Shown here: in pieces, positions 1-47,143 of the stretch | How positions within the stretch are numbered: position 1 is the stretch's first letter | How the letters are laid out: every line of letters begins with the position of its first letter | Source: Lachnospiraceae bacterium | GTDB taxonomy: Bacteria; Bacillota; Clostridia; Lachnospirales; Lachnospiraceae | Length of the DNA: 47,143 nt | NCBI GenBank assembly: GCA_017556805.1 | Contig: JAFYMC010000015.1 | Location: 1 to 47,143 of the forward strand | Reading direction: 5' to 3' | Program-made: the position numbers and the translations under genes | Notes under the pieces: generated by a model | What the model was told of the DNA's origin: nothing | Database searches by the model: none | Seen by the model: the letters and a program-made list of their open reading frames with translations, nothing else

Positions 1-1800
1 CACTACTTCGATTGCGTTCGTGTAGTGATAATTATAATTCGTGTAAATATAATTCGTCGCGTATATCTCACAATTATCCAGGTCTACCGCTCCGCCGATA
101 TAAAACCCGCTGTACTCCTTACTGTAATAATCCCTGTTTCTCTTATAGATTCCGTGCATGTCCCTGAACTTCGTATATTCAGCTGTAAGCAGTCCCCCTT
201 CAACTACATACACTCCTCCCATATATCCACTTCCGCTTTCCGAGCCTCCATATTCCACATCACTCATAGATGTGAAAACCACTTCATCTCCCTCATCTCC
301 ATCTGCATACAAATTACCATGCACACAAAAACTAACATCTAATGCACACCGCAGTATTGTCCCCGGTTTAATATACAAGGTTGCATTTTTTGCAACAGTT
401 AAACTTCCCGTCACCTCATAAGAGCCTACACCTTCTCCCCATACAGTATCTTGCGATATTGTTCCACTCACCTTTTTCACGTTTGTAAAAGAAACCACAT
501 TACTATGAACTATATCTTCTTCCGTTTCCCCGACGCTACTGACCTGATACTCATAGGTTCCGTAACAATCCGGTACCGAATAGGTGTATTTAAGTGCGCT
601 TCCGGAAACACAGGCCACTTCTTCGCCGTTTACCTTCACCCGATACTCCTCCGGTTGAATATAACGTACCGCACTCCCCGTAACGCATTCTGTGGTCATA
701 TCACTATCGATAGAATTCCATGACAAAGAAACCGTATTGACATCCTGCGAAATCACATACAGTTTAATCTCTTTCTCTATCGGTTCCGGTGTTGCTGTTG
801 GCATTGGCGTCACCGTCGGGGCCGGACTTGGACTCGGCGTCGCTGTTGGGCTCAGACTCGGCGTCACTGTCGGTACCGGTGTACTTGTTGGTGCTGGCGT
901 TGCCGTCGGGGCCGGACTTGGACTCGGCGTCGGTGTTGCTGTCGGCACCGGTGTACTTGTCGGTATTGGTGTTGCCGTCGGCACCGGTGTACTCGTCGGT
1001 ATTGGCGTTGCCGTCGGAGCCGGGCTTGGGCTCGGTGTCACCGTCGGCATCGGACTCGGCGTCGGTGTTGCCGTCGGCACCGGTGTACTTGTCGGTATTG
1101 GCGTTGCCGTCGGGGCCGGTCTTGGGCTCGGTGTTGCCGTCGGTGTCGGCGTGCTTGTCGGCGTCGGTGTCGCTGTCGGCATCGGACTCGGGCTCGGTGT
1201 TGCCGTCGGCACCGGTGTACTTGTCGGTATTGGCGTTGCCGTCGGTGCCGGGCTTGGGCTCGGACTCGGTGTCGCTGTCGGCACCAGTGTACTTGTCGGT
1301 GTTGGCGTTGCCGTCGGTACCGGTGTACTTGTTGGTGCTGACGTTGCCGTCGGCACCGGTGTACTCGTCGGTATTGGCGTTGCCGTCGGTGCCGGGCTTG
1401 GGCTCGGTGTCACCGTCGGCATCGGACTCGGCGTCGCTGTCGGTACCGGTGTACTTGTTGGCGCTGGCGTTGCCGTCGGTACCGGAGTCGGCGAAATTAT
1501 TGCATCAAAAAAAACCTTCGCCTGTTTCTCCACTCTTTCCAACACTTCATCTATTTTTTCTTTCGTGTCAGGATCAATCGTATTGATTGACTCTTCCACC
1601 CGCTCTGTTACTTCTTCTGCCTTTTCTTTTAATTTGCTTAACCATCCACCGCCCCATGAATTGTCTGCGGCATAGGCAACATACGTATTCGATGTGACCG
1701 GAGAGAAGTTCTGCAGCACAATGGATACAATCAGTGCAATTGCCAGCCTCTTTCCCCATTTTTTCTTGTGTTTCCTGTTTTTTGTTTTTCCTGTGTTCAT
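1..1800 (-). CDS. Secreted beta-helix-like surface protein with long Pro/Thr linker (3' end outside window)
   Basis: An ATG at 1800 opens a frame that stays open through base 1 (600 codons), so the C-terminus is missing. The N-terminus is basic (MNTGKTKNRKHKKKWGKR), then a hydrophobic segment (LAIALIVSIVLQ) and an AYAA cleavage-like site, which together make a Sec signal peptide of about 45 residues. A charged helix (about residues 48-95, rich in Glu/Lys) follows, then about 235 Pro/Thr-rich residues, then a beta-sandwich-like stretch with alternating hydrophobics (KLYVISQDVNTVSLSW). The last part has short beta-strand turns (LYIKPGTILR, GNLYADGDEGDEVVFTS, GGVYVVEGGLLTAEYTKF) typical of right-handed parallel beta-helix surface proteins. 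It has its own promoter and looks monocistronic at the 5' end. Secretion and linker are seen in the sequence. The beta-helix call is from pattern, and the ligand is unknown. Confidence 0.75.
   Translation of the reverse strand, partial: MNTGKTKNRKHKKKWGKRLAIALIVSIVLQNFSPVTSNTYVAYAADNSWGGGWLSKLKEKAEEVTERVEESINTIDPDTKEKIDEVLERVEKQAKVFFDAIISPTPVPTATPAPTSTPVPTATPSPMPTVTPSPSPAPTATPIPTSTPVPTATSAPTSTPVPTATPTPTSTLVPTATPSPSPSPAPTATPIPTSTPVPTATPSPSPMPTATPTPTSTPTPTATPSPRPAPTATPIPTSTPVPTATPTPSPMPTVTPSPSPAPTATPIPTSTPVPTATPIPTSTPVPTATPTPSPSPAPTATPAPTSTPVPTVTPSLSPTATPSPSPAPTVTPMPTATPEPIEKEIKLYVISQDVNTVSLSWNSIDSDMTTECVTGSAVRYIQPEEYRVKVNGEEVACVSGSALKYTYSVPDCYGTYEYQVSSVGETEEDIVHSNVVSFTNVKKVSGTISQDTVWGEGVGSYEVTGSLTVAKNATLYIKPGTILRCALDVSFCVHGNLYADGDEGDEVVFTSMSDVEYGGSESGSGYMGGVYVVEGGLLTAEYTKFRDMHGIYKRNRDYYSKEYSGFYIGGAVDLDNCEIYATNYIYTNYNYHYTNAIEVV
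785..1495 (-). repeat. Coding tandem repeat for a Pro/Thr-rich linker
   Basis: About 700 bp of degenerate short repeats encode units such as PTATP, PVPTST and PSPAPT in the minus-strand surface-protein gene. Units recur as whole blocks, for example the segment coding PTATPIPTSTPVPTATP appears several times. The repeats leave long frames open on the plus strand (Gly/Val-rich), which are shadows. Such tracts can change length by slippage or recombination. Confidence 0.85.
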
Positions 1801-1888
1801 CCTATTCCTATCCTTCTGATTGATTTATGAAATATCTCTCTTTTCTTTCTCACGCGGTCACTTTACCTTGCCACCGCAATAAATCAAT

Positions 1889-1917
1889 ATTTTACAGGAA
1901 TATTTAGCGTTTGTCAA
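1889..1917 (-). promoter_or_regulatory. Sigma-A promoter of the surface-protein gene
   Basis: On the minus strand, TTGACA (1917-1912), a 17-base spacer ending in TG, and TAAAAT (1894-1889). Transcription would start near 1882 and leave a leader of about 80 bases. No riboswitch fold was recognised in that leader. Confidence 0.75.
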
Positions 1918-1980
1918 CCTTTCTTTCATAATTGCTACATTTTCAACATAATTATAAATCTCGCAATCACTTATCCACAT

Positions 1981-2016
1981 AAAGAAAACAGGGTACACAC
2001 TCACCGTGTGCACCCC
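1981..2016 (-). terminator. Rho-independent terminator after the cytidylyltransferase
   Basis: The minus-strand stem GGGTGCACAC/GTGTGTACCC with a 5-base loop (plus-strand bases 1991-2015) is followed by a T-rich run. It closes the teichoic-acid-type operon. Confidence 0.8.
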
Positions 2017-2043
2017 GCCTGTACTTCTTTCTTACTTCAATTT

Positions 2044-2436
2044 TTACTTCTTCGCGTTCAAATCGCTCTTTATCTTCGTGGTGGAGATTCCCTCCGTCCG
2101 CGGAAGATAAACCACTTCGCAGTAATCCTTTAAGAAATCGAACTGGCCCTTCCAGTCGTCTCCCATGACGAACACGTCGACCTGGTTATCGACCACATCC
2201 TGTATCTTCTGCTCCCAGGTATATTCCGGGATGACCTCATCCACGTAGCGGATGGCCTCCAGGATGGTCTTTCTGGCCTCGTAAGGATGATACGCTGTCT
2301 TGTGCTTGATGGCATTGAACTCGTCGCTGGACAGCACCACAATCAGATAGTCTCCCAGCTCCTTTGCGCGACGCAATAAATTAATATGACCTACATGTAA
2401 CAAATCATAGGTTCCGTAGGTAATGACCTTTTTCAT
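2044..2436 (-). CDS. tagD: Glycerol-3-phosphate cytidylyltransferase
   Basis: This 130-residue protein matches the usual length of TagD/GCT (about 129). It makes CDP-glycerol from CTP and glycerol-3-phosphate in the cytoplasm, the activated donor for glycerol-phosphate polymers. The nucleotidyltransferase signature HVGH is at residues 14-17 and the C-terminal RTEGISTT motif is at about 113-120. It is the last gene of a three-gene operon. The preceding CDP-glycerol transferase gene ends 12 bases upstream, and its TAG stop is part of this gene's ribosome binding site (TAGGAGGATG). Substrate supply and substrate use are therefore encoded side by side. The family call is firm. The final polymer (wall teichoic acid or a capsule-like polymer) is not shown. 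Confidence 0.95.
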   Translation of the reverse strand: MKKVITYGTYDLLHVGHINLLRRAKELGDYLIVVLSSDEFNAIKHKTAYHPYEARKTILEAIRYVDEVIPEYTWEQKIQDVVDNQVDVFVMGDDWKGQFDFLKDYCEVVYLPRTEGISTTKIKSDLNAKK

Positions 2437-2448
2437 TCTGACATCCTC

Positions 2449-5400
2449 CTATTTCATTGCGGCAATCCGTTCAAACTCCGCCACCGCTTCTTTGTTGTAC
2501 TCCTCATAGTTGACGGAAAGGGTCTGTGTTACCTTTCCCTCAAGGCACAGCTTCATACCGTCGTATACGCCCTGTTCGCTGTCTTCTACCAAGGTACCGC
2601 CGTACTTTTTCATAAAGCTACGCGGTCCCGGAATGTCCGTGGACACACAACGCACGCCTAAAATATCCGCCTCCGCCAGCACCAGACCGAAGCCCTCGTA
2701 GCGGGAGGAGAAGATAAAGTAGTCGCACCGTTTCAGCAACGCAAACGGGTTCGGTAAATATAATATAATCACAATATGGTCGTAGCTGTCAAGTGCCTGG
2801 GCCTTTGCCAGGGTCTCCTCATACAGAGCACCTCTGCCGCCCACAATAATCAGATACGTATCCGGATTCTCCTTGTGAATCTGATCAAAGGCGGAAAGCA
2901 GTCTGTCGTGGCCCTTTTCCGGAGAGAACCGGCCGATGTTGATAAACTTCACGCTGTCGCTTGCAAGAATCTCCTGTAAACGTTCTTCGGATACATTCAT
3001 CTTGGTACGGATATCGAGGGTAATCTCCTGCTCCGCCAGATCCAGCACACGCTGATAGTTGATGATATTTTTCGCCACGGAAAGCTCCGCAGTCTTCTCC
3101 ACCCGGGCCGGCAGCTTCTTTGCGATACGCTCCGCACAGAACTTGATATCCTCCGTGACCACCGCCACGCTGTCGTATTCCTGGTAGGCTCTCGCCATCA
3201 CCTCGGTACGCACCAGACGGCGCTCTCTGATTTCCTTTTCCATGTCGTTGTGGACATAGATGGTTCTGTTACAGGACGCCCCACGGAAGGTGGAGGTCAT
3301 ATCGTTGGAATAGCCGCTGAAGTGAATCAGCTTATCCATCCGGCAGCCCGTAAACAACCGGCGGGAATCCCGCTTTGCAATCTTATCCGAAATCTTCTCG
3401 ATAATACCGTACGGCACCAGCCCCTTTTTCGTCCAGATTTTATACAGCACAAAATCCCAAAAGCTGAGACTGAGTCCGTTGGAAAAGCCCAGATAGTGCA
3501 CGCCCTCCGGCAGATTCTCCAGCACCTCCGGATGCTTTTTCACATCCTCGGTCTTAAACAACAGGGTGTAGTTCGTCTGCTTCTTATCTACTTGAGACAA
3601 AAGGTTAAACAGGGAGGTGGTAATACCGTTATTATACAACGCACCGCCGAAAATCACTACGTTCCGCTTGCCGTTATCCGGAATATCAAGGGTCTTGATT
3701 CCCGTATCCTCACCGAACAAGAACTTCCGGCAAATCGCCTTTGCCGCATCCGGGCGGTCGTAGGCACAATACTCCTTTAAGAACGCCGTCTCGTCGTAGT
3801 TCTTTTCCTCTACCATAAAGGAAAGCAGTTCGTCTACCTTCTTTGCCTGCGGGAACGGCAGACTCGACAACGGCAGATAGAAGCCTCGGGATGCCTCGTA
3901 TTCCTCTTCGTCATAGGTAAACAAAAGTATCTTCTTCCGGGTCAGCGCATAATCAAAGAATACGCTGGAGTAATCGGTAATCAGGCCGTCGGTCGCCGCC
4001 AGAAACTCGTAGGTCTCGCAATCCTCCGGGAACGGACGGATATGGGAAAACTGACCGAAGTCCATTTCCGCGCCGTTAAAGGCATGGAGCTTTACGTATA
4101 CCACATAGTCCTCCGGAAGGCCCGCATCCAGTTCCGTAAGGTAAGTCGTCAGCTCATTGACCTGTGCCTTCTTTACTACACCGCCTACCACACCGCGCCA
4201 GGTCGGTAAAAAGGCATAGACCTTCTTTCCTTCCAGTCCGTAGCGCGTCTTCATACGCTCACCGCAGAATACTTGGTTTCTCGGATAACCGGTGAGCCAG
4301 ATTTTGCCGGTACCCAGATTGTCTAACATAAAGTCCTCTACCATCCGGTTCATGGTGAACTCGTTCGGGAAAATCACGTAATCCGCCGCCAGCAAATTCT
4401 TCTGTACGTTTCCGATGGTATGAGCCTCTTCCTTTACACTCTTACCTAAGGTCTTTAACGGTGTTCCGTGCCAGGTGTTCAAATACACCTGCTCCTCCCG
4501 CTTAATGAAATGGAACACAAAGGAGGTATCGTTGATCAAATACTTGGCCGTTGCCAGAATCTTGTTGTACGGAGTGGAATTCCGCACCACAAGCTTTACT
4601 TTTCCCATACCAAGGGCCGCAAGCTTCTTCTTAAACGCCTTCTTGTTTTCCTTTAAGCAGGTCAGGTACAGCGTATAGTCGCGGTACTCCTCCCCCTTTG
4701 CCAGCTCGCAAAGGAGGGCATAAATGTTGCCATCCATGGCCTTTCCCTGCTGGTTTTCCAACAGAACCGCCTTTTCCTTAATCGGACGGTCAAGATACTT
4801 CGGGTAACGCATCCGGCGCAGCACGCCGCCCTTCAGTTTGTTTTTCCAGCTCTTTATCTTATTCACCACACGACGCCACTTTCTGTAACGCTTCACACCG
4901 GCCGGAGTCTCCGCCGCTCTTTCCTGAGGCGCAATCACAGCCGCCAATACACGCTTTGCCGCATCCGCATCATCCAGATAAGTAAACTTCTTACAGAACG
5001 CCTCGTAACGCTCGTCGCATACAAACGGCTTCGCCAGTGCCTTCTCCAGCTCCTCCTCTACCGCATCCTGGGTGGTTACGATCGGGCCCGGCAAAATATC
5101 CGGCTCAATATAAAAATCACGCAGCTGTCCGCGGTATTCCTCGATGTCATACATGAAGAAAATCATCGGACGGCGCAAAATGGAATAGTCAAACATAACA
5201 CTGGAGTAGTCCGTCATGAGCAAGTCACTGATGACATACAGATGGTTGATGTCGCCGTAATCGGACACATCAAACAAAAAGCCTCTGTACTTTTCCGCAT
5301 CAAACTCCATATTGGCAAAATAGTGGGCACGCAGTAACACCACTGCCGTATCGCCGAAGCGCTTCTGCAGACGCTCCATATCCAGTGCCACCTGATACTC

Positions 5401-6201
5401 AAAGCCCTTGCCGTACTCATAGGCCTTATCCCGGAAGGTCGGGGCATATAAAATAATTTTCTTATCCTTCGGAAGCAGAAGAGACTCTTTAATCCGCTCC
5501 ACATCCTCCTCGGTATACTTAAAAAGGAATACATTCCGCGGATAGCCCAGCTCGATGAGCTTATTCTTCTTTTCCTCCTCCGTCAGCGCATAGGCGGATG
5601 CCAGCTTTTCGGAGGTATAGGCAGACGGAGACAGCAGATAGGTAAACTGATCCGCTTCCTCACGATACATCTTATGAATCTCCTTTACGCTCTGAGAGCC
5701 GTTGCCCTCCAGTACGATATCACAGCCCAGACGCTTAAGCGGCGTGCCGTGCCAGGTCTGAATATAAATCTGCCCCTTACGCACCGGAATGGTCTTCGGG
5801 TTGGTGGAATTGGTCACACGGTACTTTGCGGTGGCCATGACCTCATAGTACTTCTCCGATCCCTTTTTCACCAACGTCACATTACGGTACTGCTTCAAAA
5901 ACTCGTAGTTCTTTATAACGGCGCCGGCAAAGGACCACACAAGGCGATACCCTGCATAGGCCGGATTCTGCACCATCTCTTCAAACAACGCCTTCGGGCT
6001 GCAGGTATACTGTTTTCCTTTAAAGGCCTCAAACACCACTAAATTCGGATCTATCGGGCAAGCCAGACACTTTCTCTTAAAAATGGACAGACCTCTTACC
6101 CGGTCCCAGAACCGGTAATATCTTCCCCACACTTTATTTCGCTTGATACGCGCACGCCTCAGTGCCGACTTTTTCTTTTTTAAAATACTTAAAAAGCTCA
6201 T
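2449..6201 (-). CDS. Triple-domain fusion: two CDP-glycerol glycerophosphotransferase modules plus a GT4 glycosyltransferase
   Basis: 1250 residues hold three modules. Module 1 (about 40-420) has HGTPLK at 151 and TDYSSV at 330. Module 2 (about 480-830) has HGTPLK at 578 and TDYSSV at 742. Both are hallmarks of the TagB/TagF family, which moves glycerol-phosphate from CDP-glycerol to a lipid-linked acceptor at the inner membrane face. Module 3 (about 845-1250) is a GT-B glycosyltransferase of the GT4 type, with IGRFSPEKGHDRL and SRYEGFGLVLAEA. The basic N-terminus (KKKKSALRRARIKRNK) may bind membrane. The start has AGGAGG 5 bases upstream. The upstream gene is a PHP phosphoesterase and the downstream gene makes CDP-glycerol. 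An enzyme that primes, extends and glycosylates a glycerol-phosphate polymer is inferred from the fusion. Which module does which step is unknown. Confidence 0.9.
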   Translation of the reverse strand: MSFLSILKKKKSALRRARIKRNKVWGRYYRFWDRVRGLSIFKRKCLACPIDPNLVVFEAFKGKQYTCSPKALFEEMVQNPAYAGYRLVWSFAGAVIKNYEFLKQYRNVTLVKKGSEKYYEVMATAKYRVTNSTNPKTIPVRKGQIYIQTWHGTPLKRLGCDIVLEGNGSQSVKEIHKMYREEADQFTYLLSPSAYTSEKLASAYALTEEEKKNKLIELGYPRNVFLFKYTEEDVERIKESLLLPKDKKIILYAPTFRDKAYEYGKGFEYQVALDMERLQKRFGDTAVVLLRAHYFANMEFDAEKYRGFLFDVSDYGDINHLYVISDLLMTDYSSVMFDYSILRRPMIFFMYDIEEYRGQLRDFYIEPDILPGPIVTTQDAVEEELEKALAKPFVCDERYEAFCKKFTYLDDADAAKRVLAAVIAPQERAAETPAGVKRYRKWRRVVNKIKSWKNKLKGGVLRRMRYPKYLDRPIKEKAVLLENQQGKAMDGNIYALLCELAKGEEYRDYTLYLTCLKENKKAFKKKLAALGMGKVKLVVRNSTPYNKILATAKYLINDTSFVFHFIKREEQVYLNTWHGTPLKTLGKSVKEEAHTIGNVQKNLLAADYVIFPNEFTMNRMVEDFMLDNLGTGKIWLTGYPRNQVFCGERMKTRYGLEGKKVYAFLPTWRGVVGGVVKKAQVNELTTYLTELDAGLPEDYVVYVKLHAFNGAEMDFGQFSHIRPFPEDCETYEFLAATDGLITDYSSVFFDYALTRKKILLFTYDEEEYEASRGFYLPLSSLPFPQAKKVDELLSFMVEEKNYDETAFLKEYCAYDRPDAAKAICRKFLFGEDTGIKTLDIPDNGKRNVVIFGGALYNNGITTSLFNLLSQVDKKQTNYTLLFKTEDVKKHPEVLENLPEGVHYLGFSNGLSLSFWDFVLYKIWTKKGLVPYGIIEKISDKIAKRDSRRLFTGCRMDKLIHFSGYSNDMTSTFRGASCNRTIYVHNDMEKEIRERRLVRTEVMARAYQEYDSVAVVTEDIKFCAERIAKKLPARVEKTAELSVAKNIINYQRVLDLAEQEITLDIRTKMNVSEERLQEILASDSVKFINIGRFSPEKGHDRLLSAFDQIHKENPDTYLIIVGGRGALYEETLAKAQALDSYDHIVIILYLPNPFALLKRCDYFIFSSRYEGFGLVLAEADILGVRCVSTDIPGPRSFMKKYGGTLVEDSEQGVYDGMKLCLEGKVTQTLSVNYEEYNKEAVAEFERIAAMK

Positions 6202-6223
6202 AACAGCCTCCTAAAACACTCTC

Positions 6224-6919
6224 TTACATTTCTACAAAATCTGTAATAACGCGGTAACCGGTGCCCTTTCGTACCGCCCCGATGTAATCCGCAATACTCT
6301 CCCACTTCTTTTCAAAAATCATACCGCCCCGCAGCTGTACCCTGCCGTGGGCATCCGAGCCGCCGGTCCCGTGAATCCCGTGCTCTGCGGCATAAGCTGC
6401 CGCCTTTTCGTTAAATCCCTCGCCCCTGGCGGAATTTAACGCATTGCTGATTTCAAAGGCCTCGCAGCAATCCGGATAAAGCTTTACCTCCGGGATGTAC
6501 GGTGCCTCACGGTACGGGTGCGCCTGCACCACAAAGCCTCCCGCCGCAGTCACCTTTTCAAACTGCTCCTTCGGGCTCCAGGACAGCATATCCTCCTGCT
6601 CCGCAAGCCACTCCTCGGATAAGCCGTAAAGCAAAAACTCCTGACCGTGAAAATTGGTCTCCAGACCGAAAAACACCTGCAGACCGATTTCATCGCCCCG
6701 CTTTTTTGCACTGCGATAGCCTTCACAAAAGGCCTCTACCCGCTCCTTCCACGGCAAATCCCGTGAAATCGCACAGTTGCCGTTAAAGAAATGGTCGGTT
6801 ACCACAATTCCGGTATACCCGAACCCTTTATATAAATCCGCCTGTTCCGCCCCGGTCAGATGCCCGCAGGCACTTCCCTGGCATGTATGCAAATGTGTTT
6901 CGTATTTGTACTCGGCCAT
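6224..6919 (-). CDS. PHP-domain metal-dependent phosphoesterase
   Basis: 231 residues starting MAEYKYETHLHT. PHP motif I (HLHT), a second motif around TDHFFNG, ETN in the middle, AHPY and the late GGSDAH motif supply the metal-binding His and Asp residues. PHP proteins hydrolyse phosphoesters with a small metal cluster. The substrate of this one is not evident. The ATG at 6919 is chosen over an in-frame TTG at 6928 because AAAGGAGA lies 10 bases before the ATG and almost on top of the TTG. It is the first gene of the operon, 22 bases before the triple-domain transferase. A role in polymer or nucleotide-sugar phosphate turnover is inferred from context only. It could equally be a tyrosine-phosphatase-like regulator, as some PHP proteins in polysaccharide loci are. 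Confidence 0.85.
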   Translation of the reverse strand: MAEYKYETHLHTCQGSACGHLTGAEQADLYKGFGYTGIVVTDHFFNGNCAISRDLPWKERVEAFCEGYRSAKKRGDEIGLQVFFGLETNFHGQEFLLYGLSEEWLAEQEDMLSWSPKEQFEKVTAAGGFVVQAHPYREAPYIPEVKLYPDCCEAFEISNALNSARGEGFNEKAAAYAAEHGIHGTGGSDAHGRVQLRGGMIFEKKWESIADYIGAVRKGTGYRVITDFVEM

Positions 6920-6956
6920 AACAACCAATCTCCTTTACACAGACTTAACCGATTCT

Positions 6957-6985
6957 ATTATAAATACTTTTAAGGGCGGTGTCAA
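6957..6985 (-). promoter_or_regulatory. Consensus sigma-A promoter of the glycerol-phosphate polymer operon
   Basis: Minus strand: TTGACA (6985-6980), 17-base spacer, TATAAT (6962-6957), a perfect match to consensus. The -35 box sits inside one arm of the hairpin at 6972-7003. Confidence 0.85.
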
Positions 6986-7003
6986 CCAATCACACCGCCC
7001 TTT
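6972..7003. terminator. GC-rich hairpin between the CPBP protease gene and the next operon
   Basis: AAGGGCGGTGT/ACACCGCCCTT with a loop of about 9 bases. On the minus strand it would end the protease operon, although the following U-tract is weak (TTAAAA). The plus strand has the better T-run. One arm contains the -35 box of the downstream promoter. Confidence 0.6.
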
Positions 7004-7031
7004 TCCTGTGAAAAATATGTTAAACTTTATT

Positions 7032-7916
7032 TTATACGGTTTCGGATACTTCCGTTACAGCCTCAACAGTCTCCGCAACCGCTTCCTCTGCTTTCGGTAT
7101 TCTGATAAACCAGAAGATGCCCACTAAGGTAAACACCACCGCTACCGCAATCAATACCACGCCGAGCCAGTCCGGTGCCGATTCCATAAACAACCCCAGT
7201 AATATTCCGCACAAATTATAACTGAAATGCAGTAAAATAGAGGCGTATAAAGACTTCGTCCGATAGAATACCCAGGCCAATACCATACCCAGCACTGTTG
7301 CGTATGCTGCCCATACCAGATTTCCGTGAAGCAAACCGAACAATACGGAGGAAATCAGCATTGCCGCGATAACCGGCATTCCTTTTTTCATTCTGGAAAA
7401 TACCAGTCCTCGTAATACCCATTCCTCTACAATCGGAGCCGAAATCAACGTATGCAGAAGCACCACAAGTCCCACCTCATCATAAACGGACGCAGACTCC
7501 TGATAGGAATTTAACAGCTCTTCCGGAAGAAATCCCATAACAAAGTTCGTCAATACATTCATTCCGAGCCCCAGCAGAATAAGCGGCACAATCGCACCCG
7601 GATGAAACTTTCTCAAAGACAATTCTCCGGTTATCTTTTTCTTTCTGCACACAAAAATCAGACAAGTCACAGCAACCGTCACTACATTCACAATAATTGT
7701 GGACGGCACCGAAAACTCCATGACAGCCTCCATATAGTCTTCCATATACTGCTTCATCACCGCCGGATCCGAGAGACTCATTCCTTTCTCCGCATACTCC
7801 GCTGTAATCCTAACGCTTTCTACCGTACCCCAAATCATCTGAACCACAAACATCACGGCAAGATAAATTCCTAAGTAACCCAGTCCCTTCAATAACGCCA
7901 TAAAAAACTTTTTCAT
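7032..7916 (-). CDS. CPBP-family intramembrane metalloprotease (second tandem copy)
   Basis: 294 residues with about seven hydrophobic helices. The glutamate-rich CPBP/CAAX motif is at residues 164-169 (EEWVLR), the HGN-type His is at 197 and a third motif with His230 and Asn234 is in SILLHFSYN. Relatives of this family act as Rce1-like membrane proteases or in bacteriocin self-immunity. The C-terminus is an acidic, Ala/Val/Glu-rich tail. It follows its paralogue by 46 bases, and the two starts share the same ribosome binding region (GGAAGGAGAAC) and the opening MKKFF...LLKG.GY.GIY, so the duplication included the leader. The substrate is unknown. Confidence 0.88.
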   Translation of the reverse strand: MKKFFMALLKGLGYLGIYLAVMFVVQMIWGTVESVRITAEYAEKGMSLSDPAVMKQYMEDYMEAVMEFSVPSTIIVNVVTVAVTCLIFVCRKKKITGELSLRKFHPGAIVPLILLGLGMNVLTNFVMGFLPEELLNSYQESASVYDEVGLVVLLHTLISAPIVEEWVLRGLVFSRMKKGMPVIAAMLISSVLFGLLHGNLVWAAYATVLGMVLAWVFYRTKSLYASILLHFSYNLCGILLGLFMESAPDWLGVVLIAVAVVFTLVGIFWFIRIPKAEEAVAETVEAVTEVSETV

Positions 7917-7962
7917 TTGTTCTCCTTCCTATACGTACCTTTGATTCATTCCGCTTTATTTA

Positions 7963-8895
7963 TTACATTTCATCCGTATTCTCGACAACAACTTCCGCCA
8001 CGTCAGCTACGCTTTCCGACATCTTTGCGTTTGTCGCGGTACCTGTCTCCACAGCCGGGCCTTCCGCTTTCGGCAGCTTTGCAAACCAGAAAATACTGAT
8101 AGCCGCCACCACCACGGATACAATATTCGTTACGATCCATACCGTCTCCGATGTATCCTCCGGAATCAACATCTGCAGCATGGCACAACCGTTATAGCTC
8201 AGATGCAGTAATATATTACCAAGCAGGGATTTGCTCCGCTCGAATACCCAAACCAACACCAGACCGAAGACAAAGGCATACAGCATCCACACCCACTGAC
8301 CGTGGGCCACACCAAACAGTGCAGAAGATAACAACACCGCCACCGCCGTCGGCATTCCCTTTTTCATACGGGTATAGGCAAGTCCACGGAAAATAATCTC
8401 CTCGATAATCGGTGCCATAATCGTCGTACCGATCACCATCAATACCGCATTTCCGCTCATCACCAGAGACGATGACTCTTCGTAGGCACTCATCCACTCC
8501 TCCGGAATGAAAGAAAGCACCAGACCGGTCACTACATTTAAGCTGAGACCCATCAGCACAATCGGCGCAATTCTCACCGGTTGCAGCTTCCGCAAACAGA
8601 TTTCTTGCGTAAACTTCTTCTTTCTGCATACAAAAATGAGCCATAACAAACCGATAGTCAGAATACCCGAGATAATGACAGCCGGCATAGCCGATTCCGC
8701 CACCACCTGTATAACCTCTTCCATGTATTGCTCAAAGATATCCGGCTCAAACACATTCCGGTAGCGCGTGGTATACTTCATGGCAATCGGTATTATACCC
8801 ACAATCGAGTATACCAGTGTCACCAAAAGCTGCATTCCGAAATAGATACCGAAATAGCCTATGCCCTTTAACAGGCCGATAAAGAACTTTTTCAT
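7963..8895 (-). CDS. CPBP-family intramembrane metalloprotease (first tandem copy)
   Basis: 310 residues, paralogous to its downstream neighbour across the whole length. Motifs are EEIIFR at 165-170, AHG with His198, and ILLHLSYN with His231 and Asn235. The N-terminal helix pair, the conserved FVCRKKK turn near residue 88 and the acidic C-terminal tail are shared by both copies. GGAAGGAGAACGCC precedes the ATG. The coiled-coil gene ends 25 bases upstream, so these three genes are probably one transcript. The family is firm. Whether the two paralogues form a pair or act on different substrates cannot be told from sequence. Confidence 0.88.
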   Translation of the reverse strand: MKKFFIGLLKGIGYFGIYFGMQLLVTLVYSIVGIIPIAMKYTTRYRNVFEPDIFEQYMEEVIQVVAESAMPAVIISGILTIGLLWLIFVCRKKKFTQEICLRKLQPVRIAPIVLMGLSLNVVTGLVLSFIPEEWMSAYEESSSLVMSGNAVLMVIGTTIMAPIIEEIIFRGLAYTRMKKGMPTAVAVLLSSALFGVAHGQWVWMLYAFVFGLVLVWVFERSKSLLGNILLHLSYNGCAMLQMLIPEDTSETVWIVTNIVSVVVAAISIFWFAKLPKAEGPAVETGTATNAKMSESVADVAEVVVENTDEM

Positions 8896-8920
8896 TGGCG
8901 TTCTCCTTCCGATGATTCCG

Positions 8921-9772
8921 CTAAATCTCCTGATCTACCGCTGCGCCCTTTAAATCCTCCAGGTCCAGCTTCATGCGGTCTACCACATTTTTTAATTCCT
9001 TCTGAATAGATTCTCCGGTTTCCGCGATTTTTACCATACGTCTGGTGGACTTTTCAAGTTGCTCTGCCGCCGGAGTTTCGGTCTCGTTTTCTTCCTTCTT
9101 CTCGGCTCTCATTTCTTCGATCCGCTCTTCCAGTTCCTTTTCCTCGGCTTCCTTCTCCTCTGCCTTGGCAAGCTTCTCTTCCAGCTCCGTCTCCATATGC
9201 TCCTTCGCTTCCTCAAACAGCATACCAATGACTTCCTTGGCGCCGGCTTCCAGAGCTGCCTCTGCTTCCTTACCCGCAGTTACCATCGGATTGGACTTGG
9301 CACGTTCAATCTTGATATCTGACAACGCCTGCAAGGTACGATCTTCGTATTTCTTACTGTTCTCGATGATACCCCCGAAATGTTCCTCTGCCTTATTTAA
9401 TTCCGCCAGCTCCTTCTCATATTCTTCGGAGGTCAGAAAATTATTTCCCTTTAACTTTTCCTTTTCTTCCGCAATCCGGTTCATTTCCGCCTTTGCGGCC
9501 ACCATTTCATCCTTGCCCTTTTCCAGACTGGACTCCATTTCTTCCACGCTTGCGTCAATAATCTGCTCCCCGGCAAAGGCAGCCTTCACAATACTCATGG
9601 CCTTTTCCTGGGCTGCTTTCCGACGCTCCGCAATCTTATCCTGCGGAAACTGCACCTTTCCGGAAAATACTCTTCCGTTCTTTAAATTCTCCGCAACCTC
9701 TTCCGGAGTTTTCTGTTCCGTCTGTCGCAGATTTCCCACATAAAAATTTCTCGTTTCCTGTTCTATACGCAT
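8921..9772 (-). CDS. Coiled-coil protein of unknown function
   Basis: 283 residues starting MRIEQETRNFYVGNLRQ. The start is set by GAGGAGGG 8-9 bases upstream of the ATG at 9772; the frame continues upstream to a poorer start at 9817. There is no signal peptide or membrane segment. From about residue 60 onward it is almost entirely Glu/Lys/Ala-rich helix with heptad-like spacing, notably a run of EEKEAEEKELEERIEEMRAE, so a long cytoplasmic coiled coil is expected. I do not recognise a family. The short N-terminal region (about residues 1-45, with PEEVAENLKNGRVFSGK) is the least repetitive part and the best search query. It leads an operon with two CPBP membrane proteases. Confidence 0.75.
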   Translation of the reverse strand: MRIEQETRNFYVGNLRQTEQKTPEEVAENLKNGRVFSGKVQFPQDKIAERRKAAQEKAMSIVKAAFAGEQIIDASVEEMESSLEKGKDEMVAAKAEMNRIAEEKEKLKGNNFLTSEEYEKELAELNKAEEHFGGIIENSKKYEDRTLQALSDIKIERAKSNPMVTAGKEAEAALEAGAKEVIGMLFEEAKEHMETELEEKLAKAEEKEAEEKELEERIEEMRAEKKEENETETPAAEQLEKSTRRMVKIAETGESIQKELKNVVDRMKLDLEDLKGAAVDQEI

Positions 9773-9900
9773 AAATTTGCCCTCCTCTTCACATCTATAT
9801 ATCGAACGTTTCTCCATAAGTCCTTAATAAAAATTCATAAGTAAATAGTCCTATTCCCCACTTCGCTCCCGCTTCCGACTCCGCACATCATTTCCCGCTA

Positions 9901-9929
9901 TTGTTCCGTCCGCAAAAACATGATACAAT
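9901..9929 (+). promoter_or_regulatory. Probable sigma-A promoter of the lipase-like gene
   Basis: TTGTTC (9901-9906), 17-base spacer, TACAAT (9924-9929), about 40 bases ahead of the start codon. Confidence 0.5.
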
Positions 9930-9973
9930 AATATCCGGAAAATAGAACTGTAGAAGATATATAGGAGATACCA

Positions 9974-11308
9974 ATGATACGAAAACTTTCTGATCTGCTG
10001 CTTCATCTGCTATGCGCCGTCCTGATATTTGTTGCGGCGAATGTGTACCTGCTCACCGCATACTGCACGTTTCCGAAGCCTCTTGCGGTGCTTTTTTTCC
10101 TTACGGCCAATGCACTGCCTCTGGTTTCCTTTCGCCGCTATCCGAACTTCCGGCTTCGCATCTGCAATCACGGCGTAGCTTGTTTAAAAATCTTTTTGCT
10201 TTCCACCGTCGGTACTGTGGCGTTTCAGCTGTATGCCCTGTTTTTTTCTCTCTACTTAAATTGGATGAAAGCCCTGCTCGGCATCCTGCTTTGCATTGTA
10301 GTGGAAGCGCTTATTTTTTGGAACGGTATTCTTTGCGTATACCTTACCTCCGTGCAGCTCGGAATCAAGCTCCGCGTATTGGGTGCGGTCTTTGGTATGA
10401 TTCCTCCCATCAATTTATATTTTCTCGGTAAAATCATCTATACGGTTTCCGCCGAGATTACCTGCGAAACCGCCCTTTACGAGCGCAACCTTGCCCGCAA
10501 AGACCAGCAGGTCTGTCACACAAAATATCCGATTCTTTTGGTACACGGCGTGTTCTTCCGGGATTCCGTCCGTTTCAACTACTGGGGCCGCATCCCGAAG
10601 GAGCTGCTGACAAACGGTGCCACAGTATTTTACGGAAATCACCAATCCGCCGCCTCCATTGCCGACAGTGCGGCGGAGCTTGCAGAGCGTATCAGACAGA
10701 TTGTTGCCGAAACAGGCTGTGAAAAAGTCAATATTATTGCCCACTCAAAGGGCGGCTTAGACTGCCGCTATGCCATTAAGCATTGCGGTATTGCGAACTA
10801 TGTTGCATCTTTGACCACCGTCAATACGCCCCACCGGGGCTGTCAGTTCGCGGATTATCTGTTAGAAAAGGTTTCTTCCTCCGTCAAGGAAAAGGTTGCC
10901 CGTACCTACAATAAGGTGCTTCGCAAAATCGGCGATCCCAATCCCGATTTTCTGGCTGCCGTGGGAGATTTAACCTCCGACCGGGTACGCGCGTTAACCG
11001 ATACGCTCCCTGTACCGGAAGGCATCTACTGCCAAAGTGTAGGCTCCAAGCTGAATCGCGCCACCGGCGGCAAGTTCCCGCTTAATTTTTCTTATCCTTT
11101 GGTCAAACACTTTGACGGTGCCAACGACGGCCTGGTGGGGGAAGATTCCTTCCGTTTCGGCGAACACTACACCTTCCTTACCACCCCCGGTAAACGCGGT
11201 ATCTCCCATGGAGATGTCATTGATTTGAACCGGGAAAACATCCGGGGCTTTGATGTACGGGAATGGTATATAACTCTCGTAAAAGAGTTAAAAGAAAAGG
11301 GGCTGTAA
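9974..11308 (+). CDS. Membrane-anchored alpha/beta hydrolase, triacylglycerol lipase-like
   Basis: 444 residues. The first 160 contain four to five hydrophobic helices. The rest is an alpha/beta hydrolase with the oxyanion-side motif LLVHGVF (about 188-194) and the nucleophile elbow AHSKGG (Ser258). Asp is probably in NDGLVGEDS and His in GISHGDV, completing a Ser-Asp-His triad. The architecture resembles bacterial lipases of the AHSKGG type fused to a membrane anchor, so it may hydrolyse lipids or esters at the membrane; the side it faces is not clear. GGAG lies 5 bases before the ATG. No partner gene is evident: the next gene is a topoisomerase with its own promoter. Confidence 0.85.
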   Translation: MIRKLSDLLLHLLCAVLIFVAANVYLLTAYCTFPKPLAVLFFLTANALPLVSFRRYPNFRLRICNHGVACLKIFLLSTVGTVAFQLYALFFSLYLNWMKALLGILLCIVVEALIFWNGILCVYLTSVQLGIKLRVLGAVFGMIPPINLYFLGKIIYTVSAEITCETALYERNLARKDQQVCHTKYPILLVHGVFFRDSVRFNYWGRIPKELLTNGATVFYGNHQSAASIADSAAELAERIRQIVAETGCEKVNIIAHSKGGLDCRYAIKHCGIANYVASLTTVNTPHRGCQFADYLLEKVSSSVKEKVARTYNKVLRKIGDPNPDFLAAVGDLTSDRVRALTDTLPVPEGIYCQSVGSKLNRATGGKFPLNFSYPLVKHFDGANDGLVGEDSFRFGEHYTFLTTPGKRGISHGDVIDLNRENIRGFDVREWYITLVKELKEKGL

Positions 11309-11324
11309 CCCCGGAAGAATTTAT

Positions 11325-11353
11325 TTGCAATTTTTCCCGATAATTGCTATACT
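11325..11353 (+). promoter_or_regulatory. Sigma-A promoter of the topoisomerase operon
   Basis: TTGCAA (11325-11330), 17-base spacer ending in TTGC, TATACT (11348-11353), 38 bases before the start codon. Confidence 0.7.
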
Positions 11354-11391
11354 TAAACTAAAACCACTATATATAGAAAAGGAGTCAGGCT

Positions 11392-13413
11392 ATGGAACAA
11401 TATAACGGCAGTCAGATAGTTGTATTGGAAGGTCTGGAAGCGGTAAGAAAGCGTCCGGGTATGTACATCGGAAGCACCGGAAGCCGCGGCCTTCATCACC
11501 TCATTTGGGAGATTTTAGATAACGGTATCGACGAGCATTTGGGTGGATACTGTGACCGCATAGAGATTGAATTACAAAAGGACGGCGGTATTTCCATTAC
11601 GGATAACGGCCGAGGTGTGCCGGTGGACATCCACCCGACGAAGCACATCCCGACGGCTCGTGTCGTTTATACGATACTTCATGCCGGCGGTAAGTTCGGA
11701 GGCGGAGCCTACAAGGTATCCGGCGGTCTCCATGGTGTCGGTGCGTCCGTTGTAAATGCCTTATCCTCCAAGATGGTGGTAGAGATTAAGAAGGACGGCA
11801 AGGTATACCGGGACGAATACCGGGACGGCGGCCATATTGTGACGCCGCTTGAGGGTGGTCTCCTTCCGGTGGTGGGCAGCTGTCGTAAGTCCGACACCGG
11901 TACCAAGGTGCTCTTCTATCCGGACCCGACCATTTTCGAGACCGTAGAGTTTAAGACGGATATCATTCGCAAGAAATTAAAGGAAGTCGCTTATTTGAAC
12001 AAGGGACTGACCATTGTATTTAAGGATAAAATCGCCGGGGAGGAACTGACCTACTACGAAGAATTCGGTATTAAGAGCTTCGTTACTTACCTGACCCGCG
12101 AAACCAACAAACTCCACCCGGAGCCGATTTATGTGGAAGGCAAAAGCGGCGATATCGAGGTGGAAATCGCATTCCAGTACACCGACAGCTACCAGGAACA
12201 GATTAACTCCTACTGTAACCGCATTAACGTGGTGGACGGCGGTACCTTAGTGACCGGTTTTAAAACCGCTCTTACCCGTGTCATGAACCAGTATGCAAGA
12301 GAGCTGGGCATCCTAAAAGAAAAGGACGAAAACTTCGACGGTAAGGATATCCGTAACGGTCTCTTTGCCATTATTTCCATTAAGCATCCGGACCCGCAGT
12401 TCGAAGGCCAGACGAAAACTAAGCTGGGCAACACCGACGCAAAGGTAGCGGTGGAGGATGTTTTCACCGGCGAAGTCACCCGCTATTTCGATAAAAACGT
12501 AGAAGAGTTAAAGGCTGTTTTAGAGAATTCCATGAAGTCCTACAATGCCCGTAAGGCCGGGGACAAAGCCCGTAACGCGGTATTAAAGCAGCTGCAGGAC
12601 GTGGATTTTAAGAGTAAGCTTGCTGCCTGCTCCTCCCGTAAGCCGGAGGAATGCGAGCTCTACATCGTCGAGGGTGATTCCGCGGGCGGTACCGTAAAGA
12701 CCGCGAGAAATCGTAAGACCCAGGCGGTGCTTCCGCTTCGCGGTAAGATTCTGAACGTAGAAAAAGCGACCTTAGATAAGATTTTGGTCAACAACGAAAT
12801 CAAGTCCATGATTGCGGCCTTCGGCTGCGGTATCAGCGACGAATTTGATATTACAAAGTTGCGTTTTGATAAGATTATTATTTTAACCGATGCCGACGTG
12901 GACGGCGCCCACATCAGCACCCTGCTTTTAACCTTCTTCTACCGGTTTATGCCGGAGCTGATTTTAGAGGGCAAGATTTACCGCGGTCTTCCGCCGCTTT
13001 ATAAGGTAACCTACGAGGATACGGAAGGCGCAAGTGAAGAAGATGCCGACAGTGCATCTACCTCCGACGCGGATGCCGGCAAGTCCGCCAAAGGTGCCAA
13101 GAAGTCCAAAGCAAAGGGCAAAGGTAAGAAGTCCAAGAACGAAAAGTACTTGTTCAATGACTTTGAATTAGAGCAGTTCCGCAAGGAAGGTAAGAAGATT
13201 CTTGACCTGCAGCGTTACAAGGGCCTCGGTGAGATGGATGCGGACCAGCTTTGGGAAACCACCTTAAATCCGGAGACCCGAATCCTTGCCCAGGTATCCA
13301 TTACCGATACCGTGGAGGCCGACGAGGTCACCACATTGCTTATGAGTAATAACGTTCCGCCGCGCCGTGCCTTCATTATGGAAGAAGCACGCTACGCAAA
13401 GCTTGATGTATAA
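11392..13413 (+). CDS. parE: DNA topoisomerase IV-type subunit B (type IIA ATPase subunit)
   Basis: 673 residues, a complete GyrB/ParE protein. The GHKL ATPase begins with [10 protein letters not shown] and has the [12 protein letters not shown]/Mg site. The lid loop [14 protein letters not shown] is present, then the transducer, the TOPRIM EGDSAGG and DADVDG metal sites, and QRYKGLGEM near the C-terminus. A low-complexity, first acidic then Lys-rich insertion of about 40 residues (about 545-584, coded at 13024-13143) sits between PPLYKV and the KYLFND segment. The gene is followed after 11 bases by its A-subunit partner with a strong AAGGAGG site. I favour ParE over GyrB because the partner lacks a GyrA box and the pair is not near dnaA or recF here, but the B-subunit sequence alone does not decide it. 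Confidence 0.9.
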
Positions 13414-13424
13414 GGAGGTGTCCC

Positions 13425-15677
13425 ATGTCTGAGAATTTTGAAAACAACAATATCATTCAGTTGGATTATTCCGAGGAAATGAAGACCTCCTTCCGTGACT
13501 ATGCGGTGAACACCATTATCGACCGTGCCATTCCGGATGTCCGGGACGGCTTAAAACCGGTTCAGAGACGTATCTTATACTCCATGATGGAGCTTGGCTT
13601 AGACCCGAAGAAGCCTCACCGTAAGAGCGCCCGTATTGTCGGTGATACCATGGGTAAATATCACCCGCACGGTGATTCCTCCATTTACGAGGCACTGGTA
13701 CACATGTCCGAGGATTACTCCCTTGCCATTCCGTTAATCGACGGCCACGGTAATTTCGGTTCCATCGACGGTGACGGTGCCGCAGCCATGCGATACACCG
13801 AGGCCCGGCTTTCCGAAGGTGCCATGACGCTCCTCTCCCATTTGGAGCAGGGTCTCGTGGACTTTATGCCGAACTTCGATAACAGTGAAAAGGAACCGAA
13901 GGTCCTGCCGGCCATGCTCCCGAACCTATTAATTAACGGCACCACCGGTATTGCGGTAGGTATGACCACCAATATGCCGCCTCACAATCCGGGCGAGGTC
14001 ATTGATGCGGCCATTGCCATTTTGGACAAGCCGAACATCACCTTAGAGTGTCTCATGCGCTATGTGCAAGGACCGGATTTCCCGACCGGCGGTATTATTA
14101 CCAACGCAGATGTGCTTCCGGAGATTTACGCCACCGGCGAAGGAAAGATTAAAGTCCGCGCAAAACACGAAATCGAAAACAGCGAGGGCGGCAGAAAGAA
14201 TATCGTTTTCACGGAGATTCCGTACACCGCTGCCGGCAGTAAAACCCGTTTGGTGGAAAATCTTGCCCAGCTCATGAAGGACAAGGTATTCGAGGAAATG
14301 TACGATGTAAGAGACGAGTCCACCAAGGACGTCCGCATTGTGGTGGAGGTAAAGAAGGACCGTGACATCGACAACCTGTTAAACGGTCTCTTTAAGAAAA
14401 CGGGCCTGGAAGACACCTACGGTGTCAACATGCTGGCCGTAAAGGAACAGCAGCCGTACATTTTCAATTTGAAGACCCTTCTGGAGGAGTTCGTACTGTT
14501 CCAGGAAGAATTATATACCAAGGAATATAAGCATCTGTTAAAGAAAGCAGAGGAGCGCCTTGAAATCGTAGGCGGCTTAATCCGCGCCACAGATGTCATT
14601 GATTTGATTATCGAGATTTTACGAGGCAGTACCAGCGTCAAGCAGGCAAAGGCTTGTCTTACCGCCGGTGATACCACGGACATTAAGTTTAAGTCCGAAG
14701 CCTCCAAAAAGCAGGCCGCGAAGCTTGATTTTACCGAGCGTCAGGCAGATGCTATCTTAGCTATGCCGTTAGGCCGTTTGATTGGTTTGGAGATTTTGAA
14801 GCTCCACGAAGAAAGCGATACGCTCCATGCCAATATCGCCACCTACAAGACCATTCTTTCCGACCAAAACGAGCTCCACAGTGTCATCAAGACCCAGTTA
14901 AAGGAGTTCCGCAAGAAGTTTGCCGTTCCGCGTAAAACGGAGCTTGCCAATGTGGAACAGGCCGACTACGTTGTGGAAGAAAAGATCGAAGATATCTATG
15001 TGCTTGTGGATAAGTTCGGCTATACCAAGTCCATTGACGCGGCAGCCTTTGGCAGAACCGCCGAGGAAAGCAAAAAAGAATACGCCCACATCGTGAAGAT
15101 GAAGAACAACGACAAACTTTGTCTCTTCACCGCCCAGGGCAATATGTTCCAGGTGAAAGCTTCCGCCATTCCGAAGTGTAAGATGAAGGACAAGGGCGTT
15201 CTCATCCACACCCTTTGCAAAATCGGCAAAGAAGACGCGGTACTGTATACCGCCTTTGAGGATTTGTTTGAGTCACAGCTACTGTTTACCACAAAGAACG
15301 GCTTTATCAAGCGGGTATCCGGCATCGAATTCGAAACCGGACGTTCCATGATTGCCGCAACAAAGCTTGACGATAATGATACCGTTATCGGTATTTCCAT
15401 GATGTCCGCAACAGATGTCCTTTCCGGCAACATGAAAGTCATTCTTCTCACCGAAGGCATGGCATCCTTAGCCTTCCCGGTGGAAGAGGTTCCGGAACTG
15501 AAGAAAGCCAGCCGCGGCGTAAAAGCCATCACCTTTGACAAAAATGACAACGCTCTGGCATTTGCCGGTGCGTTCCATGCAAGAGTGGAGACCTTCACCT
15601 TTAACGGAAAAGAACTTTCCACCAGAAGAGTCCGCATGCGCGGCAGAGCCGCAAAGGCCCAGAAGGCGGCATTGTAA
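13425..15677 (+). CDS. parC: DNA topoisomerase IV-type subunit A (type IIA cleavage subunit)
   Basis: 750 residues. The winged-helix/tower region has [22 protein letters not shown] (drug-sensitive QRDR region) and [10 protein letters not shown] with the DNA-cleaving Tyr. The C-terminal beta-pinwheel is present but no QRRGGRG-like GyrA box is visible, and the protein is shorter than typical GyrA (about 820 or more), so decatenation by topoisomerase IV is more likely than supercoiling. It is translated from an operon with the B subunit. The protein ends in a basic tail ([12 protein letters not shown]). The stop codon is followed within 10 bases by the 260-bp near-palindrome. Confidence 0.9.
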
Positions 15678-15684
15678 AAGGGAC

Positions 15685-15944
15685 GCACAAGTCTTTCGTG
15701 TCGCATTGTTTGTAACAACCCATGCCCAGCCCCTTATTACTATCGATTTTATGCGTATCGCAACGCTCCGTCAATCTTCCTCTAAGAACGACTAGGACGC
15801 TCGGGAGCGACCTCGCGCCCAGTCTTTTCTAAGAGGTGATATCGACTGCGCTAAAGACGCGACCCTTCGGGAATGCAAAAATCACTAGTAATAAGGGGCA
15901 GGGCATTTGCTTTTTTACCGGTTGCGACACAAAAGGACTCGTGC
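15685..15944. ncRNA. 260-bp near-palindrome, putative structured RNA or hairpin element
   Basis: The whole interval pairs with itself. Outer arms are 15685-15705 with 15923-15944 (19 of 21 positions match), middle arms 15722-15742 with 15887-15907 around GCCCCTTATTACT, then 15745-15754 with 15874-15882, and inner arms 15779-15799 with 15817-15835 around CCTCT.AGAA. The centre lies near 15814. Several differences between the arms (A opposite C, C opposite A on the plus strand) become G-U pairs in a minus-strand transcript, which hints that the RNA, if any, is minus-strand. No open reading frame of note and no clear promoter were seen. It could be a transcribed hairpin RNA or a MITE-like element. 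Confidence 0.55.
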
Positions 15945-15984
15945 TGATAGAATATTCCCTCTTCTTTTTTTACATACGTGCAAC

Positions 15985-16017
15985 AAAAAAGAGCACTCTG
16001 TACTATACAGAGTGCTC
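15985..16017 (-). terminator. Terminator of the methyltransferase gene
   Basis: Perfect 12-bp stem GAGCACTCTGTA/TACAGAGTGCTC with a 3-base loop, followed on the minus strand by TTTTTTG. Confidence 0.9.
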
Positions 16018-16024
16018 GCAAAAT

Positions 16025-16939
16025 CTATTTTTCTTTTCTATATTCCACCAAATACCAGTTTTCAAACGGTATATAATCGGTTTTCACTAAGCCCATTTCC
16101 ATGGCCAGTGCATCCAACTGTTCAAAGTCCGTATATAAACGAGCCTTTCGCATTAACTCCATGGCTTCTTTTTCGCCGATATCGTAGTTTTCGAATATTT
16201 CATGGCGTCGTAACCATATATTATGCCTGGAAACAGAAACGAACCTGCCTCCCGGTTTTAGTACCCGAACCGCTTCCTTTAAAATCGTCGGAATCTCCCG
16301 GCATTCATCAAACCCGAAATGGGAACACACCACATCAAACAGGTTATCCGAAAAAGGCAGGTTCCATAAACTGGAACATATTCCGATGGCGTTTTTACCG
16401 TAATATCTTCCGATTGCGTCTGCGTTTTTGGCACACACAAAATCAATATCCACCCCCATATAAAACATATCCTCGGTCATGGAACGTACAATGGCATTGG
16501 TTCCCACACCTGCTCCTACCGTCATTTCCATGATTTTATGCTCTTTATCCGTTGCCGAACATACCTTTTCGGCATAAAGGGCCAGATGCTGTGCCGCCCA
16601 GCCCTGTCGTGCTTTCTCCGACACTTCCACATGACGTGTGCCGTTTTCCTTGGTAACATGGCGGAATGAATCCATCAACTCCTCCTTTGTCAATTCATTC
16701 ATTGTTCGATGATGCCCCTCAATCCAGTGTGGCTTTCCGTGAAGCTCGTAATACTGAAAACGCCGAATGAATTCTTCTTTGTTTGGGATTGTCTGCTTAT
16801 AAAAGTCATAATGTTCCCTATGCCAACTCTCCCAGTTCGCAGGATCATCACCATACTTCCGCTCCAGCTCCTGTAGCATTTCGTAGCACGGCTTATAATT
16901 CTCCCAATACAAAATATCGTCCCATTCGTTATTTACCAT
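16025..16939 (-). CDS. Class I SAM-dependent methyltransferase
   Basis: 304 residues starting MVNNEWDDILYWENY. SAM-binding motif I is MTVGAGVGTNA (about residue 150), followed by the acidic end of strand 2 (MGVDID), the motif-IV-like NLFDVVCSHFGFDE and LKPGGRFVSVSRHN. The first 140 residues are a helical extension with many Trp, His and Tyr residues, unlike small-molecule methyltransferases I can name. The ATG at 16939 has GGAGG 8 bases upstream. The open frame extends back to 17146, but that part runs through a hairpin element and has no ribosome binding site, so I leave it out. The substrate is unknown. Confidence 0.85.
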   Translation of the reverse strand: MVNNEWDDILYWENYKPCYEMLQELERKYGDDPANWESWHREHYDFYKQTIPNKEEFIRRFQYYELHGKPHWIEGHHRTMNELTKEELMDSFRHVTKENGTRHVEVSEKARQGWAAQHLALYAEKVCSATDKEHKIMEMTVGAGVGTNAIVRSMTEDMFYMGVDIDFVCAKNADAIGRYYGKNAIGICSSLWNLPFSDNLFDVVCSHFGFDECREIPTILKEAVRVLKPGGRFVSVSRHNIWLRRHEIFENYDIGEKEAMELMRKARLYTDFEQLDALAMEMGLVKTDYIPFENWYLVEYRKEK

Positions 16940-16970
16940 AGCACAGCCCTCCGTTTTCTTTGGTGAGTCT

Positions 16971-16979
16971 ACTATAGCA
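16971..16979 (-). promoter_or_regulatory. Possible extended -10 promoter of the methyltransferase
   Basis: Minus-strand TGCTATAGT about 32 bases before the start codon. The -35 region is poor. Confidence 0.35.
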
Positions 16980-17002
16980 AAGGCCCGCCTAAAGTACCAG
17001 TC

Positions 17003-17031
17003 TTGTTCTTTCGGGCAAAATGTGGTATAAT
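17003..17031 (+). promoter_or_regulatory. Possible plus-strand promoter reading into the hairpin element
   Basis: TTGTTC (17003-17008), 17-base spacer, TATAAT (17026-17031). Transcription would start at about 17038, exactly at the left edge of the hairpin element. The -10 box is part of the 13-bp sequence that is repeated on the other side of the element. Confidence 0.4.
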
Positions 17032-17035
17032 ATAC

Positions 17036-17170
17036 GCGAAGGCAAAGTGAGAATGTTAAGGAAAAAGCGACCAATGCAAGGCATTGGTGAGCGAATTCCT
17101 TAACATGCGAACGCGCACGCGAGCCTCGAGAAACGAAGTTTCTCAAGGCTTTGCCGAGCGGAAATTAATA
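17036..17170. mobile_element. 135-bp multi-hairpin element flanked by 13-bp direct repeats (MITE-like)
   Basis: The element is bordered by TGGTATAATATAC (17023-17035) and TGGCATAATATAC (17171-17183), 12 of 13 identical, like a target-site duplication. Inside, GGCAAAG (17041-17047) pairs with CTTTGCC (17149-17155). Hairpin one is ATGTTAAGGAA (17053-17063) with TTCCTTAACAT (17096-17106), capped by CCAATGC/GCATTGG. Hairpin two is AGCCTCGAGAAAC/GTTTCTCAAGGCT with a GAA loop (17122-17150). It carries no protein. It may be a small transposable hairpin, or a structured RNA driven by the promoter at its left edge. Confidence 0.5.
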
Positions 17171-17184
17171 TGGCATAATATACA

Positions 17185-17237
17185 GAAAGAGAGGACGATT
17201 TGACACAAAACACGGCCATATCTTCCTCTCTCTTGTC
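17185..17237. terminator. Weak hairpin downstream of the second methyltransferase
   Basis: AGAGAGGA near 17190 pairs with TCCTCTCT near 17226 across a long loop; the T-tract on the minus strand is short (TTTCTGT). It is the only candidate stop signal for the gene ending at 17269. Confidence 0.3.
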
Positions 17238-17268
17238 TTAGAAATTATTTATACTCCTATATTTTCTT

Positions 17269-18051
17269 TTAGGCTTCCGTTAATACCGCACAAATAATTG
17301 CACGTCCCGTTGCTTCACTAATCGGATTTCCGGCATAGTCGCCGTATTCGTTTTTGATGCGGAATCCCTCTTCTGCTAACCAGGTATGTATCTGCTCCAG
17401 TTTCACAAAATGCTTTACGGACGGCATCTCTTTTCGGATTTTCTCACCAGTTGCGGTTTTAAGTTCGTAACGCCGCGTGGAACGAATAAGTCCGGTCGCC
17501 CCGTCGTAAGTACTGTCACACAGCAACATTCTACCACTTGTTCCGTGACTATCGGTTCCTTCCCAGATAACGCGCTCTCCCGGATGTACATACCATTGTT
17601 CCGGATAGAAGGTATAATTGTAATCGATGTACAACATACCACCCGGTTTTAACGCCGGCTTTGCTTTCTCAAGCAATACCTTCTGGGCGCGTTCCGGTCC
17701 TTCTTTGGATACAATGTTCATGAGAAAGTTTCCTGCAATTACCACCACATCGTAACCGGTTCCCCAGTCATCCACAATAACGTCTGCAATTCGCCAAGTG
17801 ATGTTGTCTAATCCCTCTGCTTTTGCAGGGATTTTCCGAAGCATCGCCTCATCCATATCCAGTCCCGCTACCGTATGTCCCGCATTTGCCAGCGGTACCA
17901 AAATGCGTCCGCTGCCGCAAGCTATTTCCAAAATGCGTTTCGGTGTCGTGCCGAGGCAGGATAACATAAACTCCACATCATAAGTTTCGGTTTCGTCAAG
18001 CTCATACATATCCGCAGACCAGTCTGCAATTATAGTTTCTTCTTTTAACAC
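17269..18051 (-). CDS. Class I SAM-dependent methyltransferase behind a putative leader-peptide switch
   Basis: 260 residues beginning at a GTG (18051) with GGAGG 8 bases upstream. Motif I is ILEIACGSGRILVPLA (about residue 40), motif II is AGLDMDEAML, motif IV region YDVVVIAGNFLMN, and LKPGGMLYIDYNY follows. The fold and the length fit small class I methyltransferases annotated generically in Firmicutes. The substrate is unknown. The 5' region is elaborate: a promoter at 18168-18196, a 17-codon reading frame (18134-18081), and two alternative hairpins, one of which uses this gene's own ribosome binding site. That suggests translation-coupled control, perhaps by a drug or amino-acid signal, which is inference. 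Confidence 0.85.
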   Translation of the reverse strand: MLKEETIIADWSADMYELDETETYDVEFMLSCLGTTPKRILEIACGSGRILVPLANAGHTVAGLDMDEAMLRKIPAKAEGLDNITWRIADVIVDDWGTGYDVVVIAGNFLMNIVSKEGPERAQKVLLEKAKPALKPGGMLYIDYNYTFYPEQWYVHPGERVIWEGTDSHGTSGRMLLCDSTYDGATGLIRSTRRYELKTATGEKIRKEMPSVKHFVKLEQIHTWLAEEGFRIKNEYGDYAGNPISEATGRAIICAVLTEA

Positions 18052-18059
18052 TATAAAAT

Positions 18060-18101
18060 CCTCCGTTTTATGTAGGAGGGTTAGATTATAGTCGCCCTCC
18101 T
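18060..18101 (-). promoter_or_regulatory. Three-arm mutually exclusive hairpins over the methyltransferase ribosome binding site
   Basis: Arm 1 AGGAGGG (18101-18095, inside the leader frame) can pair with arm 2 CCCTCCT (18080-18074). Arm 2 can instead pair as CCTCC with arm 3 GGAGG (18064-18060), which is the ribosome binding site of the gene starting at 18051. Loops are about 14 and 10 bases. If arm 1 is covered by a ribosome that has not yet reached arm 2, arm 2 is free to mask the binding site. Confidence 0.5.
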
Positions 18102-18134
18102 GTTTGTTGTTCTGCTATCTACTGTCTTTCCCAT
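18081..18134 (-). CDS. Putative 17-residue leader peptide
   Basis: ATG at 18134, stop TAA at 18083-18081, peptide MGKTVDSRTTNRRATII. AAAGGA lies 9 bases upstream of the ATG, and the promoter starts transcription near 18161. Codons 12-13 are AGG AGG, often rare, and form arm 1 of the switch. The stop codon abuts arm 2. Position and pairing argue for a regulatory role; the peptide itself has no recognisable family. It may be fortuitous. Confidence 0.4.
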   Translation of the reverse strand: MGKTVDSRTTNRRATII

Positions 18135-18253
18135 ATGAAATCATCCTTTCTGTCGTTTGATAGTTTTATTTTAGCATACTCTCTTATCATACGCAAGATG
18201 TCCTGCCGTTTCTCTTCGCTATCACCAGAGTGATACTTTTCAAAGTTCCCCAT
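18119..18253 (-). CDS. Possible 44-residue ORF overlapping the leader region
   Basis: ATG at 18253 gives 44 charged, helix-forming residues (starts MGNFEKYHSGDSEEK, ends DDFIWERQ). The ribosome binding site is weak (GTGAT only), and the frame covers the promoter and one palindrome of the next gene, so it may be a gene remnant or chance. Confidence 0.2.
   Translation of the reverse strand: MGNFEKYHSGDSEEKRQDILRMIREYAKIKLSNDRKDDFIWERQ
18168..18196 (-). promoter_or_regulatory. Sigma-A promoter of the leader peptide and methyltransferase
   Basis: Minus strand TTGCGT (18196-18191), 17-base spacer ending TGC (extended -10), TAAAAT (18173-18168). Confidence 0.6.
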
Positions 18254-18277
18254 TGACCAACTATCACTTTAGTGATA
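18220..18277. promoter_or_regulatory. Pair of 16-bp palindromic operators 42 bp apart
   Basis: TATCACCAGAGTGATA (18220-18235) and TATCACTTTAGTGATA (18262-18277) share the half-site TATCAC/GTGATA. Their centres are 42 bp apart, four helical turns, so dimers would sit on the same face. They lie at about -66 and -108 from the predicted methyltransferase start point. The binding protein is unknown; no regulator gene is adjacent. Confidence 0.5.
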
Positions 18278-18320
18278 CAAATCTCTTGTATAGCAGTTAG
18301 TTCACTAAAAGATGCTACAC

Positions 18321-18357
18321 AAAAAAACAACCGGGTACGATTTTCCATACCCGGTTG
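18321..18357 (-). terminator. Terminator of the small membrane protein gene
   Basis: CAACCGGGTA/TACCCGGTTG stem with a 10-base loop, followed on the minus strand by seven T residues. Confidence 0.9.
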
Positions 18358-18370
18358 CTTCTTTTTTCGC

Positions 18371-18697
18371 TTATGCTTTTTGTGTTCTCTGCTCTTCGAA
18401 CCACTTTCTGTCCTGTTCGGCATTTGCCATCTTAATTCTTCTCTCGATTTCTTCCGTTCTCTTTCTTTCCTTTGCGAGGAACTCAATGGTTCTTTTTTCC
18501 TCAACAAAACGGTAACAGCGCCAGATAAAAAATCCGATTGCAATTACAAGTAATGTGAGCCAACCACCGACTTTGTCTCCACCGACATTTTCTGCTGCTT
18601 GCGGATTCCCCATAACGGAGTAGCATTTCCATATACTCACCAAAATAAATACCACAGCAGTAAACAGCCAAAAATAAGTACCGCCTTTTACTTTCAT
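18371..18697 (-). CDS. Small two-helix membrane protein of unknown function
   Basis: 108 residues: helix 1 at about 8-23 (YFWLFTAVVFILVSIW), a short loop, helix 2 at about 46-60 (WLTLLVIAIGFFIWR), then a 45-residue strongly charged cytoplasmic helix (Lys/Arg/Glu). I do not recognise the family. It has its own terminator. An in-frame TAA upstream limits the start to this ATG, preceded by GAAGGGGA. Another frame with a better ribosome binding site (ATG at 18763) overlaps it but encodes no coherent membrane protein. Confidence 0.65.
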   Translation of the reverse strand: MKVKGGTYFWLFTAVVFILVSIWKCYSVMGNPQAAENVGGDKVGGWLTLLVIAIGFFIWRCYRFVEEKRTIEFLAKERKRTEEIERRIKMANAEQDRKWFEEQRTQKA

Positions 18698-18851
18698 TTC
18701 TTTCCCCTTCTTCCTTCTTTTTTACGGCCATTTTCCCATATACAGCCGTTTCTACTCGCATAATGTATTCCCCTTTTTCCACAACATGTATAATTTTATC
18801 ATAGTTTTTGCGAAAATTTCCATAGTACAAAAGACCTATTCCTTTCGTAAA

Positions 18852-18880
18852 TTGATTTCCTTTCCTTTTTGTGGTACACT
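18852..18880 (+). promoter_or_regulatory. Sigma-A promoter of the potassium channel
   Basis: TTGATT (18852-18857), 17-base spacer, TACACT (18875-18880), 32 bases before the start codon. Confidence 0.65.
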
Positions 18881-18911
18881 GAATGTATTACCTTTCTTAA
18901 GGAGGCACATC

Positions 18912-20126
18912 ATGAAGAAAAAATGGTATCGCCGCCGCAAGCGGCTCCTTGAAATAATAAAGGTCGGTTATGATTTGGATTTTACAAGCCGGTTCTACGA
19001 TTTTATCAATGTACTTGCCATTGTCCTGAATCTGTCTGCCAGTATAATGTATACTTTTGATACACTGCAGACACAATACGGTTCGGTTCTTTTGTGGATT
19101 GAACGGATTACCGTAGCGTTTTTTGCCTTGGATTATATCTTGCGTTTGTTAACCGCCCGGATTTTATACGAAAACGAAAAGAATATGACTGAAGGACGAG
19201 CCTTGTGGAAGTATATTTTTTCCTTTATGGGAATTATAGATTTGCTTTCCTTCCTGCCGTATTATTTACCGATCTTCTTCCCGTCCGGAACCGTGGCGTT
19301 CCGAATGATTCGTATCGTGCGTATTTTCCGCTTGTTCCGGGTCAATGCTTACTATGATTCCCTTCACGTCATTGGGGAAGTCATTTACAGAAGACGCTCC
19401 CAACTGATTTCTTCGGTTGTCATTATTCTGATTCTGATGACCGGCTCCAGTCTCTGTATGTACAGTCTGGAGCATACCGCTCAACCGGAAGTATTTCAAA
19501 ATGCTTTTTCCGGCATCTGGTGGGCCGCTTCTACCCTACTGACGGTAGGTTACGGTGATATTTACCCCGTTACCACGCTAGGCAAAGTATTCGGTATATT
19601 CATTTCCTTCCTGGGCGTAGGCATGGTCGCCATCCCTACCGGTATTATTTCCGCAGGTTTTGTGGATCAGTACTCCCGCATAAAGAGAAGGAACGAGTAC
19701 GGCTATGAAGCAGATATGCATTTTATCAAAATCGAAATCGGACCTAACGACAAATGGCTCGGGCAACGAATCGCCGATTTAAAACTTCCGTCCGGTATGA
19801 TAGTCGCAATTATTAAACGAGAGAATGATATCCTCATTCCTCGAGGTGATTTGGTATTGGAAGAGGCCGATCTTCTTGTTCTGGGTGCAGAACCTTACGA
19901 AGACGACGAACACATCAATCTGAAGGAAGTCGTATTAAAAACTCATAATCCGTGGACCGGTCTCCGTATCCGGGATTTGGATATTTCCCGCCAGTCTGTT
20001 ATTGTTTTGGTCAAGCGCAGAAACAAATCCCTGATTCCCAACGGCAATATGAAGTTGGAAGCCGGTGACCGGGTATTTATTTATACCAAGCTACATCTGT
20101 CCGATGCCAGCAATATTGAAATTTAA
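18912..20126 (+). CDS. Voltage-gated-type potassium channel with two C-terminal TrkA_C domains
   Basis: 404 residues. The start at 18912 follows AAGGAGG by 6 bases; the open frame extends upstream to 18786 without support. Six transmembrane helices are visible: S4 (131-143) carries Arg at every third position (RMIRIVRIFRLFR), and the pore loop contains the K+ selectivity filter TVGYGD at 211-216. The cytoplasmic part holds two TrkA_C-like modules (about 275-330 and 345-400), each with a LGxRIxDL or GLRIRDLDI opening and a conserved GD turn. TrkA_C modules gate channels by small ligands, c-di-AMP in several Firmicutes. Ligand choice here is inference. The gene stands alone between its promoter and terminator. 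Confidence 0.93.
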   Translation: MKKKWYRRRKRLLEIIKVGYDLDFTSRFYDFINVLAIVLNLSASIMYTFDTLQTQYGSVLLWIERITVAFFALDYILRLLTARILYENEKNMTEGRALWKYIFSFMGIIDLLSFLPYYLPIFFPSGTVAFRMIRIVRIFRLFRVNAYYDSLHVIGEVIYRRRSQLISSVVIILILMTGSSLCMYSLEHTAQPEVFQNAFSGIWWAASTLLTVGYGDIYPVTTLGKVFGIFISFLGVGMVAIPTGIISAGFVDQYSRIKRRNEYGYEADMHFIKIEIGPNDKWLGQRIADLKLPSGMIVAIIKRENDILIPRGDLVLEEADLLVLGAEPYEDDEHINLKEVVLKTHNPWTGLRIRDLDISRQSVIVLVKRRNKSLIPNGNMKLEAGDRVFIYTKLHLSDASNIEI

Positions 20127-20145
20127 TTGCATATTCTTCAAAAAT

Positions 20146-20187
20146 AAAGCGACCGTATCCAGGTTCTCCTGTTCGGTCGCTTTTCAT
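20146..20187. terminator. Bidirectional terminator between channel and GH3 genes
   Basis: AAAGCGACCG (20146-20155) pairs with CGGTCGCTTT (20174-20183), with T/A runs on both sides, between two convergent genes. Confidence 0.8.
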
Positions 20188-20220
20188 TTTCATTAATTCC
20201 GTCTCTGGTTCAAAAGACTC

Positions 20221-21462
20221 TTACTCCAACAATCCCAGCTCCGCCTTCCACTTTAGAATCCGCAACACCGAAGCATCGATCCGCTCTACGGGAATCCGGC
20301 CATCCTTTACCGCAGCAATGACCGCCGGTATCTGTACCTCAAAGTCGGTACAGCAAAGCATATCATTTCCGGCAAGCACCGCCGCCACCGCTGCCGCCTC
20401 TTTACCGATAAAGTCCTGTATGGCATCCATATACAAATCATCGGTCAAAATCACGCCGTCAAAAGAAAGCTCTTCCCGCAAAATCCGATGGACCTCCGGA
20501 GACAACGATGCCGGCAAATCGGCATCCATACATTGCACAATATTGTGGGATACCATTACCGCCCCGGCTTCTTTCCCGGCCAAAAACGGCGTAAAATCGC
20601 TCTCCTTATAAAGCTCATAAGAACGCGTGTCATGCACGATTCCTTCGTGGGTATCGGCATTGTCTCCGTATCCCGGAAAATGTTTTAATACACTTCCAAG
20701 GCCCGCTTCCTTCGCCGTTTCCACAACAGTTTTCACATATTTCGCCGTCTCCTCTGCCGTCCCGCCGAAACTGCGGTCATACATAAATGCATCCCTGCTC
20801 CGGGAAATATCACACACCGGTGCCAGATTCACATTAATTCCCAACGATAACAAAAGCTCTGCTTTCTCCTTTGTATCAGCCACAACCCGTTCCATACCTC
20901 CGGTCGCATACAACTCTCTCGGTGATAAAAAAGCACTTTCCCGGAATTCCCGGTACTTACTGACACGCACTACCGAACCGCCCTCTTCATCCACAGAAAT
21001 AAGCATCGGCACTTTCGATTCCGTCTGATAAGAAGCAATCTTATCCCGTACCGTTTCCTTTGTCGCCCCTTCGAACTCCCTTGCAAACAGCACAAAACCG
21101 CCAACCTTATACCCGGAAACCGCTGTCGATGCATCCTCCGGACAGCGTACCAGAAACATCTGGCCCACCTTCTCCTCTAAGGTCATTCCTTCCAACAGTT
21201 GTAACAGTTCCTTCTCTGCTTCATCCATCTCCGGCAACTCCGGCGTTACTGTTGCCACCGGCTCACCGGTCTCATCCGGCATAGTGGTCGCTTTCGGTTG
21301 TTCCGTCACCACAAACTTTGTGGGCGTACCGGTCTGTCCCGCAGTTATTCCGGATTCTGTGGACGGTTGTTTCTGTATTGTACATCCCCCTATCCCAAAC
21401 AGCAACAGGACCAACGCTCCGCACCATAACCGGAAGCTTTTCTTTCTCATCTTTTCCATCAT
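20221..21462 (-). CDS. nagZ: Lipoprotein glycoside hydrolase family 3 (beta-N-acetylhexosaminidase NagZ type)
   Basis: 413 residues. The hydrophobic N-terminus ends in the lipobox GIGGC, then a Thr/Pro-rich spacer (about 30-75) leads to the GH3 barrel. VDEEGGSVVR is the conserved strand, KHFPGYGDNADTH the loop with the Asp-His general acid dyad, and ILTDDLYMDAI contains the catalytic Asp nucleophile. The usual FPGHG is FPGYG here. In Gram-positives such lipoproteins trim GlcNAc from muropeptides outside the cell. The C-terminal domain of two-domain GH3 enzymes is absent, as expected for NagZ. Three Met codons lie near the start (21462, 21459, 21450); GGGGGAG sits just upstream of the first two. 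Confidence 0.9.
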   Translation of the reverse strand: MMEKMRKKSFRLWCGALVLLLFGIGGCTIQKQPSTESGITAGQTGTPTKFVVTEQPKATTMPDETGEPVATVTPELPEMDEAEKELLQLLEGMTLEEKVGQMFLVRCPEDASTAVSGYKVGGFVLFAREFEGATKETVRDKIASYQTESKVPMLISVDEEGGSVVRVSKYREFRESAFLSPRELYATGGMERVVADTKEKAELLLSLGINVNLAPVCDISRSRDAFMYDRSFGGTAEETAKYVKTVVETAKEAGLGSVLKHFPGYGDNADTHEGIVHDTRSYELYKESDFTPFLAGKEAGAVMVSHNIVQCMDADLPASLSPEVHRILREELSFDGVILTDDLYMDAIQDFIGKEAAAVAAVLAGNDMLCCTDFEVQIPAVIAAVKDGRIPVERIDASVLRILKWKAELGLLE

Positions 21463-21498
21463 CCCACTCCCCCTGTTTTATGCTTTACTCTTTACCCT

Positions 21499-21527
21499 AT
21501 TATAGTTCTTTTCCTTGTAAAATGCAA
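21499..21527 (-). promoter_or_regulatory. Sigma-A promoter of the GH3 lipoprotein
   Basis: Minus strand TTGCAT (21527-21522), 17-base spacer, TATAAT (21504-21499). The rest of the 303-base divergent gap up to rpoD holds only the rpoD promoter as far as I can see. Confidence 0.75.
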
Positions 21528-21680
21528 TCTTCTCCTTCTGCCACTTTATGCAACTACCACGGAAAAGCGCTTGTTTTAGGCCTTTTCACCATTTTCCCTA
21601 CGGAGATGTATAAGTTTTGTGTAGTTTTCAACAATTTTGCAACTTTCAGAAAATTGTACTTTATTTTTTGTCCATACTTG

Positions 21681-21689
21681 TGCTATAAT
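21681..21689 (+). promoter_or_regulatory. Extended -10 promoter of rpoD
   Basis: TGCTATAAT, 77 bases ahead of the start codon; the -35 region is AT-rich without a clear TTGACA. Confidence 0.55.
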
Positions 21690-21765
21690 ACTGTTTGCGC
21701 CCTCATTCGACAAAGATTGCGTTTCTGCGTCGCATGCGGTTCACAAACTAAAGGAGTATTTCAAT

Positions 21766-22893
21766 ATGGAACAGAACAATGAAATGCAGAATTTTGAACA
21801 GCGCCTGAAGCAGTTGGTGGCAATGGCCCGTAGCAATAAGGATGTGCTGGAAGTTGATAAAATCAATGATTTCTTCAAGGAGATGAACCTTGAGGTCAGT
21901 CAGATTGATAAGATATATGAGTACCTGGATGCTCACGGCATCTTGGTCATGTCTCCTATGAACGGTGAGGATTTACCGGACGATGAGGAGCTTTTGGAAA
22001 TTGATGACGCAGAAGATGCACTTGCGGAGCTGGAGGACTTAAACGCTCTGGCGAATGTCATGTCCGACGACCCGGTAAAGCAGTATTTAAAGGAAATCGG
22101 TAACTACCCGCTCCTTTCCATTACCGAGGAAATCGAACTGGCTAAAAAAATCGAAAACGGCGACGAACACGCAAAGAAAATTCTTGCCGAGTCCAACCTC
22201 CGTCTCGTTGTCAGTATCGCAAAGCGCTATGTAGGCCGCGGTCTTTCCTTCCTTGATTTAATTCAGGAGGGTAACTTAGGTCTCATTAAAGCAGTCGACA
22301 AGTTTGATTATAATAAGGGGTATAAGTTTTCTACCTATGCTACCTGGTGGATTCGTCAGGCCATTACCCGTTCCATCGCGGACCAGTCCCGTACCATTCG
22401 TATTCCGGTGCATATGTCTGAGGTAATTAATAAGACCTACCGCGTGTCCCGTACTCTTTTACAGGAATTGGGCCGTGAACCTACCGAGCAGGAGCTTTCG
22501 ATTGCACTGGAGATGCCGATTGAAAAGGTCCGGGAGATTTTAAAGATTTCCGCAGACCCGATTTCACTTGATACACCGATCGGCGAAGAGGATGACAGCC
22601 ACTTAGGTGACTTTATTAAAGACGAACGAATTCTCGGTCCGGAGGAGGCTGCTTCCTATGCGGTACTGCAGGACCAGATTTCCTCTTTATTAGATACCTT
22701 AACCGATCGGGAGCGTCGCGTGCTTATGCTCCGCTTCGGCTTAAAGGACGGCAAAAGTCGCACCTTGGAAGAAGTAGGTAAAGAGTTCAACGTTACCCGT
22801 GAACGTATCCGTCAGATTGAAGCAAAGGCACTTCGTAAGCTTCGTCATCCGAGCCGTGCAAGAATGCTGAAAGGCTTTGACTTTAACATTTAA
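21766..22893 (+). CDS. rpoD: Housekeeping RNA polymerase sigma factor (sigma-70/sigma-A)
   Basis: 375 residues, close to B. subtilis SigA (371). The start at 21766 has AAGGAG 9 bases upstream; the longer frame from 21637 has no support. Region 1.2 ([11 protein letters not shown]), region 2 ([20 protein letters not shown] and [15 protein letters not shown]), region 3 and region 4.2 ([20 protein letters not shown]) are intact, so -10 and -35 recognition should be standard. Region 1.1 is the short Firmicutes form, with an acidic stretch ([15 protein letters not shown]). No dnaG precedes it, although dnaG-rpoD is the common order in Firmicutes. It has its own promoter and a strong terminator. Confidence 0.97.
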
Positions 22894-22922
22894 TTTGGTT
22901 CCAAAATTCCTTTTATAAATAC

Positions 22923-22958
22923 AAAATCGGCTTTCCTCTCCTCGGGAAAGCCGATTTT
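22923..22958. terminator. Bidirectional terminator between rpoD and the DHHW gene
   Basis: Perfect 14-bp stem AAAATCGGCTTTCC/GGAAAGCCGATTTT between convergent genes. Confidence 0.9.
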
Positions 22959-22978
22959 ATTTCGTTTTCGTTATTCTC

Positions 22979-24088
22979 TTACTTGAATGCCTTACTGTTT
23001 AAAATCAGCGCACTGTAAAGATACAACACATCTTTTCCTTCGAAATCGATGAAGCGGTCCAGCATATCCGGCATCACATAACGGATATCTACCACATAAA
23101 TGCTCTTATAACCCTCTGCAAGAAGCGGTGTGATACTGGAACCGAAGGAATCACGGAACACAATCAATTCCTCGTCGGTGGTGGCATTCGGATTGTCGAT
23201 ACGCAGAAGAGCCTTGGTACCGGATAGGAAGAAATCGTATCCGTCCTTGCCTTCAAACTTTTCGAAGTTATAAATCCCGTAGGTTTCTCCGGTCTCATAA
23301 TCATATACGGTACAGGCATCCAGAATATCACTGGTAAGATACGTGATGGTATCCGGCTCCGGCTGCAGGGCACTCTGTCCGTAATAAACACCGTAGAACG
23401 GGTACAGGGTATTTTCCTTATAGTCACCGGTTACACGGTCTGCAGCTCCCAGCGCCTCCAGGAGCGTATCCGCCACCGCGCCGATTTTGTCCTGACTCCA
23501 GTGGGTATCAGTCCGGTAGTAGTCCTCCAATTCCAGCACATCAAAGAAATTAATATGATACATTTCCGGTAACTTTTCATTCACCTTCTCCAGTAGCTTG
23601 TCATAGTCCGGGGACGGATATCCGTACTCTTTCCCGAGGAAATAGTTTTTATCCGGTATAATGGCTACAAACTTGTCGCCGCCGTTGTCTTTCAAATACT
23701 TCTCATACACATACTGCAAACGTCCCAGAGAGTAGTCTACCAGCTCATCGGTAAACTCCGGCTCGATTTTTGCAATATAATCATCCTTTACCGCCAGACC
23801 GTTGTTCTCGTCAAGGCCCAGTACGTTCAGATGGAACTTCGCCTTTAAGGAGCGGAAAAACTCACGGAACGGGAACTGGTCAACAGAATAATCCTCAAAC
23901 TTCTCGATGGAGGTACGGTCTACAATGCTCTCCCAGGTAATCTCCTCCGGGAACTGTGCAAGCGGACGACGCTCACTGTCGGAGGTGGCCACCGGATGCA
24001 GATACATCTTTACGCACATGCCCACAAAAAATGCAAGGGCGATTAGAAACGAAAAGGTTACTGCGATATTTTTCACTTTTTTCTGCAT
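22979..24088 (-). CDS. DHHW/AlgJ-like exported protein partner of the MBOAT acyltransferase
   Basis: 369 residues. One N-terminal helix (about 8-28, AVTFSFLIALAFFVGM) anchors an extracellular domain. The motif YYRTDTHWSQ (about residue 195) is the DHHW-type catalytic signature shared with AlgJ/AlgX/DltD-like SGNH hydrolases, and DSFGSS is the matching Ser block near the C-terminus. Such proteins take an acyl group delivered by an MBOAT protein and put it on a polysaccharide. The ATG at 24088 has GGGAGG 9 bases upstream; a GTG at 24097 overlaps that site. It lies 15 bases after the MBOAT gene, so the two are co-expressed. The acceptor polymer is unknown. Confidence 0.88.
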   Translation of the reverse strand: MQKKVKNIAVTFSFLIALAFFVGMCVKMYLHPVATSDSERRPLAQFPEEITWESIVDRTSIEKFEDYSVDQFPFREFFRSLKAKFHLNVLGLDENNGLAVKDDYIAKIEPEFTDELVDYSLGRLQYVYEKYLKDNGGDKFVAIIPDKNYFLGKEYGYPSPDYDKLLEKVNEKLPEMYHINFFDVLELEDYYRTDTHWSQDKIGAVADTLLEALGAADRVTGDYKENTLYPFYGVYYGQSALQPEPDTITYLTSDILDACTVYDYETGETYGIYNFEKFEGKDGYDFFLSGTKALLRIDNPNATTDEELIVFRDSFGSSITPLLAEGYKSIYVVDIRYVMPDMLDRFIDFEGKDVLYLYSALILNSKAFK

Positions 24089-24103
24089 AACAATCACCCT
24101 CCC

Positions 24104-25525
24104 TTAGAATCTGAAATATAAGAACGGACTGAAGGAACCGTCCACAAAATATGCCGTTACCACAAGAAGCATCACAAGTACAAATACCGGCTCAAGGATA
24201 TCGATTACCAAAGCACCGGCCTTCTTCTCCTTAATCTTCAATACCGCAGTCTTTACAAGCGGTGTAGAACCGAGGATAGCCGCCAGAAGCACAACTCCAT
24301 AGCTTCCCAGATAGTAACCGGTTTCAACAGACCAAAGTGAAATACCGCCTGCGCCAAACATAGCTCCCAGATCTGCCATAGCACCGGACAAACCGTTGCC
24401 GCTGAAAATAACAAAGCTGATTAAAATCGCAATTACCACGTAAATGTGGGAAACAAACTTCGGAAGCTTCTCAAACACCTTGTTCAACACAAACTTTTCC
24501 AAAAGCAGGAATGCCGCAAAATACAAGCCCCAGATAATAAAGGTCCAGTCTGCACCGTGCCAGAAGCCGGTCAAAAACCATACGGTCAGGATATTAAGGA
24601 ACCAACGGCCTTTTCCCACGCGGTTTCCGCCCATCGGAATGTACACGTAGTCGCGGAACCAGGTACCGAGGGACATATGCCAGCGTCTCCAGAACTCCGC
24701 AATGCTCCTCGAAATAAACGGATAGTTGAAGTTCTCCAGGAAATTGAATCCGAAAATCTTTCCAAGACCGATGGCCATATCCGAATAACCGGAGAAATCA
24801 AAGTATAACTGCAGGGAAATCGCAATCGCATACATCCAGTAGCCGACCACCGTTGCTTCTTCCATACCGTGCATGGTATTGGCAAGACCGCCTAAGGTAT
24901 CCGCAATCAATACCTTCTTGGATAAACCGATGATAAAGCGAGTCACACCGGTTCCGAAATTTTCAAAGGAATGGGTTCGGTGAGAAAGTTCCTCTTCCAC
25001 CGTGGTATAACGCACGATAGGACCTGCAATGAGCTGCGGAAACAATGCCACATAGGTTGCCAGACGAATCGGACTTTTCTGTACCTTTGCATCCCCGCGA
25101 TATACGTCAATAGTATAACTCAAGGTCTGGAAGGTATAAAAGCTGATACCGATCGGAAGGGCCAGTTTTAACAACGGAATCTCCGTGTGAAGCAAAGAAT
25201 TCACATTACCGATAAAGAAATCCGAGTACTTAAAGAAACCAAGTGCGCCGATACTGGTAATCACACTGGTACAAAGAAACACCTTGGACCATACCGTACC
25301 GCGGAACTTATCTATCAACAATCCATGGATGTAACTGGACAAAATCGTCGCAATCATAAGCCAAATATATCTCGGTTCTCCGTAAAAATAGAAGAACAAG
25401 CTTGCTACAAGTAATACCAGATTCTTCAGTTTAAACGGTACGATAAAGTATAAAATCAATACCGCTGCCAAAAAGTAATAAATAAAACTGATGGTGGAAA
25501 ATAACAGAAAAATTCCTCCTTTCAT
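24104..25525 (-). CDS. MBOAT family membrane O-acyltransferase (AlgI/PatA-like)
   Basis: 473 residues with about 11 transmembrane helices. The MBOAT core is FWRRWHMSLGTWFRDYVYIP (about residue 275) followed by GFWHGADWTFIIWG with the invariant His. It moves acyl, usually acetyl, groups across the membrane for a secreted partner, here the DHHW protein downstream. The start is uncertain: the ATG at 25525 has no upstream ribosome binding site and abuts a hairpin, whereas AGGAGG (25520-25515) falls within the first codons, 7 bases before an in-frame CTG at 25507. Homologues usually begin M(V/L)FSS, which would match that CTG. Confidence 0.93.
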   Translation of the reverse strand: MKGGIFLLFSTISFIYYFLAAVLILYFIVPFKLKNLVLLVASLFFYFYGEPRYIWLMIATILSSYIHGLLIDKFRGTVWSKVFLCTSVITSIGALGFFKYSDFFIGNVNSLLHTEIPLLKLALPIGISFYTFQTLSYTIDVYRGDAKVQKSPIRLATYVALFPQLIAGPIVRYTTVEEELSHRTHSFENFGTGVTRFIIGLSKKVLIADTLGGLANTMHGMEEATVVGYWMYAIAISLQLYFDFSGYSDMAIGLGKIFGFNFLENFNYPFISRSIAEFWRRWHMSLGTWFRDYVYIPMGGNRVGKGRWFLNILTVWFLTGFWHGADWTFIIWGLYFAAFLLLEKFVLNKVFEKLPKFVSHIYVVIAILISFVIFSGNGLSGAMADLGAMFGAGGISLWSVETGYYLGSYGVVLLAAILGSTPLVKTAVLKIKEKKAGALVIDILEPVFVLVMLLVVTAYFVDGSFSPFLYFRF

Positions 25526-25530
25526 AAAAC

Positions 25531-25558
25531 AAGGGCACTCTTTATCAGAAGTGCCCTT
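25531..25558 (-). terminator. Hairpin between the duplicated-domain lipoprotein and the MBOAT gene
   Basis: AAGGGCAC/GTGCCCTT stem with a 12-base loop, followed on the minus strand by TGTTTT and directly by the next ATG. It may end the upstream transcript or allow partial read-through; no promoter is visible after it. Confidence 0.65.
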
Positions 25559-25570
25559 TTCTATCCTAAA

Positions 25571-26641
25571 TTATTCAGCCTGATTGGAATTCGGACACAT
25601 AAGGAAGAATACCATGTTGTTGTAAGCTCCCACTACCGTCTGATCTGCCTCAACGCAAATGTTCCATCTCGGATCGCAATTGTCGGTAAGAGAGGTCATG
25701 AAACCTTCTACATCCGCACCTTCCTCTAACTCAAAGGTATAACCGATAAATGCAATGGAACCCATCATCGGACCAAACATTGCGCCGCTCTTAAAGCCGG
25801 TCACTTCGTAATTATTGAAACCTGCAAGGTAGCCCGGCATAATCTCTGCGGAACCTGCCATAAACGGAATGGACTCGTGCATGGAAAGCATAAATGCCGC
25901 ATCCACTGCAGTAGCGGACGGATTATCGTTCATAGTCGTCTCAAAGGACTCCCAAAGGGTCTCACCCCAGGATCCCATCTCTACATCCGGATAAATTACG
26001 GTTGCGTCAACTACATCACCTACACCTTCGCCGCCTTCCGGAGCTGCGTTATCCATCTCAGCCGGATACATCAGGAAGTATACGGTATTCTCATACGCAC
26101 CTACCTGAGTATAATCTGCAGCTACGCAGATATTCCATCTCGGGTCAGCCTTGCTCTTTAAGGTATTGATGAATGCGTTTACATCCGCACCGTCAGCCAG
26201 TTCAAAAATATAACCTACAAATGCGATGGAACCCATCATCGGTCCGTACATTGCGCCACTCTCAAAGCCACCGATCTCCTCGGAGAAGCCTGCAAGATAA
26301 CCCGGCTCTACTTCCATACCGCCTGCCATAAACTGAATCACCGGATTGGTGGAAAGGGTGTTTGCCACATCCACCGGAGCGGTTTCCGGATTTGCCTTCA
26401 TGGTATCAAGAAATGCATTCCAAAGCTTCTCTCCTGCGGTGCCTGCCGCAAAGTCCGGAGTAATCACGCCAGCCTCTGCCTTATCACCGGACTCATCCTC
26501 TGCCGGTGCGGTCGGTGCTACGGTTGCGGTGATGTTTTCACCCTCTGCCGGACTCTTTCCCTCATCCTTCTTGCCGCATGCCGCAATGCTGAATACCATT
26601 GCTACGGAAAGTGCTACTGCTAAAATCTTCTTCATTCTCAT
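25571..26641 (-). CDS. Lipoprotein with two tandem copies of an unrecognised ~130-residue domain
   Basis: 356 residues from ATG 26641. The signal peptide ends in the lipobox SIAAC, with Cys about 20 residues in, followed by a Glu/Thr/Pro spacer. Two repeats follow (about 55-195 and 205-350). Each has the order E.LW..F..TM..NP, PGYLAGF, G.[EK]SGAM[YF]GPMMGSIAF, FEL..GADV..F, DPRWNIC, and VGAY.N.V.FLM.P. I do not recognise the domain. The longer frame up to 26692 begins with a GTG lacking a spaced ribosome binding site, so I use the MRMKK start, whose own site is only moderate. Extracellular, membrane-anchored location is seen from the lipobox; function is unknown. Confidence 0.8.
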   Translation of the reverse strand: MRMKKILAVALSVAMVFSIAACGKKDEGKSPAEGENITATVAPTAPAEDESGDKAEAGVITPDFAAGTAGEKLWNAFLDTMKANPETAPVDVANTLSTNPVIQFMAGGMEVEPGYLAGFSEEIGGFESGAMYGPMMGSIAFVGYIFELADGADVNAFINTLKSKADPRWNICVAADYTQVGAYENTVYFLMYPAEMDNAAPEGGEGVGDVVDATVIYPDVEMGSWGETLWESFETTMNDNPSATAVDAAFMLSMHESIPFMAGSAEIMPGYLAGFNNYEVTGFKSGAMFGPMMGSIAFIGYTFELEEGADVEGFMTSLTDNCDPRWNICVEADQTVVGAYNNMVFFLMCPNSNQAE

Positions 26642-26675
26642 ACTCTTATCTCTCTCTTTCTTTTTATTTACGTTT

Positions 26676-26790
26676 TTAGGTTCCTTGGACACCCCCGTCT
26701 CCCTTCACGGTTCGGTCCGGTTTATGTGGTCTTTCTTCGTCCCACTGATACATTGACGAAGCTTGTCGCATTCCGGTTCCCAAAAAAACG
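26676..26790 (-). other. Open peptide segment in the gap before the lipoprotein, possible gene remnant
   Basis: One minus-strand frame in this gap encodes a protein-like run (MYQWDEERPHKPDRTVKGD, then GGVQGT and TAA). It has no start with a ribosome binding site. It could be a decayed gene end or a conserved intergenic sequence. The rest of the gap is AT-rich, with an imperfect CTTCGTC/GACGAAG hairpin near 26733-26758. Confidence 0.25.
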
Positions 26791-26812
26791 AAACTTTTTT
26801 AAAATAATTTTT

Positions 26813-28585
26813 TTATTCTGCAGCTTGCTCTTCCGGCGCTCCGCTGTAATATAAATTACGGTAGAAACCTCCCTTACCGAGAAGCTCCTCATGGGTACCC
26901 TGCTCGATAATATCGCCGTCCTTCATTACCAGTATTACATCCGCCTCCCGAATGGTAGACAAACGATGGGCTACAATAAAGCTGGTTCGTCCCTTCATCA
27001 TCTTATGGAATGCACGCTGGATACGCACCTCCATACGGGTATCGATGGACGAGGTTGCCTCATCCAGAATTAACATCGGCGGCAGACAAAGCATGACTCT
27101 TGCGATACAAAGAAGCTGCTTTTGTCCCTGGGACAAATTGCCTCCGTCCTCTGCAATCACCGTTTGATATCCGTCCTTCAAACGGCGAATGAAGTTATGC
27201 GCATAGGAAGCCTTTGCCGCTTCCTCGATTTCCTCCATGGTAGCATCCGGCCGGCCGTATGCAATATTCTCCGCAATCGTGCCGGACTTTAACCAGGTCT
27301 CCTGCAATACCATACCGTAGTTTTCACGCAGGGACTCTCTTGTCATATCCCGGATATCGGTACCATCCACCGTAATGGCACCCTTCTTTACATCGTAGAA
27401 CCGCATCAACAGATTAATCAGCGTCGTTTTACCGCAGCCGGTAGGACCTACGATTGCTACCCGCTGTCCCGGCTTTACGGAAAGATTCACATCCTTTAAA
27501 AGAGGCACCTCCGGCACATAGGAAAAGGCTACATGGGAAAGTCCCACCGTACCTTCCGCTTCCTTAAGCACCACCGCATTTTCCTTGTCCGGCAGCTGCT
27601 CCGGCTCATCCAGCAAATCAAACACACGCTTTGCGGACGCCAGTGCATTCTGAAGCTCCGTAATTACAGAAGAGATTTCGTTAAACGGCTTCGTATACTG
27701 ATTCGCATAGGATAAGAAACAGGACAACTGACCGATGGTCAGTACCGCCGGTCCGGCCGTCAGAGCCACAAAGCCACCGAAAATACCAACGCCGGTATAC
27801 ACCAGACCGTTTACGAAACGGGTACACGGATTTGTCAAAGAGGAGAAGAAAATTGCCTTGATGCCCACCTTCTGTAAGCGGTGATTTACATCATAAAAGC
27901 GTTCTTCTGCTTTTTCTTCATAGTTAAAAGCGGTAACCACCTTTTGATTTCCCACAAGCTCCTCCACCAGTGAGGTCATCTCCGCCCGCACCTTAGACTG
28001 AGCCTGGAACAAAGAATAGGTCCGCTTTGCGATAAACGCCGCCACAAACAACGACACCGGCGTCAATACAACAACAAGCAATGCGATTCCCACATGAATG
28101 GAAAGCATGAAGCCTAAGGTTGCCGCAATGGTTACCACTCCGGTAAACAGCTGGGAAAATCCCATCAAAAGCCCATCGGACAGCTGATCGATATCCGTCA
28201 CAATCCGGCTTAAAGTATCTCCGTTGGGATGAGAATCCAGGTAACTTAACGGAAGGTTCTGCACATGCGCATACACCTTCGTCCGCAAATCCCTTACCAC
28301 ATGGAAGGCAATCCGGTTATTACATAAATTCATAATCCAGTTTGACGCTGCCATAATTCCGACAACAATCAAAAACTTAATCAAGATCGGCACAATGGCC
28401 TTAAAATCTACCTTCCCGGCAGCTACCACATGGTCAATGGCCTGTCCCGTCAGCACCGGCGCATACAGCGTCGTCACTACCGTAATAACCGCAAACAGCA
28501 GGGAAAGGCACAACAGCCACAAATAAGGCTTGATTAATGCAATCACACGAACTAAGGTTGCAGAGTTTTCGGTTTTCTTTTTCAT
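26813..28585 (-). CDS. ABC exporter half-transporter (permease plus ATPase), second subunit of a heterodimer
   Basis: 590 residues: six transmembrane helices (about 15-310), then a nucleotide-binding domain with Walker A GPTGCGKTTL, signature LSQGQKQ (instead of LSGGQ), Walker B LILDEATSSID with an intact catalytic Glu, and the switch His in VAHRLST. Its ATG overlaps the stop of the partner gene (ATGA, 28585-28582), so translation is coupled. The non-canonical signature would face the degenerate Walker B of the partner, as in TM287/288, BmrCD and LmrCD exporters. The substrate, drug, lipid or peptide, is not known. Confidence 0.93.
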   Translation of the reverse strand: MKKKTENSATLVRVIALIKPYLWLLCLSLLFAVITVVTTLYAPVLTGQAIDHVVAAGKVDFKAIVPILIKFLIVVGIMAASNWIMNLCNNRIAFHVVRDLRTKVYAHVQNLPLSYLDSHPNGDTLSRIVTDIDQLSDGLLMGFSQLFTGVVTIAATLGFMLSIHVGIALLVVVLTPVSLFVAAFIAKRTYSLFQAQSKVRAEMTSLVEELVGNQKVVTAFNYEEKAEERFYDVNHRLQKVGIKAIFFSSLTNPCTRFVNGLVYTGVGIFGGFVALTAGPAVLTIGQLSCFLSYANQYTKPFNEISSVITELQNALASAKRVFDLLDEPEQLPDKENAVVLKEAEGTVGLSHVAFSYVPEVPLLKDVNLSVKPGQRVAIVGPTGCGKTTLINLLMRFYDVKKGAITVDGTDIRDMTRESLRENYGMVLQETWLKSGTIAENIAYGRPDATMEEIEEAAKASYAHNFIRRLKDGYQTVIAEDGGNLSQGQKQLLCIARVMLCLPPMLILDEATSSIDTRMEVRIQRAFHKMMKGRTSFIVAHRLSTIREADVILVMKDGDIIEQGTHEELLGKGGFYRNLYYSGAPEEQAAE

Positions 28586-30321
28586 GCGCCCACCTCCTCT
28601 GCAGAAACCTGGGACTGACAGATTTCTTTATATACCTCGCAGGTTTCCTGTAACTCCTTATGAGTACCGATGCCTGCCACTTCACCGTCTTCCAATACAA
28701 TAATCATATCTGCGTTCTGAATCGTCGTAGTACGTTGGGATACCATAAACACCGTCATTCCCTCGGTCTTCTCCGCAAGCGCACGACGCAGTGCCGCATC
28801 CGTTGCAAAGTCAAGCGCCGATGCACTGTCATCCAGAATCAAAATCTCCGGCTTTCTTACCAAGGCTCTTGCAATGGTAAGACGCTGTCTCTGTCCGCCG
28901 GACAGATTCTTTCCGCCCTGATTTAATTTATAGTCAAGACGCCCTTCCTTGGCATCTACAAATTCCTTTGCCTGAGCAATCTCCAGCGCTTCATTGATTT
29001 CTTCATCCGTGGCATCGTCCTTACCCCACTTCATATTATCCCGGATGGAGCCGGAAAACAGTACCGCCTTCTGTGGAACCATACCGATTCTACCGCGAAG
29101 CTCCCGTTGCGGATAGTCCTTTACATCCACACCGTTAATCCGTACCGTACCTTTTGTTACATCGTAAAAACGGGGCAACAGGTTTACCAATGAGGACTTA
29201 CCGGAACCGGTTCCGCCGATGATCCCTACGGTCTGTCCCTTCTTTACGGTAAAAGAAAGATTCGAAAGAGCTTCTTCCTTTGCTCCCGGATAAGTAAATG
29301 ACACTTGGTCAAATACCACTGCCGGCACATCCTCGCCGCTCACATTTTTCAAGCGGAAGCTTTCCTGATCCAACACCGTCGGTTGCAAATCCAACACTTC
29401 GTTGACACGCTTTGCGGAAGCCATTGCCTTTGTAAAGGAAACAATCAACACCTGCAATGCCACTAAGGCATTTAAAATCTGAGTCATATAATTTACAAGA
29501 GCGATCACCTCACCCTGGGTAATCACGCCCGCATCTACCTGCTTACCGCCCTGCATAATAATAGCCGCGATGGCAAGGTTTACTACCACGTAGGTCAGCG
29601 GATTCATAGCCACGGATACTTTACCCACACGTTTCTGCAGCTTTAACAAGCGGTTGCAATCCTCGGTAAATTCCTCTGTCTCATCCTCCCGTCGCCCGAA
29701 GGCACGAATGACTCTGGCACCGTTTAGTCCTTCTCGCGTTGCAAGCGAAATGGTATCCAATGCCTTCTGGGCCTTGGAATACATCGGAATGGTCAATACC
29801 ATGATTCCGTAAATAATAAGGGCCAGAACCGGCGCCGCAATCACAAAAATCACCGCCACCTTGGCATTTACCAAAAAGGCTGCTACCAGGGCACCGATGA
29901 CAATAAACGGCGAACGCAGAAACAGACGCAAAATCATATTGACGCCGGACTGTACCTGGTTCATGTCACTGGTAATTCTCGTAACCAGAGTAGAAGTTCC
30001 GGCCTTATCCAGTTCCGCATAAGACAACCGGTTCATATGAGCAAACAAGTCATCCCGAAGCTCCGTACCGAAGCCCACGGATGCCTTTGCCGCAAAAAAC
30101 TGGGCAATCAAAGAGCAGACAAGCCCCACCACACCAAGCAGAACCATAATAAACGCAGCCCGGTAAATGTACGTCTTATCCCCCTTCGCGATACCGTTGT
30201 CAATCATATCCGCTACCACAAGCGGCACTAAAAGCTCAAAAAAAGCCTCCAGCATCTTAAACAGCGGTCCGATAATACTTTCCTTCTTATAATTCTTTAA
30301 ATATCTCGCCAAACGAAGCAT
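28582..30321 (-). CDS. ABC exporter half-transporter (permease plus ATPase), degenerate-site subunit
   Basis: 579 residues with six transmembrane helices and an ATPase domain: Walker A GGTGSGKSSL, signature NLSGGQRQR (canonical), Walker B LILDDSASALD, where the catalytic Glu is Asp, and the H-loop as VSQRTTTI with Gln in place of His. Loss of the Glu and the switch His marks the non-hydrolysing site of heterodimeric exporters. AAAGGAG lies 7-8 bases before the ATG at 30321. A perfect sigma-A promoter lies 28 bases further upstream. Confidence 0.93.
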   Translation of the reverse strand: MLRLARYLKNYKKESIIGPLFKMLEAFFELLVPLVVADMIDNGIAKGDKTYIYRAAFIMVLLGVVGLVCSLIAQFFAAKASVGFGTELRDDLFAHMNRLSYAELDKAGTSTLVTRITSDMNQVQSGVNMILRLFLRSPFIVIGALVAAFLVNAKVAVIFVIAAPVLALIIYGIMVLTIPMYSKAQKALDTISLATREGLNGARVIRAFGRREDETEEFTEDCNRLLKLQKRVGKVSVAMNPLTYVVVNLAIAAIIMQGGKQVDAGVITQGEVIALVNYMTQILNALVALQVLIVSFTKAMASAKRVNEVLDLQPTVLDQESFRLKNVSGEDVPAVVFDQVSFTYPGAKEEALSNLSFTVKKGQTVGIIGGTGSGKSSLVNLLPRFYDVTKGTVRINGVDVKDYPQRELRGRIGMVPQKAVLFSGSIRDNMKWGKDDATDEEINEALEIAQAKEFVDAKEGRLDYKLNQGGKNLSGGQRQRLTIARALVRKPEILILDDSASALDFATDAALRRALAEKTEGMTVFMVSQRTTTIQNADMIIVLEDGEVAGIGTHKELQETCEVYKEICQSQVSAEEVGA

Positions 30322-30348
30322 AAAAATCTCCTTTCGATAACCAAAGAG

Positions 30349-30377
30349 ATTATAGCAAAGATTGGGAAGTGTGTCAA
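30349..30377 (-). promoter_or_regulatory. Consensus sigma-A promoter of the ABC exporter operon
   Basis: Minus strand TTGACA (30377-30372), 17-base spacer ending TTTGC, TATAAT (30354-30349). Confidence 0.85.
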
Positions 30378-30479
30378 CGCAAGGGAGGATTTCTCTACAT
30401 ATTAATATATAGCATCACCCACATCTTGGTATCGGGACCTTTTCCCTATACTATTTTTTGTATTTTTTAAGTTCCGCTC

Positions 30480-30507
30480 TAAAGTCCCGAAGGAAACATG
30501 CCGATAA
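30480..30507 (+). promoter_or_regulatory. Sigma-D (sigma-28) promoter of flagellin 1
   Basis: TAAAGTCC (30480-30487), 12-base gap, GCCGATAA (30500-30507): a near-perfect flagellar sigma consensus. The start point should be near 30513, giving a leader of about 125 bases. Confidence 0.85.
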
Positions 30508-30536
30508 CATAAGCAAATCAATGAATGACAGTTGTG

Positions 30537-30605
30537 CTGAAAGGACTCAGTAACTACTCGAACGGATTCGAAGACTGTATTTCATGTAAAAAATACAACC
30601 TATCA
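30537..30605 (+). promoter_or_regulatory. Conserved flagellin leader with two GGA-loop hairpins (copy 1)
   Basis: Hairpin CTGA-AAGGAC-TCAG (30537-30550), hairpin TCGAA-CGGA-TTCGA (30558-30571), then a weaker TGTATTT/AAATACA hairpin (30576-30597) and CAACCTATC. Both first loops present GGA, 21 bases apart, the form bound by CsrA/RsmA. The same elements occur in the same order before flagellin 2. Confidence 0.65.
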
Positions 30606-30637
30606 AATTTTAATCCAAATTCGAGGAGGGACTAATT

Positions 30638-32305
30638 ATGGCAATGATTGTTCAACACAACATGCAATCCATGAATGCCAACCGTATGTTAGGCATTGTA
30701 TCTACTAATCTTGCAAAGTCTACGGAGAAGCTTTCTTCCGGTTACCGCATCAACCGTGCAGCAGACGATGCAGCCGGTCTTGCAATTTCCGAGAAAATGA
30801 GAAGCCAGATTCGTGGTCTTACTCAGGCATCCACCAACGCAGAGGACGGTATTTCCTTAATCCAGACCGCAGAAGGTGCTCTTAACGAATCCCACAGCAT
30901 TTTGCAGAGAATGCGTCAGCTTGCCGTACAGGCAGCCAACGGTACCGAAACCGATGACGACCGAGGAAACATCCAGGACGAAATCGAACAGTTGCAGGAC
31001 GAACTTGACCGTATCGCAGAAACCACCGAGTTCAATACCATGAAGCTCCTCGACGGTTCTTTCGATGGCATCGCTTCCACCAACACCACCGCAGGTCCGA
31101 AGTACGGACAGTACAGCGGTATCCACGGTGCATTTATTACATCCAATATTGTAGGCGTAGAAATCGCTACGAACACTTCCGCTACCGTAGGCGGTGAGTC
31201 CGCAATCTGGGATGCTGCAGGTACCTCTTTAACCATTAACCTGGCAAACAACAAGACCTACACTCAGGCAGATATTGACAACTTAATTAAGAATGCAAAG
31301 CAGGAAGACTCCATCGCAAAGAATACTCCGGCAGAGGTTACCATGAAGTTTGCTACAGGTGTATTTACTGCAAGTGCAGACACTTCCGAGAAGACAACGC
31401 CGACCGTAGCAGGCGCAAAAGCAACCATTGAAGATAATTTGGTTGCTGATGATGAAGGAAACTTTGTCGGCGCAAACATTATAAAAATCACTTCCAACAA
31501 GTACGGTAAGGATTATGACATCGACATCGAATTCCTTTTCACTGCAAACGAAGGAAAGGAGGAGGCAAAGTTAAACACTGCTCCGACCTATACCATGGAT
31601 GCTGATGATTTAGACGGTGTTGTGGCGGCAGATACTGACAGAGCCGGTTATCAGATTACATTAATGTCCGGTAAGGAATATTCCGCAGAGGACATCGAAG
31701 ACTTACTTGCCGAGGCAGGTTTAAACGTATCTGTTGAGTTAAGCGGCGTTACCACCGCAGGCACCTCCGGTACCGATGCACCAAATACCTTATTCATTAC
31801 CGATTCTTCTGTAACCAAAATATTTAAATTGGACGGCGGTGCCGGTCTCGGTGACGAGGATGCATTCCTCACCCAGAACTGGTACGACAGCGTAAACTCC
31901 ACCGGCGGCATGAGACTCCAGATTGGTGCTAACGAAGGTCAGACCATGAACTTTAACATCGGCGACATGAGTGCAGCTGCATTAGGTGTCAGCGGTCAGA
32001 GTGTTCGTGTGGATGAGCAGGACAGAGCGTCCCAGGCTATCACCACCATCGATAAGGCAATCGAAATCGTTTCCAAGCAGCGTGCCGAACTTGGTGCCGT
32101 ACAGAACCGTTTGGAGCACACCATTGCAAACCTTGACACCTCCGCTGAGAACCTGCAGACCGCAGAGTCCCGTATCCGTGATGTAGATATGGCTGCAGAG
32201 ATGGTAGAGTACAGTAAGAACAACATTCTTTCCCAGGCATCCCAGTCTATGTTGGCTCAGGCAAACCAGGCTACCCAGGGTGTACTCTCCTTGTTACAGG
32301 GCTAA
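30638..32305 (+). CDS. fliC: Flagellin 1
   Basis: 555 residues. The conserved N-terminal D0/D1 region (MAMIVQHNM to [11 protein letters not shown], about 1-148) and C-terminal D1/D0 region (about 430-555, ending [17 protein letters not shown]) form the filament core. The middle (about 150-420) is the exposed, variable part. No signal peptide, as expected for type III export. AGGAGGG lies 9 bases before the ATG. Sigma-D promoter and GGA-hairpin leader indicate late flagellar expression with post-transcriptional control. It is a close paralogue of flagellin 2: the ends are almost identical and the variable middle has the same motif order ([40 protein letters not shown]). Confidence 0.96.
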
Positions 32306-32374
32306 TTAATAAAATAAGTTAACTTCACCGTATCGTTCCCCATGTTGATATCCGAAAGGATTAACTGTGTCCCG

Positions 32375-32522
32375 ATAGGTTGAAAATAGGCAAAAGCGTC
32401 TGCGTAAAGCAGACGCTTTTGTCATCTGCGAGTTCACGAGCAGATGTATACGACGAAGTCGTATCTATTTTCATGAGCAAGGAGCGGAGCGGATTGCGAA
32501 TGACCTCTCATTTTCAACCTAT
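32375..32522 (+). ncRNA. Multi-hairpin element closed by a 13-bp perfect inverted repeat
   Basis: ATAGGTTGAAAAT (32375-32387) pairs with ATTTTCAACCTAT (32510-32522). Inside lie the terminator-like hairpin 32392-32420, CATCTGC/GCAGATG (32423-32446) and ATACGAC-GAA-GTCGTAT (32448-32464), then a purine-rich GAGCGGAGCGG stretch. The result is a closed multi-way junction of 148 bases between two flagellin genes. Besides this element, the 468-base gap holds the second sigma-D promoter and leader. Confidence 0.5.
32392..32420 (+). terminator. Terminator hairpin downstream of flagellin 1
   Basis: Perfect 12-bp stem AAAAGCGTCTGC/GCAGACGCTTTT with a 5-base loop, ending in four T, 87 bases after the stop codon. 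Confidence 0.75.
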
Positions 32523-32589
32523 ATTTTGCTGTTTTCCGTATAAAACTCCTATAAAATCACCACATTTTGTAATTTTTTTCATTTTTCTA

Positions 32590-32617
32590 TAAAGTATTCC
32601 TTTTATCCGGTCGATAT
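32590..32617 (+). promoter_or_regulatory. Sigma-D (sigma-28) promoter of flagellin 2
   Basis: TAAAGTAT (32590-32597), 12-base gap, GTCGATAT (32610-32617): same layout as the flagellin 1 promoter, with one change in the -10 box. Confidence 0.75.
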
Positions 32618-32645
32618 AGCTTACAAGTGAATGAAACACAGCCAT

Positions 32646-32713
32646 ACTGAAAGGACTCAGTTATCACCCGAACGGATTCGAGGGGCATGTATTCATCTTG
32701 AAAATACAACCTA
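32646..32713 (+). promoter_or_regulatory. Conserved flagellin leader with two GGA-loop hairpins (copy 2)
   Basis: ACTGA-AAGGAC-TCAGT (32646-32661), CGAA-CGGA-TTCG (32669-32680), then TGTATT/AATACA (32688-32708) and CAACCTATC. The GGA-to-GGA distance is 21 bases, the same as in copy 1, although the sequence between and around the hairpins has drifted. Confidence 0.65.
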
Positions 32714-32773
32714 TCGCAAACAAAAACAAGCTCATACAGAAGAGCTAATTTCAACTATCGGGAGGTAACGACT

Positions 32774-34414
32774 ATGGCAATGATCGTTCAACACAATCTT
32801 ACGGCTATGAATGCCAATCGTATGCTTGGTATTGTTTCCAATAATCAGGCAAAATCTACAGAGAAACTTTCTTCGGGCTACCGCATCAATCGCGCCGCTG
32901 ACGATGCAGCAGGCTTAGCGATTTCCGAAAAGATGCGTTCCCAGATTCGCGGTCTCACCCAGGCTTCCACCAATGCAGAAGACGGTATTTCCATGATTCA
33001 GACCGCTGAAGGTGCGCTTAACGAATCCCACAGCATTTTACAGAGAATGCGTCAGTTGGCTGTACAGGCGGCCAACGGCACCGAGACAGACAATGATCGT
33101 GACAATATTCAGGACGAGATCGAGCAGTTACAGGATGAGCTGGATCGTATCGCAGAAACCACCGAGTTCAATACCATGAAGCTTTTGGACGGTACCTTCG
33201 ACGGCACAAATACTTCTACCACCACTGCAGGTCCGAAGTATGGTATGTACGACGGTAAGCTCGGAGCTTTCATTACCTCCGACATCGTAGGTGTTCAGAT
33301 TACAACCACCACCTCCGCAACCGTAGGCGGTGAATCTGCTATCTGGGATGAAGGGGGCAAAAAGTTAACCATCAGTCTTGCCGATAACAGAACATATACT
33401 CAGGCAGATATTGATAATTTAATTAAGACCGCAAAGCAGGAGGATTCCATTGCGAAGAATACCCCGGCAAATGTCTCCGTTCAGCTTGCAACCGGTGTTT
33501 ATACCGCTACCGCTAACAATTCCACAACTACCACAGGAACCGAAGCCGGAGTTAAAGCAACCGGTAAAAACGCTGCCCCTATTGCAGATTCCTTTGTTGG
33601 TGCGGACACCATCGAAATCACTTCCAACAAATACGGTTGGGATTATAACATTGATATCACTTTCAAATTTGATGCGGACGCAGGCAAGGAAGAGGTGGCG
33701 ATTGCCACTGCAGCGGAATACGATATGACTGCGGAAGATATCGAAAACGCAGTAAAAACCAATGCCGCATACGAGGTTCATTTACAGTCCGGTAAGGAAT
33801 ATACCGCACAGAACATTGAAGATCTCTTAGCTACCGTAGGCTTAAGCGTAAGCGTAGAGTTAAGTGGTGTTGACGGTCACCCGGATGAACCGAACACACT
33901 CTTTGTTACCGATTCCTCCAAGGAAGTAGAAATTGAGTTAGATGGCGGTGCGGGCCTCGGTGACGATGATGCATTCCTGACTCAGAACAACTACGACAGC
34001 GTAGCATCCTCCGGCGGAATGATTTTACAGGTAGGCGCTAACGAAGGTCAGACCATGCAGTTTAACATCGGCGATATGAGTGCAGCAGCTCTCGGTGTCA
34101 GCGGCAACAATGTACGCGTAGATACCCAGGATCGTGCATCCTCCGCTATCACCACCATTGACAAGGCAATCGAAAAAGTTTCCAAGCAGCGTTCTACCTT
34201 AGGTGCTGTACAGAACCGTTTAGAGCATACCATCGCAAATCTGGATACTTCCGCAGAGAACTTACAGCAGGCAGAATCCCGTATCCGCGATGTGGACATG
34301 GCTGCAGAGATGGTGGAATACAGCAAGTACAACATCCTCTCTCAGGCTTCCCAGTCTATGCTGGCACAGGCAAACCAGTCTACACAGGGTGTACTTTCCC
34401 TCTTACAGGGCTAA
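32774..34414 (+). CDS. fliC: Flagellin 2
   Basis: 546 residues, paralogue of flagellin 1 with the same conserved filament-core ends ([19 protein letters not shown] to [11 protein letters not shown]) and a diverged exposed middle (about 150-410). GGGAGG lies 8-9 bases before the ATG. It has its own sigma-D promoter, GGA-hairpin leader and terminator, so the two flagellins can be expressed independently. Codon choices at the conserved ends differ between the copies even where the protein is identical, so this is an old duplication kept by selection, not a fresh copy. Both could be in one filament. Confidence 0.96.
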
Positions 34415-34457
34415 TAATTTCTCCGAGATATTCGGATGTAAATACCTTCTCCTTCCG

Positions 34458-34499
34458 GGGATGCCGCTTTCGTACTTATCGAAAGCGGCATCCCTTTTT
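34458..34499 (+). terminator. Terminator of flagellin 2
   Basis: Perfect stem of about 14 bp (GGGATGCCGCTTTCG with its complement) and TTTTT. Confidence 0.95.
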
Positions 34500-34633
34500 C
34501 ATTCTGTTACTTCTTTTTAATTCTCTATTTTCCCTATACTATCTTATCAACTCTTACATTCCTTTTATTAATTCTGAAAAACCCAGCTTATTTTCATTAT
34601 TTTCATATTTTTGTAGAATTTTTTATCAAACTG

Positions 34634-34642
34634 TGATAGAAT
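34634..34642 (+). promoter_or_regulatory. Possible extended -10 promoter of the PilZ chemoreceptor
   Basis: TGATAGAAT, about 40 bases before the start codon; no clear -35 box and no sigma-D match. Confidence 0.35.
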
Positions 34643-34681
34643 ATCAATTGGGGTAAACTATATTTTGTATGGAGGTTATTT

Positions 34682-36745
34682 ATGGAATACGAAGAGTCAT
34701 ATTTTAAAAAACAAGCGAATAAAAACACGTTCTTAATGTGGACCACCCTGAATGTTATTTTCACCGTTCTGTACATTCTGGAAATGATAAAGGGCGGTCG
34801 TACTCCGCAGTATCTTGCGGTATTCCTGTCCCTTTGCTGGATTCCTTATCTTATAGGCCTTTTGGTTTTGAAATTCAAAGGATTTGATACTCCGCTTTAC
34901 TGCGAAATTGTATCCGCAGGCTACGGAATCCTGTACTTTTTCGTGCTGATGACCACAAAGACCAACGTTACCTACGGTTACATATTCCCGGTAGCCAGCC
35001 TTTTGGTTCTATATAAGAAGAGGAAGCTGCTGATTCGCTGGGGCATATTAAATATCTTGATTCTTCTGGCATACCTTATCAAAAACAATTTTCATGACAT
35101 TACCGATGCGGAAATCCAGATTGGTGTAACCGTATTATGCTATGTTGCTTATGATATTGCGATTCGTCACATGACAAGAACAGAAGAAGCCATGCTTGGT
35201 TCCGTAAAGGCTGACCTTGCCCGGGTGGTACGCACCATTCAACAAGTAAAAAATGCCAGTCACTCTATTGTGGACGGAGTTACCGTAGTCAGCGAGCTTT
35301 CCGACGAAAACAAAGACAGTGCGGATTTGGTTGTAAACAGTATGGAACAGCTTTCCGAAGATAATCACATCCTACAGGAAAAAACCCTTTCCTCTCTGGA
35401 TATGACCAAGCAAATCAGCAACCAGGTAGAAAATGTCGCTGCTATGGTACAGGAAATGGTTGCCCTCGTGGAAGAGTCCGTTTCCCATTCCCAGACCAGT
35501 TCCGAACAGTTGGCTGATGTCGTAAGCTCCACCAAGGAAATGGCGTTACTTTCCACCGAGGTTGAACAGATTTTACAAGAGTTTCAGAACGAGTTCGATA
35601 TGGTAAAAGCCGAGACCGGCACCATTGAAAAGATTTCCGGTCAAACCAACCTTCTTGCATTAAACGCTTCCATCGAGGCAGCAAGAGCCGGAGAAGCAGG
35701 TAAAGGCTTTGCGGTTGTTGCGGATGAGATCCGTGACCTGAGTACCGGAACAAAGACTTCCTCCACCAGTATTATGAATGCTTTAGCTAATCTGGAGTCC
35801 ACCGCAGAGCGTATGACCGACTCTATCACAAAGACATTACAGCTTATCAACGCTACTTTAGATAAGATTACCTTAGTAGATTCCAGCGTTGCCCGCATTG
35901 CTACCGATGCAGCACGCCTAGGCGACAACGTTCAGGTCATTGATACCGCAATGCAGGAAGTGGGTGCCTCCAACCGTAACATGGTAGACAACATGAATCA
36001 GGTAACCGCCGTCATGGGCGCTATGACCGCAAGCATTTCGGAAGCGGATGACAGCACCCGCACCATGCGCAGTAAATACGCAGAAACTTCCGCTAACGTT
36101 ATTTCCATCGGCAACATCGTAGGACAACTTATGGGTGAATTGGGTGCCGGCGGATTTATGACAACAGAAGATATCCATTCCGGCATGTATTTCACCCTAG
36201 AAGAAGTACTGGATACCACAAAGGAATACAAGCAACAGGTAACCAATGTCAGAGGATCTACCATCCTTTCAAAATTGCCTACAGACTTCCGCGTTGTTTC
36301 CTCTTCAGCAGTATACAACCTTTCCGTTATTGTAGATAACCGGATTTACCGCTGGGAATCCATTCGTGTCGAGATAAAAGATGCTATGCTATTCCTTACC
36401 GTAACCGGTAACCCGCAAGTATTTAACCGTAGGAAATACCGTCGCGGTCCGTTATTCAACCAATGTCACTTTACTATCGACGGTTCGGCTATGCCTTATA
36501 TCGGTACCATGGTAAATATCAGTGCCGGCGGCTACTCCTTCTTCTCCGACGCAGAGGAATTAAAGGATGCGAAGGGCAAACTGATCGAGCTGGAAATCGA
36601 CGACTTCCCATTATTAGACGGCAAAGAGTTAAGCGGTACCGCCATTCGCGTAACCGACAACAACGGCTTGTACATCGTGGGATGCCGCATGCTGTCGGAC
36701 AACGCAGAAATCGACCGTTATATAGAATCCAGAGCCGGAAAATAA
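34682..36745 (+). CDS. Chemoreceptor-PilZ fusion: six-helix membrane part, MCP signalling domain, YcgR-like PilZ module
   Basis: 687 residues. Residues 15-165 hold about six transmembrane helices without a large extracellular domain. Residues 170-490 are the methyl-accepting coiled coil with the CheA/CheW-contact tip [19 protein letters not shown] (319-337). Residues 505-580 look like the YcgR N-terminal domain. Residues 581-687 are a PilZ domain with the c-di-GMP signature intact: RRKYRR (583-588, RxxxR) and NISAGG (612-617, [D/N]xSxxG). A receptor that can report c-di-GMP to the chemotaxis kinase is the natural reading. GGAGG lies 8 bases before the ATG. It follows the flagellins and has its own terminator. 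Confidence 0.93.
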
Positions 36746-36774
36746 ATTCAAACATAATACCATTCCTACTACAA

Positions 36775-36806
36775 AAGAGGTCTGCTGCCATCGCAACAGA
36801 CCTCTT
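36775..36806. terminator. Bidirectional terminator between chemoreceptor and FecR lipoprotein genes
   Basis: AAGAGGTCTG (36775-36784) pairs with CAGACCTCTT (36797-36806) between convergent genes. Confidence 0.8.
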
Positions 36807-36870
36807 CCTGTTATATCTCTTTCTCTTTTCCTACACGGTCTCATCCATCTCGGTTTTATCTACAGTCTCT

Positions 36871-38805
36871 CTATTCCGCTTTTTCTCCTTGCAGAATCGG
36901 CCAATTCAACTGATTCTCCCAAATAGACTGTCTCGGTTCTCCTGTTTTATCACTGCCGGTCAGCCAGTACATATCATATCCTTCTACCTTCGGCAATCCC
37001 AAACTCGTACCGGACTGTACCATAAACGTGTAAAATTTGAAATCCTCTTCTTCTTCAATCATCAAACGAACCGGAATATACCGATAACTTACGTCATCCT
37101 CCGGAATATAAACCGTATACACAGGATATAAGGTAAGATAAGGATCATCTACACCAAACTCTCCAAAAGAACGATGGTCATTCAGAGGGAAAAGTAAGTC
37201 AGCATCGCTTTCACTGTAAAAGCCTTCACAAGTAATGACAACTTCCTTGCCGTATACCGCTTCTGCCGCTTCTTTAATCGCACCTTCTCCCAGTATATAA
37301 GTATCGGCAATGCGCTTTAACCAAAGACCCATTTCATCCCCAAGCGTAATCTTTTCCCGAAAATCCGGTGACACGAGAGATCTGGTATTCGGCTCTAATG
37401 CCTCATACAAGCCCGCCATTCCGGAAACCTCGTAGGTCTCCAACGGCTTAATTACTTTCGGTAAATATGCCTGCAGTGTCAGCTCCTTGTTTTCCGTTTC
37501 CTGACCCGGTATCGGTGTCGGCGTCTCCATCGGATGCGGAGTAGCGGTCGGTTCCGGCGTCGGTGTCGGTCCCTGTGTCGGTATTATAACATATCCTTCC
37601 GGATCCCATTCACAAATAAATGCAGCCGAAGGCTCTCTAAAACCACCGTCATTCCAACAATACGGACGGCTCGTCCAAATCATAGCATACTCTTCTTCAT
37701 TGTAATTGTCTAAGTCTGCCTCATACCAATTCTCATAGCTCACCGCTTCATTGGTTACCCACTTCCATTCACCCTCGGTCTCTTCGTCCGTATAGCCGAA
37801 ATATGCACATGTAAAGCCGGCTTGTATCATTTGGTCGTACAGATAATCATTTTCTTCCGGACTCATAATCGTTGCAAGATGTCCGCCATTCTCCGTACAA
37901 TATGCATTTATTTGCTCCCAGCTTCTTCCGTCCACAGGAACAAACCGATAGGTATGGCCTTCCCAGTTATATGTTACTTTGTCAGAAGCACCCTGATTAT
38001 CATCCTTCCCGGCAAAATCCCCCTTAAGGAACTCCTTTACCTTTTCTATCAATTCTTCCTTCCACGCCTTTTCCTCTTCGGAAAAATCATCCCCATTCTC
38101 GGATAAATCCTTCTGCAAATAGGATGCGGAAAGTTCACTTAAATCCTCTGTCTCAATTTCCTTGCTTTCGCCGTCAAACTCATACTTTCCGTCTGCCGTC
38201 TCCACCAGGACTTCCATGGTACCTGCCTTCGCTATTCTCTTATCGTTGGTACCTTCCGGCTTTACATATACTTCACCGGCAAAAGTAAGCACCTTCATCA
38301 CCTTGTTGATGAGCTTGCCCGCCTCGTCCTTTATCTCTCGATATACTACCTCAAACTGGGTACCGCGCACCGACATGACAGAACCCGGAGTAACCACCTC
38401 GTATCCGCTTTTGTCGGAAAGCTTCTCCTTGATATCCGAAAATACGGCACCGTATTCCAGTTCAATTCTCGTCATACTGTCTTCTTCCGTACCCTCGGCT
38501 ATCAACACCAGCTTGGAATCTTCATCTACAACAACATATTTATCATCATCCAGGCGAAGTGTAACCTTAGCGCCCTTTTCCGTAATCAACTCATCCTCGG
38601 ATTGCAAATTCATATTAACGTAGGCCTCTAATCCTTCTTTGCCGTCCCGGTTGACCACAGCCTTACCGGTAATCTCCGTAATACGGATGTTACGGTAAAC
38701 ATCTTTCTTTTTACATCCCGCCAGCATGCAGCTTGCCACCAGCAATACCAATATCGGAAGCAACCACAGGCAAACGCCAATTTTCCCTTTCTTCTGTTCT
38801 TTCAA
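36871..38805 (-). CDS. FecR-domain and C-type-lectin-domain lipoprotein with conserved C-terminal domain
   Basis: 644 residues from a TTG start (38805) with AGGAGGAG 8 bases upstream. Signal peptide with lipobox MLAGC (Cys31). FecR domain about 40-200, with the hallmark TPGSVMSVRGTQFEV (139-153). C-type lectin-like domain about 280-400: SWEQINAYC, GGHLATI, EGEWKWV, CWNDGG and AFICEW. Pro/Thr linker 408-435. C-terminal domain about 440-644 with LTLYPVYTVYIPEDD and GYDMYW, resembling the C-terminus of the Pro/Thr protein at 46086-47143. FecR domains sense or respond at the envelope; the lectin fold suggests glycan or protein binding. The gene follows the zinc-binding chemoreceptor by 27 bases. 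Confidence 0.9.
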   Translation of the reverse strand: MKEQKKGKIGVCLWLLPILVLLVASCMLAGCKKKDVYRNIRITEITGKAVVNRDGKEGLEAYVNMNLQSEDELITEKGAKVTLRLDDDKYVVVDEDSKLVLIAEGTEEDSMTRIELEYGAVFSDIKEKLSDKSGYEVVTPGSVMSVRGTQFEVVYREIKDEAGKLINKVMKVLTFAGEVYVKPEGTNDKRIAKAGTMEVLVETADGKYEFDGESKEIETEDLSELSASYLQKDLSENGDDFSEEEKAWKEELIEKVKEFLKGDFAGKDDNQGASDKVTYNWEGHTYRFVPVDGRSWEQINAYCTENGGHLATIMSPEENDYLYDQMIQAGFTCAYFGYTDEETEGEWKWVTNEAVSYENWYEADLDNYNEEEYAMIWTSRPYCWNDGGFREPSAAFICEWDPEGYVIIPTQGPTPTPEPTATPHPMETPTPIPGQETENKELTLQAYLPKVIKPLETYEVSGMAGLYEALEPNTRSLVSPDFREKITLGDEMGLWLKRIADTYILGEGAIKEAAEAVYGKEVVITCEGFYSESDADLLFPLNDHRSFGEFGVDDPYLTLYPVYTVYIPEDDVSYRYIPVRLMIEEEEDFKFYTFMVQSGTSLGLPKVEGYDMYWLTGSDKTGEPRQSIWENQLNWPILQGEKAE

Positions 38806-38832
38806 TTTATCTCCTCCTATGCATATTACCGT

Positions 38833-40263
38833 TTATTCGAAAATGCGAACCTTTTCCTTATCCAACCGTTCCGCAATACGAACCAGCTTCTCGAAATCCC
38901 CCAATAATTTCCCGGAAATCTCTTCGGAACGTTTCAAAAAATCTCTTGCCACGCTCGTATTTCCGGCCTTCAAGGCTGCAATTGCCTTATCACCGTTTGT
39001 GTGGAACTCCTTATGCTGATCTCTGATTCCTCTCCACACCGTCAAAATCTCTGGATTCTTCGGCTGTACCGCATAATAAAAGTGTCCGAACGCGCAACGG
39101 TGGTCATTGGTCTGTAACGGTTCCGGTTTCCCGTTCTCAATCATACGCTCCAGCTTAAGAAGCCAGCTCTTGTGTGCATCGATTGCACCACCGACACTCT
39201 CGATAAACACCCTGTTACTCGGCATATAGAATGCATCCAATGCCATTTTACCGAGCTCACGGTTGGTGTCTTTTAAGCATTCCTCAATGGTAATCATCGG
39301 TTTTACCACTTCGCCCACACTTGCACTGACACCCTTTAAAGTCTCTACATCCCTTGTTACCTCGGTCACCTTCTCGTCCAGCTGCGCCGCCTGATTTTCC
39401 ACCTCGTTCATGGAACTGCTGATTTCTTCACTGGTAGCCGCAATATTGGTAAGGCTCTCGTTAATCTCCTGCAAACGCTTTCTGTTCTCTATGTTTCCGT
39501 CTACGATTACCGTAAGATTCTCATTAATCTGATGCAATGCCGTTACTGTCGTTTCTACACTCTCTGCACTCTGCTGGGACGCGTTCCGGATATTGGTAAC
39601 AAACTCGGACATGTTACTGGTCAGCGCTCTGGTCTCATCCGCCAACTGACGAATCTCGTCCGCAACTACCGCAAATCCCTTTCCCGCTTCTCCCGCTCTG
39701 GCCGCCTCAATCGACGCATTTAACGCAAGAAGATTGGTCTGACCGGAAATCGCATTAATAGAACCGATTACCTCCTGCATCTGCGCAATCACCTTAAGCA
39801 AAGCAGACATATCATTCTGCATCTGCTTAGAATCCGTTTCCGCCTCCATTGACAGCTTTTCGATACTGAGCACATTCTCCTCGCTGCGCTCAATGGCCTG
39901 TAAACACTCCATTGTATTTCCGGAAATCTCGGTGATGGACTGTGCCAGCATATCATGAGCAGCCGCCACCTGCTTCGTTACCATCGCCGCCTCAGTGGAA
40001 ATATGATTCAAATCCGATGCGGAAGATAACAAATTATCACTGAGCTCGTTTAACTCCTCCACGCGGTCACTGACCTGTAAATCCAGATTACTGATATTCA
40101 TGGCAGAGGTCATAGTATTGGTTAAAATCCCTTCAAAAGAAGCTCGTCCCTTCATCAAACGGGTATGTATATTTACTAACTCCGGATTTCCTCCCGTATT
40201 CTCCGCCTCTCTCAAATACGTAATCGCATCAATTATTTTCTTATCTTTTCCTTTTCCTAACAT
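38833..40263 (-). CDS. Soluble chemoreceptor with C-terminal CZB zinc-binding domain
   Basis: 476 residues from ATG 40263, placed by AAAGGAGGA 6-7 bases upstream (the frame runs back to 40356 without support). No transmembrane helix, so it is cytoplasmic. Residues 60-330 are the methyl-accepting coiled-coil region with tip [19 protein letters not shown] (174-192). Residues about 355-470 are a CZB domain with the zinc ligand pattern His364, Cys390 (CAFGHFYY), His417 and His421 (HKEFH). CZB receptors bind Zn2+ and respond to zinc or to oxidants such as hypochlorite. It is the first gene of an operon with the FecR/lectin lipoprotein. Confidence 0.93.
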
Positions 40264-40346
40264 AAGCAGTCCTCCTTTGCTCCGCAACAACAGGTTACTT
40301 TCTAAGAAATCCAGCCTCCCGGAAAGCACTATGCACCTATAAATAC

Positions 40347-40355
40347 AGTATACCA
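40347..40355 (-). promoter_or_regulatory. Possible extended -10 promoter of the CZB chemoreceptor operon
   Basis: Minus-strand TGGTATACT about 84 bases before the start; the -35 region (TGTACT) is poor. No sigma-D pattern is seen. Confidence 0.4.
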
Positions 40356-40387
40356 CTTTCCCCCGAAAAAGTACAGAAGAAGTATCC

Positions 40388-40420
40388 GAAAAAGGGCCCC
40401 GCCGATAACGGCGAGGCCCT
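40388..40420 (-). terminator. Terminator of the purine permease gene
   Basis: GGGCCTCGCCG/CGGCGGGGCCC stem with TTAT loop, then five T on the minus strand. The plus-strand GCCGATAA inside this hairpin is coincidental. Confidence 0.92.
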
Positions 40421-40444
40421 TAACTGTCAAGTCAGTTCATCACA

Positions 40445-41875
40445 TTACATATAAACCAATGCAAACTTCAGAACAAACAGGATTGCAATGATTGTAACTA
40501 CAATATCCTTCTTCTTATACTTACCGGTGCAAAGAGCAATGAGAACATAAGAGATTGCACCGATACCGATACCGTTGGAAATAGAGTAGGTCAGCGGCAT
40601 CATAACCAAAGTAAGGAACGCCGGAACCGCAGAAAGCATATCCTCCATATCAACCTTTGCGAAGTTCTTAAGCATAAGAACACCTACAAAAATCAATGCC
40701 GGAGCGGTTGCACATCCCGGAACAATACTAGCCACCGGGCTAAGGAATAAACAAACCGCAAAGCATGCAGATACGACAACGCCGGTCAGACCGGTTCTAC
40801 CGCCTTCTGCAACACCGGAAGCAGACTCAACAAAGGTAGTAACCGTACTGGTACCGAAGATAGAACCTGCCACGGTACCGACAGAGTCAGCAGTCATTGC
40901 CTTATCTACACGAATCGGGTCACCGTTCTCATCCAGCATACCCGCCTGTGCACTGGCACCGTACAAAGTACCTACCGTATCAAACATATCTACAAGACAG
41001 AAGGTAATGATTAACATAATTGCATTGAACAGGCTGCCCACATGTGCACCGGTAAATGCCTTTGACCATGCTTCTCCGTCAAAAAGACCGGTAATACCTA
41101 CCGCACCGAAGTCCTTGAAGGCCTGTCCCACACCGGAAATATCAAAACTCGGTGTCTGAAGGGTAAATACGTAGTAAAGAACAGTGGATGCAACAATACC
41201 GATAATAATATTACCCTTCACCTTTAACTTGTTCAGGATGGCAATGATAATGAAACCGATAAATGCCACAAGCGCCGGTGCAACCTGGGTTGCCCAATCA
41301 CCGTCTTTGATGTTAACAAACTGCACCAAGGTATACTGATTTGCCTGAATAAGGCCCGCATTCTGCATACCGAGGAATGCAATAAACAAACCGATACCCG
41401 CAGGAATTGCTTTCTTTAAGCAATCCGGCATCGCCTTTGCAATATACTCTCTCAACCCCGTAATACTTAAGATAAGGAAAACAATACCGGACAGGAAGAT
41501 GATAACAATACCGGAATGATATCCCGTCAGTACATCTTCTCCCGCGAAAAACGCACCGGACACGAAACAGGTACAGAAAAACGCATTCAGACCCATACCG
41601 CACGCCAACGCATACGGCAGTTTCGCATAAAACGCCATCATCAATGTACCAACAATCGCACCGAGAATGGATGCAATATAAACCGCATTCCAAATCTGAC
41701 CAAGCTTAGAGCCGTCTGCACCAAGCGCAGCAAGCCATCCGCCGGCACCTTCCGCTGCCACCTGATTCGGGTTAACAAATACGATGTACGCCATAGCAAA
41801 GAATGTGGTCAAACCTGCCATAAATTCGGTACGTACCGTGGTATTGTTCTCCTTGAGTTTGAAAAACTTCTCCAT
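40445..41875 (-). CDS. AzgA/NCS2-type purine (adenine, guanine or hypoxanthine) permease
   Basis: 476 residues with about 12-13 hydrophobic helices. The signature TEFMAGLTTFFAMAYI near the N-terminus, CGMGLNAFF (about 90-98) and the VDMFDTVGT segment are typical of AzgA-like NCS2 transporters (PbuG, PbuO, YicO group), proton-coupled purine-base importers. The ATG at 41875 is chosen because AGGAGG lies 11 bases upstream; the in-frame TTG at 41884 is only 3 bases from it. A single gene with its own promoter and terminator. Its leader is about 40 bases, too short for a purine riboswitch. Confidence 0.92.
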   Translation of the reverse strand: MEKFFKLKENNTTVRTEFMAGLTTFFAMAYIVFVNPNQVAAEGAGGWLAALGADGSKLGQIWNAVYIASILGAIVGTLMMAFYAKLPYALACGMGLNAFFCTCFVSGAFFAGEDVLTGYHSGIVIIFLSGIVFLILSITGLREYIAKAMPDCLKKAIPAGIGLFIAFLGMQNAGLIQANQYTLVQFVNIKDGDWATQVAPALVAFIGFIIIAILNKLKVKGNIIIGIVASTVLYYVFTLQTPSFDISGVGQAFKDFGAVGITGLFDGEAWSKAFTGAHVGSLFNAIMLIITFCLVDMFDTVGTLYGASAQAGMLDENGDPIRVDKAMTADSVGTVAGSIFGTSTVTTFVESASGVAEGGRTGLTGVVVSACFAVCLFLSPVASIVPGCATAPALIFVGVLMLKNFAKVDMEDMLSAVPAFLTLVMMPLTYSISNGIGIGAISYVLIALCTGKYKKKDIVVTIIAILFVLKFALVYM

Positions 41876-41923
41876 TTTTTTCAAAACCTCCTCTTTAAGA
41901 AACAGTTTTTTTGCTACATACTT

Positions 41924-41952
41924 AGTTTACCACTTATTGATAAAAAAGTCCA
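41924..41952 (-). promoter_or_regulatory. Probable promoter of the purine permease
   Basis: Minus strand TGGACT (41952-41947), 17-base spacer, TAAACT (41929-41924). Confidence 0.45.
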
Positions 41953-41972
41953 TTTTATTTTAATTTACTATC

Positions 41973-42749
41973 CTATTTTTCTAAAACATTCTCTAAGAAT
42001 TTCAAGGAGCGCCGCACATCATCCAATCCTTTCACTTCGCAAAGCACAGATGCCTCCGGTACGTAGTTCTCCTTTAATCTTGCAAACTCGTCCCAGTCGG
42101 TTAATCCGTCCCCCGGTACGAGATGAACATCACTCTCAAAACGATGGTCGTTCACATGCATATGACGCAAATACGGTGCCATACGCTGTACCCAAAGTTC
42201 TGCTTTTTCCGAGTTAAGTAATGCATGAGCATAATCCAGACACAACCCGAATTCCGGTACTGCGCTTAAATTTTCCGCCAGTTTCACCAGCATATCCGGA
42301 GTATCATCAAACATATTTTCCATATAAATTCCGATTCCCGGATATTCTTCTGCCAACTTTCTGACGATATCCTCCGTATAAGAAACCCACAAATCATCAT
42401 AGCCTTTTCCACGTAAAAACGGCAAGTAATTCCCGTGAAAAATCACTGCGCGAAGCCCCATTTTCTTTGCAATCTCCATAGATTGTCTCATTCGCAGGCG
42501 GGAAACTTCCCGTATTTTCGGATCACAACTGAACACTGTCACATCAAAAAATGCACCATGCATTGTGTCCTCGGAGCAATCCCTTCCCAAGGCCATATAG
42601 GCATCAATCCGTTCCTGCACCGCATCCGGATTATCCAACACGCCCGGAAAAAAGAAATCATTATATTCGAAGCAAAGCCCATGCTCCTTCGCCAGTTCCA
42701 CCGAAGCCTGTAAATTGAAATAGTCCGGTATCATATACAATCTGCTCAT
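41973..42749 (-). CDS. TIM-barrel sugar-phosphate isomerase/epimerase-like protein
   Basis: 258 residues of the AP-endonuclease-2/xylose-isomerase-like barrel. Metal-ligand candidates are Glu28 (CFEYN), His in TMHGAFFD and IFHGNY, Glu in IYMENMFDD, Asp/His in LCLDYAHAL, His in HMHVNDHRF and the late LCEVKG Glu. These are the expected barrel-end His/Glu/Asp residues. The ATG overlaps the stop of the GAF/HD-GYP gene (ATGA, 42749-42746), so the two are translationally coupled. A sugar or inositol-type substrate is typical for the family; which one, and why it is tied to a signalling operon, is unknown. Confidence 0.87.
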   Translation of the reverse strand: MSRLYMIPDYFNLQASVELAKEHGLCFEYNDFFFPGVLDNPDAVQERIDAYMALGRDCSEDTMHGAFFDVTVFSCDPKIREVSRLRMRQSMEIAKKMGLRAVIFHGNYLPFLRGKGYDDLWVSYTEDIVRKLAEEYPGIGIYMENMFDDTPDMLVKLAENLSAVPEFGLCLDYAHALLNSEKAELWVQRMAPYLRHMHVNDHRFESDVHLVPGDGLTDWDEFARLKENYVPEASVLCEVKGLDDVRRSLKFLENVLEK

Positions 42750-44224
42750 ACCAAATCTCCTTCCTCTGTCAAGTTAAAATCACGTTCTTTCCAAGCCAGC
42801 GCCTTTTGAAAACATTTTAATATCTCTACATCCAATTTCCCTTCCTCCGCCATGCAGAATAGAATTTTGAACGCAGACTCCTTTGTATGTGCTTTTTTAT
42901 ACGGGCGATCCACACTCACTAAAGCGTCGTAAATATCCGCAATTGTCAGCAAGCGCGCCTCATGCGGAATCTCATCTTCGGAAAGACCGTTTGGATATCC
43001 CGTACCGTTCAGATACTCATGATGCTTACTTGCCCACGAGCGGACATCTTTATAGTGTTCATCAAAATTCATTGCCGCAAGGAAGCGGTCCGTAAATTCC
43101 ACATGACGATTCATGGTATTCCGTTCCGAATCCGTCAATGTTCCCTTCGGAATCAGAAGGCATTCCTGCTCCTCCGGCGTAATGTACGGATGCACCTCAC
43201 CGTCCGAATCGATATATGTACGTTTTGCCAGTTCCGTCACCTGATCCGCATCCGCTTTTTCCAGAAATTCTCCGCTGTTTATTTTACATACCAGCTCTTT
43301 TGCATGCTCCAAATACCGGAGTTCCTTTTCATATAATTCTGTTGTGCAACTTCCTTCAAGATATGCAATCTTTTTCAATAATCCGACATACCGGAAACGG
43401 CACAGTATCTGTTCCAGTTGCCCCGCCAACCGGGTTTCCTTGTTCATCACCTCTATCGGCGTCACAAGTTTTCCGATATCATGCATCAGGGCAGCCAGCT
43501 GTAACTGCTCTTTTCTGGCAGCATCGAAATACTCCCCTTCATACCCTTTCTCCCATAACGCATTGCAGTAGGACATATACAGGACAACATAATCATGTAC
43601 CTGCTTGGAATGATAATAATTGTAAGGCGTTCTTGTATCGATTGCATTTGTAAACACATTCACTACCGCATGGAGCAGTCCCTTAATCTGCTTAATGTAC
43701 TGCATATTGGAAAGAGATACCGCTGCCATGGAGGCCAATGCCTGAATCAGCATTTCATGCTCTTCCGTAAACACACTCGGTTCATTCTTTTTATTCCGGG
43801 CATTTAACAACTGCACTACGCCCACCAACTTCTCTTCATGATTCACCAACGGAAAAACCAACATAGATGTGGTATGACACCCGAATTTCTTATCATAAAT
43901 CTTCGGTCCCGAAAAATCAAATGTATCATTCTCCGCATAAACATCCGGTATATTTACCAGTGTCCGGTGAATTGCACTATAGGCGCAAGCCTTGCTTTCA
44001 TCCATTGCTAACGGTGGTACCGTCCCGCCTCTTCGTTCCACTTCCGGGTCCACGTTCCGCATTACCATAAATTCCAGGCTGTCGTTTTTGTACAAATACA
44101 GCGTTCCGCCTTCGCAATTGGTCAACTCCATGGCACAAGAAATGATTTTTTTCAGTATCTCATCATAGTCCTGTTCCGAAGTCAGCGCAAGGCTCATCTC
44201 TAATATTTTACCTACATCTAACAA
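42746..44224 (-). CDS. GAF-domain HD-GYP-type phosphohydrolase with an internal insertion
   Basis: 492 residues. The start is TTG at 44224, supported by AGGAGG 8 bases upstream. GAF domain about 10-175. HD-GYP-type domain from about 185: MHDIGK (His248-Asp249), then HHEYLNGTGYP at 401-411 and IADIYDAL. Normal HD-GYP domains have about 60 residues between HD and HHE; here there are about 150, so roughly 90 residues are inserted (about 265-360). The usual HHExxDG has Asn for Asp. HD-GYP enzymes degrade c-di-GMP and related dinucleotides; with the insertion, activity is uncertain. It follows the cyclase by 24 bases. Confidence 0.88.
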   Translation of the reverse strand: MLDVGKILEMSLALTSEQDYDEILKKIISCAMELTNCEGGTLYLYKNDSLEFMVMRNVDPEVERRGGTVPPLAMDESKACAYSAIHRTLVNIPDVYAENDTFDFSGPKIYDKKFGCHTTSMLVFPLVNHEEKLVGVVQLLNARNKKNEPSVFTEEHEMLIQALASMAAVSLSNMQYIKQIKGLLHAVVNVFTNAIDTRTPYNYYHSKQVHDYVVLYMSYCNALWEKGYEGEYFDAARKEQLQLAALMHDIGKLVTPIEVMNKETRLAGQLEQILCRFRYVGLLKKIAYLEGSCTTELYEKELRYLEHAKELVCKINSGEFLEKADADQVTELAKRTYIDSDGEVHPYITPEEQECLLIPKGTLTDSERNTMNRHVEFTDRFLAAMNFDEHYKDVRSWASKHHEYLNGTGYPNGLSEDEIPHEARLLTIADIYDALVSVDRPYKKAHTKESAFKILFCMAEEGKLDVEILKCFQKALAWKERDFNLTEEGDLV

Positions 44225-44248
44225 CGTACCTACCTCCTGTAGCTTGTA

Positions 44249-46060
44249 TTACTCCGCATCCCCCACTGTTACCTTCTCGAATCCGAGCGCAGAATATATC
44301 TGCAAAGGTTCCGCTTTACCCTTTAATTCTACTTCCCCTAACGGCTCTGTTATCAGCCGGTCTCCCAAACTACGATACATCGCCTCACTGATTACCACCT
44401 GGCCTCCCAGTGCTTTACCCTCAAGTCTGGATGCCGTATTTACCGTATCACCGATGGCTGTATAGTCCATCCGGGTTTCACAACCGATGTTCCCGACAAC
44501 CGCCGTACCGCAATGTACGCCGACACCGAAAGACACCTCCCGGCCGATTTTCTTCTTAATACGCTCATTTATCTTCTCGGCACCGTGTACAATATCAAGG
44601 GCAGCCTGTACCGCCCGTGCCTTGTAGTCCGGCAAATCCACCGGTGCATTAAACACCGCCATGGTAGCATCTCCGATAAACTTATCTAAGGTTCCGCCGT
44701 TGGAGAAAATCGCCTCCGTGGTCAGAGACAAATACTCATTTAACATCTCTACCACCTGCTCCGGTGCAAGTTCCTCGGAAAGCTTGGTAAACCCTCGGAT
44801 ATCCACAAACAGTACCGCAATTTCTCTGCTTTCTCCGCCAAGCTTAATAGAAATCTCACCGGAACGTGTCATTTCCGCCAACACCTGAGGTGCCACATAT
44901 TTTTTAAACTCGTGAAGCAGTTTCCGCTTGCTGAACCATTCCAGCAAATACCGTCCGACCAAATTCACAACTGCCATACACACCAGGAACAGTACAAACG
45001 CTACCGGATAAATATACCAGCCCTCGGAATACAGCCATGTAGCTACTGCCAAATATCCTATCGCAAGCAATGCACCCATAACAATGCCTACCACCGGACT
45101 GATTTTCCGTAACAGTAAAAAGAAGGTCATACAAAGAAGCAGATTGACAGCGGTCACAATATTCTGAGGAGCCATCTTATAAGAATAGCCGCGTAATAAC
45201 GAGTCTACAATATTGGCATGAGCTTCCACTCCGTACATCTGGGATCCTCGGGCAATCGGCACGTAAAAGCTGTCCTGAAGTCCCGGCATATATGCTCCCA
45301 CCAACACAATGGAATCTTGAAATACCCGTGGGTCATACTTCCCGTCCACCACCTCTTTCCACGGATATTCCTCGTAGCTTTCCGGCGGAGCAATATAACG
45401 GATACCGAACATACCGTTTTCATCCGTCTCCGGTTCTTCCGGTTCCCTCCCCATCTGTTCCATATAATTTTTGTACACTTCATAGGCAAAATGATACTCC
45501 GGTTCGTCTCCGGTCTCTACCTTCAATAAGCTGCGGCGTACATAATTGTCCTTATCTAACATTGCATTGGTATAGCCATGGGACGACACACGGCGTAATG
45601 CATCATACGGATATTCCATAAATTTCAGATGCAACCGGTCCGTTTCATAAGTCTCTTCCTGCGCTTCCTGAGTCGTAGAAAACACTGCATGGGAAGCCGT
45701 CACCACATTGCCATGGTCAGCGGCAGCTTTCGCAAATGCCGCATCTCCCTCCGGGTCCCGGTCCGCAATAAAGTTAATATCGAAGCCAATGACCGCGGGT
45801 TTTCCCTCAGGTTGCGTCAATACATCCACCAATTCTGCCGCCCGTGCCCGGGTCCAGTCGGCAAAATACCCATACTCCGCTTCAGACTGTTGCTCGATTG
45901 AAATGATTTTAATCGAATTATTTACCTTATAAGTTTTGGAATACAATCTATCCGTTACGGCACATTCCAAAGTCCGCAAATCTCTGTCACCGGAAATATT
46001 CAATACCATAACCACCGTAAGAATAGCAAGTATTCCCGTAATCCACTTTTTCTTTTTCAA
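44249..46060 (-). CDS. CHASE2-domain transmembrane class III adenylate cyclase
   Basis: 603 residues from a TTG start (46060) with AAAGGA 8 bases upstream. N-terminal helix 7-22, extracellular CHASE2 domain about 25-295 (GFDINFIADRDPEGD, VLVGAYMPGLQDSFYVP, GVEAHANIVDSLL), three helices about 300-370, then the cyclase catalytic domain 410-595. Catalytic residues are present: metal Asp420 (FVDIRGF) and Asp464 (IGDATMAVF), base-reading Lys460 and Thr534 (class IIIb type), and Asn541 and Arg545 (VNTASRLE). Cyclic AMP is the expected product. CHASE2 cyclases are often encoded next to FecR-domain proteins. Here the upstream gene is cut by the window. Confidence 0.93.
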   Translation of the reverse strand: MKKKKWITGILAILTVVMVLNISGDRDLRTLECAVTDRLYSKTYKVNNSIKIISIEQQSEAEYGYFADWTRARAAELVDVLTQPEGKPAVIGFDINFIADRDPEGDAAFAKAAADHGNVVTASHAVFSTTQEAQEETYETDRLHLKFMEYPYDALRRVSSHGYTNAMLDKDNYVRRSLLKVETGDEPEYHFAYEVYKNYMEQMGREPEEPETDENGMFGIRYIAPPESYEEYPWKEVVDGKYDPRVFQDSIVLVGAYMPGLQDSFYVPIARGSQMYGVEAHANIVDSLLRGYSYKMAPQNIVTAVNLLLCMTFFLLLRKISPVVGIVMGALLAIGYLAVATWLYSEGWYIYPVAFVLFLVCMAVVNLVGRYLLEWFSKRKLLHEFKKYVAPQVLAEMTRSGEISIKLGGESREIAVLFVDIRGFTKLSEELAPEQVVEMLNEYLSLTTEAIFSNGGTLDKFIGDATMAVFNAPVDLPDYKARAVQAALDIVHGAEKINERIKKKIGREVSFGVGVHCGTAVVGNIGCETRMDYTAIGDTVNTASRLEGKALGGQVVISEAMYRSLGDRLITEPLGEVELKGKAEPLQIYSALGFEKVTVGDAE

Positions 46061-46085
46061 GGATGTATTCCTTTCCGCACTCGCG

Positions 46086-47143
46086 CTACTCAGTCACCGA
46101 CAAGGTCAAATCAGTCAAAATACCGTGTCCTGCAGCCGCAGTATCTGACGTTTCTCCGTTTACAATCCACTGAATGGTGTATCCATCCGCAGACTGGCAC
46201 TTCAACGTCGCGCCTGCCGGTAAACTCAGATAAAACAGTTCTCCCGTTTCTTTCACAGTAACTAACACAGGAACACAGGAAATCTCATACCATTCCCGAA
46301 CGCCATCCTGCTCCGGAACATAAATCACGTATAGCGGATGCAGGTTCAAGCCTCCGTCTGTCAGCGTAGCACTACTTAATTTCTTTTCCCAATCGAACCA
46401 CTGTCCCTTTTCCGCATCACTCCAGAAGGAACATTTCCTTACAACAGCATCCGGATGGTATACTTTTAGACGCTCACCAAGTGCTTCCGGCAAATAAGTC
46501 TCCGTGGCCTCCATAATGAACGGAGCAACGTTTTCCTCTAGTGTGCAGGCATGCGTTGCATACGGTTCTGCCACCGAAGAGTAACTCTCTGTATTTGTTC
46601 CGTCATCAAGCACAAGTGTATTATTCACATAAGAAATCGAATAGGTATTTCCCTCCGGTAACAGATTCTTCGGCGGATTCGGAATGTAATAACGTATTAC
46701 TGCTTCTCCTCCCGACGGGGTCGGGGTCGGTGTCGCCGTTATCTCAGGTACCGGTGTCGGCGTTTTCGTTATTTCAGGTTCCGGACTCGGCGTTTCTGTT
46801 ATTTCAGGCTCCGGGGTCGGCGTTTCCGTTATTTCAGGCTCCGGGGTCGGCGTTTCCGTTATCTCAGGCTCCGGGGTCGGCGTTTTCGTTATTTCAGGTT
46901 CCGGACTCGGCGTTTCTGTTATCTCAGGTTTCGGTATCGGTGTCGCCGTCAGGGTTGGTACCGGCGTTGCTGTCGAAGCCGGACTCGGGGTTGCCGTCGA
47001 GGTTGGTACCGGCGTTGCCGTCGGAGCCGGACTCGGGGTTGCCGTCGAGGTTGGTACCGGCGTTGCCGTCGGAGCCGGACTTGGGGTTGCCTTCGGAGAT
47101 GGTACCGGCGTTGCCGTCGGAGCCGGACTCGGGGTTGCCGTCG
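46086..47143 (-). CDS. Pro/Thr-linker protein upstream of the cyclase (5' end outside window)
   Basis: The frame is open from the right edge to the stop at 46086. The first ~137 residues seen are Pro/Thr/Glu repeats, then a ~215-residue domain begins at about GGEAVIRYYIPNPP. Its C-terminus has LNLHPLYVIYVPEQDG, LFYLSLPAGATLKC and DGYTIQWIVNG, which line up in order with the C-terminus of the FecR/lectin lipoprotein at 36871-38805. A GTG at 46628 could be mistaken for the start, but repeats and domain are in frame far upstream of it. The gene ends 25 bases before the cyclase. An N-terminal signal and FecR domain beyond the window are predicted, not seen. Confidence 0.75.
   Translation of the reverse strand, partial: TATPSPAPTATPVPSPKATPSPAPTATPVPTSTATPSPAPTATPVPTSTATPSPASTATPVPTLTATPIPKPEITETPSPEPEITKTPTPEPEITETPTPEPEITETPTPEPEITETPSPEPEITKTPTPVPEITATPTPTPSGGEAVIRYYIPNPPKNLLPEGNTYSISYVNNTLVLDDGTNTESYSSVAEPYATHACTLEENVAPFIMEATETYLPEALGERLKVYHPDAVVRKCSFWSDAEKGQWFDWEKKLSSATLTDGGLNLHPLYVIYVPEQDGVREWYEISCVPVLVTVKETGELFYLSLPAGATLKCQSADGYTIQWIVNGETSDTAAAGHGILTDLTLSVTE
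46722..47143 (-). repeat. Coding tandem repeat for a Pro/Thr/Glu-rich linker
   Basis: Two repeat types: near the window edge, PSPAPTATPVPT-like units coded by about 45-bp DNA copies; nearer the C-terminal domain, five copies of a 30-bp unit coding PEITETPTPE with small variations. The array continues past base 47143. Confidence 0.85.

Follow-up and report, generated by a model that had tools for sequence, protein, structure and literature searches.

A candidate compound regulatory RNA in the leaders of two tandem flagellin genes from a Lachnospiraceae bacterium

Two flagellin genes and their leader RNAs

The window, the whole stretch of 47,143 nucleotides that was analysed, comes from an uncultured gut bacterium and contains two neighbouring flagellin genes, fla1 and fla2 (Table 1). 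Each gene sits behind a sigma28-type promoter that matches the consensus quoted for Butyrivibrio in PMC3720852, and the promoter layout is identical in all 28 leaders that we extracted from the genus, with a spacer of 15 nucleotides (14 in L018). Leaders of the fla1 type and of the fla2 type were each found in ten of the ten genus genomes searched, and the tandem pair is therefore not a recent duplication.

The two leaders carry the same pair of GGA-loop hairpins, HP1 and HP2, in the same order, as the sequence-only reading had described, and the GGA motifs start 21 nucleotides apart in both (30543 and 30564 in fla1, 32653 and 32674 in fla2). Further GGA motifs lie in the Shine-Dalgarno sequences, two in GAGGAGGGAC of fla1 and one in GGGAGG of fla2, again in agreement with that reading. 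The leader GGAs are situated 74-121 nucleotides upstream of the start codon in the window and 68-122 nucleotides across the genus. On the + strand of the window we counted 44 GGA-loop hairpins with a stem of at least 4 bp, which form only three pairs lying 12-35 nucleotides apart, and two of these three are the fla1 and fla2 leader hairpins; the - strand has 84 such hairpins and five pairs, none at a flagellin leader. HP1 and HP2 are predicted to be the arms of a larger conserved three-way junction. At the gathering threshold, Rfam 15 gave no hit anywhere in the window and none in L156 or L006; in 30340-32900 there was none at E <=5 either.

Table 1. Genes, promoters and RNA features of the fla1-fla2 region, with positions in the window
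Feature	Position	Strand	Basis
fla1 sigma28-type promoter, TAAAG-N15-GCCGATAA	30480..30507	+	sequence
fla1 predicted three-way junction; outer stem ATGAA/TTCAT plus ACAGTT/GACTGT encloses HP1 and HP2	30521..30585	+	RNAalifold, pair counts
HP1 of fla1, CTGA-AAGGAC-TCAG, ANGGAN hexaloop	30537..30550	+	stem compensated in L037
HP2 of fla1, CGAA-CGGA-TTCG (ACGGAT hexaloop if last A-T pair opens)	30559..30570	+	
CAACCTATC, invariant in leaders, complements fla1 3'UTR element	30596..30604	+	
fla1 Shine-Dalgarno region TTCGAGGAGGGAC; TTCGAG complements HP2 5' arm, GGGAC complements GTCCC of 3'UTR element	30620..30632	+	
fla1, flagellin (555 aa)	30638..32305	+	
Small hairpin ATCC-GAAA-GGAT in fla1 3'UTR	32350..32361	+	10-genome alignment
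3'UTR element GTCCCGATAGGTTGAAA, proposed seed, 17 nt	32369..32385	+	invariant in 10-genome alignment
Long perfect hairpin 3' of element; stem letters vary by species; possible transcript end	32391..32421	+	
fla2 sigma28-type promoter, TAAAG-N15-GTCGATAT	32590..32617	+	sequence
fla2 predicted three-way junction	32631..32696	+	RNAalifold, pair counts
HP1 of fla2, CTGA-AAGGAC-TCAG	32647..32660	+	
HP2 of fla2, CGAA-CGGA-TTCG	32669..32680	+	
CAACCTATCG in fla2 leader, 10-nt complement of fla1 3'UTR element	32707..32716	+	
fla2 TTTCAACTATCGGGA, overlaps Shine-Dalgarno; complements fla1 3'UTR element perfectly over 9 nt (CTATCGGGA), or over about 15 bp if one bulge is allowed	32749..32763	+	
fla2, flagellin (546 aa)	32774..34414	+	

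Conservation of the junction and the case for CsrA

The two hairpins and their 21-nucleotide spacing are present in all 21 fla1 and fla2 leaders from the ten genus genomes. The loops fit ANGGAN, the hexaloop consensus for CsrA, in 42 of 42 cases; loss of the loop GGA among relatives, which the sequence-only reading had counted as an argument against itself, did not occur. In HP1 we observed a compensatory change in one genome (L037), where CTGA/TCAG has become CCAA/TTGG and two of the five pairs differ, and in the outer stem two pairs have changed on both sides. The HP2 stem is invariant throughout the genus and, because it never varies, shows no covariation there; its support comes from conservation and from the wider pattern of GGA hairpins on unrelated stems. 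The earlier proposal of selection on the hairpins at the RNA level would fit the compensated HP1 and outer stems, and the HP2 stem shows no such change. Nor are the hairpins the only part that is kept, since ATGAA/TTCAT and CAACCTATC are conserved as well.

RNAalifold and the pair counts rest on an alignment, A1, of 20 leaders (L038 was left out), 18 of them distinct. Within the junction 97.7% of the alignment cells are paired, compared with 19-42% in slid versions. Four pairs (8 cells) have changed on both sides against 1.4 pairs and 2.5 cells in shuffles, and none of 500 shuffles scored as high. A further measure, the number of further pair types, was not above the shuffles (493 of 500 as high), and outer-stem pairs are broken at three positions, in 4, 3 and 1 of the 18 rows. 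A covariance model of the junction had hits in two of 397 family genomes, the own genome and its genus member G008, using filters strict enough that distant forms may be missed.

To place these hairpins among other flagellin leaders we surveyed 55 of them, drawn from 73 loci after leaving out 15 of the own genus, L080 (whose match does not start at the N-terminus) and L106 and L114 (too little upstream DNA); start codons were assigned by script. A GGA-loop hairpin of at least 5 bp is present in 31 of the 55, compared with 3.4 in shuffles, and outside the genus the GGA is retained in the loops of hairpins whose stems are unrelated. Judging from this survey, Firmicutes-type flagellin leaders would commonly carry a GGA hairpin a short way ahead of the Shine-Dalgarno, which would make CsrA-FliW control widely testable. 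The fla3-type leaders have CCCGAA-AGGA-TTCGGG in common and lack the antisense sites described below.

The window itself holds no csrA or fliW gene, as had been noted, and both were located elsewhere in the genome, where it had been proposed to look for them; they are present and adjacent in all ten genus genomes. CsrA scores over the NCBIfam cut-offs; FliW exceeds the cut-off of Pfam and falls short of those of NCBIfam. Residues 1-66 of the 72 in CsrA align to 1t3o from B. subtilis, with a further match to 5dmb, which is filed as a carbon storage regulator homolog and which we take to be the FliW-CsrA complex. The spacing of 21 nucleotides falls within the 10-63 nucleotide range given for CsrA bridging (PMC7652899), and ANGGA loops are the form of CsrA site described in PMC4894983. 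In the same family, PMC3720852 notes csrA at the flgM locus in every genome that it covers, and sigma28 promoters for most fliC genes; in the accessible part of that paper CsrA is named as a possible regulator only and, unlike here, neither a leader RNA structure nor an antisense element is described. We regard CsrA control of the fla1 and fla2 leaders as supported, not demonstrated.

A 3'UTR element complementary to the leaders

The sequence-only reading described the leaders without an antisense partner and had not noticed an element in the fla1 3'UTR. An exact 15-mer of this element, CCCGATAGGTTGAAA, occurs in all ten genus genomes, while most of the remaining 3'UTR and the stem that follows have diverged. 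Both leaders contain an antisense match to the element, CAACCTATC(G), and the fla2 Shine-Dalgarno is antisense to it as well; the complementarity spans 9-10 nucleotides in 21 of 21 fla1 and fla2 leaders, compared with a longest run of 6 in the seven fla3 leaders. The TCGGG within the fla2 site at 32749..32763 complements the HP2 5' arm as well. These matches were judged by longest perfect complement and shuffles in place of whole-region RNAduplex of leader against 3'UTR, where the long hairpins dominate, no clean ranking emerges and the fla1/fla2 system is not singled out. The long hairpin behind the element fails the terminator scan on the + strand and is terminator-like on the - strand only, because on the + strand its T run sits inside the stem. 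We found no sigma70-like promoter in 32100-32780. When the element was searched for in the 397 family genomes only two carried it, the own genome and G008.

The complement is also found at a second locus. Here a third sigma28-type gene encodes a protein of 235 aa, and in nine of the ten genomes a hairpin behind the gene holds a perfect 14-nucleotide complement of the element in its loop. The 14-mer GTCCCGATAGGTTG occurs exactly twice in these nine genomes, the second copy being the one in the loop, where by arithmetic about 0.02 would be expected per genome; G009 is without the second copy. Between the loop and the element with its flank we observed perfect runs of 15-18 nucleotides and duplexes of -40 to -47 kcal/mol. 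Among 3000 shuffled 3'UTRs, 27 give a match of at least 10 to this locus, whereas the observed match is 16. In G007 and G008 the loop and the 3'UTR each carry letters that give an 18-nucleotide match, and in G006 there is one mismatch between the two, so inter-locus covariation amounts to at most one event. Homologues of the 235-aa gene are present in 178 of the 397 family genomes, and of ten such loci outside the genus none has the antisense loop and most have, judged by eye, a CGATA-type -10. As far as searched, the antisense system is genus-specific.

Compound control and competing explanations

Flagellin is expensive to produce and is strongly recognised by the immune system. In this bacterium its production may be tuned jointly by a protein and by RNA pairing. 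We consider it probable that the fla1 and fla2 leaders form a compound regulatory RNA, which combines a CsrA-gripped junction with 3'UTR antisense pairing, a sponge and a coupling of the HP2 arm to the Shine-Dalgarno. The three-way junction would display two ANGGAN loops at a fixed distance of 21 nucleotides, and one CsrA dimer most likely grips both, with FliW and free flagellin presumably controlling its activity as they do in Bacillus subtilis. Both leaders bear CAACCUAUC(G) downstream of the junction, and in fla2 a second stretch, CUAUCGGGA, covers the Shine-Dalgarno. Each is antisense to the 3'UTR element, and the conserved complementarity suggests that pairing, whether in cis or through a 3'UTR-derived RNA acting in trans, would close the ribosome site. 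A sponge for the element is probably provided by the hairpin that follows the 235-aa gene. The weakest step, drawn from folding prediction only, is that the HP2 5' arm may alternatively pair with the Shine-Dalgarno flank, so that CsrA binding at HP2 and Shine-Dalgarno pairing are probably coupled. Several results weigh against the compound reading: the HP2 stem shows no covariation in the genus, HP2 in all leaders and HP1 in L037 have low probabilities in the free-leader folds, Shine-Dalgarno pairing is modestly above shuffles, G009 is without the second copy, G006 has its mismatch between loop and 3'UTR, and the hairpin behind the element fails the + strand terminator scan.

A flagellin 3'UTR regulatory RNA with its targets and its sponge would be our reading of these sequences. 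A closed RNA circuit is a more tentative proposal, to which we would give slightly less than an even chance. In such a circuit the fla1 mRNA tail would be antisense to the fla1 and fla2 leaders and Shine-Dalgarno, the third sigma28-type message would carry a decoy loop, CsrA-FliW would meet the pairing at the same leaders, and the HP2 arm would be common to a CsrA site and a Shine-Dalgarno lock. If the compound reading is true, two known layers, CsrA-FliW and antisense pairing, come together in a single leader of a Gram-positive lineage, with exact sites to mutate.

The alternative that survives best, although we think it unlikely, is that CsrA-FliW acts on its own upon hag-type leaders, the 3'UTR complementarity being a local fold, a processing signal or a coincidence among related sequences. 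The presence of csrA and fliW, the ANGGAN loops, their spacing, the junction statistics and the 55-leader survey all fit this explanation. Moreover, eight of ten single-sequence folds pair the element with a TTCACC-like arm that lies upstream in the same 3'UTR, and this local pairing could by itself account for some of its conservation. Shuffled 3'UTRs also reach the leader matches, with 34 of 3000 giving a 10-nucleotide match to the fla2 leader, 176 of 3000 a 9-nucleotide match to the fla1 leader, and 9 of 3000 both. However, G009 keeps the element exactly in the absence of the upstream arm, the unlinked second locus has its perfect complement in nine of the ten genomes, and the element is matched at several sites that follow sigma28-type promoters.

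An improbable second possibility is that CsrA is an activator. Here the HP2 5' arm would hide the Shine-Dalgarno, and CsrA on HP1 and HP2 would stabilise the junction and free it, a sign opposite to that of B. subtilis hag. Folding of the free leader is consistent with this, giving P >=0.65 in 21 of 21 leaders for pairing between the HP2 5' arm and the Shine-Dalgarno region, and P <=0.33 in every one for HP2 itself. The complement is kept despite differing letters (CTCGAA:TTCGAG in fla1, CCCGA:TCGGG in fla2) and gives 5-6 perfect pairs in 20 of the 21 leaders. HP1 has a P of 0.00 in L037, the same leader whose HP1 stem is compensated. Since the predicted preferred partner of the HP2 5' arm is the Shine-Dalgarno flank and HP1 is not predicted to form in L037, the static two-hairpin picture is probably incomplete. 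Against activation, forcing HP2 costs less than 4 kcal/mol in 12 of the 21 leaders, which is within model error (4.2-7.3 in the other nine), and the Shine-Dalgarno core is paired at 0.75 on average against 0.64 in shuffles, a modest excess (0.78 against 0.53 for the five bases upstream of it). In addition, L037 has a mismatch in the helix, the Shine-Dalgarno GGA motifs are themselves CsrA-like sites, and the flagellin cases of CsrA control reported in PMC6529632 and PMC4894983 are repression.

It is very unlikely that the junction serves to stabilise the 5' end or to sense a metabolite and that its GGA loops are incidental; such a role would suit a conserved junction that is compact, close to the 5' end and without an Rfam match, but GGA occupies 42 of 42 loops here and recurs in flagellin-leader hairpins with unrelated stems elsewhere. 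We give least credence to DNA inversion, in which CAACCTATC(G) and its reverse complement would serve an invertase in flagellar phase variation. The copies do form inverted repeats on either side of fla1 and of the fla2 promoter, but these are only 9-10 bp long, all fla1-fla2 regions compared have the same orientation, and the additional copy at an unlinked locus sits in the loop of a hairpin.

The compound regulatory RNA that we favour resembles several known systems in part. The B. subtilis hag leader of the Hag-FliW-CsrA homeostasis loop (PMC6529632, PMC7652899) is likewise a flagellin leader with GGA motifs that include one at the Shine-Dalgarno, with fliW-csrA in the genome and a similar CsrA. 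In contrast, we observe two loops at a fixed 21-nucleotide spacing in a predicted three-way junction, with GGAs 74-121 nucleotides ahead of the start codon, and a leader that is common to two tandem flagellin genes and has extra antisense elements. The Campylobacter jejuni flaA leader (PMC4894983) shares two stem-loops, ANGGA loops, compensatory changes across species and CsrA with FliW, but its second loop covers the ribosome site in a leader of 45 nucleotides, whereas here both loops lie far upstream. For Clostridioides difficile fliC, the predicted CsrA sites BS1 and BS2 were similarly proposed upstream of and over the Shine-Dalgarno, and the accessible part of that report (PMC8523840) describes no junction or 3'UTR pairing, unlike here.

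On the RNA side, E. coli FliX, an sRNA derived from the fliC 3'UTR (PMC10578931), is, like the putative RNA proposed here from sequence, a sigma28-regulon flagellin 3'UTR RNA with flagellin mRNA as a pairing partner. The sites bound by FliX are within coding sequences, whereas the complement here falls in the leaders and a Shine-Dalgarno, and another sigma28-type gene is followed by a perfect complement. The C. jejuni sRNAs CJnc230 and CJnc170 (PMC11187230) also belong to a flagellar cascade and one is processed from a flagellar mRNA, although their parents and targets (flgM, Cj1387c region) differ from those here. In B. subtilis SR1-ahrC, CsrA serves as an RNA chaperone, a Gram-positive precedent for CsrA-assisted antisense pairing at an mRNA, with RNAs unrelated to ours; the same paper gives no CsrA effect for SR1-kinA (PMC8501984). 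That CsrA may help antisense pairing at the fla1 and fla2 leaders is speculation. We found no report of RNA-level flagellin control in Lachnospiraceae in the open-licence literature that was searched.

Besides the fla2 leader, the second locus and, on the other strand, the 3'UTR element, the 10-mer CAACCTATCG has four more copies in the own genome, seven in all. Of these four, three are inside long open frames and the fourth (L161) is inside a shorter frame; one of the four is near the frame start.

The predicted leader junction and CsrA–FliW

Both tandem flagellin genes, fla1 and fla2, carry the leader hairpins that the sequence-only reading had proposed as CsrA sites, HP1 (CTGA-AAGGAC-TCAG) and HP2 (CGAA-CGGA-TTCG), with GGA starts 21 nt apart. 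The plus strand of the window holds 44 GGA-loop hairpins (stem of at least 4) and three pairs at 12-35 nt, two of which are the fla1 and fla2 leaders; the minus strand holds 84 and five pairs, none at a flagellin leader. We searched ten genomes of the genus, the window's own included, and found flagellins in all. This gave 28 leaders, 21 of fla1/fla2 type (11 and 10, two fla1 from one genome) and seven of the type of fla3, a third flagellin outside the window. The HP1–HP2 loop distance is 21 nt in all 21 fla1/fla2 leaders and ANGGAN fits every loop (HP1: AAGGAC 15, AAGGAT 4, ACGGAC 2; HP2: ACGGAT 16, ACGGAC 3, ATGGAT 2).

Using RNAalifold on 20 of these 21 leaders we obtained a predicted three-way junction, with HP1 and HP2 enclosed by an outer stem. 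In this junction 97.7% of cells are paired and four pairs (eight cells) are changed on both sides, a count as high being seen in 0 of 500 shuffles; further pair types did not exceed the shuffles, and slid controls were 19-42% paired. One leader, L037, has two compensated pairs in the HP1 stem. In the outer stem both partners differ at two pairs, and breaks occur at three pairs (4, 3 and 1 of 18 rows respectively); the HP2 stem shows zero variation in the genus alignment. Selection on the RNA, as first suggested, is therefore supported by compensated pairs for HP1 and the junction, whereas for HP2 the argument is one of conservation without covariation. A covariance model of the junction, run against 397 genomes of the family, had just two hits, the own genome and its congener G008.

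The search for csrA and fliW elsewhere in the genome found them, adjacent, in all ten genomes of the genus. In the own genome (2.9 Mb, 86% complete, 37 contigs, of which the window is C15), whose nearest named relatives are MAGs, several from deer and sheep gut, the two genes, named by family match, adjoin behind a gene that looks like flgL, in what looks like a flagellar cluster, its other genes being named by eye. CsrA (72 aa) scores over the NCBIfam cut-offs, and FliW over the Pfam cut-off and under those of NCBIfam. Residues 1-66 of CsrA align with B. subtilis 1t3o; 5dmb, presumably the FliW–CsrA complex, also matched. The conserved stretch includes the RNA-binding pocket arginine, which we take to be R44 in E. 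coli. We infer that this CsrA binds the fla1 and fla2 leaders. Excerpts of PMC7652899 state that a single dimer can bridge sites 10-63 nt apart, best at more than 18 nt, a range that takes in the 21-nt spacing.

Features in the window and elsewhere in the genome
Feature	Location	Strand	Remark
fla1	window 30638-32305		flagellin; own sigma28-type promoter in front
fla2	window 32774-34414		flagellin, tandem with fla1; own sigma28-type promoter in front
GAGCAAGGAGCGNAGCGGATTGCGAATGA	window 32475 onward		repeat between fla1 and fla2; one copy
MCP plus PilZ protein	window 34682-36745	+	downstream of fla2
FecR plus C-type lectin protein	window 36871-38805	-	downstream of fla2
fla3	C30		Flagellin_N match
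C35-type gene	C35		Flagellin_N match
Shorter flagellin-like gene	C29		Flagellin_N match
FlgL-like gene	C10		Flagellin_N match
235-aa gene	C6 (L156 1565-2272)	-	behind sigma28-like promoter
fla3 leader	L006 1306-1491		longer, different type

There are six Flagellin_N matches in the own genome, fla1 and fla2 among them. The intergenic repeat has 3-4 copies in L054, L059 and L060.

The fla1 3'UTR element and its second copy

In all 21 fla1/fla2 leaders CAACCTATC lies 3' of the junction, and its exact reverse complement is found in the fla1 3'UTR. Here the block GTCCCGATAGGTTGAAA is identical letter for letter across the alignment of ten genomes, flanked on one side by a small TCCG-n-AAGGAT hairpin and on the other by a long perfect hairpin of diverged sequence. 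The 15-mer CCCGATAGGTTGAAA is exact in all ten genus genomes and occurs in two of the 397 family genomes, the own and G008. This element is complementary over 9-10 nt to every fla1/fla2 leader. It also matches CTATCGGGA, over the fla2 Shine-Dalgarno, with 9 nt perfect in 10/10 fla2 leaders, extending in the window to a duplex of ~15 bp with a bulge. For fla1, its GTCCC end complements GGGAC at the Shine-Dalgarno in nine of 11 leaders (absent from L025 and L031). The longest complementary run in the seven fla3 leaders is 6. Among 3000 shuffles of the 81-nt 3'UTR, a match as long as that to fla1 arose in 176, one as long as that to fla2 in 34, and both together in nine. The transcript would presumably end behind the element; a terminator scan made no call on the plus strand at the long hairpin there.

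What speaks most for such a second layer of control is a further copy at an unlinked site. Nine of the ten genus genomes contain the 14-mer GTCCCGATAGGTTG exactly twice, and G009 contains it once. The second site is a hairpin loop that follows the gene of a 235-aa protein. Read on that gene's strand, the loop is CAACCUAUCGGGAC, perfectly complementary to the fla1 3'UTR element. The complementarity is perfect over 15-18 nt, and duplex energies are -40 to -47 kcal/mol. The letters that extend it to 18 nt are present in both loop and 3'UTR of G007 and G008; in G006 they stand in the 3'UTR alone, leaving a mismatch. The opposite-strand neighbour of the hairpin is the same regulator-like gene in eight of nine genomes and a different one in G006, which argues that the loop belongs with the 235-aa gene. 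A sigma28-like promoter or -10 lies upstream in 7/9 loci. In L165 the promoter is absent from the stretch examined; L181 is cut at a contig end, and L187, a copy on another contig of the same genome, has one. The 235-aa protein passed no Pfam cut-off. Homologues occur in 178 of the 397 family genomes, and the complement loop was absent at the ten out-of-genus loci examined.

A proposed scheme for flagellin RNA control

The sequence motifs and how well they are kept, the complementarity and the gene content are direct observations. Flagellin is probably controlled at the RNA level in the following way. CsrA would sit on the two-loop junction of sigma28-driven flagellin mRNA and come off when FliW removes it. 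Whether free or attached, the fla1 mRNA tail could pair with the leaders in the cell and so occlude the ribosome site. The effect would be greatest at fla2, and a high level of fla1 message would hold back fla2 as well as fla1 itself. We infer this direction of pairing, and that the message of the 235-aa gene acts as a sponge, soaking up the tail. The HP2 5' arm may also have a second partner: in free leaders it would pair with the flank of the Shine-Dalgarno, coupling HP2 with the ribosome site. Folding predicts this pairing at P of at least 0.65 in 21/21 free leaders; forming HP2 instead would cost 0 to 7.3 kcal/mol (below 4 in 12/21), and Shine-Dalgarno core pairing is 0.75 against 0.64 in shuffles. 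Given these costs and the modest excess in pairing, we offer the coupling as a hypothesis. The predicted free ensemble of L037 does not form HP1 either.

The CsrA part follows known logic. Excerpts of PMC6529632 and PMC4894983 describe repression of flagellin by CsrA and its relief by FliW in B. subtilis and C. jejuni. We found no description of the double-loop junction or of the 3'UTR/leader/decoy complementarity in the open-licence literature. The closest parallel is FliX of E. coli, an sRNA derived from the 3'UTR of fliC; its overexpression reduces flagellin (excerpts of PMC10578931). FliX, as described there, pairs inside coding sequences, whereas the fla1 element complements leaders and Shine-Dalgarno.

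GGA hairpins in other flagellin leaders

Outside the genus we surveyed 55 flagellin leaders from 73 loci, 18 being left out. GGA-loop hairpins of at least 5 bp occur in 31/55; 100 dinucleotide shuffles gave 3.4 on average and at most 7. For hairpins of at least 7 bp the count is 12/55, against 0.4. In 25 of the 31 the hairpin lies 32-40 nt 5' of the assigned start codon. The stems are unrelated and the loops similar, e.g. CATGGATG or CAAGGACG, resembling in sequence the SELEX consensus RUACARGGAUGU (excerpts of PMC7652899). By contrast, fla1/fla2 leaders in the window's genus have two loops, their spacing is fixed, and the GGA lies farther from the start (68-122 nt).

Seven Bacilli and Clostridia leaders (L094, L097, L098, L099, L115, L123, L125) share GCGGCCGAC 5' of the Shine-Dalgarno, ~65-95 nt before the flagellin match; Rfam gave no matches in the five scanned. 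The C35-type flagellin-like gene (MRINHNIS...; L003, relatives among L013-L029) is without a sigma28 leader. Directly 5' of it in several genomes is an AAGGAT-loop hairpin of GCGT/ACGC type, imperfect in the own genome, and by eye the GGA is gone in L013, L014 and L016. The fla3 leaders (also L022, L035, L042, L043, L045 and L046) have a CCCGAA-AGGA-TTCGGG hairpin and conserve AATCCTAGGT; CCTAGGT stretches resembling theirs occur in L067, L070 and L077, from a neighbouring group.
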